Source: Macrococcus epidermidis
Lineage (GTDB): Bacteria > Bacillota > Bacilli > Staphylococcales > Staphylococcaceae
Length of the DNA stretch: 64,000 nucleotides
Reading direction: 5' to 3'
Assembly: GCF_003259695.1 (NCBI RefSeq)
Contig: NZ_PZJH01000004.1
Coordinates: forward strand, 62,001-126,000
The position numbers and the translations under genes are program-made. The first letter of the stretch is position 1; each line of letters opens with the position of its first letter. Below are positions 1 through 64,000 of the stretch, in pieces. The notes beneath the pieces are model-generated. The model was not told the DNA's origin, searched no databases, and saw only the letters and a program-made list of their open reading frames with translations.

Positions 1-1
1 T

Positions 2-64
2 AAAAGTAAAGACTTGCCTGAAATTGTGGAATTTATTAGAATTAAAATGTCTGAGACAATATAA
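2..64 (+). CDS. 3' end of an unidentified gene
   Basis: An open frame enters from the left edge and stops at TAA 62-64. It encodes about 20 residues ending in MSETI. Too little is visible to name a family. The next gene starts 15 bases later behind a strong ribosome-binding site (AAGGGGG), so the two may be co-transcribed. Confidence 0.5.
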   Translation, partial: KSKDLPEIVEFIRIKMSETI

Positions 65-79
65 AGGGGGACATTAACA

Positions 80-340
80 ATGGCAAATATCGATAAACTC
101 GTATCATATGCTGAACTTAAATTAGGTCAATTTGGTTCAGATTACCGTGAAAATCACGAAGAAGATAAAGTGCAGGAGATTCAACCACGCAGCTATGATG
201 TGAATGGAACTTCTATCGATGTGCATTATGATGCACAAAGTTACGTAATTGATTTAACAAAATCTGGTGTACGTGATGTCACAGAAGAAGATGCACAAGC
301 AGTTGTAGCAAGATTAAAAGAATTCTTCAATCAAAAATAA
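80..340 (+). CDS. Conserved hypothetical protein, 86 aa
   Basis: A small, acidic, soluble-looking protein with no signal peptide or membrane segment. The start is supported by AAGGGGG about 9 bases upstream of ATG. The sequence alternates predicted strands and a C-terminal helix (TEEDAQAVVARLKEFF), which suggests a compact alpha/beta fold. I do not recognise a named family and propose no function. It is probably the last gene of an operon entering from the left, since a terminator hairpin follows within 25 bases and menA converges on it. Confidence 0.7.
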   Translation: MANIDKLVSYAELKLGQFGSDYRENHEEDKVQEIQPRSYDVNGTSIDVHYDAQSYVIDLTKSGVRDVTEEDAQAVVARLKEFFNQK

Positions 341-360
341 TAAAAATAATAATAAAAAAA

Positions 361-391
361 TCGTGAGACTAGATAAAAGCCTCACGGTTTT
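361..391. terminator. Bidirectional terminator between the 86-aa gene and menA
   Basis: A CGTGAG/CTCACG stem is followed by a T-run on the plus strand and preceded by an A-run (T-run for the minus strand). It can end both convergent transcripts. Confidence 0.75.
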
Positions 392-1318
392 TTAAATTGC
401 AGTTAATGCTGCGAGATATAAGCCTAGTGCAAATAAGAATCCGAATACGGTGTTGAATTGACCCGTAACTTTCATTGCAGGCATGAGTTCAATCGGTGTA
501 TTGCCTTTAAAGAAGCGATTTACTGCTTTGATTGGTAAGTTAAAGCTTAACAATACAAGTAATAAAAATGGTGAACCATATGGTTTATAGAATACTGTAT
601 ACAGTACTACCAGGAAACTGATTAAGTATAATAATGCCATTGTAATAATTGCGATTGTTTTCCCGACTAAGATAACATATGTCTTTCTGCCACTCGCTTT
701 ATCTTTTACACGGTCACGAATATTATTAGCCATATTAATCATGCCGATATTGATTGAAACTGGAATTGACATAATTGCAGGGTACCATTCTAGATGTCCC
801 ACCTGAATGTAGAATGTAATCATAATGATTACAAATCCCATAAAGAATCCTGCAAAGATTTCACCGAATGGTGTCCATGAAATTGGAACGGGGCCACCTG
901 TATAGAAATAACCTACTGCCATACATACAATTCCAACAAGTAAGATTAACCATGACGATTGAGAACAAATATAAAGACCTAATATGGCTGCAATAATATA
1001 AAAAGCAATCGCTAAATTATATACTGACTTAGGACTCATACCATTTCTTACAATTGCACCACCGATTCCGACCGATGTATGATCATCCAGTCCGCGCTTA
1101 TAATCGAAATATTCATTAAACATATTTGTTGCCGCTTGTATTAGTAAGCACGCAATAAGCATGATAATTAATAGATCGATACGGATATCAGTGAAATATT
1201 TTGCGCATGCTGTTCCGACAAGTACAGGTACGAAACTTGCTGTTAAAGTGTGTGGTCGCATTAAGTGATAATACATTGCAATACCAGTGTGTTGTTGTAA
1301 ATGTTCAGACATATTCAT
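392..1318 (-). CDS. menA: 1,4-dihydroxy-2-naphthoate polyprenyltransferase MenA
   Basis: Membrane UbiA-family prenyltransferase that attaches the polyprenyl tail to 1,4-dihydroxy-2-naphthoate, giving demethylmenaquinone. At 308 aa it has the usual length. The first Asp-rich motif, NMFNEYFDYKRGLDD, is at residues 65-79, and the second, DRVKDKASGRKT, is near 201-212. These bind Mg-polyprenyl diphosphate. Eight or so hydrophobic segments span the protein. It is transcribed divergently from menF, with about 137 bp between the starts, the same arrangement as in staphylococci. AGAGG lies just upstream of the ATG. Confidence 0.95.
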   Translation of the reverse strand: MNMSEHLQQHTGIAMYYHLMRPHTLTASFVPVLVGTACAKYFTDIRIDLLIIMLIACLLIQAATNMFNEYFDYKRGLDDHTSVGIGGAIVRNGMSPKSVYNLAIAFYIIAAILGLYICSQSSWLILLVGIVCMAVGYFYTGGPVPISWTPFGEIFAGFFMGFVIIMITFYIQVGHLEWYPAIMSIPVSINIGMINMANNIRDRVKDKASGRKTYVILVGKTIAIITMALLYLISFLVVLYTVFYKPYGSPFLLLVLLSFNLPIKAVNRFFKGNTPIELMPAMKVTGQFNTVFGFLFALGLYLAALTAI

Positions 1319-1400
1319 ACCTCTTTTATTCTTAATGTATAAATTTTATATTTAATAATAGTCATCGTCAACAAATCTAGCATAATTTGTCCAATAATCA

Positions 1401-1429
1401 TTGAATAATGTTAAAATAATAAGTATATT
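1401..1429 (+). promoter_or_regulatory. Predicted sigma-A promoter of menFDHB
   Basis: TTGAAT (1401-1406) and TATATT (1424-1429) are separated by 17 bp. The predicted transcript start is only about 20 bases ahead of the menF start, so the leader would be very short. Sequence match only. Confidence 0.55.
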
Positions 1430-1455
1430 ATTTTGAAGTGAAAGAAGTGTAGCAT

Positions 1456-2760
1456 GTGCCGATTAATCAACAGTTTGAGACGCATTTAACAACGAATAAA
1501 ATTAATAAAATAGAACAATTTGATTTAGACTTCCAGCTAAATGTTGCATGGATCATGGATTATTTTCATGCATTTGCAGGAGAGCGTTATGTCTTTATCA
1601 ATAAAGATAAATCTTTTAAGTTAATCGGTATCGGTCATCATTCAGTACTTACAGCAGATACGATTCATCCTGTACATATCGAACGACAGTTTAAGGCGAT
1701 TGTTCAGGATGCAGCATATATTGGTAATGGTTCGCAGTATGAATTAAAACTTTTTGGTGGCTTCCAGTTTGATAATAATGAAAGTAAAAATTTTTCTGCA
1801 TATGAAAAGAGTCATTTCATCATTCCGAAAATACAGATTGTAGAAAGCAATGGACACGCTTCAATAATATTTGTTGATCAGTCTTCAGATAAAATACAGA
1901 TAATTGATGCATTAAGACATCATGCAGCAGATAAAGTACAAGATAACAAAATAATATCTGCTGAAGATATTGATCTGGACTTATTTAAATCTAATGCACA
2001 TAAAGCAATATCGATGATGCAGCAAGATAAACTGGAAAAAGTTGTGCTTTCAAGAAAAAGAAAGATTACAATGGCACGCGATATCGATATATTGCCACTC
2101 ATCGAGCAGGCGATGAAAAATCATGAAGTGAGTTATTTTGCTTTAATAGAGTCTGGTGCACAAACATTTATTACAAAGACACCTGAACAGCTTGTTGCGG
2201 TGCAGGATGGCATCCTTCATACAAATGCCATTGCCGGAACGATGGGCAAAAGTATTGATAATGCGAAACAAAAGTTACTGGATGATGAAAAGAATCTATA
2301 TGAACATAAAATCGTTGTAGAAAGTATAAAGGAAGATTTAGCACCGTTTACAAATGAGATTACTTTAAAACAATCACCGGATATATTAGAAAATCAATTT
2401 TTCTATCATTTATATACACCGATCAATGCGAAGTTGAATCGTGGTGGATTATTAGAAGTAACTGAAAGTCTACATCCAACACCTGCGCTAGGTGGTTTTC
2501 CGAAACGTGCGGCGATGCATTTCTTAGCGGAAGCAAATGAAGGGCGTGGATTATACGGGGCACCATTAGGTTATGTTGATTTAAATGATGAAGGTGAGTT
2601 TATCGTTGCCATCCGTTCGATGGTGATCCAGGATAACACTGCGATGCTCTTTGCAGGATGTGGCATTGTTAAGTCGAGTGTTGTAGAGAGTGAAGTTTAT
2701 GAAACAGAAATTAAATTTAAACCGATGTTAGAAATGTTAGGAGTAAATGAAGATGAATGA
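1456..2760 (+). CDS. menF: Isochorismate synthase MenF
   Basis: Chorismate-binding enzyme (434 aa) that isomerises chorismate to isochorismate, the entry step of menaquinone synthesis. The C-terminal chorismate-binding domain spans roughly residues 170-425, with the recognisable segments KVVLSRKR, AIAGTMGKS and FAGCGIV. The start is GTG at 1456 with only a weak GAAAGAAG element upstream. No ATG fits the alignable N-terminus better. It overlaps menD by 8-14 bases, so translation is probably coupled. Confidence 0.93.
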   Translation: MPINQQFETHLTTNKINKIEQFDLDFQLNVAWIMDYFHAFAGERYVFINKDKSFKLIGIGHHSVLTADTIHPVHIERQFKAIVQDAAYIGNGSQYELKLFGGFQFDNNESKNFSAYEKSHFIIPKIQIVESNGHASIIFVDQSSDKIQIIDALRHHAADKVQDNKIISAEDIDLDLFKSNAHKAISMMQQDKLEKVVLSRKRKITMARDIDILPLIEQAMKNHEVSYFALIESGAQTFITKTPEQLVAVQDGILHTNAIAGTMGKSIDNAKQKLLDDEKNLYEHKIVVESIKEDLAPFTNEITLKQSPDILENQFFYHLYTPINAKLNRGGLLEVTESLHPTPALGGFPKRAAMHFLAEANEGRGLYGAPLGYVDLNDEGEFIVAIRSMVIQDNTAMLFAGCGIVKSSVVESEVYETEIKFKPMLEMLGVNEDE

Positions 2761-4420
2761 CGCGTTAACTAAACAAGTGTTTCATTTCGTTAAATCATTA
2801 TATGATTATGGTGTACATGAGATAGTGATTTCACCTGGATCACGCTCAACACCAGTTGCGATAGCATGTGAACTTCACCCAAAGATGAAGACGTATATTC
2901 ATCCAGATGAACGCAGTGCAGCTTTCTATGCACTTGGACTAATGAAAGCAACGAACAAGCCGGTTGCTGTACTCTGTACATCTGGTACTGCAGCAAGTAA
3001 CTACACACCGGCAGTGTCTGAGTGTTTTATCAGTCATATGCCACTCGTTGTGATTACGAGTGACAGACCCCATGAACTGCGCAATGTCGGTGCACCACAG
3101 GCGATTAATCAAGTAGGGATGTTTAGCAATTTTGTTCAATATGAACGTGACTTTCCGATCGCAGATGATACAGATGAATCGATTCAATTTATCGATGCTG
3201 TAATGATGCAGTCTAGTCGTTATTTCAGTGGACCGATGAAAGGCCCGGTACATTTCAATATACCTTTCAGAGAACCATTGATGCCGGACTTTGAGCTAGC
3301 AGAAATGATGATGATCAACCCAAAGGTTCAGGTTAGTTATCAGAAGACATTTGATGTCAATACAGTCAAACCAATCATTCGTCAGGAAAAAGGCATTATA
3401 ATCGTTGGTGATTGTCAGCTGGAAGATTTAACACAGATGCTTGTCTTTTCTACAATACATAATATACCGATTATTGCAGATCCGCTCAGTCAGATTCGTG
3501 ATTTAAAACATCCGAATGTTGTGACAACAGGAGACAGTATCTTTAAAGTCATTAAAGATATTCAGCCGGGATATATTATTCGTGTCGGTAACGCAGTTGT
3601 ATCGAAAGCAATCAATCAATGGATTAAAGCGCAGACGGCACCACAAATTTTAATTCAACCAAGAATTCAGCCTAATACATTTCCGAAAGTGCCGGATTTA
3701 TTTATCGAAATTACTGCAAACGACTTCTTTAGACAAGTCGCAGAAGAGAAACCAGTCAACAATCAATCATGGATTAAATTCTGGCATACATTAAATGATT
3801 TAGTCATCAATCACATTATGCAGCACACACAAACGATATTCGACGAAGGTAGTGCGATGTATCAGATCTTTAAACAAATCAAGAAGAATGAAGTCATCTT
3901 TCTGGGTAACAGTATGCCGATAAGAGATTGCGATACATTCTTTACAAACTTTGAAGGTAAACCGTATTGTAATCGTGGGGCAAATGGTATTGACGGTGTA
4001 GTGAGTACGGCGCTTGGAATGTCTCGACATAAAAAGGTGACGTTGATAATCGGTGATATCTCATTTTTCCATGATATGAACGGTCTTGTTATGCAGAAGA
4101 TGTTATCAGAATATCACCATGCTCATATGATTAATATTGTAGTGATGAATAATAATGGTGGCGGTATATTCAGTTATTTACCACAGTATGAAGATAAGAA
4201 GCATTTTGAACGTTTATTTGGCACACCGCTGAATCTCGATTTTGAACATACTGCAAAGTTGTATGACTTTAAATATAAGAAATTTAATGTATTTGATGAA
4301 ATCACATTACCGAAAGCAAGCGGTCATATTATAGAAATCACTTCTGACCGAGAAGAGAATTTGAAAGCACACAGTGCATTAATTACTACTTTAAAGGCGA
4401 AACTCAATGCTGAAATATAA
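2753..4420 (+). CDS. menD: SEPHCHC synthase MenD
   Basis: Thiamine-diphosphate enzyme that joins isochorismate and 2-oxoglutarate. It has the catalytic-Glu region HPDERSAAFYALG at the N-terminus and the ThDP/Mg motif starting GDISFFHDMNG and running to VVMNNNGGGIFSYLP near residues 430-480. Two in-frame ATGs exist (2747 and 2753). The second is preferred because TTAGGAG lies at a proper distance from it. The stop overlaps the menH start by 14 bp. Confidence 0.94.
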   Translation: MNDALTKQVFHFVKSLYDYGVHEIVISPGSRSTPVAIACELHPKMKTYIHPDERSAAFYALGLMKATNKPVAVLCTSGTAASNYTPAVSECFISHMPLVVITSDRPHELRNVGAPQAINQVGMFSNFVQYERDFPIADDTDESIQFIDAVMMQSSRYFSGPMKGPVHFNIPFREPLMPDFELAEMMMINPKVQVSYQKTFDVNTVKPIIRQEKGIIIVGDCQLEDLTQMLVFSTIHNIPIIADPLSQIRDLKHPNVVTTGDSIFKVIKDIQPGYIIRVGNAVVSKAINQWIKAQTAPQILIQPRIQPNTFPKVPDLFIEITANDFFRQVAEEKPVNNQSWIKFWHTLNDLVINHIMQHTQTIFDEGSAMYQIFKQIKKNEVIFLGNSMPIRDCDTFFTNFEGKPYCNRGANGIDGVVSTALGMSRHKKVTLIIGDISFFHDMNGLVMQKMLSEYHHAHMINIVVMNNNGGGIFSYLPQYEDKKHFERLFGTPLNLDFEHTAKLYDFKYKKFNVFDEITLPKASGHIIEITSDREENLKAHSALITTLKAKLNAEI

Positions 4421-5201
4421 ATATTTTAATCGTGATAAAGAAAGTCTTATTGTCATGATTCATGGTTTCCTGGGTAGCATTCAAACCTTTCTTCCAGCAA
4501 AAGAAAGACTGTTGTCCCACACAGATGTGTTATTAGTAGAATGTCCAGGACATGGAGCGGCTTTTAATACGGATGAAACGTGGTCATTTGATGCAATTGC
4601 AGCATCGTTAACACAAACATTAACGCGTTATCGAAATCAATATACCGAAATCATTCTGTATGGTTATTCGATGGGGGGGCGTATAGCGCTATATACTGCA
4701 TTGCATTATCCGGAATTAATCGATAAGCTTATAATCGAAAGTGCGACGCCTGGAATTGAAGATGAGCAATTAAGAAAAGAGCGTATTCAGCAGGATGAAG
4801 AACGCAGTAATTGGATAGAAACAGATTATCCGGCATTTATTAAACACTGGGAAAAGCTATCTTTATTTAAAACGTATCATCCGTTAACTGATGCACAGCA
4901 AACAAGACAGCGTGAGATAAGAATGCATCACGAACCAATGGGTATTGCTAAAGCTTTAAGAGAATATGGAACAGGCAGACAACCGAATCTCTGGCCGCTT
5001 TTACCTAGCTTTAATAAACCGGTCTTATTGCTTACTGGAAGTTTAGATAAGAAGTTTGAATCAATCGCTAAACGTATGGTAGAAGCACTGCCCGATGCCC
5101 GACATATGATAATTGAAGCGGGTCATACAATTCATGTGGAGAATTTAAAAATATTTGATACAATAATAGTATCGTTTATCAAGGAGGAAAATCATGACTA
5201 G
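4407..5201 (+). CDS. menH: SHCHC synthase MenH (alpha/beta hydrolase)
   Basis: 264-aa alpha/beta-hydrolase that removes pyruvate from SEPHCHC to give SHCHC. It has an HGFLGS oxyanion segment (residues 19-24), the nucleophile elbow GYSMGG with Ser88, a late Asp in [10 protein letters not shown] and the catalytic His in [10 protein letters not shown]. It lies between menD and menB with overlapping ends (14 bp and 8 bp). That context separates it from unrelated hydrolases of the same fold. Confidence 0.92.
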
Positions 5202-6012
5202 AGTTTGGGAAACATTAAAAGAGTATAAAGAAATAAAATATGAATTTTTTGAAGGTATCGCGAAAATTACGATCAACCGTCCGGAAGTTCGTAACGCGTT
5301 TACACCGAATACAGTAATGGAAATGATCGATGCATTCTCTCGTGCACGTGACGATCAAAGAGTAGGTGCAATCATCTTAACAGGAGAAGGTGACTTAGCA
5401 TTCTGTTCAGGTGGCGACCAAAAAGTACGTGGCCATGGTGGTTACGTAGGTGATGATAATATTCCACGTTTAAATGTATTAGATTTACAACGTTTAATCC
5501 GTGTTATTCCTAAACCAGTTGTCGCGATGGTTCGTGGCTATGCAATCGGTGGTGGACACGTATTACACATCGTATGTGACTTAACAATCGCTGCTGACAA
5601 TGCACGTTTCGGTCAAACTGGACCAAAAGTAGGTTCATTTGATGCTGGATATGGTTCAGGTTATTTAGCAAGAATCGTTGGACATAAAAAAGCACGTGAA
5701 ATCTGGTACTTATGCCGTCAATATGATGCGCAGGAAGCATTAGATATGGGCTTAGTTAATACAGTAGTACCTTTAGACCAAATTGAAGATGAAACTGTAC
5801 AATGGTGTAAAGAGATGTTACAACATTCTCCAACAGCATTACGTTTCTTAAAAGCTGCGATGAACGCTGATACTGATGGACTAGCTGGTTTACAACAATT
5901 CGCTGGTGACGCTACATTACTTTACTACACAAGTGATGAAGCGAAAGAAGGTCGTGACGCATTTAAAGAAAAACGTCAGCCGAACTTCGATCAGTTCCCT
6001 AAATTCCCATAA
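5194..6012 (+). CDS. menB: 1,4-dihydroxy-2-naphthoyl-CoA synthase MenB
   Basis: Crotonase-fold enzyme (272 aa) that cyclises o-succinylbenzoyl-CoA to DHNA-CoA. Typical segments are [14 protein letters not shown] (oxyanion and substrate loop), [11 protein letters not shown] and [19 protein letters not shown] sits directly upstream of the start. Codon usage (many TTA, CGT, GGT) looks like a well-expressed core gene. It is the last gene of menFDHB, and a strong terminator follows. Confidence 0.96.
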
Positions 6013-6023
6013 GCAAGAGAGTG

Positions 6024-6053
6024 AAGCACCCTTTTTTTGGGGTGCTTTTTTTG
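6024..6053 (+). terminator. Rho-independent terminator of menFDHB
   Basis: An AAGCACCC/GGGTGCTT stem encloses a short T-rich loop and is followed by seven or more T residues, 12 bases after the menB stop. Confidence 0.9.
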
Positions 6054-6124
6054 TTAACAAAATTTACGTAAAATTAATTTGTTAATTTTTGTGTTCATTT
6101 GTATATTATATGTGAGGTGATGAT

Positions 6125-7132
6125 ATGTTCCTGAAATTATATGATTTTAGTGATTATGAACAATATTTGTGGGAAGTTAAGAATCGTATAGAATTGGACA
6201 GTTTTGATGAATCACAGCTATATACATTTGAACGTGGGTATATGGGAGAGAGAATATGCTATGATGCATTGAAAGGTACACGTGGCGGCGTGAAGTTATG
6301 GAATGTGAGAATCAGGAGTAATGGCGAAGTGCAATTTGACTTTTTGTTGATTAAAGACAGATTTATTATACATATTGATGTAAAAAATTTTGCCGGACCG
6401 TATACATTTAGTAATAATAACTTTGTGAGTGAGAATAATTATGTGAATGCCAATCCATTAGTACAACTCGATAAAGCAGAGAAGAAGTTAAAGTATTTCT
6501 GTTATAAAAATAATATCGATTATCAGGTGAAAAGTTATGTGTTATTTATTAATCCTACATTTGAATTGAGTGGACTAGAACATACTGATAAGCTATTATA
6601 TTCAACGGACGTCTCAAGAATTGTGAAAATGTTAGGTGAGGGGGAACCGACAAATGAAGAGCTATATATTGGAGAATTATTAAAAAAGCATCATCATCCT
6701 AATAGTAAGTATGAACGCATACATTATTATCCCTTCAATGCTTTAAAACCAGGTATGAAGTGTCCGGAATGTCGAAAGTTTTTGCCGATAGTGTCTGGAC
6801 GTCAAAGAATTGTACGTTGTGATTGTGGATATAAAACTCCAAAAAATAAATTAGTACTTGATGCATTTAGAACGATAAAAATCCTGAAAAATGATGCTGT
6901 AACTACGGCTGATATTAGTAGATATACCGGTATAGGTAAAACAACGATTAGAAATGTACTGAAATCTGAATTTGAAACGTATGGAAAGAATAAAGGACGC
7001 AAATATACAGTCAAGAAAACAGTGAAGGGAATTTTTGAATCATCAGTAGAGTATAGAACCTCATCGCTAGATGTTGATAAACGGAATATATCAACATCTA
7101 GTGAAGAAGGTCGGGAATATATCATGTCGTAG
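6125..7132 (+). CDS. NERD-domain protein with zinc ribbon and HTH
   Basis: 335-aa protein with an N-terminal nuclease-related NERD domain (about residues 35-140, including GYMGERICYDALKG and FIIHIDVKNFAGPYTF, whose D-x-K resembles a PD-(D/E)XK core). A four-cysteine zinc-ribbon-like segment (CPECRKFL...CDCGYK, about 219-240) follows, then a helix-turn-helix-like stretch (TTADISRYTGIGKTTIRNVL). NERD proteins are thought to process nucleic acid; the substrate is unknown. The last ~25 codons lie inside the first unit of a 62-bp repeat array, so the native C-terminus may have been replaced by repeat sequence. It interrupts the men genes. Confidence 0.8.
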   Translation: MFLKLYDFSDYEQYLWEVKNRIELDSFDESQLYTFERGYMGERICYDALKGTRGGVKLWNVRIRSNGEVQFDFLLIKDRFIIHIDVKNFAGPYTFSNNNFVSENNYVNANPLVQLDKAEKKLKYFCYKNNIDYQVKSYVLFINPTFELSGLEHTDKLLYSTDVSRIVKMLGEGEPTNEELYIGELLKKHHHPNSKYERIHYYPFNALKPGMKCPECRKFLPIVSGRQRIVRCDCGYKTPKNKLVLDAFRTIKILKNDAVTTADISRYTGIGKTTIRNVLKSEFETYGKNKGRKYTVKKTVKGIFESSVEYRTSSLDVDKRNISTSSEEGREYIMS

Positions 7133-7287
7133 ATGTTGATAAACGGAATATATCAACATCTAGCAATGAAGGTCGGGAATATATCATGTCGTAGATGTTG
7201 ATAAACGGAATATATCAACATCTAGTGAAGAAGGTCGGGCGTATATCATGTCGTAGATGTTGATAAACAATATATATCAACATCTAG
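7068..7287. repeat. 62-bp tandem hairpin repeat, 3.5 copies
   Basis: Units start at 7068, 7130, 7192 and 7254, each exactly 62 bp apart. Each holds a perfect 12-bp inverted repeat (TAGATGTTGATA / TATCAACATCTA) around a 9-nt loop, followed by a conserved 29-nt linker containing GAAGGTCGGG. The last unit is cut after its hairpin and has a variant loop. There is no T-tract after the hairpins, so they are not ordinary terminators. The first unit is translated as the C-terminus of the NERD gene. Confidence 0.95.
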
Positions 7288-7362
7288 CACCAAAGCGCAT
7301 ACCGATGTATTAACTTCTTCTTTTTGATATGATAATTATATTAACTAAGAGGACGTGGCATT

Positions 7363-8766
7363 ATGCAGTGGCTTAAGACAACAGCAAATCGATATCCAGA
7401 TAAAACAGCAATTTTTTATCAAGATCAACATATTTCTTATCAATTACTCTACGAACAAGCTCAAAAAGTAGCATACGAACTCGATCAACTTCAACATCAT
7501 CGTGTTGCGCTTGTAGCGGAAAATACATTAATGGATTGTTATTTTATTCATGCTGCGATAATTGCGAATATTGAAATAGTGATGATCAATAAGCATCTGA
7601 CTGAACATGAAATGAGAAAGCAAATGGCGTCTGTGGATACAGAGCTTTTATTTTCAAATAATAATTACACGCACATCTCTGCTATACATAAATCAGAGTT
7701 TGTTAGAAAGGCAATAAATCAGCATTCAACATTAACTGCCAAACCGAATCATCCAGAAGATATATTATCTATTATGTTTACTTCAGGGACGACTGGTGTT
7801 CAGAAAGCAGTACCTCAACGCTTTATTAATCATTTAGCAAGTGCCGGAAATTGTAAACAGATATTTACGTATGACCATGATTCAATTTGGCTGGATGTTC
7901 TGCCATTGTTTCATATAAGTGGTTTGAGTGTATTAATACGTGCAGTGATTGATGGCTGCTCTGTCGTATTGCATGAAAAGTTTGATGCAAAGCAGATTAT
8001 CGATGATATTAAAGATAAAGAGATTACGCATATCTCGCTTGTACCCCAAACGTTAGAACGTCTCTTAAGACAAGGACTTAACCAGCAATATGCCCTTCAA
8101 GGCATACTGATTGGTGGTGCTAAACTAGATGATCGTTTACTTATTCAGGCACGAAGTGCAAACCTACCCGTCTATACATCATTTGGCATGACTGAAACAT
8201 GTTCTCAAATGATTACAGCATCACCAAAAGATATTCAAAAGTATCCAAAGAGTGTCGGTCAGGTCAATCAAAATATCCAATTATTTAATGCAGTGAATCA
8301 GGTCGGTGAAATTGGTGTTCGTGGTGATAATGTCATGCACGGTTATCTTTATCCGGAAAGTGCAAATCAAGAAGCATTCATAGATGGATATTTCTTAACA
8401 GGAGATATCGGGTATATCGAAGAGGATCATCTTTATATATTAGACCGTCGCAAAGATTTAATTATTTCAGGTGGAGAAAATATATATCCTTCAGAAATTG
8501 AGCAGGCCATATTAAGTCATACGTCTGTACATGCAGCTTGTGTTATTGGTATTAACGACAGCGAGTGGGGCAGTGTGCCGGTTTGTTTATATGAAGCGGA
8601 TGGTAATATGGATGCAACTATTCAGAATGTATTAAATAATAATATCGCAAAATATAAGCATCCTAAACAATTTATTCGAGTAAATAATTTAAAACGAACA
8701 TCGAACGGAAAAATATCACGTCATCAATGTAAGGAATGGTTTATGCATGAATATCTCAAAGCTTAA
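7363..8766 (+). CDS. menE: o-Succinylbenzoate-CoA ligase MenE
   Basis: 467-aa member of the ANL acyl-CoA synthetase family that activates o-succinylbenzoate to its CoA thioester. It has the AMP-binding P-loop MFTSGTTGVQKAVP (about residues 140-155), FGMTETCSQ, the hinge/adenylate motif YFLTGDIGYIEEDHLYILDRRKDLI and the C-terminal catalytic-lysine region RTSNGKISR. AGAGGACG lies upstream of the ATG. It overlaps menC by 20 bp, forming a two-gene unit that completes the men set. Confidence 0.93.
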   Translation: MQWLKTTANRYPDKTAIFYQDQHISYQLLYEQAQKVAYELDQLQHHRVALVAENTLMDCYFIHAAIIANIEIVMINKHLTEHEMRKQMASVDTELLFSNNNYTHISAIHKSEFVRKAINQHSTLTAKPNHPEDILSIMFTSGTTGVQKAVPQRFINHLASAGNCKQIFTYDHDSIWLDVLPLFHISGLSVLIRAVIDGCSVVLHEKFDAKQIIDDIKDKEITHISLVPQTLERLLRQGLNQQYALQGILIGGAKLDDRLLIQARSANLPVYTSFGMTETCSQMITASPKDIQKYPKSVGQVNQNIQLFNAVNQVGEIGVRGDNVMHGYLYPESANQEAFIDGYFLTGDIGYIEEDHLYILDRRKDLIISGGENIYPSEIEQAILSHTSVHAACVIGINDSEWGSVPVCLYEADGNMDATIQNVLNNNIAKYKHPKQFIRVNNLKRTSNGKISRHQCKEWFMHEYLKA

Positions 8767-9727
8767 TATTTATTCATATGCTGCACCTTTTAAAGCGCCG
8801 ATCAAGACAAATCTTATTACTTTAAATGAGCGGAAGGTACTTGTAGCAGGTATCGTAATTGATGGTGTGGAATATTATGCGGAAGCAAATAGTTTTGAGA
8901 CACCGTGGTATCATTTTGAAACGATTGAAACGGTTTATCAATCACTCGTCAATCAGTTTCAAATAATAAAAAATAGACCGATATCTTCAATAGAAGCATT
9001 CAATGCTTTACTTGATTCTGAAAAACCGAATGCATCCAGTTGTTTTGATATCATTGCGTATCAATATTTTAATACGCTAAAGCCAGTGACTGTGTTGATC
9101 GGTCAAACGTTACATCATGATGCACGTGTTATTCAACCGAACGCTACACGTGTAAAATTAAAGATGCATCACAATATTTTAGCGCAAGTACAATCCATTC
9201 GTAAGACGAGTGATGTAGAGATCGTCATCGATGCAAACGGGTTAATGGATGCAAATCATTTTAACTTGATCCGTAAACTTTCTGAGTATGACATTCTTTA
9301 TTTTGAAGAGCCGTTCAGTTCTATTGAAGATTATCGTTCAATGCATCGCTTGAATCCGAAGGTTAATCTTGCTATTGATGAAAGTGCGACTGATGCGCAT
9401 ACGATACAACAATTTTATAATATAGGCGTTAATACTGCAGTTATTAAATATAGTAGATTAGGTGGCGTGACTAGTGCACTTAAGATAAAAGAAGACTTAC
9501 CAGAAATGAAGCTCGTATCCGGCGGCATGTATGAATTTGGTCTCAGCAAATATTTCACTGCGCTGCTCGGTGAAACGTTTCAGACTGTACCGGACATTAC
9601 GCCGAAAGGTACTTATTTTGCGCATGACTTTACTGAATATGACGAAATAATTAGCGACAATCGACTCAATATTTCTGTACCAAAAGTAAAGAAATCTCAT
9701 CTCACATTATTAGCTGCTTACGATTAA
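8747..9727 (+). CDS. menC: o-Succinylbenzoate synthase MenC
   Basis: Enolase-superfamily dehydratase (326 aa) that converts SHCHC to o-succinylbenzoate. Signature residues are visible in order: the KLKMH lysine, metal ligands in VIDANGLMD, YFEEPFS and AIDESATD, and the second catalytic lysine in AVIKYSRLGG. The start lies inside menE, suggesting coupled translation. The protein is slightly shorter than the ~333 aa typical of staphylococci but appears intact. Confidence 0.92.
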   Translation: MNISKLNIYSYAAPFKAPIKTNLITLNERKVLVAGIVIDGVEYYAEANSFETPWYHFETIETVYQSLVNQFQIIKNRPISSIEAFNALLDSEKPNASSCFDIIAYQYFNTLKPVTVLIGQTLHHDARVIQPNATRVKLKMHHNILAQVQSIRKTSDVEIVIDANGLMDANHFNLIRKLSEYDILYFEEPFSSIEDYRSMHRLNPKVNLAIDESATDAHTIQQFYNIGVNTAVIKYSRLGGVTSALKIKEDLPEMKLVSGGMYEFGLSKYFTALLGETFQTVPDITPKGTYFAHDFTEYDEIISDNRLNISVPKVKKSHLTLLAAYD

Positions 9728-9745
9728 TAAAGCTGTATAGATAAA

Positions 9746-9777
9746 AAGGAAATTCCATTTCGGAATTTCCTTTTTTA
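9746..9777. terminator. Bidirectional terminator between menC and yidD
   Basis: A GGAAATTCC/GGAATTTCC stem is flanked by AAAAA on one side and TTTTTT on the other. It can serve menC on the plus strand and yidD on the minus strand. Confidence 0.85.
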
Positions 9778-10002
9778 ATGATGATGTTCTTTGTCTGGGA
9801 CCGGGTCATAACCACCGGGATGAAACGGATGACATTTAAGGATTCTTACGATCGTTAAATAGCTTCCTTTTAATGCACCGTGTGTTTCAATTGCTTCTAA
9901 TCCATATTGGGAACATGTCGGTGTGAAGCGGCATGTGGGTGGTGTCATTGGTGAGATATAATTTCTGTAAAATTTAATACCAGCTAATAATAGTTGTTTC
10001 AT
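9775..10002 (-). CDS. yidD: Membrane protein insertion efficiency factor YidD
   Basis: 75-aa member of the YidD/haemolytic-domain family, which assists YidC-mediated membrane insertion from the cytoplasmic face. The diagnostic core [15 protein letters not shown] is present, together with [13 protein letters not shown], and an amphipathic N-terminal helix ([10 protein letters not shown]) precedes it. The His-rich tail is usual. AGGAG lies just upstream. It starts 9 bases after the lipoprotein gene ends, and the pair looks like one transcript. Confidence 0.93.
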
Positions 10003-10011
10003 AATAATCTC

Positions 10012-10785
10012 CTAATCAATTTCTTCTGCTTTATACATAGATACATTGGTTTTATTAAAGTTCTTATAGTGCGTTTCCTGTTTCATCAATATTGTGACAG
10101 GTTTGTTTTTAATTTTAGCATTGACCTTGATATCAAAGTACAGCGTTTTTGGCAGCTTCTTCACGGGTGATAATTCAACATCAAATGAACCACTCTGAAT
10201 TTTAATATCAGTGAGATCATTAAATGTAGATACTTGATTCATGCTTGAGAAATCGACGCCGTAATCAAACAGATGTTTTAAATTTTGAGAGTTACCTTGA
10301 TATTGAATCGAATTATCCGTCGTTTTTATATTATCAACTTCTTTTTTGACGACATTTTGAACAATATCTGTTAAATTGACCATATTTGATTGGACACTTG
10401 AAAAGTACTGAATATCAGCATTACGAGCACGATAATTTAAATATTGAGGTTCAGGAAAGGCTTCTATATTCCCCTCATCCATATTGAATATAACAGACTT
10501 TACAGGATATTTCGTGTTATTTGAATCAGCTTTAATAAGTAGCGCACTTTTATTGATCGTATCAAATTGAGATGCTGTATCCTGTGTAAACTTTGTTGTG
10601 AACTTATCATATGAAATCGTTGTCTTATTAGTGGCATCAAGAGAAATGCTGTCTGTTGCTTTAATATTCTTCTGCATTCGAGCGATAATCTGGTCTTTCG
10701 TCAATGGTTTCTTTTTTTCCTGTGGTGCTGCACAACCGGTAATAATTAATGTTAAAATAATAAAAAGTATAGTTAGTTTTTTCAT
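10012..10785 (-). CDS. Putative lipoprotein, DUF6612/LppX-like
   Basis: 257-aa exported lipoprotein. A Lys-rich N-terminus and hydrophobic core end in the lipobox LIITGC with Cys18. The mature part is Lys/Asp/Thr-rich with alternating strands (DSISLDATNKTTI, GNIEAFPEPQYLNYR, LTDIKIQSGSFDVEL), resembling DUF6612 / LolA-LppX-type beta-barrel lipoproteins of Gram-positives. The ligand is unknown. It is probably co-transcribed with yidD and divergent from ytkD. Confidence 0.75.
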   Translation of the reverse strand: MKKLTILFIILTLIITGCAAPQEKKKPLTKDQIIARMQKNIKATDSISLDATNKTTISYDKFTTKFTQDTASQFDTINKSALLIKADSNNTKYPVKSVIFNMDEGNIEAFPEPQYLNYRARNADIQYFSSVQSNMVNLTDIVQNVVKKEVDNIKTTDNSIQYQGNSQNLKHLFDYGVDFSSMNQVSTFNDLTDIKIQSGSFDVELSPVKKLPKTLYFDIKVNAKIKNKPVTILMKQETHYKNFNKTNVSMYKAEEID

Positions 10786-10829
10786 AGAGACCTCTAGATA
10801 GATAATTTTGTGATGAATGGAGCAGATTA

Positions 10830-11300
10830 ATGATATTTACAGATCATGTTGGAAATAAAGTAATCCTCGAAATTAAAAATAAGGCTGATATTCCAACAAG
10901 TAAACATGTACTAATAATAACAAACTTTAAGGGTAATATGCTACTTACGCATAATAAAATTCGAGGTATTGAATTCCCGGGTGGTAAGGTTGAGTATGAT
11001 GAAACACCTATTGAGGCGATGCATCGTGAATTATATGAAGAAACTGGTGGTGTAGTGCGTAATTATGAGTTTATAGGTACCTATACCGTATATGATCAGT
11101 CACCATTCAGTAAAGATGTCTTCTATGTAGAAGTAGCGCAAATCGACAAGCGTGAAGATTATCTGGAAACAGATGGTCCGGTAATTGCAAAGGCGCTGGA
11201 TGACATTCAGACAGAAGATAAAAGTTTCCTGTTAAAAGATGACTGTATTCTATACCTATTAGATACACTAAAGGAGCGTTTTGATGTTCATCACGAGTAA
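10830..11300 (+). CDS. ytkD: Nudix hydrolase, YtkD-like
   Basis: 156-aa Nudix hydrolase. The Nudix box GGKVEYDETPIEAMHRELYE, continuing into ETGG, matches GX5EX7REUXEEXGU. YtkD enzymes hydrolyse (oxidised) nucleoside triphosphates and, in Bacillus, can convert RNA 5'-triphosphates for decay. The gene lies upstream of pckA as its counterpart does in staphylococci, which supports YtkD over other Nudix proteins. Its end overlaps the next gene by 17 bp. Confidence 0.82.
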   Translation: MIFTDHVGNKVILEIKNKADIPTSKHVLIITNFKGNMLLTHNKIRGIEFPGGKVEYDETPIEAMHRELYEETGGVVRNYEFIGTYTVYDQSPFSKDVFYVEVAQIDKREDYLETDGPVIAKALDDIQTEDKSFLLKDDCILYLLDTLKERFDVHHE

Positions 11301-12033
11301 AGTAATTCCTGCAACTTATAAAGATATAAGTTTTCAGGAGATAACCTATCAGTCTGACGAATTTGAAGTTAAAGGCTTATTATATGAGCCGAAACTTGTA
11401 GAACGCATCATTATATATCTTCGCGGTGGAAAAGGGCAGGTAGGGACGCTTAGACCAGCTGGACTGATGCGTTTTGCCTATCCGAATACACTTGTTGCAG
11501 CACCTTATTACCGTGGAACGCATCATAATGGTCAGGATGAGTTTGGTGGAAGTGACCGTGAGGATGTATATGCGCTTGTGCGTATATTAAGAAAAAAGTA
11601 TCCAGATGTACCATTACACTTTATAGGTTTTTCACGTGGGGGTATTCAAGGACTCGTTACGTATCAGGATAGTAATGTGACATCCTTTATTACATGGGGT
11701 GGTGTATCGAGTATTTATTACATGTATGATGAGCGACTAGACTTGCGCAGCATGTTAAAGCGCATCGTCGGTCCGATTTCAGATAAAGCCGCCTATGATA
11801 AACGCGAAGGTATTAATCTGATCAAAGCAGACAGTCCCCCAATTATGATTATTCACGGAACAGAAGATAAGCAGGTTAATATCGCGCATGGCAAGATGCT
11901 TGAAGAAAGACTTAAAAACTTAGGTGTAAAGCATGAAGCGATTTACTTAGAAGATGAAGCACACGTCCTTCGACCTGATAATGAACGCAAGATACTAGAA
12001 GAAATTTATAGATGGATGTTAGCTGTAGAATAA
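11284..12033 (+). CDS. Alpha/beta hydrolase, prolyl-oligopeptidase (S9)-like
   Basis: 249-aa cytoplasmic hydrolase. The nucleophile elbow is GFSRGGIQG. A late Asp lies in IIHGTEDKQVN, and the catalytic His in EDEAHVLRPDN near the C-terminus. This pattern is typical of S9/DLH-type peptidase-like hydrolases; the substrate is unknown. TTG 11281 and ATG 11284 are both possible starts. ATG is chosen because AAGGAG is seven bases from it. It is coupled to ytkD. Confidence 0.82.
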   Translation: MFITSKVIPATYKDISFQEITYQSDEFEVKGLLYEPKLVERIIIYLRGGKGQVGTLRPAGLMRFAYPNTLVAAPYYRGTHHNGQDEFGGSDREDVYALVRILRKKYPDVPLHFIGFSRGGIQGLVTYQDSNVTSFITWGGVSSIYYMYDERLDLRSMLKRIVGPISDKAAYDKREGINLIKADSPPIMIIHGTEDKQVNIAHGKMLEERLKNLGVKHEAIYLEDEAHVLRPDNERKILEEIYRWMLAVE

Positions 12034-12074
12034 AATGAAGATGTGACTTAAATTTTAGTCCTTTTATCTTTAAC

Positions 12075-12197
12075 AGCTTAAACGGCAGAACAGAAGTTGC
12101 CCCTACGACAAAAACCGAACAAAAACTATAAATCAAAGCGCGATTTATTAGTTTTGTTCGGTTTTTGCTTGTGGCAGAACACTTCAGTTCCAGCCTC
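12075..12197. repeat. ~120-bp intergenic hairpin repeat, copy 1
   Basis: The reverse complement of this block is highly similar to 15396-15520. It is bounded by GGCAGAACAGAAGT and GCCTC and contains a stem of about 26 bp (12109-12167; arms begin CAAAAACCGAAC and end GTTCGGTTTTTG). Placed between the convergent hydrolase and pckA genes, the hairpin can end both transcripts. Confidence 0.85.
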
Positions 12198-12202
12198 TAT
12201 TA

Positions 12203-13792
12203 TTATCCTCTAAATATAAAGCCGCCTTTTTCTTCAATTTCTGCTGACTTTTCACCGAATTTCTTGAAGTTTTCCTGGAAGCGTAATGCTAAATCTTTTG
12301 CTTTTTCATCGTAAGCATCTTGAGATACCCAAGCGTTACGTGGCATTAAGATTTCTTTAGGAACACCTGCGACTGAATTTGGTACATATAATCCGAAGAT
12401 AGGATCTTGAGTGAATTCAGAGTTTTTAATTTCGCCACTGATTGCACGACGGATCATAGAACGTGTATGTGTTAAGCTCATACGGCTACCTACACCATAT
12501 TCTCCACCAGTCCATCCAGTGTTTACTAAGTATACGTCTGAACCATGCTTGTCGATTAATTCACCTAACATATTCGCATATACTGTTGCATGTAATGGTA
12601 AGAACGGAGAACCGAAACATGTTGAGAATACTGGTTGTGGGCTCGTTACCCCGCGCTCAGTACCTGCTAATTTAGATGTAAATCCACTTAAGAAGTGGTA
12701 CATTGCTTGTTCTTTCGTTAATTTAGAGATTGGAGGTAATACGCCGAATGCATCTGCTGTTAAGAAGATGATTGTTTTAGCATGACCAGCAATTGAAGGT
12801 AATACGATGTTATCGATATTTTCAATTGGGTATGCTGCACGTGTATTTTCAGTTAATGATTTGTCTTCATAGTCTGGGAAACCTTTTTCATCAACTTTAA
12901 CATTTTCTAAGATCGCACCGTAACGGATCGCATCATAGATTTGTGGTTCTTTCTCACGAGAAAGGTCGATTGTCTTCGCGTAACATCCACCTTCGATATT
13001 GAATACACCATTATCGTTCCAGCCATGTTCATCATCACCGATTAATTTGCGGTGTGGGTCAGCTGATAAAGTTGTTTTACCTGTTCCTGATAAACCGAAG
13101 AATAACGCAACGTCTTTATTTTCACCAACGTTTGCTGAACAATGCATACTCATTACACCTTGTGTTGGTAATAAGTAGTTCATTACACCGAAGATACCTT
13201 TTTTCATTTCTCCAGCATATTCAGTACCACCGATTAAGATAATTTTATGTTTGAAACTTGTAATGATAAATGTTTCAGAATTTGTACCATCGATTTTTGG
13301 ATCTGCTTTAAAGTGTGGCGCAGAAATGATAGTGAAGTCTGGATCGATTAAGATACCTTCATTGAATGTTTCAGGTCGGATAAACATTGTACGTGCAAAT
13401 AAGTTATGCCATGCTAACTCATTGATGACGCGTAAATTTAATTGAGTAGCAGGATCTGCACCTGCATAACCATTGAATTCATAAACTTTATCTTTTGTTC
13501 CTAAATAGTCTAAAACGCGGTCTAATAATTTTAAGAAGATATCTTCAGAGATAGGTTGGTTGATTGTACCCCAGTCGATTTGGTCTTTTGTTTCTTCTTC
13601 TTCAACGATAAATTTATCTTTTGGTGAACGACCTGTATATTTACCAGTTTCAGTTCTGACAGCACCTGACTCTGTTAATACACCTTCACGATTTGCTAAA
13701 ATTTCGTTGATTAACTGTGTTCTTGATAATTGATTTAATACGCTATCACTCTTTAATAAGTTATCTAGTTTACCAAAGATTTGTTCGCTCAT
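12203..13792 (-). CDS. pckA: Phosphoenolpyruvate carboxykinase (ATP)
   Basis: Gluconeogenic enzyme converting oxaloacetate + ATP to PEP + CO2 + ADP. The P-loop kinase motif [11 protein letters not shown] is present with its Mg-site partner LIGDDEHGW, plus the conserved [12 protein letters not shown]. The frame stays open upstream, but the ATG at 13792 ([10 protein letters not shown]) is the likely start because GGGGGACC lies just ahead of it. That gives 529 aa, the normal length. A TATACT -10-like element lies about 55 bases upstream on the minus strand. Confidence 0.96.
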
Positions 13793-13938
13793 TAAAAGGT
13801 CCCCCAAGTTTATATTTTCTGCTGATGTAAGCAGTTTCATGAAATAGTATAACATAAGGTTTTAAGTGTTACATTAAATATAAATAAAATTTTATAGATA
13901 AAATATTATTCAGAAAATTTGTGAATCAATCCGATATA

Positions 13939-13967
13939 TTGACAGTGTACAAAAAGTTTAGTATTAT
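13939..13967 (+). promoter_or_regulatory. Sigma-A promoter of metK
   Basis: A consensus -35, TTGACA (13939-13944), a 17-bp spacer and -10 TATTAT (13962-13967). Transcription would start just ahead of the S-box aptamer. Confidence 0.85.
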
Positions 13968-13974
13968 CTAACTT

Positions 13975-14155
13975 GCGGATTCTCTTATCCAGAGTGGTGG
14001 AGGGACATGGACCCTTTGAAGCCCAGCAACCCTTAACTTCATTGTTAAGTAAGGTGCCAAACCGTTTGCAGACAGCTGTCTGAACGATAAGAGCAGAATG
14101 GACTAATTATGTATAATTAGCCTTCTCTCTTAATAGGAGAGAGGGCTATTTTTTA
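13975..14155 (+). promoter_or_regulatory. SAM-I (S-box) riboswitch of metK with terminator
   Basis: The aptamer shows the S-box signatures in order: CTTATCCAGAGTGGTGGAGG, GGACC, TGAAGCCC, AGCAACC, AAGGTGCCAA and the closing ACGATAAGAG. An intrinsic terminator (stem TTCTCTC/GAGAGAG extended by GCC/GGC, followed by a T-run, 14119-14156) forms the expression platform. SAM binding should favour termination and so limit SAM synthetase. Confidence 0.96.
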
Positions 14156-14202
14156 TTTATAGCTTGAACCGTGAAATATATATTTATTAGGAGTGTTTAT
14201 AA

Positions 14203-15396
14203 ATGACAGATCGTAAATTATTTACGTCAGAATCAGTAACAGAAGGACATCCAGATAAAATTGCTGACCAAATTTCAGATGCAATCTTAGATGCAATTCT
14301 TACAGGAGATCCAAAAGCACGTGTAGCGTGTGAAACATCAGTAACAACAGGTATGGCATTAATCGCAGGTGAAATTACTACATCAACATATGTTGATATT
14401 CCTAAAGTAGTACGTGATACTGTAAAAGAAATCGGATATACACGTGCTAAATTCGGCTATGACTTCCAGACGATGGCAGTACTTACTGCAATCGATGAGC
14501 AGTCGCCTGATATTGCTCAAGGGGTAGACCGTGCATTAGAAGACCGTGGTAACTTATCTGACTCAGATATCGAATCAATCGGTGCTGGTGACCAAGGTTT
14601 AATGTTTGGATTTGCATGTAATGAAACTGAAAGCTTAATGCCTTTACCAATTTCATTATCTCATGAATTAGCACGCCGTCTGACTGCCGTGCGTAAAGAT
14701 GGTACTTTAGAATACTTACGTCCAGATGGTAAGACACAAGTTACTGTTGAGTATGACGAAGCGGGTAAGCCGAAAAGAATTGACACTATCGTTATCTCAT
14801 CTCAACACCATGAGAAGATTGAATTAGAACAAATTCAGGCTGATATTAAAGAACACGTTATTAAACCAGTTGTTCCAGCTGAATTAATTGATGAAGAAAC
14901 AAAATATTTCATCAATCCAACTGGTCGTTTCGTAATCGGTGGACCTCAAGGGGATGCTGGTCTTACTGGCCGTAAGATTATCGTAGATACTTACGGCGGA
15001 TATGCGCGTCACGGTGGTGGTGCATTCTCTGGTAAAGATGCGACTAAAGTTGACCGTAGTGGTGCATATGCAGCGCGTTATGTTGCGAAGAACATCGTTG
15101 CAGCAGGTCTAGCTGACAAATGTGAAGTACAATTAGCTTATGCGATCGGTGTAGCACAACCCGTATCTATTTCAGTTGAAACTTATGGTACTTCTGAATA
15201 CACTGAACAACAACTTGTTGATGCAGTACGTAAGACATTCGACTTACGTCCAGCAGGTATCATTCAGATGTTAGATCTTCGCCGCCCAATTTATAAACAA
15301 ACAGCTGCTTACGGTCACTTCGGTCGTACAGATGTTGATTTACCATGGGAAGCGACAGATAAAATTGAAGATTTAAAAGCAAATTTAAATAAATAG
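14203..15396 (+). CDS. metK: S-adenosylmethionine synthetase
   Basis: 397-aa MetK that makes SAM from methionine and ATP. Signature hexapeptide GAGDQG (in [12 protein letters not shown]) and the P-loop-like GGGAFSGKD are present, as is the N-terminal SVTEGHPDK with its catalytic His. It stands alone behind the SAM riboswitch; AGGAG lies about 8 bases before ATG. The stop overlaps the first base of the hairpin repeat that probably ends the transcript. Confidence 0.97.
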
Positions 15397-15520
15397 AGGC
15401 AGGGATAGAAGTGTTCTGCCACAAGCAAAAACCGGACAAAACTAATAAATCGTTCTTTGATTTATAGTTTTTGTTCGGTTTTTGTCGTAGTGGTCACTTC
15501 TATTCCGCCGTTTTAGCTTT
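15396..15520. repeat. ~120-bp intergenic hairpin repeat, copy 2
   Basis: Inverted copy of the block at 12075-12197. The shared order is GAGGC, GAAGTGTTCTGCCACAAGC, the long hairpin (15426-15484, arms around GTTCGGTTTTTG) and CCGCCGTTT. It lies directly at the metK stop and probably acts as its terminator. The two copies point in opposite directions around pckA and metK. Confidence 0.85.
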
Positions 15521-15572
15521 ATTCGTAGGATGAAAAAAGACTACCTCATGCGAGATAGTCAATAAAAAAATA

Positions 15573-15761
15573 TTAAGCTTCTTCAGTTTCTTCTTCAGTA
15601 GTCTCTTCTTCTGTAGCAGCATCATCTTCAGTAGTTTCTTCTTCAGTTGTTGCTGCATCTTCAGTTTTTGCGTCGTCAGTTTTTTCCTCTTCACCACATG
15701 CACCTAATAATAATGCTGATGCGAAAGTACCTGCTAATAATAAACGTTTATACATTGCCAT
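15573..15761 (-). CDS. Small acidic lipoprotein, 62 aa
   Basis: A signal peptide of about 21 residues ends in the lipobox LLLGAC with Cys22. The mature ~40 residues are almost only Glu, Thr, Asp and Ala in EEETTE-like repeats, so the mature protein is highly acidic and probably disordered on the cell surface. GGAGGATG lies just upstream of the ATG. No enzymatic role can be inferred. The Thr/Glu-rich style matches the linker of the nearby LPXTG nucleotidase. Confidence 0.75.
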   Translation of the reverse strand: MAMYKRLLLAGTFASALLLGACGEEEKTDDAKTEDAATTEEETTEDDAATEEETTEEETEEA

Positions 15762-15996
15762 GGTATCATCCTCCGAGAAAATTTAATTTTGCCCAAAAAT
15801 ATTTTTAGGACACTTAAATTATTTCATATCATTATTAATTAAGAATTTATATTTTATTAAACATTGTTAATCTTTGTTCAGAATATTAATTTCTTATTAA
15901 TATTTTTAATTAGAGTAAACTTTCACAAATTACTTTCATATTTTCGATGAAGTTCTTCTGAAATTTCATTATAATAAAGGAAATACGGTTAGAAAG

Positions 15997-16920
15997 GTGA
16001 ATGATATGTCAGTAGAAGTAGGAAGTACTTTGTTTTATGTGTTAATTGGTTTAGGTGTCCTGGCTTTATTATTCTTCGTCTTATGGTTACTCGCATTATC
16101 CAGCAAGAAAAAATCAATTGCGCGTAAAGAAGAAGAATTTCGTAAAGCACAGAAAATTAGATCAGATGAGTATCACGATGAGAGTGAAAAGTCTCGACTT
16201 CAATATAAAAAAGAATTAGCAGAACAAAAAGAAACATTACAGAAAACAATCGATGAGAAATCATCACATATCGAATCTTTAAAGATGTTCTCGAAAGATA
16301 AAGGTGAATATTTAACAGACCTTACTTTAATTCAGTTAAAAGAACAGTTCATTCGTGAGGAGCGTATTCGTCCGGAAGATATGCACGTTCTTGCAAATAT
16401 CTATATTCCTGGTAAACGCGTGAAAAGCACTGATAAACTTGATCATGTCGTATTGACGAGAACTGGTATCTACCTGATAGATTCTAATTACTGGACAGGT
16501 CATATTTATCACGGTGTAAGTGAGATGCAGTTTGCTGGCGAACCAATGCTAGAAGGTGTATTCAACATATTAGAGCTTGATCCGAAGCTTGAACAGACAA
16601 TCGTACTCGATAAGAACAAAGATGGTAATGCTGAATTCAGAACATATAACCACTCGATTGAAGCATTGAAATTAAAAGCAGAACGTTTAGAGAAAGTGTT
16701 TGAGTTACCGTATCCGGTAACACCGATTGCGTACTACAATGCAGAAGGGGTAGGTAGTGAACACATTACGAATTATTCGAGAGATAATGGTGTGAAGGTG
16801 ATTGTAGGTGAAGAAGAATTGCAAACATTCTTCGAAAAATTTGTCTTCCATGGTAGATTCCAGTATAAAGTTGAAGCACTTGAAAATATTATGGACCAAA
16901 TTGAACATTTAAATCCGTAA
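15997..16920 (+). CDS. Membrane-anchored NERD-domain protein
   Basis: 307 aa (or slightly shorter from ATG 16006, MSVEVGST, which is closer to the AGAAAGGTGA site). One transmembrane segment at about residues 13-35, a charged coiled coil (about 37-95) and a NERD-like domain (about 110-240; DKLDHVVLTRTGIYLIDSNYWTGHIYHG) followed by a short C-terminal domain. The domain faces the cytoplasm if the N-terminus is outside. The function is unknown; a nucleic-acid role is inferred from NERD only. It is single-gene, ending at a strong hairpin. Confidence 0.75.
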   Translation: MNDMSVEVGSTLFYVLIGLGVLALLFFVLWLLALSSKKKSIARKEEEFRKAQKIRSDEYHDESEKSRLQYKKELAEQKETLQKTIDEKSSHIESLKMFSKDKGEYLTDLTLIQLKEQFIREERIRPEDMHVLANIYIPGKRVKSTDKLDHVVLTRTGIYLIDSNYWTGHIYHGVSEMQFAGEPMLEGVFNILELDPKLEQTIVLDKNKDGNAEFRTYNHSIEALKLKAERLEKVFELPYPVTPIAYYNAEGVGSEHITNYSRDNGVKVIVGEEELQTFFEKFVFHGRFQYKVEALENIMDQIEHLNP

Positions 16921-16962
16921 CAAATAAGCCTTGAGTGAATTTCACTCAAGGCTTATTTGTTA
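16919..16962. terminator. Bidirectional terminator, NERD gene / nucleotidase
   Basis: A near-perfect palindrome (AATAAGCCTTGAGTGAA paired with its complement across a 1-2 nt centre) fills the whole gap between the two convergent genes. Confidence 0.85.
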
Positions 16963-19089
16963 TGCAGATTTACGTTTCACTAAATATAATCCTAATCCTA
17001 ATAATCCGATTGCAGCAGCACCTGTACCAGCCGCTTCACCAGTCACCGGTAATTGCTCAACCGCTTCAGTAATTGCAGGTTTGTTTGTATCATCTGCAAC
17101 TTGATCCGCTTGAATTGTCGTATCTAAATTTGTTTCATTCGTCTTTGCAACAGTTTCAAATGGAATGACTTTATCATCATGAGCAGCCTTTGTAACTTCT
17201 AATACGACAGGTTCTTCAGTAGAATCTTCTGTGTTGATGATGAAACCTTCGCGTCCATCTTCTTCTGTAGGTACGTCAATTTGAGGTTTTACAGTTTCAG
17301 TTGTCGGTCTTTCAGTCGTTACTTCTTCAGATACAACTGGTTGATACGCACTCGCGTTTCCTGCTAAGATACGTTGTAATGCTTCACTTGTATAAGCTGT
17401 CATATCAGCAGCTTTAAAGTATTGACGTACAACTGCATCTAATGATGGTCCTTCTTCACGAGGTCCACCAAGCATGGTATAACCATCGCCACCAACGGCT
17501 AAGAAATCATTTGTTACAACTTTGTATGTTTTAGTATTGTTTAATGGTTCAAATTTGTTTGTCTTTTTGTTGAATACTTCAATTGCATAAACACGTTCAC
17601 CAGCAGGTTTAGTCATGTCATAATGAACTTTGATTGATTTAGAGATGTGTAAGAAGGCACCGTTTGCATCTAATCCTGTTTTTCCGTCTTTTTCAACAAC
17701 GGGTGCACTTAAAGCGTGTTCAAACATTGCTTTAACGTCAGTACCTTTGACGTTAATTTGTGTAATAGTGTTTCCGAAAGGTAATACTTTAATAATATCT
17801 CCGATTGTTACATCTTTATTACCTTCGATTGAAGCTCGGATACCTCCACCATTAGTTACAGCAAAGTCACCAGCTGCATCAAATCCGTTAACAGAATATG
17901 CTTCCATTGCATCAGCAATTGCGTTACCTAAGTTTGTCTCACGTGTACGTACGTCGTTACGTTCACCTTGAAGTTGTACTGGATTGTGGAATACGACTTC
18001 AGAAGTTGCTTTCCCAAAGTTATCTTTTGCAGTATCAACGATAGCTTTAACTGCAGCATCTTGTGTAACTTCTTTCGTATCTGCTTCTTTAATCATTGAA
18101 GCTTTCAGATTACTTGCAACCTTATTTTGTAAATCAAATGTAACTTTCCCGATGTTTGCAAGTGCCGTACCTGTTTGAGCAAGCATTACCGTATTTTTTA
18201 ATTCACCATTTTCAATGACAGAGTGAGAATGTCCATCTAATATGACGATTGCATTATTTTTAAAATCTTTGTTGCCGGCAATCTTATTCGCTAAATTATC
18301 ACCACGCCAAGCTTCTTTCGTTGTTGTGTCGATACCTAAGTGACTTAAGATGATAAATGCATCAACTTTTCCTTGTAGCTTTTTCATTTCTGCAGTTACA
18401 GATGCAACTGGATCAAGGAACGAAACACCGATAATGTTGTTCGGGTGCGTCTTTGTAGCAGTCTCCGGTGTTGTTACACCGATGACACCATATTTCTTAC
18501 CATTTTTCTCGATAATTGCAGAAGGCGCATAAACACTTTTCCCATCTTTATAAACGTTTGAACTTAAAATAGGGAAGTTTAATAGTTTCTTATAGTTCAT
18601 CGCAGTTTCAAAACCGAAATCAAACTCATGGTTACCAACAGTCATCGCATCGTAACCAACAGCGTTCATCGCTTTTGCCATGTCAGCACCTTTTGAGAAG
18701 TTAGATAATGGTAAGCCCTGGAAAGCATCCCCAGAATCAAACATCAATGTAGGTTGTTCTTTATCTTTGATTGTCTTTACCTTTGCCATGCCGATAACAC
18801 GGCCATCTTCAGCATCTAAACGACCATGCATATCATTTGTATGTAAGATCTTTACTGAGTTCGGTCCAGCAGGAGTTTCTGTTGTTGCTTGTTCAGTCGT
18901 TGGTAATTCAGTCGTAGCTTTCTCAGTTGTAGGCGCTTCAGTTGTCGCTGCTTGAGTCGTTGCTACTTCAGTCGTTGGTGCTTCAGTCGTTGGCTGTTCT
19001 GTCGTCACATCTGCAAGTGCATAAGGACTTTGGAAAAGCATTGAGATTAATAACGTTAACATTAATACCATTGATGCAATTCGTTTCAC
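16960..19089 (-). CDS. LPXTG cell-wall-anchored 5'-nucleotidase (AdsA/UshA-like)
   Basis: 709-aa surface enzyme that probably hydrolyses nucleotides to nucleosides outside the cell. In order: a signal peptide (about 1-26), a Thr/Glu/Pro repeat linker (about 28-75), a calcineurin-like metallophosphatase domain with ILHTNDMHGRLD, FDSGDAFQG, GNHEFDFG and LDGHSHS, a C-terminal 5'-nucleotidase domain (about 370-565, including NGGGIRASI and VGGDGYTMLGG), a second acidic linker, and a sorting signal LPVTGE, hydrophobic helix and KRKSA tail. The S. aureus relative AdsA makes adenosine; whether this one uses AMP is inference. Confidence 0.88.
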   Translation of the reverse strand: MKRIASMVLMLTLLISMLFQSPYALADVTTEQPTTEAPTTEVATTQAATTEAPTTEKATTELPTTEQATTETPAGPNSVKILHTNDMHGRLDAEDGRVIGMAKVKTIKDKEQPTLMFDSGDAFQGLPLSNFSKGADMAKAMNAVGYDAMTVGNHEFDFGFETAMNYKKLLNFPILSSNVYKDGKSVYAPSAIIEKNGKKYGVIGVTTPETATKTHPNNIIGVSFLDPVASVTAEMKKLQGKVDAFIILSHLGIDTTTKEAWRGDNLANKIAGNKDFKNNAIVILDGHSHSVIENGELKNTVMLAQTGTALANIGKVTFDLQNKVASNLKASMIKEADTKEVTQDAAVKAIVDTAKDNFGKATSEVVFHNPVQLQGERNDVRTRETNLGNAIADAMEAYSVNGFDAAGDFAVTNGGGIRASIEGNKDVTIGDIIKVLPFGNTITQINVKGTDVKAMFEHALSAPVVEKDGKTGLDANGAFLHISKSIKVHYDMTKPAGERVYAIEVFNKKTNKFEPLNNTKTYKVVTNDFLAVGGDGYTMLGGPREEGPSLDAVVRQYFKAADMTAYTSEALQRILAGNASAYQPVVSEEVTTERPTTETVKPQIDVPTEEDGREGFIINTEDSTEEPVVLEVTKAAHDDKVIPFETVAKTNETNLDTTIQADQVADDTNKPAITEAVEQLPVTGEAAGTGAAAIGLLGLGLYLVKRKSA
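18865..19010 (-). repeat. Thr-Thr-Glu-rich coding repeat in the nucleotidase
   Basis: About 48 residues built of five- to seven-residue TTE-x-P/A units (TTEAPTTEVATTQAATTEAP and so on). It is a low-complexity spacer between signal peptide and enzyme, likely to vary in length between strains. Confidence 0.8.
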
Positions 19090-19192
19090 GGTGTTCCCTC
19101 CAAAATAAATTTTAATTTCAATATTATAATAATGTATAAATACATAAGCTGTGATAATTTTAAGAAAAAATTACGCTAAATTTACAAAAAAA

Positions 19193-19516
19193 TTATAAAT
19201 GAAATGTATATGCAAACAAGTAGAGTAACGGACCGAATATATAGGTAATTGTTATATAGAAAATACACCAGTTTTTATTCGTTTGATACAGTTTAACAAT
19301 CTCAATGTTCAACGTAGAAAATGTTGTGAATGCGCCTAAAAAACCAGTACCGAGGAAAAGCATCGTTGTCATATCAAAACGTGCAACGATGCCTAACAAC
19401 AATGCACCTAATAAATTAATGAACAGTGTACCAAATGGAAAACGGCCATTCATCTTCTGACTGATATAATATCGTAACATAGCCCCGAATGGTGCACCGA
19501 TTGCAACATAGATCAA
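19193..19516 (-). CDS. crcB2: Fluoride channel subunit CrcB (second)
   Basis: 107-aa four-helix membrane protein of the Fluc/CrcB family, which exports fluoride as an antiparallel dimer. It has the conserved GAMLRYYIS and FGTLFINLLGA asparagine segment and FLGAFTTFSTLNIE. Its ATG overlaps the stop of the upstream crcB by 4 bases. Paired crcB genes usually form a heterodimer. Confidence 0.9.
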   Translation of the reverse strand: MIYVAIGAPFGAMLRYYISQKMNGRFPFGTLFINLLGALLLGIVARFDMTTMLFLGTGFLGAFTTFSTLNIEIVKLYQTNKNWCIFYITITYIFGPLLYLFAYTFHL

Positions 19517-19863
19517 TTTCTGTCACCCCATTTCATACCGATAACAGCACATATCATACCTCCAGGGATGCTAATACTATAATAGATGAAAAGTGAAAGA
19601 TAATGATGTGCTAAATAGAGATCGGCAACGTCTTTACTCAGTGCAGAGAATGTAGTGAAGCTTCCTAGAAAACCGGTTGTAATTCCAGTCTTTATGTGCG
19701 ATGACCAGGATAGCCGTCTAAAGTAAGTTGTAGAAAATCCTAAAGCAAATGCGCCGATGAGATTCACGATAATTGTATACAGCGGTGCATGAAGCGCTAA
19801 ACTTATACTATATCTGCATAATGCACCGAAGACACTCATACATGCAATCCAAAGATAGACCAT
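19513..19863 (-). CDS. crcB1: Fluoride channel subunit CrcB (first)
   Basis: 116-aa Fluc-family membrane protein with GALCRYSIS, IVNLIGAFALG and GFLGSFTTFSALSKD, the usual family motifs. It is translated first in the two-gene unit; AGGAGG lies close to the start. I see no fluoride riboswitch in the short leader. Confidence 0.9.
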   Translation of the reverse strand: MVYLWIACMSVFGALCRYSISLALHAPLYTIIVNLIGAFALGFSTTYFRRLSWSSHIKTGITTGFLGSFTTFSALSKDVADLYLAHHYLSLFIYYSISIPGGMICAVIGMKWGDRN

Positions 19864-19903
19864 ATAAAAACCTCCATAATAAAAAGGATTGACGAATCAA
19901 TCC

Positions 19904-20203
19904 TTAAATGATACCAAATCTAAACAGAATACTAGCAAGTTGTAAGAGAATAACAACTAAGATGACCCATGGCCAAATTTTCGCGACCTTATATAAACCG
20001 CTTGAAATGTTTTCAGGCTGCTTCAAAGCTTTATCAATTAAGACAATACTAATAATAAGTAAAATACAGCTTACTAGTCCGGTAAACAGTATGATGGCAT
20101 TGATAGAACCGAAAAGTATTGCCAGCACGGGATTATAACCGTTACAAAAGATACTTAAGATAACAAAAAATATAGAGAAGTAAACATATTTGTTCGCTTT
20201 CAT
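19904..20203 (-). CDS. Small membrane protein, 99 aa
   Basis: Three predicted transmembrane helices (about residues 5-27, 33-56 and 75-95) joined by a short charged loop. I do not recognise the family. The frame opens further upstream, but ATG 20203 is preferred because GGAGGAAC lies just ahead. It lies 40 bases upstream of crcB1 on the same strand and might be co-transcribed. Confidence 0.65.
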   Translation of the reverse strand: MKANKYVYFSIFFVILSIFCNGYNPVLAILFGSINAIILFTGLVSCILLIISIVLIDKALKQPENISSGLYKVAKIWPWVILVVILLQLASILFRFGII

Positions 20204-20385
20204 GATGTTCCTCCATTCATTAATCATTTTATTTTACCACATCAAATGACAACAAAAATATAAAATTCTGAAAAGAATAGTAAATATATTGAAAAAACAA
20301 ACAAGTATACTCAATCATTAGCAATATCATACATTATGTGATTATAATAAGTAGAAGTGTTTACATTAAATGTGGAGGAATAATA

Positions 20386-21096
20386 ATGAAAAATTTAAAT
20401 GTGCAAGTATTTGCTGATGGTGCGGATATCGAACAAATGAAAACAGCTTACCAAAACCAGACAGTTGATGGATTTACGACAAACCCATCACTTATGGCTA
20501 AAGCTGGTGTAGAAGATTATACAGCTTTTGCAGAAGCTGCAGTTAAGGCAATACCAGATGCTTCTATCTCATTTGAAGTATTCGGCGATGATATGGAAAC
20601 GATGGAGAAAGAAGCAGCAATCATTCAGTCATTCGGTGAAAATGTATTTGTTAAGATTCCTGTCGTGAATACGAAAGGCGAATCTATGATTCCATTAATC
20701 AAGAAATTATCTGAACAGGATATTAAATTAAACGTTACTGCGGTTTATACAATCGAACAGGTGACAGAAATCGTAAAAGCAATTAAACCAGGTGTTGAAA
20801 CATACGTTTCAGTATTTGCTGGCCGTATCGCAGATACTGGTGTAGATCCTATGCCATTAATGCGTGCTGCTGTAAAAGTTTGTCACGAAAAAGAAGGCGT
20901 GAAACTTTTATGGGCATCATGTCGCGAGCTTTATAACGTGATTCAGGCAGATGAAATCGGCTGCGACATTATCACATGTCCAGGGGACGTTGTGAAGAAG
21001 ATTCCGAATATCGGTCGTGACATCGATGAATTATCAGTAGATACAGTTAAAGGATTCGCTAAAGACATTCAATCAAGTGGATTAGGCATTTTATAA
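20386..21096 (+). CDS. Transaldolase family protein (TalA-like)
   Basis: 236-aa TIM-barrel of the short transaldolase / fructose-6-phosphate aldolase class. The N-terminal NVQVFADGADIE, DGFTTNPSLM and VFVKIPVV (Schiff-base Lys) segments are present, as is NVTAVYTIEQV. Expected role: sugar-phosphate exchange in the pentose phosphate pathway. ATG 20386 is chosen over the upstream-open frame because TGTGGAGG precedes it. It is a single gene with its own terminator. Confidence 0.85.
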   Translation: MKNLNVQVFADGADIEQMKTAYQNQTVDGFTTNPSLMAKAGVEDYTAFAEAAVKAIPDASISFEVFGDDMETMEKEAAIIQSFGENVFVKIPVVNTKGESMIPLIKKLSEQDIKLNVTAVYTIEQVTEIVKAIKPGVETYVSVFAGRIADTGVDPMPLMRAAVKVCHEKEGVKLLWASCRELYNVIQADEIGCDIITCPGDVVKKIPNIGRDIDELSVDTVKGFAKDIQSSGLGIL

Positions 21097-21107
21097 GACA
21101 TCTTAGA

Positions 21108-21138
21108 CCATTACACAAATTGTGTAATGGTTTTTTTA
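21108..21138 (+). terminator. Terminator after the transaldolase gene
   Basis: A CCATTACACAA/TTGTGTAATGG stem is followed by TTTTTTT. Confidence 0.9.
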
Positions 21139-21288
21139 TGAGGTATATTTATATACATATTTATATGTTTAATTAATGTCGTTTAAATATTGTTGCTCTT
21201 TATTACTTTAAACTTTCAAAATAAGTAATTTAAATTATCAGACTATTATGATATGATTATTTAGGTAAAAAAAGAAAGGGGTTACATC

Positions 21289-21996
21289 ATGAATATTGTA
21301 AATATCAATGAGAACTGTATGAGCGTCGTCTTTGAAGAGCGTATTGATCCTGAGATTAATGCGCAGGTGATCCAGTTAAAATCTGCGATACAAAATAGCG
21401 CTATCAGTGGCATATTAGAGCTTGTCATTTCTTATAACACGCTCGTTATTTATTTCGATGATACAGTGACAGATCATGAAACGTTAAGTGAATCTTTACA
21501 GAGTCTTACACTATCTTCAACAGATCAACAGCAGACAACGACATACGTTATTCCTGTGTGTTACGAGGCACCGTTCAATCTTGATCTGGATGAAATGGCT
21601 TCATTACATAATAAAACGACAGAAGAAATCATTCAAATACATACAAGTAAACCTTATCTTATCTATATGTTAGGCTTTATGCCTGGCTTTCCATTTTTAG
21701 GAGGATTAGATGAGTCGATTGCAACACCCCGCAAAGCTTCACCGCGTAAAGAAATTCCTGCGGGTTCTGTAGGTATAGCAAATGCACAAACTGGTATCTA
21801 TCCATTAGCTTCACCTGGGGGATGGAACATTATCGGAAAGACACCTTTAAAGCTATTCGATCCGAAACGCGATCCTGAAGTTTACTATGAAGCTGGAGAT
21901 TATATTAAGTTTAAACGCATCTCAAAAGAAGAATATGATAACATTGAACAGGCTGTAAATAACGGTACTTATGAAATTGAAACGGAGGTACAATAA
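21289..21996 (+). CDS. pxpB: 5-Oxoprolinase subunit PxpB
   Basis: 235-aa KipI-type subunit of the bacterial ATP-dependent 5-oxoprolinase PxpABC, which opens pyroglutamate to glutamate. It carries the KipI/cyclophilin-like core with LGFMPGFPFLGGLDE, PRKEIPAGSVGIA and SPGGWNIIGKTP. AAAGGGG lies upstream of the ATG. It is the first gene of a six-gene unit; its stop overlaps the pxpC start by one base. Confidence 0.9.
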   Translation: MNIVNINENCMSVVFEERIDPEINAQVIQLKSAIQNSAISGILELVISYNTLVIYFDDTVTDHETLSESLQSLTLSSTDQQQTTTYVIPVCYEAPFNLDLDEMASLHNKTTEEIIQIHTSKPYLIYMLGFMPGFPFLGGLDESIATPRKASPRKEIPAGSVGIANAQTGIYPLASPGGWNIIGKTPLKLFDPKRDPEVYYEAGDYIKFKRISKEEYDNIEQAVNNGTYEIETEVQ

Positions 21997-22967
21997 TGGG
22001 ACTTCAAGTCATACATCCGGGAATGTATTCTACAATACAGGATTTCGGACGCACAGGCTTTCAAAATGTTGGTTTATCACCAGCAGGCGCAATGGATTAT
22101 CGTGCATTATTATTAGGTAACAATCTGCTTGGTAATACAGATCATATGAGTATTGAGATGACGATGCAGGGTGGCATCTTTAAATTTACTGAAGATAATG
22201 CATTTATCATTACTGGTGGTAATATGCTTGCTGAGTTAAATGATACGCCTGTAGTTAATCGATGTGTATATAACGCAAAAGCCGGCGATATATTAACATT
22301 TAAGACTGCTAAAAATGGATACCGTACTTACCTGACGGTCAAAGGTGGTTTTGATCTACCGAAAGTTCAGGGTAGCTATTCAACGCATATGAAGATTAAA
22401 CTAGGCGGATTAGATGGACGTACGTTGATTAAAGATGATTTTCTTGCATTCAATCAACCGGAAATTGTTGAAACGAGACGCGTTAACACGCATTTTATCG
22501 ATAAAGTAAGCACGATTCGTTTTATTCCAGGTCGTCAATATGACCGATTTAAAAATTTAGCGGCATCACTATCAAGCACATACGAAATTTCTAATACATC
22601 AGATAGAATGGGTATCCGTCTGTCAGGTGAAATATTAGAAGTGAAGACGAACTATGATATCATCTCTGAACCGGTTCAGCTCGGTTCAATCCAGGTATCG
22701 TCTGACGGTCAGCCGATTATACTGATGAATGATCGTCAAACTGTCGGCGGATATGCAAAGCTAGGAACAGTATATTTCAGTGATATCCCTACACTTGTGC
22801 AAAAAGGTCCTGGGAGTGAGATTCGTCTCGTTGAAGGCACTTTAGAAGAAGCGATAGCAGAGAAGAAAAAGATGATGAAGATTATAAATGAAGTAAGCAT
22901 GCATGCATTTGATATCAGACACACGAGTCAAAAAATCCAAAACTTATTAGAGAAGGCGGAATCATAA
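21996..22967 (+). CDS. pxpC: 5-Oxoprolinase subunit PxpC
   Basis: 323-aa KipA/biotin-dependent-carboxyltransferase-like subunit. Characteristic segments: PGMYSTIQDFGRTGFQ, LSPAGAMDYRA, LGNTDHMSIE, SDRMGIRLSG and ILMNDRQTVGGYAKLGTV. With PxpB it forms the ATP-using half of 5-oxoprolinase. Coupled to pxpB (1-base overlap) and to accB (1-base overlap). Confidence 0.92.
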   Translation: MGLQVIHPGMYSTIQDFGRTGFQNVGLSPAGAMDYRALLLGNNLLGNTDHMSIEMTMQGGIFKFTEDNAFIITGGNMLAELNDTPVVNRCVYNAKAGDILTFKTAKNGYRTYLTVKGGFDLPKVQGSYSTHMKIKLGGLDGRTLIKDDFLAFNQPEIVETRRVNTHFIDKVSTIRFIPGRQYDRFKNLAASLSSTYEISNTSDRMGIRLSGEILEVKTNYDIISEPVQLGSIQVSSDGQPIILMNDRQTVGGYAKLGTVYFSDIPTLVQKGPGSEIRLVEGTLEEAIAEKKKMMKIINEVSMHAFDIRHTSQKIQNLLEKAES

Positions 22968-23398
22968 TGAATTCAGATAAATTACAACAGCTCATTGATA
23001 TGATGAATAGTAATGAACTAAAAGTTATTTCGGTAAAAGAAGGCGATAACGAATACTACATCGAAAAAGCAATTAAAGAAGTACAGACCTATCCGGTACA
23101 GCAAATACCAGGACAAGTAACACAACAACCAGAGCAGGAAGTTGTCGAGCATGGACATCACGTACAAAAGTCTCAACTGGTAGGAACATTCTATAATATG
23201 CAGGATGAAGCATCAAAAGAGCCGTTTATCCGTGTCGGTGACAAAGTTGAGAAAGGCGACCGTATCGGTATCATCGAAGCGATGAAAGTAATGAATGATA
23301 TTCATGCTGATGTTGATGGTGTTATTGAAGCGATTCATATCGAGAACGGAACTGCTGTAGGCTATGATGAACCGTTAGTGACAATTAAAGAAAAATAG
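22967..23398 (+). CDS. accB: Biotin carboxyl carrier protein
   Basis: 143-aa BCCP. A flexible Gln/Pro-rich linker (about 40-68) precedes the biotinyl domain, whose IEAMKVMND motif carries the biotinylated Lys107. This may be a second, pathway-specific copy rather than the fatty-acid accB, since it lies in the pxp operon. Such accBC pairs are common in Firmicute pxp operons; their exact task there is unclear. Confidence 0.9.
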   Translation: MNSDKLQQLIDMMNSNELKVISVKEGDNEYYIEKAIKEVQTYPVQQIPGQVTQQPEQEVVEHGHHVQKSQLVGTFYNMQDEASKEPFIRVGDKVEKGDRIGIIEAMKVMNDIHADVDGVIEAIHIENGTAVGYDEPLVTIKEK

Positions 23399-23409
23399 GG
23401 GGTGACACT

Positions 23410-24759
23410 TTGAAGAAAGTATTGATTGCCAATCGAGGAGAAATTGCGATTCGAATTATTAGAACATGTAAGAAGATGGGCATTAAGACGGTTGCTGTCT
23501 ATTCTACGACAGATGTGGATAGCTTACACGTTACTTTAGCAGATGAAGCAGTTTGTATCGGTCCATCTAGTTCGACAGAAAGTTATCTGAATATGAATAA
23601 TGTGATTGCTGCAGCTGAAATTACAGGTGCAGATGCGATACATCCGGGTTATGGTTTCTTAGCTGAAAATGCTAATTTCGCACGACTATGTGCTGAACAT
23701 GATTTAGTATTCATTGGACCTACACCTGAAACAATCGAGAAGATGGGTGATAAAGCTGAGGCGCGTAAGACGATGGTCACTGCTGGTGTACCTGTAATAC
23801 CTGGTTCAAAAGATGTAATACCGACACTCGCTGAAGCGACGGTGAAAGCACAGGAAATCGGCGTACCGATGGTGATTAAAGCAGTCGCTGGTGGTGGCGG
23901 TAAAGGGATGCGTATCGTCAGCCGCATGGAAGATTTCGAAAATTTATTTAATGCGGCTAAATCAGAAGCAAAGAAAGCATTTGGAGACGACCGTGTTTAC
24001 ATAGAAAAATTTATTAAGACTGCAAGACATATTGAAGTGCAGGTCATTGGTGACGGTAAAGGAGATGCAGTACATCTTTACGACCGTGATTGTTCTATTC
24101 AACGTAACAATCAGAAGCTTGTAGAAGAAGCGCCTGCTGCTATCGTACCGGATGAAGTAAGAGAACGCATGACACGTGATGCCGTCAACGCAGCGAAAAA
24201 TATTAATTATCGTGGTGCAGGTACGCTAGAATTCTTATACGTTGAGTCAACAAAAGAGTATTACTTCCTAGAGATGAATACGCGTGTTCAAGTAGAACAT
24301 ACGGTAACCGAAATGGTGACTGGCGTCGATATTATCGAAGCACAACTTAATATCGCATTATACGATAAGTTCGAGCTTGTGCAGGATGAGATTCAGATTA
24401 ATGGTTTTAGTATCGAATGTCGAATTAACGCTGAAGATCCAGATCACGGATTTAGACCAAGTCCGGGGAAAGTAGAATATTTAAATTTACCTAGTGGACC
24501 AGGTGTAAGAATCGATACATTCTTATATCAAAAGTGTATGGTTTCTCCGTATTATGATTCAATGATCGGTAAATTTATAACATTTGAGAAGACGCGTGAT
24601 AGAGCGATACGCAGAATGTTATCTATTCTTGATGAGACGGTGATTACCGGCTTCCCGACAAATCTTGATTATCAGTATCGTATTATGCAGCATCCAAGGT
24701 ATCAGGAAAATATTATCGATATAAAATTCTTAGAGAAAAATCACTTCCTGGAGGGCTAG
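23410..24759 (+). CDS. accC: Biotin carboxylase
   Basis: 449-aa ATP-grasp biotin carboxylase. Seen: [15 protein letters not shown] at the start, GYGFLAEN, the Gly-rich ATP loop [23 protein letters not shown] and [14 protein letters not shown] with the catalytic residues. A GGGGGTGA site precedes the TTG/ATG region, and the start used is TTG 23410. It partners with the adjacent AccB inside the pxp operon. Confidence 0.92.
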
Positions 24760-24761
24760 AG

Positions 24762-25514
24762 ATGAAGATTGATTTAAATGCAGACTTAGGAGAAAGCTTT
24801 GGTAATTACACGATTGGCAATGATGAAGCGATTATACCTTTAATTACTTCTGCTAATATCGCATGTGGTATGCATGCAGGGGATTTCAATGTATTAAATC
24901 GTACGGTAGCACTGTGTAAGGAAAATAATACCGGCATCGGTGCACATCCTGGTTACAATGATCTCATGGGATTTGGTCGTAAACAAGTCGATATGAGCTA
25001 TGACGAAGTTGAGAACCTCGTTACGTATCAGCTTGGTGCAATACAGGCATTCTGTAATAAACATCAAGTAGAATTAAATCATGTTAAACCACACGGTGCA
25101 CTTTACAATGCAACCTTTAATGATGAAAAGCTTGCGCAAGCTATCGTGAATGCGATCAAGCAATTTGATCCGAAATTAAAGGTGATGGGTATTGCGGATG
25201 GTAATTTAGTACGCGTCGCACAGGAAAATGGCTTAACAGCGATTAACGAAGTATTTGCAGATCGTAATTATACAGATGAAGGCACACTTGTTTCTCGTAA
25301 AGCGAATAATGCGATGATTCATAATGTAGACGAAGCGGTTGAACATGTATTGCGCATGATCATAGATCAACAAGTAAAGACAGAAACAGGTAAGTTAATA
25401 CCAATTCAGGCAGATTCAATTTGCGTCCATGGGGATGGACCAGAAGCATTAGCTTTTGTTGAACAAATTCGTGATACATTGTTACAAAAAAATATAGAAA
25501 TTACTACAATCTAA
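24762..25514 (+). CDS. pxpA: 5-Oxoprolinase subunit PxpA (LamB/YcsF family)
   Basis: 250-aa LamB/YcsF protein, the hydrolytic subunit of 5-oxoprolinase. Family motifs [41 protein letters not shown] and [11 protein letters not shown] are all present. AGGGCTAGAG precedes the ATG, two bases after accC. With pxpB and pxpC the enzyme is complete. Confidence 0.94.
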
Positions 25515-25533
25515 CTAAGAAAAGGGGCTTATT

Positions 25534-26748
25534 ATGAACAACGAGAAACCTAAAATGACATCAGCGCAGCGCAGATTACTGTTCGGCGCAATCTTCTTAA
25601 TGGCGACGTCTGCAATCGGACCTGCCTTCTTGACACAGACGACAATCTTTACAGAACAATTCCTGGCAAGCTTTGCCTTTGCGATCTTACTGAGTATCAT
25701 TATTGATATCGGTGCACAGTTAAATATTTGGCGTGTGTTAACCGTAACAGGTAAACGTGGACAAGATATTTCAAATGAAGTATTTAAAGGATTAGGAAGT
25801 TTTATCGCGATACTTATCGTACTTGGAGGACTAGCATTTAATATCGGTAACGTTGCCGGAGCAGGACTCGGTTTTAATGCATTACTTGGTATTGACGTGA
25901 GAATTGGTGCAGTGATTACAGGAATACTTGCAATCATCATATTCAGTAGTAAAAGTGCAAATAAGATGATGGACGTTGTAACACAGATTCTAGGTGTAGT
26001 AATGTTACTGACAGTAGCATTTGTTATGATTAAAGTTCAACCGCCATATGGGGAAGCTTTAACGAAGATGGTAATGCCTGATAATCCATTAGGACTTGTA
26101 ATGCCACTTGTAACAATTGTCGGTGGTACAGTTGGTGGATACATTACGTTTGCCGGAGCTCACCGTCTGATTGATGATGGTATGGTTGGTAAAGCGAATT
26201 TACCATTCGTATCTCGTGCAGCAAACTTAGGTATCTTAACGACAGGATTAATGCGTTTCTGTTTATTCTTAGCAGTGTTAGGTGTAGTAGCAACGGGTGT
26301 GAAGTTAGATCCAGTAAACCCACCCGCTTCTGCGTTCCAACATGCTTTAGGACCAATCGGACCTAAAATCTTTGGTTTAGTATTATTAGCTGCAGCACTG
26401 ACTTCAGTTATCGGTGCAGCATATACATCAGCTTCATTCTTAAAAGGATTCCATCCAGTATTTACGAAACACAATAATATCGTCGTAATTTCATTTATCG
26501 TATTCTCTACAATCGTCTTCTTACTTGTAGGTAAACCAGTGAAATTATTAGTACTAGCAGGCGCATTTAACGGCCTTATCTTACCGATTACATTAACTGC
26601 GATTCTTATTGCATCGAAAAATAAACGTATCGTTGGAGATTATAAACATCCAACGTGGTTACTTATTTTAGGTGTGATTGCAGTACTTGCTACAATCGGT
26701 GCAGGATTTATGTCGATTCAATCATTGATCGATCTATGGAATCAATAA
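25534..26748 (+). CDS. NRAMP-family transporter (YcsG-like)
   Basis: 404-aa integral membrane protein with about 11 helices, related to NRAMP divalent-cation transporters. The usual NRAMP metal motif (DPGN in helix 1) is replaced by SAIGPAFLTQT. YcsG-type proteins with this change are regularly found beside pxp genes, so a role in importing 5-oxoproline or a related compound is plausible but unproven. Last gene of the pxp operon; a terminator follows at once. Confidence 0.85.
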   Translation: MNNEKPKMTSAQRRLLFGAIFLMATSAIGPAFLTQTTIFTEQFLASFAFAILLSIIIDIGAQLNIWRVLTVTGKRGQDISNEVFKGLGSFIAILIVLGGLAFNIGNVAGAGLGFNALLGIDVRIGAVITGILAIIIFSSKSANKMMDVVTQILGVVMLLTVAFVMIKVQPPYGEALTKMVMPDNPLGLVMPLVTIVGGTVGGYITFAGAHRLIDDGMVGKANLPFVSRAANLGILTTGLMRFCLFLAVLGVVATGVKLDPVNPPASAFQHALGPIGPKIFGLVLLAAALTSVIGAAYTSASFLKGFHPVFTKHNNIVVISFIVFSTIVFLLVGKPVKLLVLAGAFNGLILPITLTAILIASKNKRIVGDYKHPTWLLILGVIAVLATIGAGFMSIQSLIDLWNQ

Positions 26749-26759
26749 AACATTTATAA

Positions 26760-26793
26760 GACAAAGCGTGAGCAATCATGCTTTGTCTTTTTC
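26760..26793 (+). terminator. Terminator of the pxp operon
   Basis: A GACAAAGC/GCTTTGTC stem with a 12-nt loop and a trailing TTTTT. Confidence 0.85.
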
Positions 26794-26838
26794 GTATATA
26801 ATCATATTAAGACTGTCTAAAGAAAGAAGGAATTGATC

Positions 26839-28485
26839 ATGAAAAAAGAGGTAACAATTATTGGTGCAGGACTTTCAGGATTAGTTGCTGCAACAGAACT
26901 ATTGAAAAATGGACATCACGTGACGATGATCGATCAGGAACCGAAGACAGCAATCGGTGGACAAGCATTCTGGAGTTTCGGAGGATTATTCTTAGTCAAT
27001 TCAAAAGTACAGAGAAGACTTGGTGTAAAAGACAGTTATGAACTCGCTCAACGCGACTGGTTAAATACAGCACAATTCGACCGTCTAGATACAGAAGATT
27101 ACTGGGCGAAACAATGGGCAGAAGCATATATTAAATTTGCAGCATTTGAAAAAGAAGCCTATTTAGAAAGTATGGGGATTAAACTGACACCGATATTAGG
27201 ATGGGCAGAACGTGGAGGATTTAGTGCATCTGGACACGGCAATTCAGTACCACGTTTCCATATTACATGGGGAACTGGCCCTGGCCTGATTGAACCATTT
27301 GTGAACTATGTATTAGCTGAAGAACAGAAAGGGAACTTCCGCTTTTTAGAACGACATCAAGTGACACGGTTAAATATTACAGACAATAAGATAACTTCGA
27401 TTGAAGGTAATATACTCAAGCCAAGTGAAGCAGAACGCGGTGAACCATCTAACCGTGAAATTATTGATCAGTTCAAATTTGATACACCATACCTCATTAT
27501 TACGACAGGTGGTATCGGAGCAAATCACGAACTGATTAAGAAGAACTGGCCACGCCGACTCGGTAAAGCACCGGAGACGATGATACAAGGTGTGCCGGAT
27601 TCAACAGATGGTAAGATGTTAGGCATCAGTGAAACAGCAGGCGTGAAACTCGTGAATAAAGACCGCATGTGGCACTATACTGAAGGCATTATCAACCATA
27701 CACCAATCTGGAATAATCACGGGATTAGAATCATACCCGGACCATCATCATTATGGTTTGATGCGTTAGGTAATCGCATGACAGCACCAGACTATCCAGG
27801 ATTTGATACATTGCATACGCTGGAAACCATCTGTAAGACAGGATATGACTATTCATGGTTTATCTTAACAGAAGATATTCTAAAGAAAGAATTCGTCTTA
27901 TCAGGCTCTGAACAAAATCCGGACCTTACTGAAAAAGACATTAAACTACTATTAAAAGAACGCCTTTCTTCAAATGCGACAGGACCCGTAGAAGCATTTA
28001 AAGAAAAAGGAGAAGACTTTATTGTCGCAGAGAATATTCACGACCTAGTACGTAAGATGAACGCATTAGCAGGCAGTGAATTACTAGACGCAGATCACAT
28101 TAAGACACAGATTATAGAACGAGACCTGCAACTCGATAACCCGTTCAGTAAAGATCCACAAGTGACATTTATTCACGGCGCACGAAAGTTTCTTGGTGAC
28201 AAGCTGATTAGAACCGCTAAACCACATAAAATACTTGAATCTAAAAGATTAATCGCTGTTAAACTGCACATTATCAGCCGTAAGACGTTAGGCGGAATAC
28301 AAACCGACTTAAACAGTCAGGTTATCAGTCAGGAAGATACACCGATCCATGGATTATATGCAGCAGGAGAAGTCGCAGGATTTGGAGGCGGCGGCGTACA
28401 CGGATACGGCGCACTTGAAGGCACTTTCCTCGGTGGATGTATATTTAGTGGAATGAGAGCAGCACATGGCATAGACGAAGCATAA
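26839..28485 (+). CDS. FAD-binding dehydrogenase (flavocytochrome c / KsdD-like)
   Basis: 548-aa flavoprotein of the fumarate reductase / 3-ketosteroid dehydrogenase superfamily. The N-terminal Rossmann motif is VTIIGAGLSGLVAATELLKNG, with a second FAD contact at GLYAAGEVAGFGGGGVHGYG near the C-terminus, and IGGQAFWSFGGLF in between. The true substrate is unknown. ATG 26839 is chosen over the in-frame TTG six bases earlier because of the AAAGAAGG spacing. Confidence 0.82.
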   Translation: MKKEVTIIGAGLSGLVAATELLKNGHHVTMIDQEPKTAIGGQAFWSFGGLFLVNSKVQRRLGVKDSYELAQRDWLNTAQFDRLDTEDYWAKQWAEAYIKFAAFEKEAYLESMGIKLTPILGWAERGGFSASGHGNSVPRFHITWGTGPGLIEPFVNYVLAEEQKGNFRFLERHQVTRLNITDNKITSIEGNILKPSEAERGEPSNREIIDQFKFDTPYLIITTGGIGANHELIKKNWPRRLGKAPETMIQGVPDSTDGKMLGISETAGVKLVNKDRMWHYTEGIINHTPIWNNHGIRIIPGPSSLWFDALGNRMTAPDYPGFDTLHTLETICKTGYDYSWFILTEDILKKEFVLSGSEQNPDLTEKDIKLLLKERLSSNATGPVEAFKEKGEDFIVAENIHDLVRKMNALAGSELLDADHIKTQIIERDLQLDNPFSKDPQVTFIHGARKFLGDKLIRTAKPHKILESKRLIAVKLHIISRKTLGGIQTDLNSQVISQEDTPIHGLYAAGEVAGFGGGGVHGYGALEGTFLGGCIFSGMRAAHGIDEA

Positions 28486-28514
28486 GTATTATCACGATAA
28501 ATAAATTCGACATT

Positions 28515-28528
28515 TTCAAGCGCTTACA
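28515..28528 (+). promoter_or_regulatory. cre-like CcpA site upstream of the 120-aa gene
   Basis: TTCAAGCGCTTACA fits the cre consensus TGWAANCGNTNWCA apart from two positions and keeps the central AAGCGCTT palindrome. It lies 60 bases ahead of the downstream start. Pattern match only. Confidence 0.35.
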
Positions 28529-28574
28529 AAAGTGATACACTAGAATTGACTAAAAATTAAGGGTGGTTAAGCAA

Positions 28575-28937
28575 TTGGCATTCAGATATATGAAGCTATC
28601 AGATGAACATTATCGGCATGTATTGATAAGATTTGGAGACTTCTTTGAAGATTTCAGATGTTTTGTGGAGACGAGTAAAGAACTAACAGAAGAATTAGAG
28701 ATTACACTCGATAAAGATGATTCATATACGAGATATTTAGTAAGATTATTTGTTATTGCTGAAGAAACGACAGGGGAGAAGATTGAAGATCCGAGAAGTG
28801 ATGACACGATTGAGATGATCAAAGAAGTAGTGAATGATAAGAACTTCAATCGTTATAACAGTGCTGAAAGCGGTGTACCGGGAAGAATGTATGAAGCATA
28901 TCAGAAATTTGTTGGTGAAGGACTTACGATCGATTAA
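28575..28937 (+). CDS. Conserved hypothetical protein, 120 aa
   Basis: An acidic, helical, soluble protein with no recognised domain. The frame is open from GTG 28563, but TTG 28575 (MAFRYMKLSDEH) has AAGGGTGG at the right spacing and is preferred. Helices such as SYTRYLVRLFVIAEET and SGVPGRMYEAYQKF suggest a small helical bundle. Single gene; terminator about 125 bases downstream. Confidence 0.65.
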   Translation: MAFRYMKLSDEHYRHVLIRFGDFFEDFRCFVETSKELTEELEITLDKDDSYTRYLVRLFVIAEETTGEKIEDPRSDDTIEMIKEVVNDKNFNRYNSAESGVPGRMYEAYQKFVGEGLTID

Positions 28938-29061
28938 TTTAAGAATAATGCAGAAGATAAGTTCCTAGTACCTTCAACTATTATGAACAACACTGAATAG
29001 AAATCAACAAAATAGCCAATATAATTACAGCAAAATCTTGGCGTACACCAGTTAATAGCAA

Positions 29062-29095
29062 AGAGAGATTCTAATTTTTAGAATCTCTCTTTTTA
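29062..29095 (+). terminator. Intrinsic terminator upstream of the AGCS gene
   Basis: An AGAGAGATTCTAA arm pairs with its complement across a TTTT loop and is followed by TTTTT. The stretch 28938-29061 before it shows no gene. Confidence 0.85.
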
Positions 29096-29197
29096 TATAA
29101 AAAATAATAACAATGAGGTCTGAATATTCTGAAAAATAATTGAAATGATATAAATATTTCTGTAAACTTAAACTATATTAAAATTAAGGAGAAGATC

Positions 29198-30544
29198 ATG
29201 GACTATATTGTAAAGTTTTCAGAATGGTTATGGGGCTATCCATTGATATCACTTCTATTTTTCACTAGTTTGTTTTTAACTGTTTATCTAGGGTTTATAC
29301 AATTTAGACATTTCCCTTATATCATGAAACAAACTTTTGGAAGTATTAATAAAGAACCAAAAGGTGAAGGAACAATTACGCCTAAACAGGCACTAACATC
29401 AGCGCTGTCTTCTACTGTAGGTGCTGCGAATATCGTAGGCGTACCTACAGCAATTATTATGGGTGGACCTGGTGCGGTATTCTGGATGTTAGTAATTGCA
29501 TTCTTAGCAATGGCACTGAAGTTTAGTGAGAATGTACTAGGGATGCAGTATCGTGAGAAGAATAAAAAAGGTGAATTCGTTGGTGGCCCAACCTACTATA
29601 TGAAGAAAGGATTTAAAAATAAAAAAGTCGGTATGATATTTGCTGTAATATTCGCATTCATGTTGATGATTGAGCTAATTCCAAGTGTAATGGTGCAAGG
29701 GAATTCAGTTGCTGATTCTATACATGATACATTTTCAATTAACCCGTGGATTACAGGAATTATCATGTCGATCGTTACCGGAATTGTCGTGTTTGGTGGT
29801 ATTCAAAGAATCGCTACATTTACGGAGAAACTTGTACCTGTAATGGTAGGACTATATTTATTATTTGGCTTTATCATTATTGTGATGAATATCAGTCATG
29901 TACCAGAGGTAATTTCATTAGTCGTGGAGAAAGCATTTAAACCAGAAGCAGCTGCAGGGGGAGGATTCGGAGCAGCACTAGCTTCAACAGTAAGATGGGG
30001 ATTTGCAAGAGGTGTGTATTCCAATGAAGCAGGATTAGGAACATCACCTATTGCCCATGCTGCAGCAAAGACAGATCATCCGGTAAGACAAGCATTCTGG
30101 AGTATCTCTGAAATTGTAGTGGATACAATCATAATATGTTCAACAACAGCATTTGTTGTATTAGTATCTGATGTATACTTACATAAAGATGCAAAAGCAA
30201 ATCCAGGCGCATTAACAGCACGGGCTTATGAAGATGCATTTGGTGTGTTCGGAAGTTCGTTAATATCAATATCGTTGATTTTCTTTGTGTTATCTACAGT
30301 TATCGTTGTCGTATATTATGGCTCAAGAATGGCAGAGTTCTTGTTTGGAGAACTGATGGGCAACATAATGAAAGCCGTCTATATTATCTCGATAACAATC
30401 GGAGCAGTTGGGTACGGAACAGAACTGTGGAAACTATTAGACCTTGCATTAGCTTTAATCTTGATTCCGAACGTAATCGCAGTATTACTGCTTAGCCCAC
30501 AAGTGAAACGACTGACGAAAGAGTTTTTTGCAGAGTATAAATAG
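29198..30544 (+). CDS. Alanine/glycine:cation symporter (AGCS family)
   Basis: 448-aa sodium:amino-acid symporter with about 11 membrane helices. Diagnostic AGCS segments: FRHFPYIMKQTFG, LTSALSSTVGAANIVGVPTAI, GGPTYYMKKG and RGVYSNEAGLGTSPIAHAAAKTDHPVRQ. It imports alanine or glycine with Na+ (family knowledge). AAGGAGAAG precedes the ATG. Monocistronic. Confidence 0.92.
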   Translation: MDYIVKFSEWLWGYPLISLLFFTSLFLTVYLGFIQFRHFPYIMKQTFGSINKEPKGEGTITPKQALTSALSSTVGAANIVGVPTAIIMGGPGAVFWMLVIAFLAMALKFSENVLGMQYREKNKKGEFVGGPTYYMKKGFKNKKVGMIFAVIFAFMLMIELIPSVMVQGNSVADSIHDTFSINPWITGIIMSIVTGIVVFGGIQRIATFTEKLVPVMVGLYLLFGFIIIVMNISHVPEVISLVVEKAFKPEAAAGGGFGAALASTVRWGFARGVYSNEAGLGTSPIAHAAAKTDHPVRQAFWSISEIVVDTIIICSTTAFVVLVSDVYLHKDAKANPGALTARAYEDAFGVFGSSLISISLIFFVLSTVIVVVYYGSRMAEFLFGELMGNIMKAVYIISITIGAVGYGTELWKLLDLALALILIPNVIAVLLLSPQVKRLTKEFFAEYK

Positions 30545-30550
30545 AACGAT

Positions 30551-30582
30551 TAAACCAGCATTTATGTGCTGGTTTAATTTTT
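30551..30582 (+). terminator. Terminator of the AGCS gene
   Basis: A TAAACCAGCA/TGCTGGTTTA stem followed by ATTTTT. Confidence 0.85.
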
Positions 30583-30668
30583 GAAACTATTGAATTGAAA
30601 TGAATTTAATCATAATAAAATGGTATTATAAGGATATAGTGTATAGGAATTAAAAGGGAGATTGTAAA

Positions 30669-30872
30669 ATGGAATATGTATGGCTAGTAGCTTTTTATCT
30701 TTTGTTGATTTGGATTGCAATTACAATTGGGATTGCGATTAGAAGATTGCTGGATAATATGAAGCAGAGAACAATAAGTAGAATTGAATTAGAAGCACTT
30801 CAGAAGAAAGAACTTGAGAAAAGAATTGAAATATTAGAGCAACAATTGGCGGAGAAAGATAATAAACTTTAA
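30669..30872 (+). CDS. Small membrane protein with coiled coil, 67 aa
   Basis: One N-terminal transmembrane helix (about residues 4-26) is followed by a charged coiled coil (about 35-67; ELEALQKKELEKRIEILEQQ). AAAGGGAG precedes the ATG. No family is recognised; this layout is common in small membrane scaffold or phage-shock-like proteins. A terminator overlaps the stop region. Confidence 0.7.
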   Translation: MEYVWLVAFYLLLIWIAITIGIAIRRLLDNMKQRTISRIELEALQKKELEKRIEILEQQLAEKDNKL

Positions 30873-30896
30873 AAGACCTGAAGAGGTCTTTTTTTG
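30872..30896 (+). terminator. Terminator of the 67-aa gene
   Basis: An AAAGACCT/AGGTCTTT stem with a 4-5 nt loop and TTTTTTT. Confidence 0.85.
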
Positions 30897-31002
30897 TTGA
30901 ATTCCTTTCATAAAAATATCCCATTAAAATTTGAAAAATTCTGAAAACTAGAATACACTAAAAGTGTAATATTGAATTGATTTTTCAAGGGGGATATTTT
31001 TT

Positions 31003-32190
31003 ATGGCTAAGAAAATATTTGAAATTGATTTAACGAAGAAAATGCACGAACAAAAACATCCTGGACATAACAGATGGCATCCAGATATTCCGGCGGCTTT
31101 CTCTGTTGAACCTGGAGAGGTCTTTAAGATGGAATGTTTGGACTGGACGGATGGGCAGATTAAGAACAATGATGATCCATCTGATATTGAAAAGGTTAAT
31201 TTAAAACGTGTGCATGTATTAAGTGGACCAGTACATGTAAATGGTGTAGAGCCAGGGGATTTATTAGTAGTAGATATTTTAGATATCGGAACATTTAGTG
31301 CGCATGAGTGGGGCTTTAACGGTATATTTGCTAAAGAAAATGGTGGTAGTTTCTTAGTAGATCACTATCCGAAAGCAGCAAAGTCAATCTGGGATTTCGA
31401 AGGAATCTATGCGACAAGCAGACACGTACCGAATGTAAAGTTCGCTGGTATCATTCACCCAGGGCTAATGGGTGTGGCACCGAGTCAGGAAATGCTTGAT
31501 GAATGGAACAGACGTGAGAAAGCTTTAGTTGATACGAATCCAAATCGTGTGCCGGCATTAGCAGAATTACCAGATCCCGATTCATGTGTATTAGGAACAT
31601 TGAAAGGTGCAGACTTTGACCGCGTTGCTAAAGAAGGTGCAAGAACTGTACCGCCTCGAGAGAATGGTGGTAACTGTGATATTAAGAACCTTTCTAAAGG
31701 ATCACGCATCTACTTCCCGGTATTTGTAGAAGGGGCTAAATTATCAGTCGGTGACCTGCACTTCTCACAAGGTGATGGTGAAATTACATTCTGTGGTGGA
31801 ATTGAGATTCCAGGATGGATTGAATTAAAGGTGAACGTTATTAAAGGCGGTATGGAGAAATATAAGATTAAGAAGAACCCTGCATTCCAGCCAGGACCAG
31901 TGATGCCACATTACAATGAATATTTAGTATTCGAAGGGATTTCAGTGAATGAATTCTCTGGAGACCAGTTATATCTTGATGCAAATACAGCTTATCGTAA
32001 TGCTTGTTTAAACGCTATTGAGTTCCTGAAGACATGTGGTTATACAGGAGAGCAGGCATATATGTTACTCGGCTCAGCACCAGTTCAAGGTAATATTGGT
32101 GGTATCGTTGATATTCCAAACGCATGTTGTACATTGTCATTACCGAAAGAAATATTCACAAATAATATTATTCCGAAGCTGGATGAATAA
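31003..32190 (+). CDS. fmdA: Formamidase (acetamidase/formamidase family)
   Basis: 395-aa amidase that hydrolyses formamide to formate and ammonia (family knowledge). Conserved stretches: NRWHPDIPAAFSVEPGE, LSGPVHVNGVEPGDLL, PRENGGNCDIKNL and LHFSQGDGEITFCGGIE. The following gene is FmdB, its usual neighbour, overlapping by one base. AAGGGGG precedes the ATG. It sits in a nitrogen-scavenging neighbourhood with the pxp genes. Confidence 0.93.
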   Translation: MAKKIFEIDLTKKMHEQKHPGHNRWHPDIPAAFSVEPGEVFKMECLDWTDGQIKNNDDPSDIEKVNLKRVHVLSGPVHVNGVEPGDLLVVDILDIGTFSAHEWGFNGIFAKENGGSFLVDHYPKAAKSIWDFEGIYATSRHVPNVKFAGIIHPGLMGVAPSQEMLDEWNRREKALVDTNPNRVPALAELPDPDSCVLGTLKGADFDRVAKEGARTVPPRENGGNCDIKNLSKGSRIYFPVFVEGAKLSVGDLHFSQGDGEITFCGGIEIPGWIELKVNVIKGGMEKYKIKKNPAFQPGPVMPHYNEYLVFEGISVNEFSGDQLYLDANTAYRNACLNAIEFLKTCGYTGEQAYMLLGSAPVQGNIGGIVDIPNACCTLSLPKEIFTNNIIPKLDE

Positions 32191-32459
32191 TGCCGAAGTA
32201 TACATTTAATTGTACAACGTGTGGAGAATATGAAGTATGGAAGACGATGAGCAGTAATTTGCAGAAAGATACTTGCCCGACATGTGAAGAAATAACGCAT
32301 AGAGTGTTCAAAAGTTTTAGAACGAATCAGATGGATCCGAAATTATATAAAAGGATTAATAGCGGTATGACACCAAAAGTCGTTAAACGTGAAAATTTAC
32401 CTAAGAGTAATGTGAAACAACTGAATAGAAATCCGAATCCAATGTCATGGACGGTTTAA
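32190..32459 (+). CDS. fmdB: FmdB-family zinc ribbon protein
   Basis: 89-aa protein. The N-terminal four-cysteine ribbon (CTTCGEYEVWK...CPTCEE) is typical of FmdB/regulatory zinc-ribbon proteins, and the C-terminus is basic. In Methylophilus FmdB is proposed to regulate formamidase expression; here that is inferred from position only. Translation is coupled to fmdA through TAATG. Confidence 0.85.
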   Translation: MPKYTFNCTTCGEYEVWKTMSSNLQKDTCPTCEEITHRVFKSFRTNQMDPKLYKRINSGMTPKVVKRENLPKSNVKQLNRNPNPMSWTV

Positions 32460-32466
32460 AAAATTA

Positions 32467-32505
32467 GCCATAAGCATAGTGTATTGACTATGCTTATGGC
32501 ATTTT
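32467..32505. terminator. Bidirectional terminator, fmdB / DUF1445 gene
   Basis: A perfect 14-bp stem (GCCATAAGCATAGT and complement) with a 6-nt loop between convergent genes, and a T-rich tail on both strands. Confidence 0.88.
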
Positions 32506-32507
32506 CT

Positions 32508-33293
32508 TTAATACAATAATTCACTTTCCTTAATATCTGTGATAAACATGTAACCAGGCGCATGTGTAATCATCAGTTCAGGTTTAACATTTAAACACAC
32601 AGATTGAGGTGTAACACCACAACCCCAGAACACAGGAACCTCACCGTCGCGAATTTCAACAGCTTCTCCAAAGTCAGGTTTACTTATATCCTTAATACCA
32701 ATAGCAGAAGGATCGCCGATATGAATAGGAGCACCATGTGCACCTTTGAAGTGTGTTGTAATCTCAGTTGCACGAATCGCCTGAGCCATCGACATAGGAC
32801 GCATACTAACAGTAGTAGGACCGTGGAAGACACCACTTTGCTCAGTAGGAATATTCGTAATATACATCGGTACATTATGACCTTCTTCAATATGACGAAC
32901 AGGAATATCAGCATCTAGTAATGCATGCTCAAACGTAAAGCTACAACCAATAATAAAAGCCACCATATCCTTACCATATAAATCTTTAATATCATGACGC
33001 GTTTCTACATGGACACCGTCACGGTAAACATAATATTCACCAACATCCGTACGAATATCGGCATTAGGACCGTATTTAGGGAAGGAATGTTCGCCAATTT
33101 CAGTGATGTCGAGAAGCGGACATGACTTCGGATTACGGTAGCAGAATTTGAGGAAATCATACGCATAACGTTCAGGTAAGATCACAACATTCGCCTGGAT
33201 GTAGCCCTTAGCCATGCCTGACGTATGCTGGATGAGTTTGTTATCGCGAATCAAAGCGCGTATTTCAGATGGAAGAGCAGATTGTAAATTCAT
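32508..33293 (-). CDS. DUF1445 putative hydro-lyase (YcsI / D-glutamate cyclase-like)
   Basis: 261-aa protein of the DUF1445 family; a mammalian member, DGLUCY, converts D-glutamate to 5-oxo-D-proline. Conserved segments: HTSGMAKGYIQANVVILPERYAYDF (start portion), IGCSFTFEHALLDADIPVRHIE, VSMRPM and FWGCGVTPQ. Members often accompany ycsG and pxp genes, as here 6 kb away. The start at 33293 is fixed by AAAGGAGTG; the frame is open further upstream. Confidence 0.82.
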   Translation of the reverse strand: MNLQSALPSEIRALIRDNKLIQHTSGMAKGYIQANVVILPERYAYDFLKFCYRNPKSCPLLDITEIGEHSFPKYGPNADIRTDVGEYYVYRDGVHVETRHDIKDLYGKDMVAFIIGCSFTFEHALLDADIPVRHIEEGHNVPMYITNIPTEQSGVFHGPTTVSMRPMSMAQAIRATEITTHFKGAHGAPIHIGDPSAIGIKDISKPDFGEAVEIRDGEVPVFWGCGVTPQSVCLNVKPELMITHAPGYMFITDIKESELLY

Positions 33294-33587
33294 AGTAGCA
33301 CTCCTTTTTGGATGGTTTATAATTAGTGTATATAAAACATATAGAATTTTCAAAATTATTTTTAAATTTTTATGAAGATATTTTGTTTTGCTTTATTTTA
33401 CAAGAAAGTACGTGTTGCATTAACTAAGCTGTGATTTTAATGTAAAATGATTATAAATAAAACTTAAATAAATACAGAATAGGATGTTTAAATTTGAAAT
33501 TTGATGACTTGAAATATGATAGGTTGATTACTTTTATTGAAAAATTAGTTTAACCATTTACATTAATAATCAAAATTGATAATATAT

Positions 33588-33612
33588 ATTGATAAAAGTA
33601 CTTTTTATCAAT
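33588..33612 (+). promoter_or_regulatory. Palindrome abutting the methylase ribosome-binding site
   Basis: 10-bp arms ATTGATAAAA and TTTTATCAAT flank the centre GTACT, and GGAGG follows directly. It could be an operator for the first methylase, whose N-terminus looks like a DNA-binding domain, or an RNA hairpin that masks the ribosome-binding site. The preceding 270 bp (33294-33563) hold no gene that I can support. Confidence 0.5.
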
Positions 33613-33623
33613 GGAGGTTAAAT

Positions 33624-34919
33624 ATGAGTAGAGGCGGTACTAGACCTGGAGCAGGAAGGAATCCTATCAAAGGCAAGGAAATTAAAATAAAAATTCCTGA
33701 TGAAATCTTTGAACAGTTAGAAATGAATTTTACTGGAAAAAGTGATCAAGAAAGAATAAGAGAATGCTTAGAGTTTGGGATAAATCAAAAAATTGTTAAT
33801 AACAAAGACTTATATATTAGTAGTCAGTATAATGTTATAGATTTATTTTCTGGAGCAGGTGGATTGTCTAGAGGTTTTATGGATGCTGGTTTTAATGTGA
33901 TTTTAGGCATTGATTTTGATGATGCGGCACTGAAAACTTTCAAAGAAAATCATGGTAATGCAGATGCAATGAAGTTAGATTTATTCAACCATGAGAATAT
34001 TAAAGTTATACAAAATTATGTTGACAAAAAAAAGATTAAATTAGATGTTTTAGTTGGCGGTCCACCTTGTCAAGGTTTTTCACTTGCTGGTAAAAGAGAA
34101 GAGTTTGATGAAAGAAATGTACTATATAGTGCCATGGTAAAAACTGCTGAAATATTAAAGCCGAAAGTTATTGTTTTAGAAAATGTACCTGGTATGTTGA
34201 CATTATACAATGGTGCAGGAGCAAAACGCGTAATAGAAGATTTTAGTAAGATAGGGTATAAAGTAGCAAAGCCACAAATTTTATATGCACCTGATTATGG
34301 CGTTCCGCAAATTAGAAAAAGAGTTTTCTTTGTAATGATTCATAATAGTATAATGAATTCCGAATTTAAATATCCAGAACCATTATTAAATGAAGATCAA
34401 TATATAAATTGCGAGGATGCGATAGGAGATTTACCCTCATTAAATAATGTTAAAGATTATTCATTAGGACAAGAATTTAAATATTTAAATGCACCAATAA
34501 CGCAATATCAAAAACAGATGAGATCAAAATCCGATAAAATAGTTAATCATATACCTACAAATCATACTGAGGATACAATAAAATTAATATCATTGATTCC
34601 GGAAGGTAAAAATTATAAAGCTTTACCTGAAGATATTCTATTAAAAAGGAATTTTAAATATAATGAAGCATTAACAAGATATCACAGTAAAAAACCTTCT
34701 AGGACTATTGATACTGGACATAGAACACATTTTCATTATAGATGGAATAGAATTCCTACTGTTAGGGAAAATGCGAGACTGCAATCATTTCCTGATGATT
34801 TTATTTTTTTTGGTAATAAACAAGAGCAATATAGACAAGTGGGTAATGCAGTTCCCCCATTATTGGGAAAAGCAATCGCAACTAAAGTGAGAGAGGTATT
34901 AGAAAATGAAAAAATATAA
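33624..34919 (+). CDS. DNA cytosine-5 methyltransferase M1 (LlaJI type)
   Basis: 431-aa C5 methylase. An N-terminal extension (about 1-60; GGTRPGAGR, then KIKIPDEIFEQLE and a helix) resembles a ribbon-helix-helix domain. Catalytic motifs follow: I VIDLFSGAGG (71-80), IV GGPPCQGFS with Cys149, VI ENVPGM, VIII RKRVFFV, IX ARLQSFPDDF and X VGNAVPP. It protects host DNA from the cognate nuclease. ATG 33624 has GGAGG in front; an upstream in-frame start is less likely. It overlaps the second methylase by 14 bp. Confidence 0.92.
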   Translation: MSRGGTRPGAGRNPIKGKEIKIKIPDEIFEQLEMNFTGKSDQERIRECLEFGINQKIVNNKDLYISSQYNVIDLFSGAGGLSRGFMDAGFNVILGIDFDDAALKTFKENHGNADAMKLDLFNHENIKVIQNYVDKKKIKLDVLVGGPPCQGFSLAGKREEFDERNVLYSAMVKTAEILKPKVIVLENVPGMLTLYNGAGAKRVIEDFSKIGYKVAKPQILYAPDYGVPQIRKRVFFVMIHNSIMNSEFKYPEPLLNEDQYINCEDAIGDLPSLNNVKDYSLGQEFKYLNAPITQYQKQMRSKSDKIVNHIPTNHTEDTIKLISLIPEGKNYKALPEDILLKRNFKYNEALTRYHSKKPSRTIDTGHRTHFHYRWNRIPTVRENARLQSFPDDFIFFGNKQEQYRQVGNAVPPLLGKAIATKVREVLENEKI

Positions 34920-36147
34920 TGTGATTGATTTATTCTCAGGAGCGGGGGGGTTATTGGAGGGATTTTTACAATCTGGATATTATCATCCTTTAGCTTCTGT
35001 TGAATGGGAGAAAGCTCCAATTGAAACTTTGAGACATAGATTAAAAACAAAATGGAATATAACAGACGCTGATCAGAGTGCTATTTGGTTTGATATGCAA
35101 AGAACTGATGAGTTATTTAGAGGATTTGATGATGAAAAGTATGGATATTCGTTTGGTTTAGATTTTTTTGCTGGTAATAACACTGATTTAATTATCGGAG
35201 GGCCACCTTGCCAAGCTTATTCTCAAGCAGGTAGAACAAAAGATAAAAATGGTATGAGAAATGATTATAGAAATTTTTTGTTTGAATATTATTTGAAAGC
35301 TGTCGAAAGATATCAGCCGGAATTATTTGTATTTGAAAATGTACCTGGGATGCTTTCAGCTATGCCGGACGGAACACCAATTGTTGATCTGATAAGAAGT
35401 GATGTCAATTCAATTGGATATGAAATAGTCGAAGATATAAAATACCACGCTTTAATAAATATGAGTGAATATGGTGTACCACAGAATAGAAAACGTGTAA
35501 TTTTAGTAGGAATGAGAAAGGGAAATAAAACTAAGGAAGAAATTCAGCATAGACTAATGAATTTTTATGATAATATTCTTCCGAAATATAAAAGTGAGAA
35601 AATAAAAACTGTATTTGATGCAATAAGTGATTTACCTCCATCATATCCTTTAATTAATGAAGTTATAGTTAAAGGAGTAGGTAAACAATCTCATTCTTTA
35701 CCTGAAAATATAGAAATTGATTGGGGACACATAACTAGATTTCAAAATAAACGTGATATTGATATATTTGGAATTTTAGCAGAAGATATTGCATCTGGAA
35801 AAAATGAATTGCAAAATGCGAATTCTTTAAATGAGATTTATAATAAAGCTACTGGTGGAAATTCTAAAGTTCATAAGTATCATGTCCTACGAAAAGATAT
35901 GCCTAGTACAACTATAACAGCACATCTTCATAAAGATGGATTAAGATTTATACATTACGATCCAAAACAGAAAAGAACGATTACAGTTAGAGAAGCAGCA
36001 AGATTGCAATCTTTTCCTGATGACTTTGAATTTTTATCAACTCGAGGCAATCAATATAAAATGATTGGTAATGCAGTACCTCCTGAGTTTTCAAGGAGAT
36101 TAGCATTAGCTATAAATGATTTATTAATTTATATGAATAAGGAGTAA
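34906..36147 (+). CDS. DNA cytosine-5 methyltransferase M2 (LlaJI type)
   Basis: 413-aa second C5 methylase with motif I VIDLFSGAGGLLEGF, motif IV GGPPCQAYSQAGR (Cys102), ENVPGMLSA, RKRVILVGM, ARLQSFPDDFEF and MIGNAVPP. Two C5 methylases in one system usually mean an asymmetric target, one enzyme per strand. The known LlaJI system (GACGC) has this layout; the target here is not deducible from sequence. Coupled to M1. Confidence 0.92.
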   Translation: MKKYNVIDLFSGAGGLLEGFLQSGYYHPLASVEWEKAPIETLRHRLKTKWNITDADQSAIWFDMQRTDELFRGFDDEKYGYSFGLDFFAGNNTDLIIGGPPCQAYSQAGRTKDKNGMRNDYRNFLFEYYLKAVERYQPELFVFENVPGMLSAMPDGTPIVDLIRSDVNSIGYEIVEDIKYHALINMSEYGVPQNRKRVILVGMRKGNKTKEEIQHRLMNFYDNILPKYKSEKIKTVFDAISDLPPSYPLINEVIVKGVGKQSHSLPENIEIDWGHITRFQNKRDIDIFGILAEDIASGKNELQNANSLNEIYNKATGGNSKVHKYHVLRKDMPSTTITAHLHKDGLRFIHYDPKQKRTITVREAARLQSFPDDFEFLSTRGNQYKMIGNAVPPEFSRRLALAINDLLIYMNKE

Positions 36148-36151
36148 TTTT

Positions 36152-38098
36152 ATGGCAATCGTAGATAAAGATAGACAAAGATTTGATGAAGTCACAAAAA
36201 AGGACAGAATAGGGTTAATTAATGCATTAATTCATGCATCATATAAAATCGAAGATTATAAATATAAGTTATTAGGCATAAATAGAAATTTATCTAATGC
36301 AGAAAAAATTGTTGTTAGATTGATTCCATTACTCGAGATATATAAAAGAGAAGGAAGATTTAGCAGTTTTGGTGAAAATTTAGAAGAAGCAGTTTCAAAC
36401 CTTTCTACTGATTCAATTGATGAGGAGACATTAAAAAAATACTTAAAAAAATTTGATTCATTACGAACACCTGGTAATGAGATGGGAATTTGGATTGATA
36501 AAGCTTATACACTTTCAAATATGGCAAATGAAGTAGCAGAAGGGACATTGAGTATAAGGAATTATATTTCAATTGTTTTTATTAATTTATTTAGTTATTT
36601 TTATATTGACGGAGAGCTAAAATATAAAAATATTTTGTATGAAATATTAACTTATTTTAAAGTGTACGGAAAAGATAAATCTTACAGTAAAGAAACTTTG
36701 ATAGATATATTACACTTTGAAAATGAAAAAGACAATATTAAGAAAAATAATCAAAAAAATATACTATTTGACTATCTAATTTCTACTGAATTTTTTATTA
36801 AGAGTGAGCAAAATAATGAGAAATTTTTATTAAGCGAATTTGCTCAGAACTATCTAGACGATTTAATTGAACTTTGTAACTTAAAATATAAATTTCACGA
36901 ATTTGAAGATGTTAAGCAGCTATTAAATAGAAATACCAATAGTTTAGCATATGCAAAATATTTATCTGAAAACAAAAATAAATTTTTAATGTTAAAAGCC
37001 AAATATTTCTTAGAAAAAAACAAATTATATAATAACAATGAAAAAGTTACAGATTCAAACATAATTTCAGAAAACAAACTATTTTACGGTGCTCCTGGTA
37101 CTGGTAAGTCCTTTAATATTCAAAAATTTATTAGAAAAAATGGGCTGCAAGATTATAAGAATAAATTAGAACACCCAAATGTTTTTAGAACTACATTACA
37201 TCCAGAATCATCATATCATGATTTTGTAGGTCAAATAATGCCTGTAGTGACTAAAGATAATGATGGCAAAGATTTAATAAAATATGATTTTAAGCCACAA
37301 GTTTTTACTTTAGCACTTGAAAGAGCTCTTGAGAAAAGAGATGAACCTGTCTTTTTAATACTAGAAGAAATGAGTCGCGCAAATGTTGCAGCAGTTTTTG
37401 GAGATATATTTCAGTTACTTGATAGAGATGAAGATGGTAGAAGTGAATATTTAATTGATAATGAATTAATTCAAAAGTATTTAAATGAGCAATTCTCAAG
37501 GAAGAATATAGGTTTATCCTTATCGAAAATTTATATTCCGCATAATCTATTCATTATAGGTACAGTTAATACTAGTGATCAAAACGTATTTGTAATGGAT
37601 ACAGCATTTAAAAGAAGATTTGAATTTGAATATTTAGATGCAAATTATGCAGCACTAGACGAAGCTGGTAAACCATTAAATAACTTTGTATTTAACATTG
37701 GAAAGATGAATTTTTCATGGATTAATTTTATCCATAATCTAAATGAATTTATTGTAGATGATTTAAATGGTTTAGGCTTAACAGAAGATAAGCAATTAGG
37801 CCAATTCTTTATTAAATTTAAATTGGATGACAATGAATTAACTGAACAATCAATAGTTACAAATATAGAAAATCAAGATAATTATTCTGTTAACTACGAT
37901 AAATTAAAAGGCAAATTATTGCAATATTTGTGGAATGACGTTCGTGGCGCGTCTTATTCTGAGAAATCATTATTTGATAGTAATATTAAGAGTTTTGGAG
38001 AACTTTATAAAAAGTTTGAAGAAAAAGAACAAGTATTTTCTAAGGAATTTTTAGAAAAATTTGTTAAAGAAGAGTCATATAATGAAATACAAAACTAA
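36152..38098 (+). CDS. McrB-like AAA+ restriction subunit (R1.LlaJI-like)
   Basis: 648-aa protein. The N-terminal ~300 residues are helical and probably bind DNA. The AAA+ motor has Walker A GAPGTGKS (313-320), the Walker B region FLILEEMSRAN (Glu405-406) and the McrB-type sensor NTSD at 473-476, followed by AFKRRFEFEYL. Such GTP/ATP-driven motors work with a McrC-type nuclease to cut unmodified (LlaJI) or modified (McrBC) DNA. Four bases after M2; the end overlaps the next gene by 17 bp. Confidence 0.88.
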   Translation: MAIVDKDRQRFDEVTKKDRIGLINALIHASYKIEDYKYKLLGINRNLSNAEKIVVRLIPLLEIYKREGRFSSFGENLEEAVSNLSTDSIDEETLKKYLKKFDSLRTPGNEMGIWIDKAYTLSNMANEVAEGTLSIRNYISIVFINLFSYFYIDGELKYKNILYEILTYFKVYGKDKSYSKETLIDILHFENEKDNIKKNNQKNILFDYLISTEFFIKSEQNNEKFLLSEFAQNYLDDLIELCNLKYKFHEFEDVKQLLNRNTNSLAYAKYLSENKNKFLMLKAKYFLEKNKLYNNNEKVTDSNIISENKLFYGAPGTGKSFNIQKFIRKNGLQDYKNKLEHPNVFRTTLHPESSYHDFVGQIMPVVTKDNDGKDLIKYDFKPQVFTLALERALEKRDEPVFLILEEMSRANVAAVFGDIFQLLDRDEDGRSEYLIDNELIQKYLNEQFSRKNIGLSLSKIYIPHNLFIIGTVNTSDQNVFVMDTAFKRRFEFEYLDANYAALDEAGKPLNNFVFNIGKMNFSWINFIHNLNEFIVDDLNGLGLTEDKQLGQFFIKFKLDDNELTEQSIVTNIENQDNYSVNYDKLKGKLLQYLWNDVRGASYSEKSLFDSNIKSFGELYKKFEEKEQVFSKEFLEKFVKEESYNEIQN

Positions 38099-39347
38099 TT
38101 ATATAGTTTTGCAGGATGGGGTTGCAATATCAAAGGAATTTGAAAACAAATATAAAGATATTTTTTCCTTAGCAGATTTTAGACGTAAAGAAAATGATAT
38201 TGTAACCGACTTTGTGGGTTTTGTTACTTATAATAATGATGTATTTGTTAGTTTTCCAAAACACTTTTATTCAAATATCGATCTAAAACAAATTAAAGAA
38301 ATCGAAAATTTGAACAAAGATATAAAATTACTTTTTAACTGTATAAAAAAAGCAATACTTAAAAAAACTTTGACATCGATAGGTATTAATGATGATCTAA
38401 ATAAAGATTATCCTATGAGATCCTTTTTTCAGATCTATGAATACTATCAAAAGTATGGATTATATTATGATGAAATTAAAACGCAAAAATTAGGTGGTAC
38501 TGGTAAAGTCAATTGGAATAAAACGATAAAAAAATCACCAGTAATTATTTCAAACGGTAATATTATTTTTAATCCATTAATAACTAATTCTAATCAAAAA
38601 AATGCCGTTTTTATAAGTGAGTGTATGACTTTTGCTATAAACTCAACTATAGAAAAATTTTCTTTTATATTAAATTATTCTACAATCGATTTCGATATTA
38701 GTAGTACTGGTTGGGATAACAAAGACTTTATTATTAATAAACTTAAAGCTGTGTTAAACGAAACGTTTAAAGATTATCAAAAGAAACTGATTTTGAGTCT
38801 TATTGAATTTTTTGAATATAGAAAGAGTGGCAACAATACAGTTAGAATGACTATTAATTCATTTAATTTAATTTGGGAACAGATTTTAGAAAATTATTTG
38901 AACAGTTATTTTATTGGAATAAGTGGAAATGGTTATCTAGAGTTTTCTGATATCAAGAATAAAAAAATGAAAAGTTTTACAAAAGCATCAGAGATTACAG
39001 ATTTAAGTGAAAATCGCTATACTGTAGAACCAGATTATTATTATTTCGGTTCAGATTATAAACTTATTCTTGATGCAAAATATTATGATGAAGTAAGAGG
39101 GCTCAATTATAAACAAGCTTCATACTATTTTTTATTAAAACATCATAATTTATTTAATAATGGAAATTTAGAAACATGGAAAACATATAATATTTTATTG
39201 CTACCTACAAGTCGTATTCAAAATCATGAAAGTAATAAAAGAAAACATTATGTTCAGAATACTGATTATAATAAGGAGGAACAAGATTTTACTATTAATG
39301 AACAGTATTTTAATATAAAAATGTTGATGAATTATTATTTATTATAA
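38082..39347 (+). CDS. LlaJI-type restriction endonuclease subunit (R2, McrC-like)
   Basis: 421-aa partner of the McrB-like protein. The C-terminal part carries a PD-(D/E)XK-like core: EPDYYYFGSDYKLILDAKYYDEV near residues 315-340 (D...DAK). The N-terminal half is Lys/Ile/Asn-rich. A TTG upstream (38061) is in frame, but ATG 38082 has AAGAAGAG at the right distance. Only the pairing with the AAA+ gene and two methylases identifies it as R2.LlaJI-like. Confidence 0.82.
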   Translation: MKYKTNYIVLQDGVAISKEFENKYKDIFSLADFRRKENDIVTDFVGFVTYNNDVFVSFPKHFYSNIDLKQIKEIENLNKDIKLLFNCIKKAILKKTLTSIGINDDLNKDYPMRSFFQIYEYYQKYGLYYDEIKTQKLGGTGKVNWNKTIKKSPVIISNGNIIFNPLITNSNQKNAVFISECMTFAINSTIEKFSFILNYSTIDFDISSTGWDNKDFIINKLKAVLNETFKDYQKKLILSLIEFFEYRKSGNNTVRMTINSFNLIWEQILENYLNSYFIGISGNGYLEFSDIKNKKMKSFTKASEITDLSENRYTVEPDYYYFGSDYKLILDAKYYDEVRGLNYKQASYYFLLKHHNLFNNGNLETWKTYNILLLPTSRIQNHESNKRKHYVQNTDYNKEEQDFTINEQYFNIKMLMNYYLL

Positions 39348-39442
39348 AATATTAACTTTTTAATCATTTTCACTAATTCAAAAATATATTAAAACGATTT
39401 CGATATTATTTATATAAATCTTATTAGTCTAGAGGTGTTTTG

Positions 39443-39856
39443 ATGGACGTACACACACCGGAACAGAGACGACATAATATGCAGAAAATTACTGGCAAGA
39501 ATACTAAACCTGAAGAAATAGTTCGTAAATATTTATTCCATAGGGGTATAAGATATACAAAAAATGCTAAAGATTTACCTGGAAAACCTGATCTGTATAT
39601 ATCAAAATATAATGTTGCAGTTTTTGTAAATGGTTGTTTTTGGCATGTTCATAACTGTGAATTATTTGTTATGCCTAAGTCAAATAAAGAATTCTGGCAG
39701 AAAAAATTAGATAGTAATGTATCCAGAGATGAACGCAATATTGAGGAATTGAATGAATTAGGAATTCGTGTGATTGTTGTCTGGGAATGTGGCTTGAAGA
39801 AGAACGATAGAGAAGAAACGTTAAATGATTTGTATGACATGATAGTTGGTGGTTAA
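39443..39856 (+). CDS. vsr: Very short patch repair endonuclease Vsr
   Basis: 137-aa Vsr nuclease that nicks 5' of T:G mismatches arising from 5-methylcytosine deamination. Family signature TPEQRRHNMQKITGKNTKPE at the N-terminus, PGKPDLYI (catalytic Asp), NGCFWHVHNC and the zinc-site region. ATG 39443 follows AGAGGTG; a TTG just before it is less likely. Placed 95 bp after the restriction genes, as expected for a partner of C5 methylases. Confidence 0.93.
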   Translation: MDVHTPEQRRHNMQKITGKNTKPEEIVRKYLFHRGIRYTKNAKDLPGKPDLYISKYNVAVFVNGCFWHVHNCELFVMPKSNKEFWQKKLDSNVSRDERNIEELNELGIRVIVVWECGLKKNDREETLNDLYDMIVGG

Positions 39857-39875
39857 TAATATATAAATATAAAAT

Positions 39876-39906
39876 GAAGTACCAATCGATAGGTTGGTAC
39901 TTTTTA
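39876..39906 (+). terminator. Terminator after vsr
   Basis: An AGTACCAA/TTGGTACT stem followed by TTTTT. Confidence 0.85.
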
Positions 39907-39914
39907 GTTTGATT

Positions 39915-39960
39915 TTTAAGGTAACTTTAAGGTTCTGAATACCTCCAATAATAGTATAAT
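39915..39960 (+). promoter_or_regulatory. TTTAAG direct-repeat promoter, copy 1
   Basis: TTTAAG (39915-39920), GTAAC, TTTAAG (39926-39931), then 23 bases to a perfect -10 TATAAT (39955-39960). No -35 consensus is present, which fits an activator-dependent promoter. It drives the 190-aa gene. Confidence 0.65.
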
Positions 39961-39984
39961 AAATACAAACAGAGGAGGTATTTT

Positions 39985-40557
39985 ATGGGAACTAAAGCGA
40001 GATGGATTTCAAGTGCTTTAATTGTTTTAACAATCGTTGGGCTGATAACGTTATGGGAGTTTAATAAATTTGAACAACCGAAATACATTTCATCATTCGG
40101 AGATACGCCTGAAAGTATGGAGGGAAAAGAGTTCGATACTATTGATGAAGCTGTCAATCAATTTGCAAAAGCCTATTCTAAAGAGATAGGGGTTTCGAGC
40201 TATGATACATTCTATAAAGTAACAGATAAATTTGAACAACAACATCAAATACCGGGTGTAATGACATTTGATTTCCTAATTGATAATGAAAATCATAAAA
40301 TGCTACATATTTCACCATTTTATATCAATGAGAAGAATAACAAGTATTCAGTTATGGCTTTCTCTGGTGCGGGAAATGCTCAGACGGTTAAAGATTCTCC
40401 AAAATATGGAGGATTCTATCAGCCCATAGAAAATTATAATTATGATTTCATCGTTTCTAAACACAAGAAATATATACCGAAATCTGATGTTGTTATCCAT
40501 TTGAAAAAGCATAAGATATATATGGGGATTATAAGGTATAAAGATTCTTTCTTTTGA
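39985..40557 (+). CDS. Membrane-anchored protein of unknown function, paralog A
   Basis: 190 aa. One N-terminal transmembrane anchor (about residues 8-24) and an outside domain of ~160 residues, with no recognised family. Segments shared with the protein at 41133 include the first ten residues (MGTKARWISS), STPES/DTPES, IDEAV and HQIPGV. AGGAGGTATTTT precedes the ATG. It is controlled by the direct-repeat promoter. Confidence 0.75.
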   Translation: MGTKARWISSALIVLTIVGLITLWEFNKFEQPKYISSFGDTPESMEGKEFDTIDEAVNQFAKAYSKEIGVSSYDTFYKVTDKFEQQHQIPGVMTFDFLIDNENHKMLHISPFYINEKNNKYSVMAFSGAGNAQTVKDSPKYGGFYQPIENYNYDFIVSKHKKYIPKSDVVIHLKKHKIYMGIIRYKDSFF

Positions 40558-40660
40558 TGAAATGGTAGAGGAATAGAACTTTATTTACATAATGTGCTAT
40601 TAACATGTGATGTATTGATTTATATATTATTAACGTCTGCTATTTATAGCATTAATAATC

Positions 40661-40697
40661 ACTATCCTCGCACTTTAAGGTGCGAGGGTAGTTTTAT
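40661..40697 (+). terminator. Terminator between the paralog region and the 84-aa gene
   Basis: ACTATCCTCGCAC pairs with GTGCGAGGGTAGT around TTTAAG and is followed by TTTTATTTT. The TTTAAG here is only the loop of the hairpin, not a promoter repeat. Confidence 0.85.
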
Positions 40698-40751
40698 TTT
40701 GAATAATATAGATGTATGATAGTTTTAACCAATTTGAAATGAGTTAATCTT

Positions 40752-41006
40752 ATGTATAAACAAATATTAATAATCTTTTTTAAAACTTTCAATTTACTTA
40801 TTAAATCATTAGTAGCAGCCATTGCTGTTTATTTAGTAGGGAGTATATTTTTTGATTATCAAGTCATAGATATCATCGATAAATATTTCATTATTATATT
40901 TCTAGTAGCAGCAATCATTTCATCAATTCTTGATGTAGAGATTGAAGATATGGAAAATATTTTGATGCAAAAGGTGAAAAAATGGCATAGATACGGAAAG
41001 TATTAA
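40752..41006 (+). CDS. Small membrane protein, 84 aa
   Basis: Two predicted membrane helices (about 14-33 and 45-62), then an acidic stretch (DVEIEDMENI) and a basic, aromatic tail (KKWHRYGKY). The tail and layout resemble the 81-aa protein at 55479-55724 (GKWRRYRI), suggesting distant paralogs. No function known. The ribosome-binding site is weak, so expression is uncertain. Confidence 0.6.
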   Translation: MYKQILIIFFKTFNLLIKSLVAAIAVYLVGSIFFDYQVIDIIDKYFIIIFLVAAIISSILDVEIEDMENILMQKVKKWHRYGKY

Positions 41007-41062
41007 GAGCAGTCATTGTTGATTTCTTCATCATTATTATCTAGTTTAAAGTTAATTTCAAA

Positions 41063-41108
41063 TTTTGGGTAACTTTAAGGTTCTTATACCTACCTTAAGA
41101 TGTATAAT
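41063..41108 (+). promoter_or_regulatory. TTTAAG direct-repeat promoter, copy 2
   Basis: A degenerate first half TTTTGG (41063-41068), GTAAC, then TTTAAG (41074-41079), 23 bases to -10 TATAAT (41103-41108). Same spacing as copy 1. It drives paralog B. Confidence 0.6.
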
Positions 41109-41132
41109 TAATTTATACAAAGGAGGTATTTT

Positions 41133-41714
41133 ATGGGAACTAAAGCGAGATGGATTTCAAGTGTGATCATTGTATTAACTATAGTTGGTTTAATTGTATT
41201 GTGGGAGTTGAATAAACCTGATAAGCCTGATGTCTGGGGTTACTTTGGTTCTACTCCAGAATCGGTGAAAGGGAAATCTTTCAATTCGATTGATGAAGCG
41301 GTTGAAGCGTTTGCAAACGCATATGCAAAAGAAGCGATGGTCAATCAGTATGATAAATATTACAATGTGACAGATAAATTTAATAAGCAACACCAGATTC
41401 CTGGCGTTATTACGTTTAAAATGGCTGTAGATAATGAAAAGAATGAAATATTACATGCAGCACCTTTTTATATCAATGAAAAGGATAACAAGTATTCTGT
41501 GATTGCTGAAGGTATTTCTGGATCTTCAGAAAGAATAAAAGAATCACCGAAATATGTTTTTTTTACTCAGCCAATCGATAATCATGTGTATGATTTTATA
41601 ATTTCTAAAGAGAAAAAATATTTACCGAAAACAGATACAACTTTAGATTTAAAAGAACATAAATTATTTATTGGTATTGATAGAAATGATAGATATGAAG
41701 AAATAGAAGAATAA
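41133..41714 (+). CDS. Membrane-anchored protein of unknown function, paralog B
   Basis: 193-aa paralog of the protein at 39985. Same N-terminal anchor, same ribosome-binding site and a nearly identical first ~35 coding bases, with the ectodomain clearly diverged (for example VTDKFNKQHQIPGVITF against VTDKFEQQHQIPGVMTF). The tail is acidic. Predicted to sit outside the membrane; function unknown. A terminator follows before lacR. Confidence 0.75.
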   Translation: MGTKARWISSVIIVLTIVGLIVLWELNKPDKPDVWGYFGSTPESVKGKSFNSIDEAVEAFANAYAKEAMVNQYDKYYNVTDKFNKQHQIPGVITFKMAVDNEKNEILHAAPFYINEKDNKYSVIAEGISGSSERIKESPKYVFFTQPIDNHVYDFIISKEKKYLPKTDTTLDLKEHKLFIGIDRNDRYEEIEE

Positions 41715-41722
41715 TTTTACGA

Positions 41723-41757
41723 ATGAGTATTTTTTAAATTAGAGAATACTCATTTTT
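41723..41757 (+). terminator. Terminator before lacR
   Basis: An AATGAGTATT/AATACTCATT stem with a ~13-nt loop followed by TTTT. Confidence 0.75.
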
Positions 41758-41840
41758 GTTATCTTAAAAAACAACAACTGTTGTTTAATTTGTTTGTTTT
41801 GTTTAAAATATAAACATAAAGTAAACAGAAAGGGCTTTTT

Positions 41841-42596
41841 ATGAATAAATACGAACGATTAGATGAGATTGCAAATTTAGTTAATAAAAAAGGTACAATT
41901 CGAATAAAAGAGATTGTAGATTCTTTGAAAGTTTCAGATATGACTGTAAGGCGAGATTTAGCAGAACTTGAAGAGAAGGGTATATTAACAAAAATACATG
42001 GTGGTGCGAGGAGTAATTCGGCATTTCAATATACAGAAATGTCTCATAATGAAAAGCATACTCAGTGCGTGGAAGAGAAGAGACAAATTGCTAAAAAAGC
42101 TGCGGAACTGATAGAAGAGGGGAATACTATTTTTTTAGGTCCTGGCACGACTGTAGAGCTCTTAGCTGAAGAGATATCTAATACAAGAATAAGTATTATT
42201 ACGAATTGTCTACCTGTATTTAATATATTATTCAGGAAAAAATCTGATAAGTTTAGAGTATATTTAATTGGTGGTGAGATGAGAGAACTGACTGAATCTT
42301 TTTCAGGTGATATGACTAATAGTACTTTAGAAAAGATGAGATTTAGCAAGATGTTCTTTAGTGCAAATGGCGTTAAAGGCTCTGATGTAATGACCTCTTC
42401 TCATGAAGAAGCATATACGCAGCAATTAGCGATTAAAAACTCGATTGAAAAGTATCTTTTAGTCGATTCCTCAAAGCTCGGTAAAGAAGACTTTGTTTCA
42501 TTCTGCGATCTTAAGTCACTTACTGCAATTGTAATTGATGATAAAAATGTGAGTAAGACTAAAGGATTAGAAATATTTACTGAGGTTATTATTTAG
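41841..42596 (+). CDS. lacR: Lactose PTS repressor LacR (DeoR family)
   Basis: 251-aa DeoR-type regulator. The N-terminal HTH contains the family signature [19 protein letters not shown] with KIHGGAR. The sugar-phosphate-binding domain follows (about 75-230). It should repress lacABCDFEG until tagatose-6-phosphate appears (staphylococcal model). It precedes lacA in the same direction but has its own terminator, so it is a separate transcript. Repeated TGTTT motifs upstream (41777-41800) may be its own operators. Confidence 0.9.
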
Positions 42597-42614
42597 AATT
42601 ATATATTGAGTAAA

Positions 42615-42659
42615 AAGATCAAGTATAACTTAATTGTTATACTTGATCTTTTGTTTTTT
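42615..42659 (+). terminator. Terminator of lacR
   Basis: A 15-bp stem (AAGATCAAGTATAAC and complement) and a T-run. Confidence 0.9.
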
Positions 42660-42687
42660 TAAAATAAACAAAATCAAACAAATAATG

Positions 42688-42747
42688 TTGCTTTTTTGTT
42701 TGATAAGTATTATAATTTAAACATAATCAAACATGTAAACGCTTATA
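42688..42747 (+). promoter_or_regulatory. lacABCDFEG promoter with cre site
   Basis: -35 TTGCTT (42688-42693), 17-bp spacer, -10 TATAAT (42711-42716). A cre-like box TGTAAACGCTTATA (42734-42747) differs from TGWAANCGNTNWCA at one position and lies just past the start site, where CcpA would block transcription. TTTGTTTGA and CAAACA repeats around it could bind LacR. Confidence 0.7.
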
Positions 42748-42785
42748 TTGTTTAAACGAACAAAAATATCGAAAGGATGAAGGAA

Positions 42786-43214
42786 ATGAAAGTTGTATTA
42801 GGATCTGATAAAAGTGGACAAAGTTTAAAGAACAAGATTCATGAGTTTTTAACAGAAAAAGGTTATGACGTTATTGATACGTCAAATGAATCACATGAAG
42901 ATTTCGTAGATGCTACTTTAGCTGTTGTTTCAAAAGTGCAAGAGGATGAAAGTAATTTAGGTATTATGGTTGATGCATATGGTGCAGGTAGTTTTATGGT
43001 AGCTACAAAAGTTAAAGGTATGATTGCAGCAGAAGTATCAGATGAAAGATCAGCTTATATGACTCGTGGACATAATAATGCTCGAATGATTACTATGGGA
43101 TCTGAAATTGTTGGTGATGAATTAGCAATAAATATTGTAAATGCTTTTGTAACAGGTAAATACGACGGTGGAAGACATCAAATTCGAGTAGATATGCTAA
43201 ATAAAATGGCTTAA
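42786..43214 (+). CDS. lacA: Galactose-6-phosphate isomerase subunit LacA
   Basis: 142-aa RpiB-type subunit that with LacB converts galactose-6-phosphate to tagatose-6-phosphate. Seen: [29 protein letters not shown] and the [15 protein letters not shown] phosphate site. ATG 42786 is preferred over the in-frame ATG nine bases upstream; GAAGGAA precedes it and the length is then 142. Confidence 0.93.
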
Positions 43215-43233
43215 TTTTAGGGAGGACTTAGAA

Positions 43234-43749
43234 ATGAAAATTGCAATTGGTTGTGACCATATAGTAACTGATACGAAGATGGAAGTTTCGAAATTTTTAA
43301 AATCTCAAGGACATGAAGTAATTGATTGTGGCACATATGATTTTACAAGAACGCATTATCCGATTTATGGCAAGAAGGTCGGTGAAGCAGTTTCAAGTGG
43401 CGAAGCTGATTTAGGTGTATGCATTTGTGGAACAGGTGTTGGAATAAGCAATGCAGCGAATAAAGTGCCTGGCGTGCGTTCAGCATTAGTTAGAGATATG
43501 ACGTCTGCTTTGTATGCTAAAGAAGAGCTGAATGCTAATGTTATAAGTTTTGGTGGAAAGATAATTGGTGAATTATTGATGTGTGACATTATCGAAGCTT
43601 TTCTTGATGCAGAATATAAACCGAACGATAAAAATAAAGTATTGATAGAAAAGATTTCTAAACTAGACACAGCTGAGAATCAACAAAAAGATCCTGCTTT
43701 CTTTGATGAATTCCTGGAGAAGTGGGATAAGGGTGAATATCATGACTAA
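43234..43749 (+). CDS. lacB: Galactose-6-phosphate isomerase subunit LacB
   Basis: 171-aa RpiB-type partner of LacA, usual length. Seen: [33 protein letters not shown] (active-site Cys and anion hole) and [23 protein letters not shown] lies ahead of the ATG. Confidence 0.94.
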
Positions 43750-43761
43750 GGAGTATAAGTA

Positions 43762-44694
43762 ATGATCTTGACAGTTACTCTTAATCCTTCAGTTGATATT
43801 TCCTACAAACTGAATCAACTGGAAATTGATAATGTTAATAGGACAAGTTCGGTTAGTAAAACAGCTGGTGGCAAAGGCTTAAATGTGACTAGAGTATTGT
43901 TCCAGGCAAATTCGCCAGTCATTGCAACTGGATTTAAAGGTGGGTATCTAGGAGCATTTATTGAAGATGAATTAAATGCATCACAAATTAAAAATTCTTT
44001 CTATCCTATAAAAGAAGAAACTAGAAATTGTATAGCAGTGTTACATGAAGGAAATCAAACTGAAATATTAGAAAGCGGTCCATATATTTCAACAGATGAA
44101 TTACAAGGCTTTATTAAACATTTTGAAAAATTAATGGATGAAGTGCAATTAGTTGTTTTCTCTGGAAGTTTGCCTGCTGGGGTTCCGGTCAATTATTATT
44201 CAGATTTAATTAAAATTTGTAATCATAAATCAATTCCGGTTATCGCTGACACGTCAGGTATAGCATTAACAACGTTATTAGAGCAATCTAATAAACCTTA
44301 TGCTATAAAGCCTAATTTAGATGAACTATCACAGATACTCGGTTATACAGTTTCAGAAGATATAACAGAAATGAAGAATGCACTTAAACATGAAATGTTT
44401 AATGGAATACAATGGATATTTGTATCGCTAGGAGCAAATGGTTCTTTAGTAAAGCATGATGATGAATACTATAAGGTAAATATTCCTAAGATTGGAGTAG
44501 TCAATCCAGTAGGTTCAGGGGATGCAACTGTAGCTGGGTTTGCATCAGCTTATAGTAAAGATAAATCTGTCATTGAGATTATTAAAACAGCAAATACTTT
44601 TGGTATGTTGAATGCAATGGAGCAACAAACAGGTTGTATTAACATAGATAAATTTGAAGGTTTATATAAGCAAATAAAAATTATAGAGGTGTAA
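43762..44694 (+). CDS. lacC: Tagatose-6-phosphate kinase LacC
   Basis: 310-aa PfkB-family kinase producing tagatose-1,6-bisphosphate. Seen: TLNPSVDISYKL at the start, GGKGLNVTRVL, and the C-terminal PfkB signature NPVGSGDATVAGFASAY with the catalytic Asp. Twelve bases after lacB. Confidence 0.93.
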   Translation: MILTVTLNPSVDISYKLNQLEIDNVNRTSSVSKTAGGKGLNVTRVLFQANSPVIATGFKGGYLGAFIEDELNASQIKNSFYPIKEETRNCIAVLHEGNQTEILESGPYISTDELQGFIKHFEKLMDEVQLVVFSGSLPAGVPVNYYSDLIKICNHKSIPVIADTSGIALTTLLEQSNKPYAIKPNLDELSQILGYTVSEDITEMKNALKHEMFNGIQWIFVSLGANGSLVKHDDEYYKVNIPKIGVVNPVGSGDATVAGFASAYSKDKSVIEIIKTANTFGMLNAMEQQTGCINIDKFEGLYKQIKIIEV

Positions 44695-44697
44695 AAC

Positions 44698-45678
44698 ATG
44701 ATAAATACTGAAAATAAGAAAAGATTTTTAGAAAAAGTTAGTGATGAAAATGGAATTATTTCTGCATTAGCTTTTGACCAACGTGGTGCTTTAAAAAGAA
44801 TGATGTCAGCATTTCAGGAAGAAGATCCAACTGTTGAACAAATAGAAAATTTAAAATCATTGGTAGCTAAGGAACTAACTGAGTATGCCTCTTCAATATT
44901 ATTAGATCCTGAGTATGGATTACCTGCTTCTAAAGTAAAACATAAAGATGCAGGATTATTATTAGCCTATGAAAAAACTGGTTATGATGCTACAACGAAA
45001 GGAAGATTACCGGATTGTTTAGTTGAATGGTCTGCTAAACGTATTAAAGAACAAGGTGCAGATGCGGTTAAATTCCTACTTTACTACGATGTAGATGATG
45101 ATAAATACATTAATGATCAAAAACAAGCTTATATTGAAAGAATAGGCTCTGAATGTGTAGCAGAGGATATTCCATTCTTCTTAGAAATATTAACATATGA
45201 TGATAATATAGCTGATAACAGTAGTGTTGAGTTTGCTAAAGTTAAACCAAGAAAAGTAAATGAAGCAATGAAATTATTCTCAAAAGATCGCTTTAATGTT
45301 GATGTTCTAAAAGTAGAAGTTCCAGTAAATATGAATTTTGTGGAAGGATTTGCTGAGAATGAAGTTGTATATTCTAAAGAAGAAGCAGTTCAATACTTTA
45401 AAGAGCAAGAACAAGCAACTAATTTACCTTATATTTATTTAAGCGCAGGTGTTTCAGCTCAATTATTCCAGGAAACATTAAAGTTTGCAGCTGAATCTGG
45501 TGCGAAGTTTAATGGTGTACTATGCGGTAGAGCAACATGGTCTGGTGCGGTTAAAGTTTATATTGAACAAGGTGAAGAAGCCGCTAGAAAATGGTTACAA
45601 TCTGAAGGATATAATAATATTAATCAATTAAACGAAGTATTAAAATCAACTGCAGTATCTTACAAAGAAAAAATATAA
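44698..45678 (+). CDS. lacD: Tagatose-1,6-bisphosphate aldolase LacD
   Basis: 326-aa class I aldolase splitting tagatose-1,6-bisphosphate into dihydroxyacetone phosphate and glyceraldehyde-3-phosphate. Seen: [35 protein letters not shown] and the Schiff-base lysine region [11 protein letters not shown]. Follows lacC by 3 bases. Confidence 0.94.
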
Positions 45679-45699
45679 AAATATTGGAGGGAATTTGAT

Positions 45700-46014
45700 A
45701 TGAACAGAGAAGAAACTACAATGCTTGGATTTGAAATTGTTGCATATGCTGGGGATGCAAGGTCAAAGTTACTCGAAGCTTTAAATGCTGCTAAAAATGG
45801 AGAATTTGATAAGGCAGAACAATTAGTTGAAGAAGCGGATAAATGTATTGTTGATGCTCATAATGTTCAAACAAGCTTACTCGCTAAAGAAGCATCTGGT
45901 GAAGATATTGCATATAGTGTCACAATGATGCATGGGCAGGATCATCTAATGACTACATTATTATTAAAAGACATGATGAAGCATATGATTGAGCTTTATA
46001 AAAGAGGGAGCTGA
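45700..46014 (+). CDS. lacF: Lactose PTS EIIA component LacF
   Basis: 104-aa PTS IIA-Lac, a helical trimeric phosphocarrier. [10 protein letters not shown] holds His78 and His82; His82 is at the position of the phosphorylated histidine in this family. GGAGGGAA precedes the ATG. It takes phosphate from HPr and passes it to the IIB domain of LacE. Confidence 0.94.
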
Positions 46015-46019
46015 AAATA

Positions 46020-47753
46020 ATGGATAAATTAATTGCGCAAATAGAGAAAGCAAAACCATTATTTGAAAAGCTATCACGTAATATATATTTGAGAGCGATT
46101 CGTGATGGATTTATTTCAGCTATGCCCGTAATACTATTTTCGAGTATATTTTTGTTAATTGCTTATGTACCAAACGTTTTTGGATTTACATGGAGTAAAA
46201 ATGCTGAAATGATATTGATGAAACCTTATCATTACACCATGGGTGTTATAGCATTATTAGTGGCAGGTACGACAGCTAAGTCATTAACAGATTCTTATAA
46301 TAGAAAGCTAGATAGTACGAATCAAATTAATTTTTTATCAACAATGTTAGCAGCGATTTGTGGATTTCTATTTCTAGCGTCAGATGCTGTTAAAGTTGGA
46401 GGATTTTCAAGCGCATTTTTAGGCACAAAGGGTTTAATGACTGCTTTCTTAGCAGCATTTGTGACAGTAATTATTTATAATTTCTGTGTAAAGAGAAATA
46501 TAACAATTAAAATGCCTTCAGAAGTACCACCAAATATTTCACAAGTATTTAAAGATATTTTTCCATTTTCATTTGTTATTTTAACACTATATGGATTAGA
46601 TTTACTTAGCCGCGCAATCTTAAATACAAACGTTGCTGAGTCAATTGTTAAATTCTTTGCACCACTGTTCACTGCAGCAGATGGTTACGTTGGAATAACA
46701 ATTATCTTTGGAGCATTTGCTTTATTCTGGTTTATTGGGATTCATGGTCCTTCAATTGTTGAACCTGCTATTGCAGCAATAACTTATGCGAATATTGAAA
46801 CAAACTATCAATTATTACAAGCAGGCGAGCATGCAGATAAAATTTTAACATCTGGAACGCAAATGTTTATTGTAACAATGGGTGGTACAGGAGCAACATT
46901 AGTTGTACCATTTATGTTTATGTGGCTGACGAAATCTAAACGTAATAAAGCGATTGGTAGAGCTTCAGCAGTACCGACATTCTTTGGTGTTAACGAACCA
47001 ATATTATTTGGTGCTCCTTTAGTACTGAACCCTGTGTTCTTTATTCCGTTTGTATTTGCACCAATTGCAAACGTCTGGATATTCAAGTTTTTCGTAGATG
47101 TATTAGGAATGAACAGTTTCAGTGTTAACTTGCCTTGGACAACACCTGGTCCGTTAGGGATTATAATGGGAACAGGTTTAGGTATGTGGTCATTTGTACT
47201 TGCTATCACATTAATAGTCGTGGATGTTTTAATTTACTATCCATTCCTAAAGGTTTATGACAAACAAATTTTAGAAGAAGAATTAGCTGGTGTTGATAAT
47301 TCAAATAATTTAAGAGATAAAGTTAAAGAAAATTTTGATACAACAAAAGCCGATGTAATTTTAGAAAAGAATACAAATAATAAAGCAAATGTTATTAATA
47401 CGGAAAGTAATCTAAGTAATGATAGTGGATTAAAAGAGCAAACAAATGTACTTGTATTATGTGCTGGTGGAGGGACAAGTGGTTTATTAGCAAATGCATT
47501 AAATAAGGCTGCTCTTGAATTTGATAAACCAATTAAAGCTGCAGCAGGTAGTTATGGAGCACACATGGATATTATGAAAGAATATCAATTAGTGATTTTA
47601 GCACCACAAGTAGCATCAAATTATGAAGATATAAAAATCGATACAGATAGATTAGGTATTAAATTAGCGAAGACACAAGGTGCAGAATATATCAAATTAA
47701 CTCGTGATGGTAAGGGTGCAGTTGAATTCGTTGAAGATCAATTCAAATCTTAG
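46020..47753 (+). CDS. lacE: Lactose PTS EIICB component LacE
   Basis: 577-aa lactose permease/kinase. The IIC domain (about 1-420) has ten or so membrane segments, with [11 protein letters not shown] and [13 protein letters not shown] for sugar binding. A linker (about 425-470) leads to the cytoplasmic IIB domain with phosphorylated Cys481 in [13 protein letters not shown]. Imports lactose as lactose-6-phosphate. Five bases after lacF. Confidence 0.95.
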
Positions 47754-49175
<1,422 letters not shown>

Positions 49176-49192
49176 AGATTCCGAAAGTTACA

Positions 49193-49233
49193 ACAAATGG
49201 AGTTGTTAGGTAGACAACTCCATTTGTCTTTTG
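49193..49233 (+). terminator. Terminator of the lac operon
   Basis: 14-bp stem ACAAATGGAGTTGT with its complement around TAGGTAG, followed by CTTTT. Confidence 0.88.
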
Positions 49234-49257
49234 ATATATAAACATTAAACCAATAAT

Positions 49258-49476
49258 CTATTTCCTCCTTCCTTGCTTCGTTATGATTTCGTCCATCGTC
49301 ATATTAAATATTTTACTGATGTTATACAGATCAACAGCAGTAATATTGCGTTCAGCATTTTCTAATTTAGAATAGGTTGATAATCCAATATTTAATTGAT
49401 GCGCCATTTCTTTGGAAGTAAAATCTAGATTCTCTCTGTGGTATTTGATTGCTTTCGCAAAGTCGGAGTTATTCAA
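49258..49476 (-). CDS. XRE-family transcriptional regulator, 72 aa
   Basis: A single Cro/CI-type helix-turn-helix domain: FTSKEMAHQLNIGLSTYSKLENAERNI (residues ~19-45) is the HTH core, followed by VDLYNISKIFNMTMDEI. No extra domain. GAGGTGGA lies just upstream of the ATG. It stands alone in the minus direction, so its target is not evident; the nearby accessory genes are candidates. Confidence 0.85.
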   Translation of the reverse strand: MNNSDFAKAIKYHRENLDFTSKEMAHQLNIGLSTYSKLENAERNITAVDLYNISKIFNMTMDEIITKQGRRK

Positions 49477-49526
49477 TGTATTCCACCTCTTTTTTAGGTG
49501 AAATTAACAAAGAAAATCATAAAAAA

Positions 49527-49565
49527 GTGGGTATTTTCCAACTCGGAAAATACCCACAATTTTTT
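49527..49565. terminator. Strong orphan hairpin/terminator
   Basis: A perfect 13-bp stem (GTGGGTATTTTCC and complement) with loop AACTC, an A-run before it and a T-run after it. It lies upstream of the XRE gene, not after any gene I can identify. Confidence 0.8.
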
Positions 49566-49749
49566 TGTAAATTATATTATAATTGAAAGTTAATGTTTTT
49601 ATCTAATGTTGAAAAATAATGTCTTTTACTAAATTATTATAAGTTTTTCTCGTATATTTTAGTGCAAATTTTCCAAATTAGAAATTTTTAATTTATGTAT
49701 TAATTTCCATATTATGATTAAATCATCATAATACAAAGGAGGTGACTCC

Positions 49750-49992
49750 GTGGATTTTGAGCTTGGTCGCATACATAAGATTTTAGTAACATTAACCGAT
49801 CACCCAGATGCAGACTATTACGGTTACTTTAAAGAAGACGACATCATATTTATCTTACTTGAGATGGGCTTAGTGGAATTCAAGTTCAATGTCTTAATCG
49901 ATGATAACGTGTTCAAGTCTCTACTTAATATTGAAGTAACTAAAAAGGGATTACTCTTTATGACTGCATATAACAATGAGGTGAAATACTAA
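49750..49992 (+). CDS. Hypothetical protein, 80 aa
   Basis: Small soluble protein from GTG 49750 with a very strong ribosome-binding site (AAAGGAGGTGA). The layout of helices and a short beta-wing (EDDIIFILLEMGLVEFKFN...ITVTKKGLLFM-like) is compatible with a winged helix, but I cannot assign a family. Its 3' end and terminator recur in degenerate form at 53618-53715. Confidence 0.65.
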   Translation: MDFELGRIHKILVTLTDHPDADYYGYFKEDDIIFILLEMGLVEFKFNVLIDDNVFKSLLNIEVTKKGLLFMTAYNNEVKY

Positions 49993-50063
49993 TGGTAATG
50001 ACTCACTTTTGTGGGTCATTTTTTAAGGTAACTTTAAGGTTAAAATGGAAAAATTAGAGATAT
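49972..50063 (+). repeat. ~90-bp direct repeat, left copy
   Basis: Matches 53618-53707 with scattered differences. Shared parts: AACAAT-AGGTGA, AATGACT-AC, TTTGTGGGTCATT, AACTTTAAGGTT and AAATGGAAAAATTAGAGAT. It includes the end of the 80-aa gene, its terminator and a TTTAAG promoter. Confidence 0.8.
49997..50024 (+). terminator. Terminator of the 80-aa gene
   Basis: AATGACTCAC/GTGGGTCATT stem with a TTTT loop and trailing T-run, five bases after the stop. Confidence 0.8.
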
Positions 50064-50066
50064 ATT
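50022..50066 (+). promoter_or_regulatory. TTTAAG direct-repeat promoter, copy 3
   Basis: TTTAAG (50022-50027), GTAAC, TTTAAG (50033-50038), 22 bases to TATATT (50061-50066). Downstream lies only a 16-codon reading frame (50080-50130, GAAGGG ahead of ATG) whose start MYIKTKN resembles MYSKLKN of the gene at 53801, possibly a truncated relative. The rest of 50131-50624 is AT-rich with no supported gene. Confidence 0.55.
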
Positions 50067-50624
50067 ATGAAGGGATTTTATGTATATAAAAACTAAGAAT
50101 CACAAAATTGATATTGATCTTGAATATTAAAGAATAGTTGAATTGAAGAAAGTTTAACTATTGAATTCTATATATAATACATTCTTTACTTTCATATTCT
50201 AACAACTTAAAAGGGAAAGTAACAAGACTCTAAAATTAGTTAGATATTTTATAAATATCATAGTAATTTATTATATGAAATAAGTACCTCAACATCAGTG
50301 TTAACATAGCGACACAAAAAATTAAATTAACATTTTGATAATCCTTTTATCAAATTTGAAATAAATTTGTTTATATTCATTTGATTTCTTGTTAATTCTA
50401 AGAATTTTAATCTATCAAAAAAATTACATATTAATTAATAATATAGTGGAGAAAATTTAGTTTATTGAATAATATAAATTCATTAATTTTCAAAATTATT
50501 ATAAAAATCATAAATAAAAAGAAAGGTTACATGGGTTCATTGATATTTATTTGATTCATATTAATTGTGAAATAAATATAATTTCAGTATATAATCTATA
50601 TAAAAAGAATAAGAAGGTGAATAA

Positions 50625-53312
50625 ATGAGTTATGGATCATATTGGAGAAAATGGGATTTACATATACATACTCCATTTACAAAATTAAATAATCAGTTTA
50701 GATTGTGTGGAAATGAAAATGAAGTAAAGGATTATTGGTTAGAATACTGTAAATTACTGAATGAATATGAAGCAAAAGTATTAGGCATCACTGATTATTT
50801 CTCAGTAGAAAATTATTTAAATTTAAAAATAAATAGAGACGAATACGGATTGAAGAAAGATATAGTCTTGTTTCCAAACATTGAACTAAGAGTATCTGAT
50901 TTAACATCCCGTGCTGCTCATAAAAATGAATATCAAAATTCAGATTCGTCTAAGTCTAAAAAACGAAATAATTCGAAAGTAAATATCCATTTAATATTTA
51001 ATAATGAAGTTAAGGATGATGATTTAATTAATTTTCTGAGAAACATACAAGTTGAAGATGTTGATGGAAAGAAGATAAATTATATTGATAATCAAGATAT
51101 AATTTTTCAAAATGGTAATATCGAATATTTACCAACTTCAAAAGATATTATTAATTCTCTAGAAGCAACATTTGGCAAACAATATAGAGATAATGTTCTA
51201 ATTATGGTTCCAAATAGTGATGATGGAATTTCACCAAATACAGGCCACGGAATAAAAAATAATGATAATTTTGTAAAAAATTATGTTGATATAATTAATA
51301 CATCAAATCAAAGCTGTATATCTTTTTATAGTGGACAATCAAAAAGAGATTTGGGGAAATTGTTTCCATGTATTTCTGGATCTGATGCTCATAGTTATAA
51401 AGAAATAAAAGAGTATGATAAAGAAAAATCAACTTTTATTAAGTCAGATTTAACATTTAAAGGTTTAAAATCTATATTAATAGAACCCTTAAGTAGAGTA
51501 CATATAGGTGAAAAACACCCTGATATTAAGCTTGAAAGTAAAGTTATCGATACCATAGAACTCAATCATGAATATTTTGGTGGACAAAAATTAAAATTTA
51601 ATCCTTATTTAAATACAATTATCGGTGGTAGATCTAGTGGTAAATCATTATTGCTATCAATTCTAGCTAAAAAGTCTAATGATTCTATAACAGTAAAAAA
51701 AAATAATGTTGACTATAATAATTTAGTACATGAAATATCAAATAAAACTATCATAAAATCAAAAGATGGTAATGAGATTAATAACAATTTTAATATTGAA
51801 TTTATTTATCAAGATGGATTACAAGAAATTGCGTTTGATAATGAGAAACGAAATATATTTATAAAAGAAATAATTGGTGACAATCAAGAAATTAGAACAT
51901 TTGAAAATTTCAAAAAAGAAATAAGAACTACTATACAAAATTTAAATTTATGCCTTGAAAAATTACTTAATGAAAATGAGGAGATTAATAATAAATTAAT
52001 TAATTTTCAAAATATTCATACTATTAAACAAAATATTAAAAGTTATGAAAGTAAACTAAGTGAATTTCAATCTTCTCTAAGTAATGAAGAGCTTCAAGTA
52101 GCAAATTCTATTTCAAAGAAAACAAATAAAATAGAACAATATATTACTTATCAACAAAACAAAATAGAACTTTTACATGATTTAAAAAAACAAAATATAT
52201 TAAATTTTGAGGAAACATCAGGAAATTTATTTAATGGATTACATAAGGTCATTATGAATGAAATGAAGAATGCAGAGAACAGAATAAATAGTTACATTGA
52301 GAGTCGTGTGCAACGTAAAATTGACTTAATAGATAAATATAATGTTCACCTAACAAAATTGAAAAAAAACAAACTTTATGTAACATATAAAAAAGAACAA
52401 TCAAATAATCCCGAAAAAGAAAAAATTAATAATTTATTAAACAGAGAAAAATTTAATTTGAAAGCTAGACAAAATTATGACATGGCATTAAGTACAAATT
52501 TATCTAGTATTAATAATACTATAAATCAAATTATTGAATGTTTAAAAAAGTGTGATACCGAGATCAATAAAGAATTATTTGTTAAAGATGAAGTTAAAAT
52601 AAAACTTGATGTTAAATTTAATATTAATGAGGTTTCTAATATTTTTAGAAATCATTTTTCTATAGGACAATCTAAGTATAAAGAATTGGCATATGGCCAA
52701 TTCAAAGAAATTTCACTATGGGAAAATAGAGACTATGAAATTAATACAATAACTATTATCAATGATTTTATTTCAACTATTGAAAATATATTGAATAGTT
52801 CTCTCACTAAGGAAGGTATTTTTAAAAAGAATAAAAATATTTCTACTTTTTTAAATGATATTTCACTATTGATATTTTTAACCATGGACTTCATTATTAC
52901 ATATAAAAATTATGAGTTTAATAAAATGTCAGAAGGAAAAAAATCATTTATTCTATTAGTATTAATTTTATCTCAAACAGACGAAGATACCCCTTTATTA
53001 ATTGATCAACCTGAAGATAACCTTGATAATAATGCTATTTATAATGATTTGATTACTTATCTTTGTAAACAAAAATTAAAAAGACAGATATTTGTGGTTT
53101 CACACAATGCAAATGTTACTGTAGCAGCTGATTCAGAAAATATTATTATTGCAAATGAGCACGATGAGGAAAATCAGAATCCTAACAATAATAAGTTCTA
53201 TTATACTAACGGTAGTTTAGAAAATGATTTAATAGAAAGGAAAGTTTGTAAAATATTAGAAGGTGGAACAGATGCTTTTGAAAAAAGAAGAAGAAGATAT
53301 ACTTTTCTTTAA
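50625..53312 (+). CDS. TrlF-like PHP-domain + SMC/ABC-type ATPase
   Basis: 895-aa protein. The N-terminal PHP phosphoesterase domain (about 1-300) has metal-ligand motifs DLHIHTPF (11-18) and GSDAH (252-256). Then comes a split ABC/SMC ATPase: Walker A GGRSSGKS (334-341), a long coiled coil (about 420-700), signature-like MSEGKKS (768-774), Walker B PLLIDQPEDN (Asp794, Glu797) and H-loop VVSHN (His827). It resembles TrlF-type AAA-like ATPases, a family often found in defence islands. Very AT-rich, unlike the core genes. AGAAGGTGA precedes the ATG. No partner gene is visible. Confidence 0.82.
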   Translation: MSYGSYWRKWDLHIHTPFTKLNNQFRLCGNENEVKDYWLEYCKLLNEYEAKVLGITDYFSVENYLNLKINRDEYGLKKDIVLFPNIELRVSDLTSRAAHKNEYQNSDSSKSKKRNNSKVNIHLIFNNEVKDDDLINFLRNIQVEDVDGKKINYIDNQDIIFQNGNIEYLPTSKDIINSLEATFGKQYRDNVLIMVPNSDDGISPNTGHGIKNNDNFVKNYVDIINTSNQSCISFYSGQSKRDLGKLFPCISGSDAHSYKEIKEYDKEKSTFIKSDLTFKGLKSILIEPLSRVHIGEKHPDIKLESKVIDTIELNHEYFGGQKLKFNPYLNTIIGGRSSGKSLLLSILAKKSNDSITVKKNNVDYNNLVHEISNKTIIKSKDGNEINNNFNIEFIYQDGLQEIAFDNEKRNIFIKEIIGDNQEIRTFENFKKEIRTTIQNLNLCLEKLLNENEEINNKLINFQNIHTIKQNIKSYESKLSEFQSSLSNEELQVANSISKKTNKIEQYITYQQNKIELLHDLKKQNILNFEETSGNLFNGLHKVIMNEMKNAENRINSYIESRVQRKIDLIDKYNVHLTKLKKNKLYVTYKKEQSNNPEKEKINNLLNREKFNLKARQNYDMALSTNLSSINNTINQIIECLKKCDTEINKELFVKDEVKIKLDVKFNINEVSNIFRNHFSIGQSKYKELAYGQFKEISLWENRDYEINTITIINDFISTIENILNSSLTKEGIFKKNKNISTFLNDISLLIFLTMDFIITYKNYEFNKMSEGKKSFILLVLILSQTDEDTPLLIDQPEDNLDNNAIYNDLITYLCKQKLKRQIFVVSHNANVTVAADSENIIIANEHDEENQNPNNNKFYYTNGSLENDLIERKVCKILEGGTDAFEKRRRRYTFL

Positions 53313-53617
53313 ATATGAACTGCAGAACAAAAGTTAAACATTATATCTATCTATTTGTAGTCACTACAAAATAATATTAAATGTGATTGTTCTTATAATT
53401 CTTAAGGTGATTTTAACGTATCAAAGAAAAATAATATTAGTACGAAAATGCACAGAGCGGAAATATATTGAGTATAAAATTTAGAAGGATTTAAAGTGCT
53501 TTACTCTTGCTTTCGATTTAGGGGTTAATAATTACTTGTAAGTATGTGAAACCTGAAAAATTTATATTTAAAATATTCTTTGGTTACACACTCGAAGAAC
53601 TAAAAGTTAATGTTTTT
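53313..53617. other. AT-rich gap after the ATPase gene
   Basis: No reading frame with a credible start. A weak CTTAAG-N5-TTTAAC at 53401-53417 lacks a -10 box at the usual distance. No clear terminator hairpin for the ATPase gene was found. Confidence 0.6.
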
Positions 53618-53707
53618 AACAATCAGGTGATATATTGATTATAATGACTTACATTTGTGGGTCATTTGTTTAAGTTAACTTTAAGGTTGAAATGGAAAAA
53701 TTAGAGA
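53618..53707 (+). repeat. ~90-bp direct repeat, right copy
   Basis: Degenerate copy of 49972-50063 in the same orientation, on the other side of the ATPase gene. It keeps the terminator hairpin (AATGACTTAC/GTGGGTCATT) and the TTTAAG promoter, but the coding remnant ahead of it is no longer open. Confidence 0.8.
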
Positions 53708-53713
53708 TAAAAT
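53669..53713 (+). promoter_or_regulatory. TTTAAG direct-repeat promoter, copy 4
   Basis: TTTAAG (53669-53674), TTAAC, TTTAAG (53680-53685), 22 bases to TAAAAT (53708-53713). About 90 bases ahead of the 77-aa gene. Confidence 0.55.
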
Positions 53714-53800
53714 GAGGTTAATATAGCCTAACATTTTTCGGAGATTTAGTGAACGTATGGATATTAAGGATGAGTCGATTTATAAAAGTGGGTGGTCATT

Positions 53801-54034
53801 ATGTATTCAAAACTAAAAAATGTAAGATTTATGCTTAATTATTTTGGTGTCTATGCACCTATAATGTTATTAATATTAACTTTTTCTCCTTTAACAGAAT
53901 CTTATTCTGTAGTGATGTTACTCGTAATTATCATTATTATGATGCTGGTTAGTAGCATTTATAGTTTCGTAGTTGTTCGAAAGATTACAGACAAGCTAGA
54001 AAAAGAAAAAGAGAGTAATGATCATAATTTGTAA
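53801..54034 (+). CDS. Small membrane protein, 77 aa
   Basis: Two hydrophobic helices (about residues 14-31 and 36-58) and a charged C-terminal helix (RKITDKLEKEKESN). Unknown family. The frame is open from GTG 53792, but ATG 53801 has GGGTGG at proper spacing. It has the TTTAAG promoter upstream and a strong terminator downstream. Confidence 0.65.
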   Translation: MYSKLKNVRFMLNYFGVYAPIMLLILTFSPLTESYSVVMLLVIIIIMMLVSSIYSFVVVRKITDKLEKEKESNDHNL

Positions 54035-54039
54035 CTACT

Positions 54040-54075
54040 GAAAAAAGTGCCTATCGCTTGATAGGCACTTTTATT
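54040..54075. terminator. Bidirectional terminator
   Basis: AAAGTGCCTATC pairs with GATAGGCACTTT around GCTT, with A- and T-runs outside. It ends both the 77-aa gene and the convergent SAM-riboswitch gene. Confidence 0.9.
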
Positions 54076-54310
54076 AAAACTGTGGTTCTACGGTCACTTT
54101 GTAGCCATTAATAACAAACTCAACTTTACGGTTCTCTTTGACAATAGTTGGTTCTTCCGGCCCCTGTGTATTAAGCTCAGCATCTAGTGCATTTAATTCA
54201 CTTTTAAGCTGAGAAATCTTTCCCATTCTAGCCATGCTAGATGACCAACTGTTTGGTTTCTTCATTTGTGCCTCTACTAATTCTGCTAATACGTCTGCTC
54301 TTGTTCTCAT
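54074..54310 (-). CDS. Unknown 78-aa protein under a SAM riboswitch
   Basis: Small polar protein: an N-terminal helix (TRADVLAELVEAQMKK), a second amphipathic helix with coiled-coil character (GKISQLKSELNALDAELN), a short acidic linker and a predicted beta hairpin at the end (KVEFVINGYKVTVEPQF). No membrane segment, cysteine or enzyme motif. I do not recognise it. AAGGAG is six bases from ATG 54310. It is the only gene between a SAM-I riboswitch and a terminator, so it is a single-gene SAM-responsive unit. Confidence 0.7.
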   Translation of the reverse strand: MRTRADVLAELVEAQMKKPNSWSSSMARMGKISQLKSELNALDAELNTQGPEEPTIVKENRKVEFVINGYKVTVEPQF

Positions 54311-54340
54311 TATATACACTCCTTAAATCGTTTTTACAAT

Positions 54341-54500
54341 AAAAATAAGCTCATCTTAAAGAAAGAAGAGCTTAAGTAAGAACTTCTTATCTTTCAAGAT
54401 ATCATCTTGTTGGAATTAGCACAGTGCATAAGCCTGTTGCTGAGGTTTCATAGGGCCAAGTCCCTCCACCTACTCTGAATAAGATACGAGCTATTTTTTT
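54341..54500 (-). promoter_or_regulatory. SAM-I (S-box) riboswitch with terminator, minus strand
   Basis: Read on the minus strand, all S-box landmarks appear in order: TCTTATTCAGAGTAGGTGGA, GGGACTTGGCCC, TGAAACCTCAGCAAC, TGTGCTAATTCC and the closing AAAGATAAGA (aptamer about 54384-54492). A terminator stem TAAGCTC/GAGCTTA followed by TTTTT (54374 down to 54341) is the expression platform. A TATAAT -10 lies a few bases ahead of the aptamer. Confidence 0.93.
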
Positions 54501-54574
54501 GTAAGTTAATTATAACATACTTTTTTTATTCAGAGCCCTTCGAAATCATTTTGTAATATTTTTTGAGCCATATT

Positions 54575-54620
54575 TTTAAGGTAAGTTTAAGGTAAAGTAC
54601 ATGGATTGAGATAGTATAAT
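54575..54620 (+). promoter_or_regulatory. TTTAAG direct-repeat promoter, copy 5
   Basis: TTTAAG (54575-54580), GTAAG, TTTAAG (54586-54591), 23 bases to TATAAT (54615-54620). It drives the 64-aa gene. Confidence 0.65.
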
Positions 54621-54646
54621 AAAAAGAAAATGAGGTGATAAAAGTA

Positions 54647-54841
54647 ATGAAATCATGTCATAAACTTTATATTGGTGCGGCGCTCAGTATCATCGCATTT
54701 ATGTTTATTGGATATGCGTTACTATTTGATATTAAACCGGATAGTTTTCATGGACTCATTGCAGGTGTACTTCTAATGATCGGTATGCCAATGTATTTTA
54801 AGAATTTAGCAACTCATCTTGAGAACGGAAGACAGTCGTGA
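54647..54841 (+). CDS. Small membrane protein, 64 aa
   Basis: Two hydrophobic helices (about 8-27 and 34-50) with a short polar loop, an His/Asn-rich tail (LATHLENGRQS). Family unknown. ATG 54647 is chosen because TGAGGTGA lies upstream; the frame is open from GTG 54635. It may be co-transcribed with the 176-aa gene 48 bases downstream. Confidence 0.65.
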   Translation: MKSCHKLYIGAALSIIAFMFIGYALLFDIKPDSFHGLIAGVLLMIGMPMYFKNLATHLENGRQS

Positions 54842-54889
54842 CGATTTGAAAGAATACTATATATTAATACAAAGTAAAGGAGACGAATC

Positions 54890-55420
54890 ATGACATCAAT
54901 TAAAGTTGCTGGTATCGATATTTTAAATCAAATGGTTTCACCTTTTATGTTTGTAGAGAATGATAAACGTGTAAGATTTTATGGATCTAGACTTACGTAC
55001 TTTGGTTATATGAAGTTACTAAAGAAAATCTCAAACAAATATGATTTGCTATACAATGGATTTGATATTAATGCGCAGCATTATAGGTTAGGAAAGATTA
55101 TTGATATCAAAAGGTACAATGAGTATATCGTCTATAATGAAGAATTAAAGAAGGATTTTACGCATGTTAATATTAAAGGATTACCTTTAGAAGATGCAAT
55201 CAATTACGTGAGATATCATAAAAGGAAAGAAAAGATGCCATTTTTTAGTTATCTTTATAATGATAAAACGTTTATTCGATTAAGTCCGTTTTATATTGAT
55301 GTCATTTCAGAGGATACAGCGCTTATTGCGTGGATTAAGCAGGAATATAAATATGATTATGCGCATGACTTTGATGTTGATGAGGTAATGACAGAAGCGG
55401 AGTGGCTGGGGGAGTATTAA
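54890..55420 (+). CDS. Hypothetical protein, 176 aa
   Basis: Soluble, Tyr/Lys/Asp-rich protein without recognised motifs, signal or membrane segment. AAAGGAGACG precedes the ATG, so it is very likely expressed. It ends with an acidic segment (DVDEVMTEAEW). It lies between two small membrane-protein genes. Confidence 0.65.
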   Translation: MTSIKVAGIDILNQMVSPFMFVENDKRVRFYGSRLTYFGYMKLLKKISNKYDLLYNGFDINAQHYRLGKIIDIKRYNEYIVYNEELKKDFTHVNIKGLPLEDAINYVRYHKRKEKMPFFSYLYNDKTFIRLSPFYIDVISEDTALIAWIKQEYKYDYAHDFDVDEVMTEAEWLGEY

Positions 55421-55478
55421 AATATATTTTCATTGAAGAATTTATATTTATAAATCTTAAAATAGAAAGAGTATTAAA

Positions 55479-55724
55479 ATGAACTTTAAAAGACATATAA
55501 CTATATTAAGAATCGTCATGTATAGTCTAGATACGGTTATTGCGCTATCACTAATATATTATTTCGGAAGTAAGATATTTCCTTATGAATTCATCGCTCT
55601 GGGTGACCAATTCTATTATCTCAGTATTATTCTAATCCTTGAAGCCATTATCCTAACTGCAGAGAAAGTCAAAGAAGACTTAGAGGATATGCCTATAGGA
55701 AAATGGAGAAGGTATCGAATATAA
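55479..55724 (+). CDS. Small membrane protein, 81 aa
   Basis: Two membrane helices (about 11-30 and 43-60), then an acidic helix and a basic tail (GKWRRYRI). Similar in layout and tail to the 84-aa protein at 40752, probably a distant paralog. Its last codons lie in a 336-bp duplicated block also found at 57974. Confidence 0.62.
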   Translation: MNFKRHITILRIVMYSLDTVIALSLIYYFGSKIFPYEFIALGDQFYYLSIILILEAIILTAEKVKEDLEDMPIGKWRRYRI

Positions 55725-56031
55725 GTGATACCTCGGTATTAAGGGAATGAAAGTAATATCAAGTACATCACTGGTATATATACTACAATATTAAAAAAAT
55801 TAATTGCGAGTGAAAAATATAATAATTTTTTATATCCAGGATATTTATCCAGCAGATGAAACATATAAAAAATAATTATTAATGAACTTATACCAATTGA
55901 GCAGTACACCCAAATACCTTCCAATTCAATAATACTATTTCCGTAAATATGAAATAACATCAAACCAATATACAATAAGTAATTTAGAATATTGAGTGTT
56001 ATAACTTTCTTCTTCAAGTAAATCACCTCTA
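55696..56031. repeat. 336-bp duplicated block, first copy
   Basis: Matches 57974-58309 at a constant offset of 2,278 with a single base difference that I can find (GTGATACC against ATGATACC). It covers the 3' end of the 81-aa gene and all of the 95-aa minus-strand gene. Confidence 0.95.
55739..56026 (-). CDS. Membrane protein, 95 aa (first of two identical copies)
   Basis: Three predicted helices (about 9-27, 36-55 and 68-90), no family recognised. GAGGTGATTT lies ahead of the ATG. Identical at protein level to the gene at 58017-58304. It faces the gene at 56118 across an AT-rich divergent promoter region. Confidence 0.65.
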   Translation of the reverse strand: MIYLKKKVITLNILNYLLYIGLMLFHIYGNSIIELEGIWVYCSIGISSLIIIFYMFHLLDKYPGYKKLLYFSLAINFFNIVVYIPVMYLILLSFP

Positions 56032-56049
56032 AAAAAATATAACTTATTC

Positions 56050-56092
56050 TAAATTATATACATAATTTAGAATATATGTATATAATTATATA
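56050..56092. promoter_or_regulatory. AT-rich divergent promoter/operator element, copy 1
   Basis: 43 bp sharing 40 positions with 58576-58618. It holds inverted arms TTATATACATA and its near complement around ATTTAGAA, plus TATAAT boxes on both strands, and lies between divergent small membrane-protein genes. Confidence 0.5.
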
Positions 56093-56117
56093 AAAATCAA
56101 AGGAATGTTTATTAAAT

Positions 56118-56321
56118 ATGAAAACAAATAAAGATGTTGTTTACGCTGCTTTAGGAGGATGTTTCGGTGTACTGCTCGTTCAATTTTTTATGAGCTATTT
56201 AACTACAGGTAATGTATGGGAATGGTCAGAGGTATCTCATAATGTTATTCCATTTTTGGTGTTTTTCTTAATAATTTTAATTGTTATTAAAGAATATAAT
56301 GTTAGGAAAATTAATCGATAG
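56118..56321 (+). CDS. Small membrane protein, 67 aa
   Basis: Two membrane helices (about 8-28 and 41-58) and a basic tail. Family unknown. AAAGGAATG is a moderate ribosome-binding site. Terminator at 56386 downstream. Confidence 0.6.
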   Translation: MKTNKDVVYAALGGCFGVLLVQFFMSYLTTGNVWEWSEVSHNVIPFLVFFLIILIVIKEYNVRKINR

Positions 56322-56385
56322 AATAAAAATTTACATAATCAAAGAAATATATATTTTACCTATATAGATAATCAATACTTAAACA

Positions 56386-56428
56386 ACGCATAAAAAGTTT
56401 GTCTAGAACTTTTTATGCGTTTTGTTTT
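56386..56428 (+). terminator. Terminator upstream of the ECF sigma operon
   Basis: 14-bp stem ACGCATAAAAAGTT and complement, followed by a T-run. Confidence 0.88.
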
Positions 56429-56441
56429 TTTGATATATTTT

Positions 56442-56469
56442 TGTAACGAAAGTATTAGAAAAACGAATA
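56442..56469 (+). promoter_or_regulatory. Possible ECF-type promoter of the sigma operon
   Basis: TGTAAC (56442-56447), 16-bp spacer, CGAATA (56464-56469). The AAC-core -35 and CG-containing -10 fit ECF-dependent, autoregulated promoters. Pattern only. Confidence 0.45.
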
Positions 56470-56490
56470 ATATATAGAAGGAGGTTCAGG

Positions 56491-56988
56491 ATGAATGATA
56501 ATCAGATTTATATAGAATATCGTGATTTTATTTATAAGTTCTTGTTAAAGTATATGAATAATGCAGATCTTGCTGAAGAAATAACGCAGGAAACGTTTTA
56601 TCAGGCGATTAAGTCGTTAGATAAATTTGATCCTGATAAGAATACCAAATTCTCATCGTGGTTATGTCAAATAGCGTTAAATCTGGCGAAACAAGCCCTA
56701 CATAAGAATACTAAACAACGAAATTTAGTGGATAGATTATCGAATAATATTAACAGTACTTCAATGAACGTCGAAAAGGATTATCTATTAAAAGAACAAT
56801 TAGGTGAATTGTATTATTTGATTGATCAATTAAAACCACTTGAAAAAGAAATCGTGTTACTAAGAATTGAGAAAGAACTCACATTCAATGAAATAGCGGT
56901 TGTCTTTGGTAAAACTGAAAATTGGGCTAGGGTTACTTATTTTAGAGCAAAACAAAAATTAATCGAGGTGTATCATAATGAATCATAG
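56491..56988 (+). CDS. ECF-type RNA polymerase sigma factor
   Basis: 165-aa sigma-70 family protein. Region 2 (about 10-75; ADLAEEITQETFYQAIKSLDKF, then KFSSWLCQIALNLAKQ) and region 4 (about 105-160; LKPLEKEIVLLRIEKELTFNEIAVVFGKT with its HTH). No region 1 or 3, so ECF-type. GAAGGAGG precedes the ATG. It overlaps the anti-sigma gene by 11 bp. Confidence 0.9.
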   Translation: MNDNQIYIEYRDFIYKFLLKYMNNADLAEEITQETFYQAIKSLDKFDPDKNTKFSSWLCQIALNLAKQALHKNTKQRNLVDRLSNNINSTSMNVEKDYLLKEQLGELYYLIDQLKPLEKEIVLLRIEKELTFNEIAVVFGKTENWARVTYFRAKQKLIEVYHNES

Positions 56989-57634
56989 TTTATTTAAAGA
57001 CTTGTTACCTAACTATATCGATGGTCTGACAAGTGATGAAACAAATGAATTGATGAATGACCATATGAATAAATGTGAAGCTTGCAGAGCGCTATATGAG
57101 CGTTTACAGGAAGAGCAATTGAGTGAAGAAACTGATTATCAACATCAGGAAGCACGAGAATTTGATGCGTTAAAGAAAGTTAAGAAGTCGAATAAAAAGA
57201 AAGTTATTTTGTCTATATTAGGAGCTTTATTATTTTCTACAGTTTTATTTGGTATTTATATTTATTTATATGCCACACAATGGGTTACTGACGCAAATAA
57301 CGTGAATGTACAAAAAGAATTTAAAGCTGACACAGCAAACTTGCATATTACAGCAAAGAATAAACATCATTTTGTGTTACCAAGTCAAGAAATTTATATT
57401 AAATCAAAAAATAAAAGAATTTATCTTGTATATGAAGGACGAAAGGGCTTGAATGATCCTGCTTCATTACATAAAGGTATTGATATTCCTATAACTTTTC
57501 TAAATAAAAATACGATAATCAATTCAGATAATGAAAAAGAAAAAATAGACGAGAAAGATGTTATTGTTTTAAGATTTAAAGATAAAGAGGTTAAATATAA
57601 AATTATGGATTTGTATAAGAACGCTGAAAAATAG
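56978..57634 (+). CDS. Zinc-finger anti-sigma factor
   Basis: 218 aa. An N-terminal ZAS/zf-HC2 domain with His29, Cys33 and Cys36 (HMNKCEAC), a transmembrane helix (about 73-96) and an outside domain of about 120 residues. It should hold the sigma factor at the membrane until an envelope signal arrives. Coupled to the sigma gene by overlap. Confidence 0.87.
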   Translation: MNHSLFKDLLPNYIDGLTSDETNELMNDHMNKCEACRALYERLQEEQLSEETDYQHQEAREFDALKKVKKSNKKKVILSILGALLFSTVLFGIYIYLYATQWVTDANNVNVQKEFKADTANLHITAKNKHHFVLPSQEIYIKSKNKRIYLVYEGRKGLNDPASLHKGIDIPITFLNKNTIINSDNEKEKIDEKDVIVLRFKDKEVKYKIMDLYKNAEK

Positions 57635-57730
57635 ATATATATATAATGATATTATTAATTTTAAATGCTTCTTCTCCCTGATATAATGTGAGATGAAATA
57701 CAATTTGTGATAATTTAGGAGGAAGCCCTT

Positions 57731-57817
57731 TTGGAATGGTATTTTTGGATCATCATTATGCTGCCTATTTTATTCTTAGTCCTATTCCCAGTCACAAATA
57801 AAAAGAAAGATAAATAA
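57731..57817 (+). CDS. 28-aa membrane peptide
   Basis: TTG start with TTAGGAGGA eight bases ahead, one hydrophobic helix (WYFWIIIMLPILFLVLFPV) and a Lys-rich tail (TNKKKDK). A TATAAT box at 57681-57686 and a terminator right after the stop support a real single-gene unit. Function unknown. Confidence 0.6.
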   Translation: MEWYFWIIIMLPILFLVLFPVTNKKKDK

Positions 57818-57822
57818 CAGAT

Positions 57823-57855
57823 GGCAGTCATAGCAATATGGCTGCCTTATTTTTT
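57823..57855 (+). terminator. Terminator of the 28-aa gene
   Basis: GGCAGTCATA pairs with TATGGCTGCC (one wobble pair) and is followed by TTATTTTTT. Confidence 0.8.
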
Positions 57856-57885
57856 AATAATTATTAGTTTCTTAGAAAATAGTGA

Positions 57886-57974
57886 ATTTTTTATATTATT
57901 ATTTTTCATACCACTCAATCGCATGTTCCTCTAATTCTTTTACGAGATCATTTTTTCCTTCTATATATACTTCT
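57886..57974 (-). pseudogene. 3' fragment of a GrpB-family gene
   Basis: Carries only the last ~25 codons of the GrpB gene (same as 58936-59010 and 60087-60175), including the flank TTTTTTATATTATTATTTTT shared with the third copy. It breaks off at TTCT and joins directly to the duplicated 336-bp block. Confidence 0.85.
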
Positions 57975-58309
57975 AGGAAAATGGAGAAGGTATCGAATAT
58001 AAATGATACCTCGGTATTAAGGGAATGAAAGTAATATCAAGTACATCACTGGTATATATACTACAATATTAAAAAAATTAATTGCGAGTGAAAAATATAA
58101 TAATTTTTTATATCCAGGATATTTATCCAGCAGATGAAACATATAAAAAATAATTATTAATGAACTTATACCAATTGAGCAGTACACCCAAATACCTTCC
58201 AATTCAATAATACTATTTCCGTAAATATGAAATAACATCAAACCAATATACAATAAGTAATTTAGAATATTGAGTGTTATAACTTTCTTCTTCAAGTAAA
58301 TCACCTCTA
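57974..58309. repeat. 336-bp duplicated block, second copy
   Basis: Copy of 55696-56031. The left end carries the orphaned last codons of the 81-aa gene, now fused to a GrpB fragment. The right edge diverges after CACCTCTA. Confidence 0.95.
58017..58304 (-). CDS. Membrane protein, 95 aa (second identical copy)
   Basis: Identical to the product of 55739-56026, with the same GAGGTGATTT ribosome-binding site. The sequence beyond that site differs, so it uses another promoter region; the 55-aa gene lies upstream on the same strand. Confidence 0.65.
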   Translation of the reverse strand: MIYLKKKVITLNILNYLLYIGLMLFHIYGNSIIELEGIWVYCSIGISSLIIIFYMFHLLDKYPGYKKLLYFSLAINFFNIVVYIPVMYLILLSFP

Positions 58310-58316
58310 CAAAAAA

Positions 58317-58361
58317 TCAAAAATGCAGAAAGTGATTGTCTTTAACGTTTTATGCATTTTC
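58317..58361 (-). terminator. Terminator of the 55-aa gene
   Basis: AAAATGCA/TGCATTTT arms around a ~25-nt loop. On the minus strand a T-rich stretch follows. Confidence 0.5.
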
Positions 58362-58374
58362 TATTTTTTCAAAT

Positions 58375-58542
58375 TTATTCTTCATCATAGAAGAAGTAAT
58401 AATAAATAATTAATCCTACTGGTAAAGCAAATATTGGTGTTACAATCACACCAGCAATACAAGCTGATAAGAATATATATAATAAATCTTCCATCGTCCA
58501 TTTCTTTTCTAATAGGTGGTTTATAAATTCTTTTATCGTCAT
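58375..58542 (-). CDS. 55-aa small membrane protein
   Basis: An ATG at 58542 with a consensus AAGGAGGA seven bases upstream opens a frame of 55 codons. A polar N-terminal helix (TIKEFINHLLEKKW) is followed by one long hydrophobic region (about 20-51; LLYIFLSACIAGVIV then FALPVGLIIYYYFF) and an acidic end (YDEE). Unknown function. Divergent from the 96-aa gene across the shared AT-rich element. Confidence 0.7.
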   Translation of the reverse strand: MTIKEFINHLLEKKWTMEDLLYIFLSACIAGVIVTPIFALPVGLIIYYYFFYDEE

Positions 58543-58575
58543 TAATAATCCTCCTTAATTAAATGTATACCATTA

Positions 58576-58618
58576 TAAATTATATACATATTTTAGCATA
58601 TATGTTTATAATTATATA
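58576..58618. promoter_or_regulatory. AT-rich divergent promoter/operator element, copy 2
   Basis: Nearly the same 43 bp as 56050-56092 (three mismatches), again between a minus- and a plus-strand small membrane-protein gene, with TATAAT at 58607-58612. Confidence 0.5.
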
Positions 58619-58642
58619 TAAATATGTAAAGGAGTAATTTGG

Positions 58643-58933
58643 ATGAAATCTGATAACTTTTTCTTTAGAATTATTACAATTATACTAAGTATTGCATTTT
58701 TTGGATTGTATTTATTTGCTATGGGAAACATTTATCATCTTAACCCTTGGCATTTTCCTTATAACATAGTTACAGGATACTTTATATTGTCATTGGTCTG
58801 CTATCCATTGATTGCTATGGATGCTAGTGCATTCGCATTAAAAGTTAAAGCTGTAAGATCGCTTGTTCAAGTAGTTGCATTTATAATTTCACCATTTTTA
58901 ATCATTAAAAAACTTTTAAATCAAAGACGTTAA
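58643..58933 (+). CDS. Small membrane protein, 96 aa
   Basis: Three predicted helices (about 7-27, 38-58 and 74-90), basic tail (KKLLNQRR). AAAGGAG lies ahead of ATG. Family unknown. Its stop overlaps the end of the convergent GrpB gene by 4 bases. Confidence 0.65.
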   Translation: MKSDNFFFRIITIILSIAFFGLYLFAMGNIYHLNPWHFPYNIVTGYFILSLVCYPLIAMDASAFALKVKAVRSLVQVVAFIISPFLIIKKLLNQRR

Positions 58934-59442
58934 TCTTCATACCACTCAATCGCATGTTCCTCTAATTCTTTTACGAGATCATTTTTTCCTTCTATATATA
59001 CTTCTATGTCAGTGGCATTTTGTTTAACTAACGCTAGTTTCTTATCTGCATATCGATTCGCTTGTTCAGGATGTGCGATTAAATAATCCCGAAATGCAAT
59101 ATGTCTTATAATATTAAAGTCATTCACTTCATAGATGTGCAGATGATGTGTTCTATTATCGCCACCTTTTTGAAAATATCTTCGATTAGGAATACCATTT
59201 TCTCCTTTTGCCGCGTAACCAATTAATTCAAGCGCAGCGTTATATTCATCGATTTTATTAATGTCTTTTACAACGATTAATATATCGATAATGGGTTTAG
59301 CGATTAGACCAGGTATTGAAGTACTTCCGATGTGATGGATATTAATCAGTTCATCGTTCAGAATTTGGGCTAGTGCGATTTTTTCTTTCTGGAACATATT
59401 TGGCCATTCAGAATTATACGGAACAACCTCTAGTTTGCGCAT
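58930..59442 (-). CDS. GrpB/UPF0157 family nucleotidyltransferase-fold protein
   Basis: 170-aa intact member of the GrpB family. Core motif HHIGSTSIPGLIAKPIIDI corresponds to the nucleotidyltransferase GS...D.D signature; YFQKGGDNRTHHLHIYE and HIAFRDYLIAHPE are also typical. The substrate is not established. GGAGG precedes the ATG. Two further copies, one truncated and one frameshifted, are nearby. Confidence 0.85.
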   Translation of the reverse strand: MRKLEVVPYNSEWPNMFQKEKIALAQILNDELINIHHIGSTSIPGLIAKPIIDILIVVKDINKIDEYNAALELIGYAAKGENGIPNRRYFQKGGDNRTHHLHIYEVNDFNIIRHIAFRDYLIAHPEQANRYADKKLALVKQNATDIEVYIEGKNDLVKELEEHAIEWYED

Positions 59443-59480
59443 TGGAGACCTCCAGTTATAATTATTTTTAAATATTTGTA

Positions 59481-59765
59481 TTATATCATCTTCAAAAAAC
59501 TTCTATGTTGTCCTTTTTTATATTTAGGAACGATACGCGCAAGAACAGAATCTATAATTTCATAGGATAAATGATCTGCATGGTTATAATGAAATTTTAG
59601 TTGGTTTTTATAAATATATTTATTACGGATATAAATACCTAAAGTGAAATGGTAATGTGAAGGATTTGGGTTTGAAATTAACGAATTTTTTTGTTCTTCA
59701 CTCAAGTTTTCTATAATATCAAGTGCAGTTTCTTTGATAAATTGTTTTTTGGAACGATATAACAT
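59481..59765 (-). CDS. DUF6794-like hypothetical protein, 94 aa
   Basis: Helical protein with HYHFTLGIYIRNKYIY and DHLSYEIIDSVLARIVPKYKK, a pattern like DUF6794 proteins of unknown function. ATG 59765 is preferred over 59777 since GGAGAG lies between the two. The ~335 bases upstream (59766-60100) are AT-rich without a supported gene. Confidence 0.62.
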   Translation of the reverse strand: MLYRSKKQFIKETALDIIENLSEEQKNSLISNPNPSHYHFTLGIYIRNKYIYKNQLKFHYNHADHLSYEIIDSVLARIVPKYKKGQHRSFLKMI

Positions 59766-60100
59766 TGGACTCTCCATATCATAATTTATAGTTGATAGTT
59801 AGATTTAAAAAGATTTTTTAAAATAATAATGTGAAATATTTGTTCTTCTTAAATTTTGTCATATATTTTTTACCTTACAGGATTAAGTTGAAAAAAAGTA
59901 TAATGAATAATTAACATCATATGTTGATTATTGTCATTAATTAATAGTTAACCATTTATCTTTGCTAACTTGTATAATCTAGAATAACTCTTATGAGATA
60001 ATAAATGCAATGGTGATAATACAAAGATTTTTAAGTATTAATGTAATACTGCGTTACGTTTAAATAGCTACTTACCAAAAATATTGATTTTTTTATATTA

Positions 60101-60612
60101 TTATTTTTCATACCACTCAATCGCATGTTCCTCTAATTCTTTTACGAGATCATTTTTTCCTTCTATATATGCTTCTATGTCAGTGGCATTTTGTTTAACT
60201 AACGCTAGTTTCTTATCTACATATCGATTCGCTTGTTCAGGATGTGCGATTAAATAATCCCGAAATGCAATATGTCTTATAATATTAAAGTCATTCACTT
60301 CATAGATGTGCAGATGATGTGTTCTATTATCGCCACCTTTTTGAAAATATCTTCGATTAGGAATACCATTTTCTCCTTTTGCCGCGTAACCAATTAATTC
60401 AATCGCAGCGTTATAATCATCGATTTTATTAATGTCTTTTACAACGATTAAGATATCGATAATGGGTTTAGCGATTAGACCAGGTATTGAAGTACTTCCG
60501 ATGTGATGGATACTAATCAGTTCATCGTTCAGAATTTGAGCTAATGCGATTTTTCATTTTGGAACATATTTGGCCATTCAGAATTATATGGGACAATCTT
60601 TAGTTTGCGCAT
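60101..60612 (-). pseudogene. Frameshifted GrpB-family copy
   Basis: Aligns along its whole length with the intact gene at 58930-59442, including the same ribosome-binding region, but one base is lost near 60552-60558 (GCGATTTTTCATTTTGG against GCGATTTTTTCTTTCTGG). The frame breaks after about 19 codons. The 3' part remains open. A sequencing error in the T-run cannot be excluded. Confidence 0.8.
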
Positions 60613-60711
60613 TGGAGACCTCCTTTTTCTTTATTTTATTTACAATCCATAGTTGGTATGGTTATATATAATTAATATATATGTAACTATTGTGCAGACA
60701 GGAGATAAAAC

Positions 60712-61014
60712 ATGAAAACTTTAAAAGTATTAACATCAATTGCTTTATTAACAGTAACTTTACCATTTTCACAAATTGATACTGTAAATGATTCTCATAC
60801 AGTAAAGGCAGCTACAAAAGCTGGATACCCAACTTCTAAATATAGAAAAGGTGCACCTAAAAAATTCTCGAATTGCAAGACAGTAAATAAATATTATCCT
60901 TACGGTATTACTTATAACCATGTTTCTTATGCAAAAAGTCTTGATAGAGATAAAGACAAAATGGCATGTGAAGCAAAAGATATGGTATTTAAAGCTTGGA
61001 TGGCGAAAAACTAA
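60712..61014 (+). CDS. Secreted Excalibur-domain protein
   Basis: 100 aa. A signal peptide (about 1-33; hydrophobic SIALLTVTLPF, possible cleavage after KAA) and an Excalibur calcium-binding domain at about 50-88 (FSNCKTVNKYYPYG...DRDKDKMACE), with its two cysteines and the D-x-D-x-D loop. Expected outside the cell, probably Ca-binding; partner unknown. ACAGGAGATA precedes the ATG. Confidence 0.87.
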   Translation: MKTLKVLTSIALLTVTLPFSQIDTVNDSHTVKAATKAGYPTSKYRKGAPKKFSNCKTVNKYYPYGITYNHVSYAKSLDRDKDKMACEAKDMVFKAWMAKN

Positions 61015-61019
61015 TATTA

Positions 61020-61047
61020 AGTCCTGCAAATGCAGGGCTTATTTTTT
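61020..61047 (+). terminator. Terminator of the Excalibur gene
   Basis: AGTCCTGCA/TGCAGGGCT stem followed by TTATTTTTTT. Confidence 0.85.
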
Positions 61048-61059
61048 TATCTCTAATCA

Positions 61060-61914
61060 TTAATTAAACCAATAAGTAACGATATAAATAGGAAAGTTTA
61101 ATAATCCATGAACGAATATGTTTATGATGATATTTCTATATTTTAACCACAATAATCCTAAGAAGATGCCGGTAATACTGTGAAATACAATGACGTTTGC
61201 AAAGGTCAGTAAAATGTTTGAATGATATTGGATTCCCATATGCCATAAAGCCCACAATATACTCGTTATAAAGATAGCTGGTATAAAGCCGAGCATTGGT
61301 TCAAGTCGCGTCTGTAACCATGATCGGTAAAATAGTTCTTCTAATACTGCATTTAAAATGAATGAAATAGTAGCGCCTATAATTAAATAGTCATATGGAA
61401 TGTTATATTTATGTAGCGTTAATGTGTTAAAGTTAACGATGATATAGGTGATGTACCAAGCGATACATATGATTAACGGTATCAACCAAAGTCTCTGTTT
61501 TTTTGTTGATTTTAATATGTTTATATTTTCCTTATAGAAAAATATCATGGGTATAACTAGTAAAAGTAATAATTTATAAATATAAAATAGGTTAAATACA
61601 ATGGACTTCGGCGTAATGATCATTAATAGTATTAATGCAATTGATAATAAAATAAAAAATTTGATTGACTTTACATTTGTATCTATTAATGTACTGAATT
61701 TATTGGATGGTTTTTGTGTTATAAGAATTAGTAGAATACCGATAATACTTGGGAGCCATGTTAGCAGAAAATGTATTTTGTGATTATGATCAGCACTTAC
61801 TTTAATATATCCTTCAGTTTTAGATTGAACGTAAAGACAAGACAACAGAATAATTGAGAACGAGAGTATATAAATAATTTTTGATAATTTGTTCACTTTA
61901 CTCACTCCATCCAT
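61060..61914 (-). CDS. CPBP-family intramembrane metalloprotease (Abi)
   Basis: 284-aa polytopic membrane protein with about eight helices. CPBP/CAAX-protease motifs: EELFYRSWL (Glu192, Glu193, Arg197), LWALWHMG (His225) and HSITGIFLGLLW plus a late FVHGLLN. These residues form the metal-dependent site. Bacterial members often modify or protect against peptides; the target is unknown. It overlaps the upstream tetR by 13 bases and is probably controlled by it. Confidence 0.88.
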   Translation of the reverse strand: MDGVSKVNKLSKIIYILSFSIILLSCLYVQSKTEGYIKVSADHNHKIHFLLTWLPSIIGILLILITQKPSNKFSTLIDTNVKSIKFFILLSIALILLMIITPKSIVFNLFYIYKLLLLLVIPMIFFYKENINILKSTKKQRLWLIPLIICIAWYITYIIVNFNTLTLHKYNIPYDYLIIGATISFILNAVLEELFYRSWLQTRLEPMLGFIPAIFITSILWALWHMGIQYHSNILLTFANVIVFHSITGIFLGLLWLKYRNIIINIFVHGLLNFPIYIVTYWFN

Positions 61915-62483
61915 GATTGAATTTCTTCAGTGATGATTTGTTCTACTAAAGTGTTTAATAGATGTTTCGGCTGATAAAGTTTATGTAACGCTAATCCATC
62001 AATTAAAGCATGCATTTTTGTGATGGCTTTTTCTTTGTCGATTGAAGGCTTTATTTTATTATTTTGATGCAAGAGTTCAAAAGATTTTTGTACTAATACA
62101 TAGATTTCATCACTCATCGTGTTTTCATCAATTGTGCTATTTTCTTCTTGTACCGCCAACCACACGATCATATCCGCAGTTCTTTTCTTATCGAGCGGCA
62201 TTGTTAGTAATATCGCATCGACAATTCTTTTTTCAAGAGGTATGTTTCGGTCCATAAATATTGATTTGATATTTGATTCAATTGATTCAGTAAGCATATT
62301 TAGTATTTCTGAAAGTAATGCAGACTGATTTGGAAAGTAATATCTGATTTGGCCAGGTGTCATTTTCGCTGCACTGGCTATACTTCTAACAGATGTGCCT
62401 TGTTTACCGAGTTCCTGTATATTATGATAGGCAATTTCTAATATTAGTTGCTTTTTTGCTTCATGATTTACTATTTTCGGCAT
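61902..62483 (-). CDS. TetR-family transcriptional regulator
   Basis: 193 aa. The N-terminal HTH (about 10-55) contains QGTSVRSIASAAKMTPGQIRYYF, the TetR signature. The C-terminal part is the helical ligand and dimer domain, BetI/QacR-like in layout. ATG 62483 follows AAAGGAGATT; the frame is open further upstream. Two palindromes lie in its promoter region. Coupled to the CPBP gene. Confidence 0.87.
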   Translation of the reverse strand: MPKIVNHEAKKQLILEIAYHNIQELGKQGTSVRSIASAAKMTPGQIRYYFPNQSALLSEILNMLTESIESNIKSIFMDRNIPLEKRIVDAILLTMPLDKKRTADMIVWLAVQEENSTIDENTMSDEIYVLVQKSFELLHQNNKIKPSIDKEKAITKMHALIDGLALHKLYQPKHLLNTLVEQIITEEIQSWME

Positions 62484-62496
62484 CGTTAATCTCCTT

Positions 62497-62550
62497 TTTA
62501 ACACACGTGTATTAAATAATATAATCTTATTTTAATACATGTGTATTAAA
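62497..62550. promoter_or_regulatory. Two TetR-type operators between tetR and the reductase
   Basis: Two 20-bp near-perfect palindromes with centres 34 bp apart: 62497-62516 (TTTAACACAC|GTGTATTAAA) and 62531-62550 (TTTAATACAT|GTGTATTAAA). A TATAATC/TATTTTA-type promoter lies between them. Likely autoregulation of tetR and possibly control of the divergent gene. Confidence 0.7.
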
Positions 62551-62660
62551 AAAGAAAATGATAATATATTTAGTTTTAGTAATAAATATTTTATTGAGCG
62601 TTGCTAAGATTATTAGAAATATAAATGCTGTTATATAATAGGGATAAGGAGATGATACAG

Positions 62661-63476
62661 GTGGAAACGATTAAGTTAAATAACGGAATGGATATGCCGG
62701 TACTGGGGTTTGGTACTTATTTAAGTGATAACACGCATATCGGAAAGTACGTAGAGCAGGCGATTCGAGCGGGTTATCGTTTAATTGATACAGCTGCTTA
62801 TTATCATAACGAAGCGGCGGTTGGTTATTCTATTCATAAGTCTGGTGTTGCACGTGAAGATATTTTCTTAACGACGAAAGTAATGTCTGATGGATATGAT
62901 GCGACGATTGCTGCATTGAACGATTCATTTACGAAGCTTGCAGTCGATTATTGTGATCTCGTACTCATTCATTGGCCGACAAATGATAGTATTGGTACCT
63001 ATCAGGCATTAGAAAGTTTCGTGAAAGACGGAAGTGTCCGCGCAATCGGTTTATCAAATTTTAATTCAGAAGAGACTGAAGCAATACTAAATATTGCTAC
63101 TGTGAAACCTGTAGTGAATCAAGTAGAGACGCATATAAATTTTCAACAGAAGAAGTTACATCAGTATTTATCAGAACGAGAAATAGTTCATCAAGCATGG
63201 TCGCCACTTGGAGAAGGTGCTTTATTAGGCAACTCAGTCGTGAAAGAATTAGCAAATAAATATAAGAAGTCACCGGCACAAATTATGTTAAGATTCTTAA
63301 TCCAGGAACAGGTTGTCGTTATTCCAAAGTCTACACGCTTAGAACATATTAAGAATAATATTGATATCTTTGATTTTAAGATTACAAATGAAGATATGAA
63401 TTTATTGCGTTTACTCGATAAGAAACAATCTATATCCGGCTGGCCACAGTCGATGGATATTGAGAAGGAATATTAG
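62661..63476 (+). CDS. Aldo/keto reductase
   Basis: 271-aa NADPH-dependent TIM-barrel reductase. Catalytic tetrad: Asp/Tyr in LIDTAAYYHNEAAVG, Lys in FLTTKVM and His in LVLIHWP; the NADPH segment is VVIPKSTRLEHIKNN. GTG 62661 is the likely start, because AAGGAG is nine bases upstream; an upstream ATG lacks spacing. It resembles YvgN/2,5-diketo-gluconate-reductase-type enzymes; substrate unknown. Confidence 0.88.
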   Translation: METIKLNNGMDMPVLGFGTYLSDNTHIGKYVEQAIRAGYRLIDTAAYYHNEAAVGYSIHKSGVAREDIFLTTKVMSDGYDATIAALNDSFTKLAVDYCDLVLIHWPTNDSIGTYQALESFVKDGSVRAIGLSNFNSEETEAILNIATVKPVVNQVETHINFQQKKLHQYLSEREIVHQAWSPLGEGALLGNSVVKELANKYKKSPAQIMLRFLIQEQVVVIPKSTRLEHIKNNIDIFDFKITNEDMNLLRLLDKKQSISGWPQSMDIEKEY

Positions 63477-63510
63477 GAGCATGGATAAACATGAGCACTT
63501 AGAAAAAGAA

Positions 63511-63546
63511 TGGGATTTATTGTGCTTATCACACGAATAAATCCCA
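63511..63546. terminator. Hairpin after the aldo/keto reductase gene
   Basis: 11-bp stem TGGGATTTATT/AATAAATCCCA with a 14-nt loop. There is no T-run, so termination is uncertain. Confidence 0.45.
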
Positions 63547-63558
63547 TTGATTCAGAAA

Positions 63559-63592
63559 ATAAGCGCTACTTTAGTAGGGCTTATTTATTTTT
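63559..63592. terminator. Terminator between reductase and 104-aa gene
   Basis: AAATAAGC-CTAC arm pairs with GTAG-GCTTATTT around TTTA (one bulge each side) and is followed by TTTTT. Confidence 0.75.
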
Positions 63593-63895
63593 AATAAATT
63601 TTAGATAAGTAGTAACAATAATAAACAGCATTAAGAATAGTCCGATTTTCACCCAAAAGTTAAAATAAAAACTGAGGATAGTTACGCAAATAACACTATA
63701 GATTATATGGATGAAAATATACATGTAATAATCTTTAGATAATAAGGTTTGTTTTTTCATTTCATCAGAAAACTGAAGAGCAGCAAGCAGATTGCTCATG
63801 AACAAATGGAACATAATATCGGATACGTTCTCTTTTAGGAAGAATCCTAAGAATAAATTTAAGCTTAAAATTAAAAACAGATAAAATGGATTCAT
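63581..63895 (-). CDS. Small membrane protein, 104 aa
   Basis: Three or four hydrophobic segments (about 3-20, 25-41, 58-76 and 80-98) with a polar loop (QFSDEMKKQTLLSKD). Family unknown. ATG 63895 follows GAGGTGG. The remaining bases to 64000 show nothing I can support. Confidence 0.62.
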   Translation of the reverse strand: MNPFYLFLILSLNLFLGFFLKENVSDIMFHLFMSNLLAALQFSDEMKKQTLLSKDYYMYIFIHIIYSVICVTILSFYFNFWVKIGLFLMLFIIVTTYLKFIKNK

Positions 63896-64000
63896 TATTA
63901 CCACCTCATAGTGTTGTTATATTTTTATTGTGATGGTAAAAAATAGATTTGTAAAGTGTATTTCAATCATGATAATTCCGACGTTTATTAAAAATGTAGT

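Follow-up and report, generated by a model that had tools for sequence, protein, structure and literature searches.

A SAM-I riboswitch with a covarying pre-P1 pairing upstream of a conserved small-protein gene in Macrococcus epidermidis and its relatives

In the textbooks, S-box (SAM-I) riboswitches regulate methionine enzymes and transporters, and the locus described here raises the question of what such a switch is doing in front of a single gene for a 78-residue protein with no recognisable enzyme or transporter motif. The locus lies in a 64,000-nt stretch of a Macrococcus epidermidis contig (the window, to which all coordinates below refer unless stated otherwise), and its closest named relative is found in Macrococcoides goetzii, at 94% protein identity. 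A first-pass annotation, made from the letters of the window, had described a complete minus-strand riboswitch with a terminator platform, followed by a small gene with a good ribosome-binding site and a terminator of its own. It had left two readings of the arrangement, in which either the protein is an uncharacterised player in methionine/SAM physiology or the switch lost its first gene and took on this one.

The description of the locus itself holds in every part. The covariance model RF00162 matches 54384..54485 on the minus strand over all of its positions (1-108 of 108), with 81.0 bits and an E value of 1.6e-17 against a curated cut-off of 44.4. Upstream on the same strand, as are all features of the unit, an extended -10 promoter element (TGTTATAAT, 54509..54517) was read by eye and places the presumed transcription start near 54502; an element resembling an extended -10 is also seen by eye ahead of homologous leaders. 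The 14 nt before P1 (54486..54499), here called alpha, form the presumed 5′ end of the transcript. Downstream of the aptamer, folding and a leader alignment place an antiterminator whose left arm (AAGAAG, 54383..54388) overlaps the P1 3′ strand and whose right arm (CUUCUU, 54363..54368) overlaps the terminator 5′ arm, allowing the P1 3′ strand to pair with the latter. The intrinsic terminator hairpin of the platform (54346..54374) folds at −12.3 kcal/mol (z −4.0), as well as which 0 of 200 shuffles fold, and is followed by a U-tract (54341-54345), read from the sequence. Alpha is complementary to the terminator 3′ arm and this U-tract, and the partner region, defined by duplex energies and covariation, spans 54339..54353. 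An AAGGAG ribosome-binding site (54319..54324, also read from the sequence) lies 8 nt before the ATG of the 78-codon gene (54074..54310), beyond which a second terminator (54045..54070) folds at −16.4 kcal/mol (z −5.8; again 0 of 200 shuffles fold as well). A consensus scan called neither the -10 element TGTTATAAT nor a terminator on either strand, so that the promoter and terminators rest on reading of the sequence and on the folding tests. The ORFs on both sides of the gene are on the opposite strand, and the 78-codon gene thus looks like a monocistronic member of the SAM-I regulon.

The whole genome (2.49 Mb) contains eight SAM-I matches, including the one considered here. The other seven units begin, by reading of the translations, with metNP (three units), metY, mtnK, metK and an M20 amidohydrolase; the metY unit continues with a metA-like gene, and the mtnK unit is mtnK-mtnA. 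The metK switch, which the first-pass annotation had placed at about 14 kb, corresponds to an RF00162 match of 67.2 bits at 13982..14093 on the plus strand.

Several other features of the window are worth recording. On the far side of the gene that converges on the small gene, an 895-aa protein (50625-53312) with no Pfam family matches the PADLOC model Ppl (E 8e-24) and is a possible anti-phage defence gene. A restriction-modification island (33576-39856) encodes two cytosine methyltransferases, a Vsr nicking endonuclease, an AAA-type protein with matches to type II restriction models, and a 428-aa neighbour without a match. A 300-nt direct repeat (55687-55986 and 57965-58264; 99% identical, 2,278 nt apart) carries most of one 95-aa membrane-like ORF twice on the minus strand (55739-56026 and 58017-58304), and the repeated ORFs flank genes for a sigma-70-family (ECF-like) factor and a likely anti-sigma factor.

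The switch and the small gene occur together far beyond this genome. With the window protein alone as the query, matches were found in 21 of 60 genomes and 5 of 12 genera, and the 20 homologue loci from this search (L010-L029) all have a SAM-I switch directly upstream. Profile A1, built from these loci, matches 59 places in 108 genomes, all of which were examined, and 57 have the switch; the remaining two (L080 and L091) have none, not even at E <= 0.01, and encode a longer, different protein. Profile A2 matches 75 of the 157 genomes of the order, with 82 rows listed. At E <= 2.1e-10, all 69 of its rows, from 9 genera, have an above-cut-off SAM-I switch immediately upstream on the same strand, a result that supports the first of the two readings; like the other linkage counts, it leans towards linkage in that the profiles were built from SAM-I-linked members, with L080 and L091 left out. 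The 13 weaker A2 rows comprise seven within SAM-I units, one decayed copy (in G081) and five without a SAM-I switch (the second copy of G085, G054, G131, G044 and G114 C6).

A similar pattern is seen at greater distance. In 398 genomes sampled across the class, five weak matches fall outside the order, four of them behind SAM-I switches and one, in G444, without. In a second order (261 genomes), a further profile finds 20 places at E <= 1.4e-5, of which 19 lie behind SAM-I switches; the exception (G663 C5) is a broken copy with no switch. Among the 18 weaker rows in that order, none of the five examined has a SAM-I switch, and a sixth is a fragment of the broken copy. Linkage thus separates true members, which have it, from chance matches, which do not. 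In 87 of 88 linked loci, the window's own left out, the profile match begins 66-117 nt after the aptamer; L092, which has a SAM-I switch and matches the first profile only, is outside these 87 spacings but inside the set of 89 leaders discussed below. The window protein itself is found at E 2.4e-22 by A2, a profile that contains it, and at E 8.4e-4 by a profile that does not (A5), no better than 15 weak rows of the A5 search (E 3.3e-4 to 0.01), which come from other genomes than those of the named members and stay outside the linkage counts. Across the genomes of two orders compared here, members of the family are near-universally linked to predicted SAM-I switches, and conserved linkage of this kind argues for a conserved function: it is very probable that the small protein has a role in methionine/SAM or sulphur physiology.

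Individual loci show how this unit varies. Three genomes (L074, L075 and L141) have a second family member with its own switch. Two loci (L089 and L090) have a T-box leader some 350-370 nt downstream of the family SAM-I switch, and in genus g16 (L148, L149 and L152) a gene read as glycerate-kinase-like follows within about 15 nt of the small gene. The unlinked L080 and L091, from two g5 genomes, are ORFs of 121-135 aa with a similar core motif beside an ORF read as ArsD-like. The Rfam Staphylococcus sRNA sau-13 is matched in 5 of 10 loci of genus g3, presumed to be Staphylococcus, which supplies 84 of the 108 genomes of the bacterial family. The G081 copy (L128, 1052-1333) lies behind a decayed aptamer with a sub-cut-off score of 38.7 bits, and switch and gene appear to degrade together there. 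In other loci the switch is intact and the gene is interrupted, by a stop (L012) or a frame shift (L016) just before the C-terminal strands, by an end before those strands (L018) or by an early stop (L087), and the C-terminus, or the whole gene, may be dispensable in some lineages. Given these interruptions, and given that 50 of the 108 genomes of the bacterial family lack the gene or have only a decayed copy, the gene is not essential.

Besides the antiterminator, the leaders of this family share a second, covarying pairing, in which the 14-nt alpha element is predicted to engage the terminator 3′ arm and its U-tract. In all 89 stand-alone leaders, with L092 and the window included, the best alpha duplex has a mean energy of −10.6 kcal/mol (range −15.8 to −4.3), and that of the window leader is −11.3 kcal/mol. 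For 12 other SAM-I platforms with a terminator (seven from the window's genome, and five of nine from operon-type loci and L234) the mean is −1.6 kcal/mol; for 37 further platforms with a terminator, from 40 sites hand-picked among 150 SAM-I rows listed, it is −3.1 kcal/mol, with none below −5.6. No terminator was found at 4 of 16 sites in the first control set or at 3 of 40 in the second, the three being among those four. Comparable pairing, sought in the 14 nt next to the aptamer, occurs in 0 of the 49 other SAM-I platforms. When the element is shuffled 200 times, the duplexes of 48 of 57 distinct family leaders, and of 0 of 37 controls, rank among the best 1%; nine of the 57 do not, and for two of the 57 the duplex is weak (−4.3 and −4.4 kcal/mol).

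The same picture comes from aligning 50 of the 89 leaders. An offset scan gives 89% paired at the best register and 60% at the next best. Across the alpha pairing 91.7% of 592 cells are paired (45-58% on slides of 1-3 columns), seven pairs have changes on both sides in 54 cells (5.0 and 14.5 in shuffles), and the covariation score is 0.388 vs 0.181 in shuffles; the pair counts depend on an alignment register chosen by scanning, and the shuffles ignore relatedness. In the same 50 leaders, the AAGAAG/CUUCUU antiterminator is paired in 99.3% of 297 cells, and the platform terminator in 82.3% of 549 cells, with both-side changes at five pairs. RNAalifold, unprompted, draws the inner six pairs of alpha together with P1. 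The G/C-containing part of the helix is lineage-specific (AGCUC/GAGCU, UAGUU/GGCUA, AACGC/GCGUU, ACUCUU/AAGAGU), and when elements are tried against the arms of other lineages (up to 12 of each), the pairing is mostly poorer than with arms of their own lineage, except that the AGCUC element pairs about as well with the UAGUU-type arm and the single unclassed arm as with its own. By fold energies computed without pseudoknot or ligand, unconstrained folding arrives at the alpha-paired state as the minimum in 77 of 89 leaders; this state lies below the alpha-free fold in 84 of the 89, and is not lower in five.

In SAM-I riboswitches, as described in PMC3656099, the ON state has an antiterminator helix and the OFF state has P1 and the terminator. 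Applied to the window's leader, such a model would have P1 locked when SAM is bound, leaving the terminator 5′ arm free, so that the local hairpin would form first and the gene would be off. When SAM is low, the P1 switching strand would take the terminator 5′ arm, and alpha, at the 5′ end of the transcript, would occupy its 3′ arm together with the U-tract. Such a two-armed antiterminator would keep the arms from meeting, the gene would be on, and the small protein would be made when SAM is short. SAM-off control of the 78-aa gene is predicted with near certainty. That alpha would form the second half of a two-armed antiterminator, as its covariation and energies suggest, we consider fairly likely. 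As RNAalifold draws both helices, alpha is compatible with P1 and need not exclude the SAM-bound state.

Alpha may instead stabilise the 5′ end or act in translation, or it may simply result from an A-rich 5′ end lying opposite a U-tract. The helix does in part set A-rich sequence against the U-tract, and the coexistence of P1 and alpha would suit such a function. However, most of the covariation is held by four pairs outside the U-tract (columns 14-17 with 178-181), which account for 33 of the 54 both-side cells and have three cells unpaired. Runs of at least seven pairs with at least two G-C pairs, moreover, are present in 32 of 57 distinct family leaders, in 0 of 12 controls and in 2% of shuffles, and the pairing is absent from the other SAM-I leaders tested. 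These alternatives thus seem unlikely.

The 78-codon ORF is a real protein gene under purifying selection: in 14 non-overlapping homologue pairs, pooled, pS is 0.365 and pN 0.078 (pN/pS about 0.2), and with pN well below pS it behaves as a conserved protein gene. As the first-pass annotation had surmised, no known function can be read from the product. Pfam, NCBIfam and PHROGs gave nothing above cut-off for the window protein, which by these collections is not a known methionine, SAM or sulphur enzyme or transporter; 21 members of the family alignment have no Pfam or NCBIfam family, eight divergent members have no Pfam family, and a PDB sequence search gave no usable match for the family. The only NCBIfam match of the window protein, to DdfA (NF053557; residues 40-75, E 0.015, 15.2 bits against a cut-off of 70), is shared by 1 of the 21 members and was treated as chance. 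A mobile or phage origin was also considered and rejected, a tblastn search with P0001 giving no phage match and one chance plasmid match; the 56-aa variant gave no plasmid match.

AlphaFold models the window protein (mean pLDDT 73) as a helix (residues 4-16), a turn, a second helix (22-47) and a small beta C-terminus, with a helical hairpin core at residues 1-47. The type found in the second order is modelled (pLDDT 90) as a helix (3-15) followed by one long helix (21-92). In PDB fold searches, the models matched only generic helical hairpins. All 15 members measured are hydrophilic, with pI values of 5.2-9.8. Conservation in the family falls on the turn and the beginning of helix 2, with the approximate motif P-x-[NS]-aromatic-[AS]-[ASG]-S-[MI]-x-[KR]; the C-termini vary by lineage. 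The product may accordingly be pictured as a small soluble helical hairpin, and, more loosely, the conserved turn and helix start as a putative binding surface. The protein is small and hydrophilic and has no enzyme family, only one of its surfaces is conserved, and its C-termini vary; on these grounds it is about an even bet that it binds another protein as an adaptor or regulator rather than forming part of an enzyme. Our best guess is that such a regulator would adjust sulphur or methionine metabolism during SAM shortage.

Members of the family that lie inside longer operons bear on the same question, and known methionine, SAM and sulphur genes do adjoin these. The seven weak A2 matches that sit inside SAM-I transcription units belong to metY or monooxygenase units, the gene names here being readings of translations. 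In four (L124-L127) the small gene directly follows a MetY-like gene. In two (L122 and L123) it comes last, after genes for an LLM-type monooxygenase, a sodium/solute symporter and a tautomerase-like protein, and L166 is grouped with these two by its identical spacing of 3,438 nt from the switch. A DJ-1/PfpI-like gene comes next in all six operon-type units read. SAM-I units that combine a family member with metY, or with the monooxygenase, symporter and tautomerase genes, possibly serve organosulphur scavenging. Comparison of the operon-type profile with that of the main family gives an hhalign E of 8e-8, and a second comparison that supports homology gives 1e-12, each being one profile against one. 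Searched back against the 108 genomes, the operon-type profile finds 16 genomes at E <= 0.001, all 16 of them SAM-I linked: seven in operon units, eight stand-alone and one a broken copy with a SAM-I switch some 3.4 kb upstream.

The position of L124-L127 directly after metY raises the possibility that the small protein works as a subunit of a single sulphur enzyme, or as its dedicated partner, with the O-acetylhomoserine sulfhydrylase MetY as an example. In presumed Staphylococcus, metY is present in 37 of 38 genomes with the small gene vs 16 of 46 without it (as with the other metY co-occurrence counts, raw genome counts uncorrected for relatedness). However, the second bacterial family of the order (f2) has no clear bias (10 of 12 vs 16 of 21), genus g85 is uninformative since metY is present in all 68 of its 68 genomes, and the small gene is found without metY, at the thresholds used, in G002, G005, G009, G014, G015, G024, G059 and G088. 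With strong co-occurrence in one genus only, an obligate MetY partner was rejected, and a dedicated partner of one sulphur enzyme is improbable.

A different possibility is that the leader RNA itself does the work, responding to SAM and acting in trans, and that the ORF is incidental. The leader is conserved and its fold elaborate, and SreA and SreB of Listeria are a precedent, being SAM riboswitches that act in trans. However, purifying selection on the protein, together with the ribosome-binding site and the terminator after the gene, makes this very improbable. Least credible is the annotation's second reading, by which an unrelated small gene has taken the place of the methionine gene that the switch once controlled, for although no enzyme or transporter family is recognised in the product, switch and gene are found together in 69 of 69 strong homologues (9 genera), in 19 of 20 in another order and in seven more inside S-box units, and the leaders retain a common special platform, so that a recent capture in this genome is refuted by the comparison, an ancient capture being indistinguishable from ancient recruitment.

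The explanation that we regard as probable overall is that the locus is an S-box unit in which a two-armed antiterminator would switch on a small-protein regulator of SAM shortage. Whether this amounts to a SAM-I variant with a two-armed antiterminator, dedicated across two orders to one family of low-SAM regulators, is a more tentative matter, to which we give slightly less than even weight. The riboswitch class is already known; the putative added antiterminator arm and the small-protein target are new. Neither the small-protein family nor the pre-P1 pairing is named in the open-access literature searched, including the accessible parts of PMC3766115, PMC3656099, PMC3280964 and PMC3771891; RegPrecise and closed papers were outside the search, and the gene may be listed in RegPrecise as hypothetical. 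A conserved small protein as a dedicated S-box target would be a missing piece of methionine/SAM control in the relatives of Staphylococcus, and a unit of one gene and one switch offers a tight genetic handle on it. The pre-P1 pairing, which may help a weak, A/U-rich terminator to switch cleanly, likewise offers a cheap test of whether a riboswitch can keep both terminator arms apart.

Models from other shortage responses may be relevant to the protein. The Fbp proteins of the Bacillus iron-sparing response are small regulatory proteins induced by nutrient shortage, and the window protein would resemble them as a small soluble product whose synthesis is confined to times when a metabolite derived from a nutrient runs low. 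However, the Fbp proteins are controlled by Fur and the window protein by a riboswitch, and we know of no sequence relation between the two. Within the S-box regulon of the Bacillales and Staphylococcaceae, as it appears in PMC3766115 and PMC3771891, the 78-aa gene has familiar company, sitting among metNP, metY, mtnK-mtnA, metK and the M20 amidohydrolase, but its product is a small helical protein without an enzyme or transporter family. Compared with known SAM-I riboswitches (RF00162; PMC3656099), the window's leader has the same aptamer, P1 switching strand, antiterminator and terminator, and adds to them a covarying pre-P1 pairing, predicted to engage the terminator 3′ arm and U-tract.
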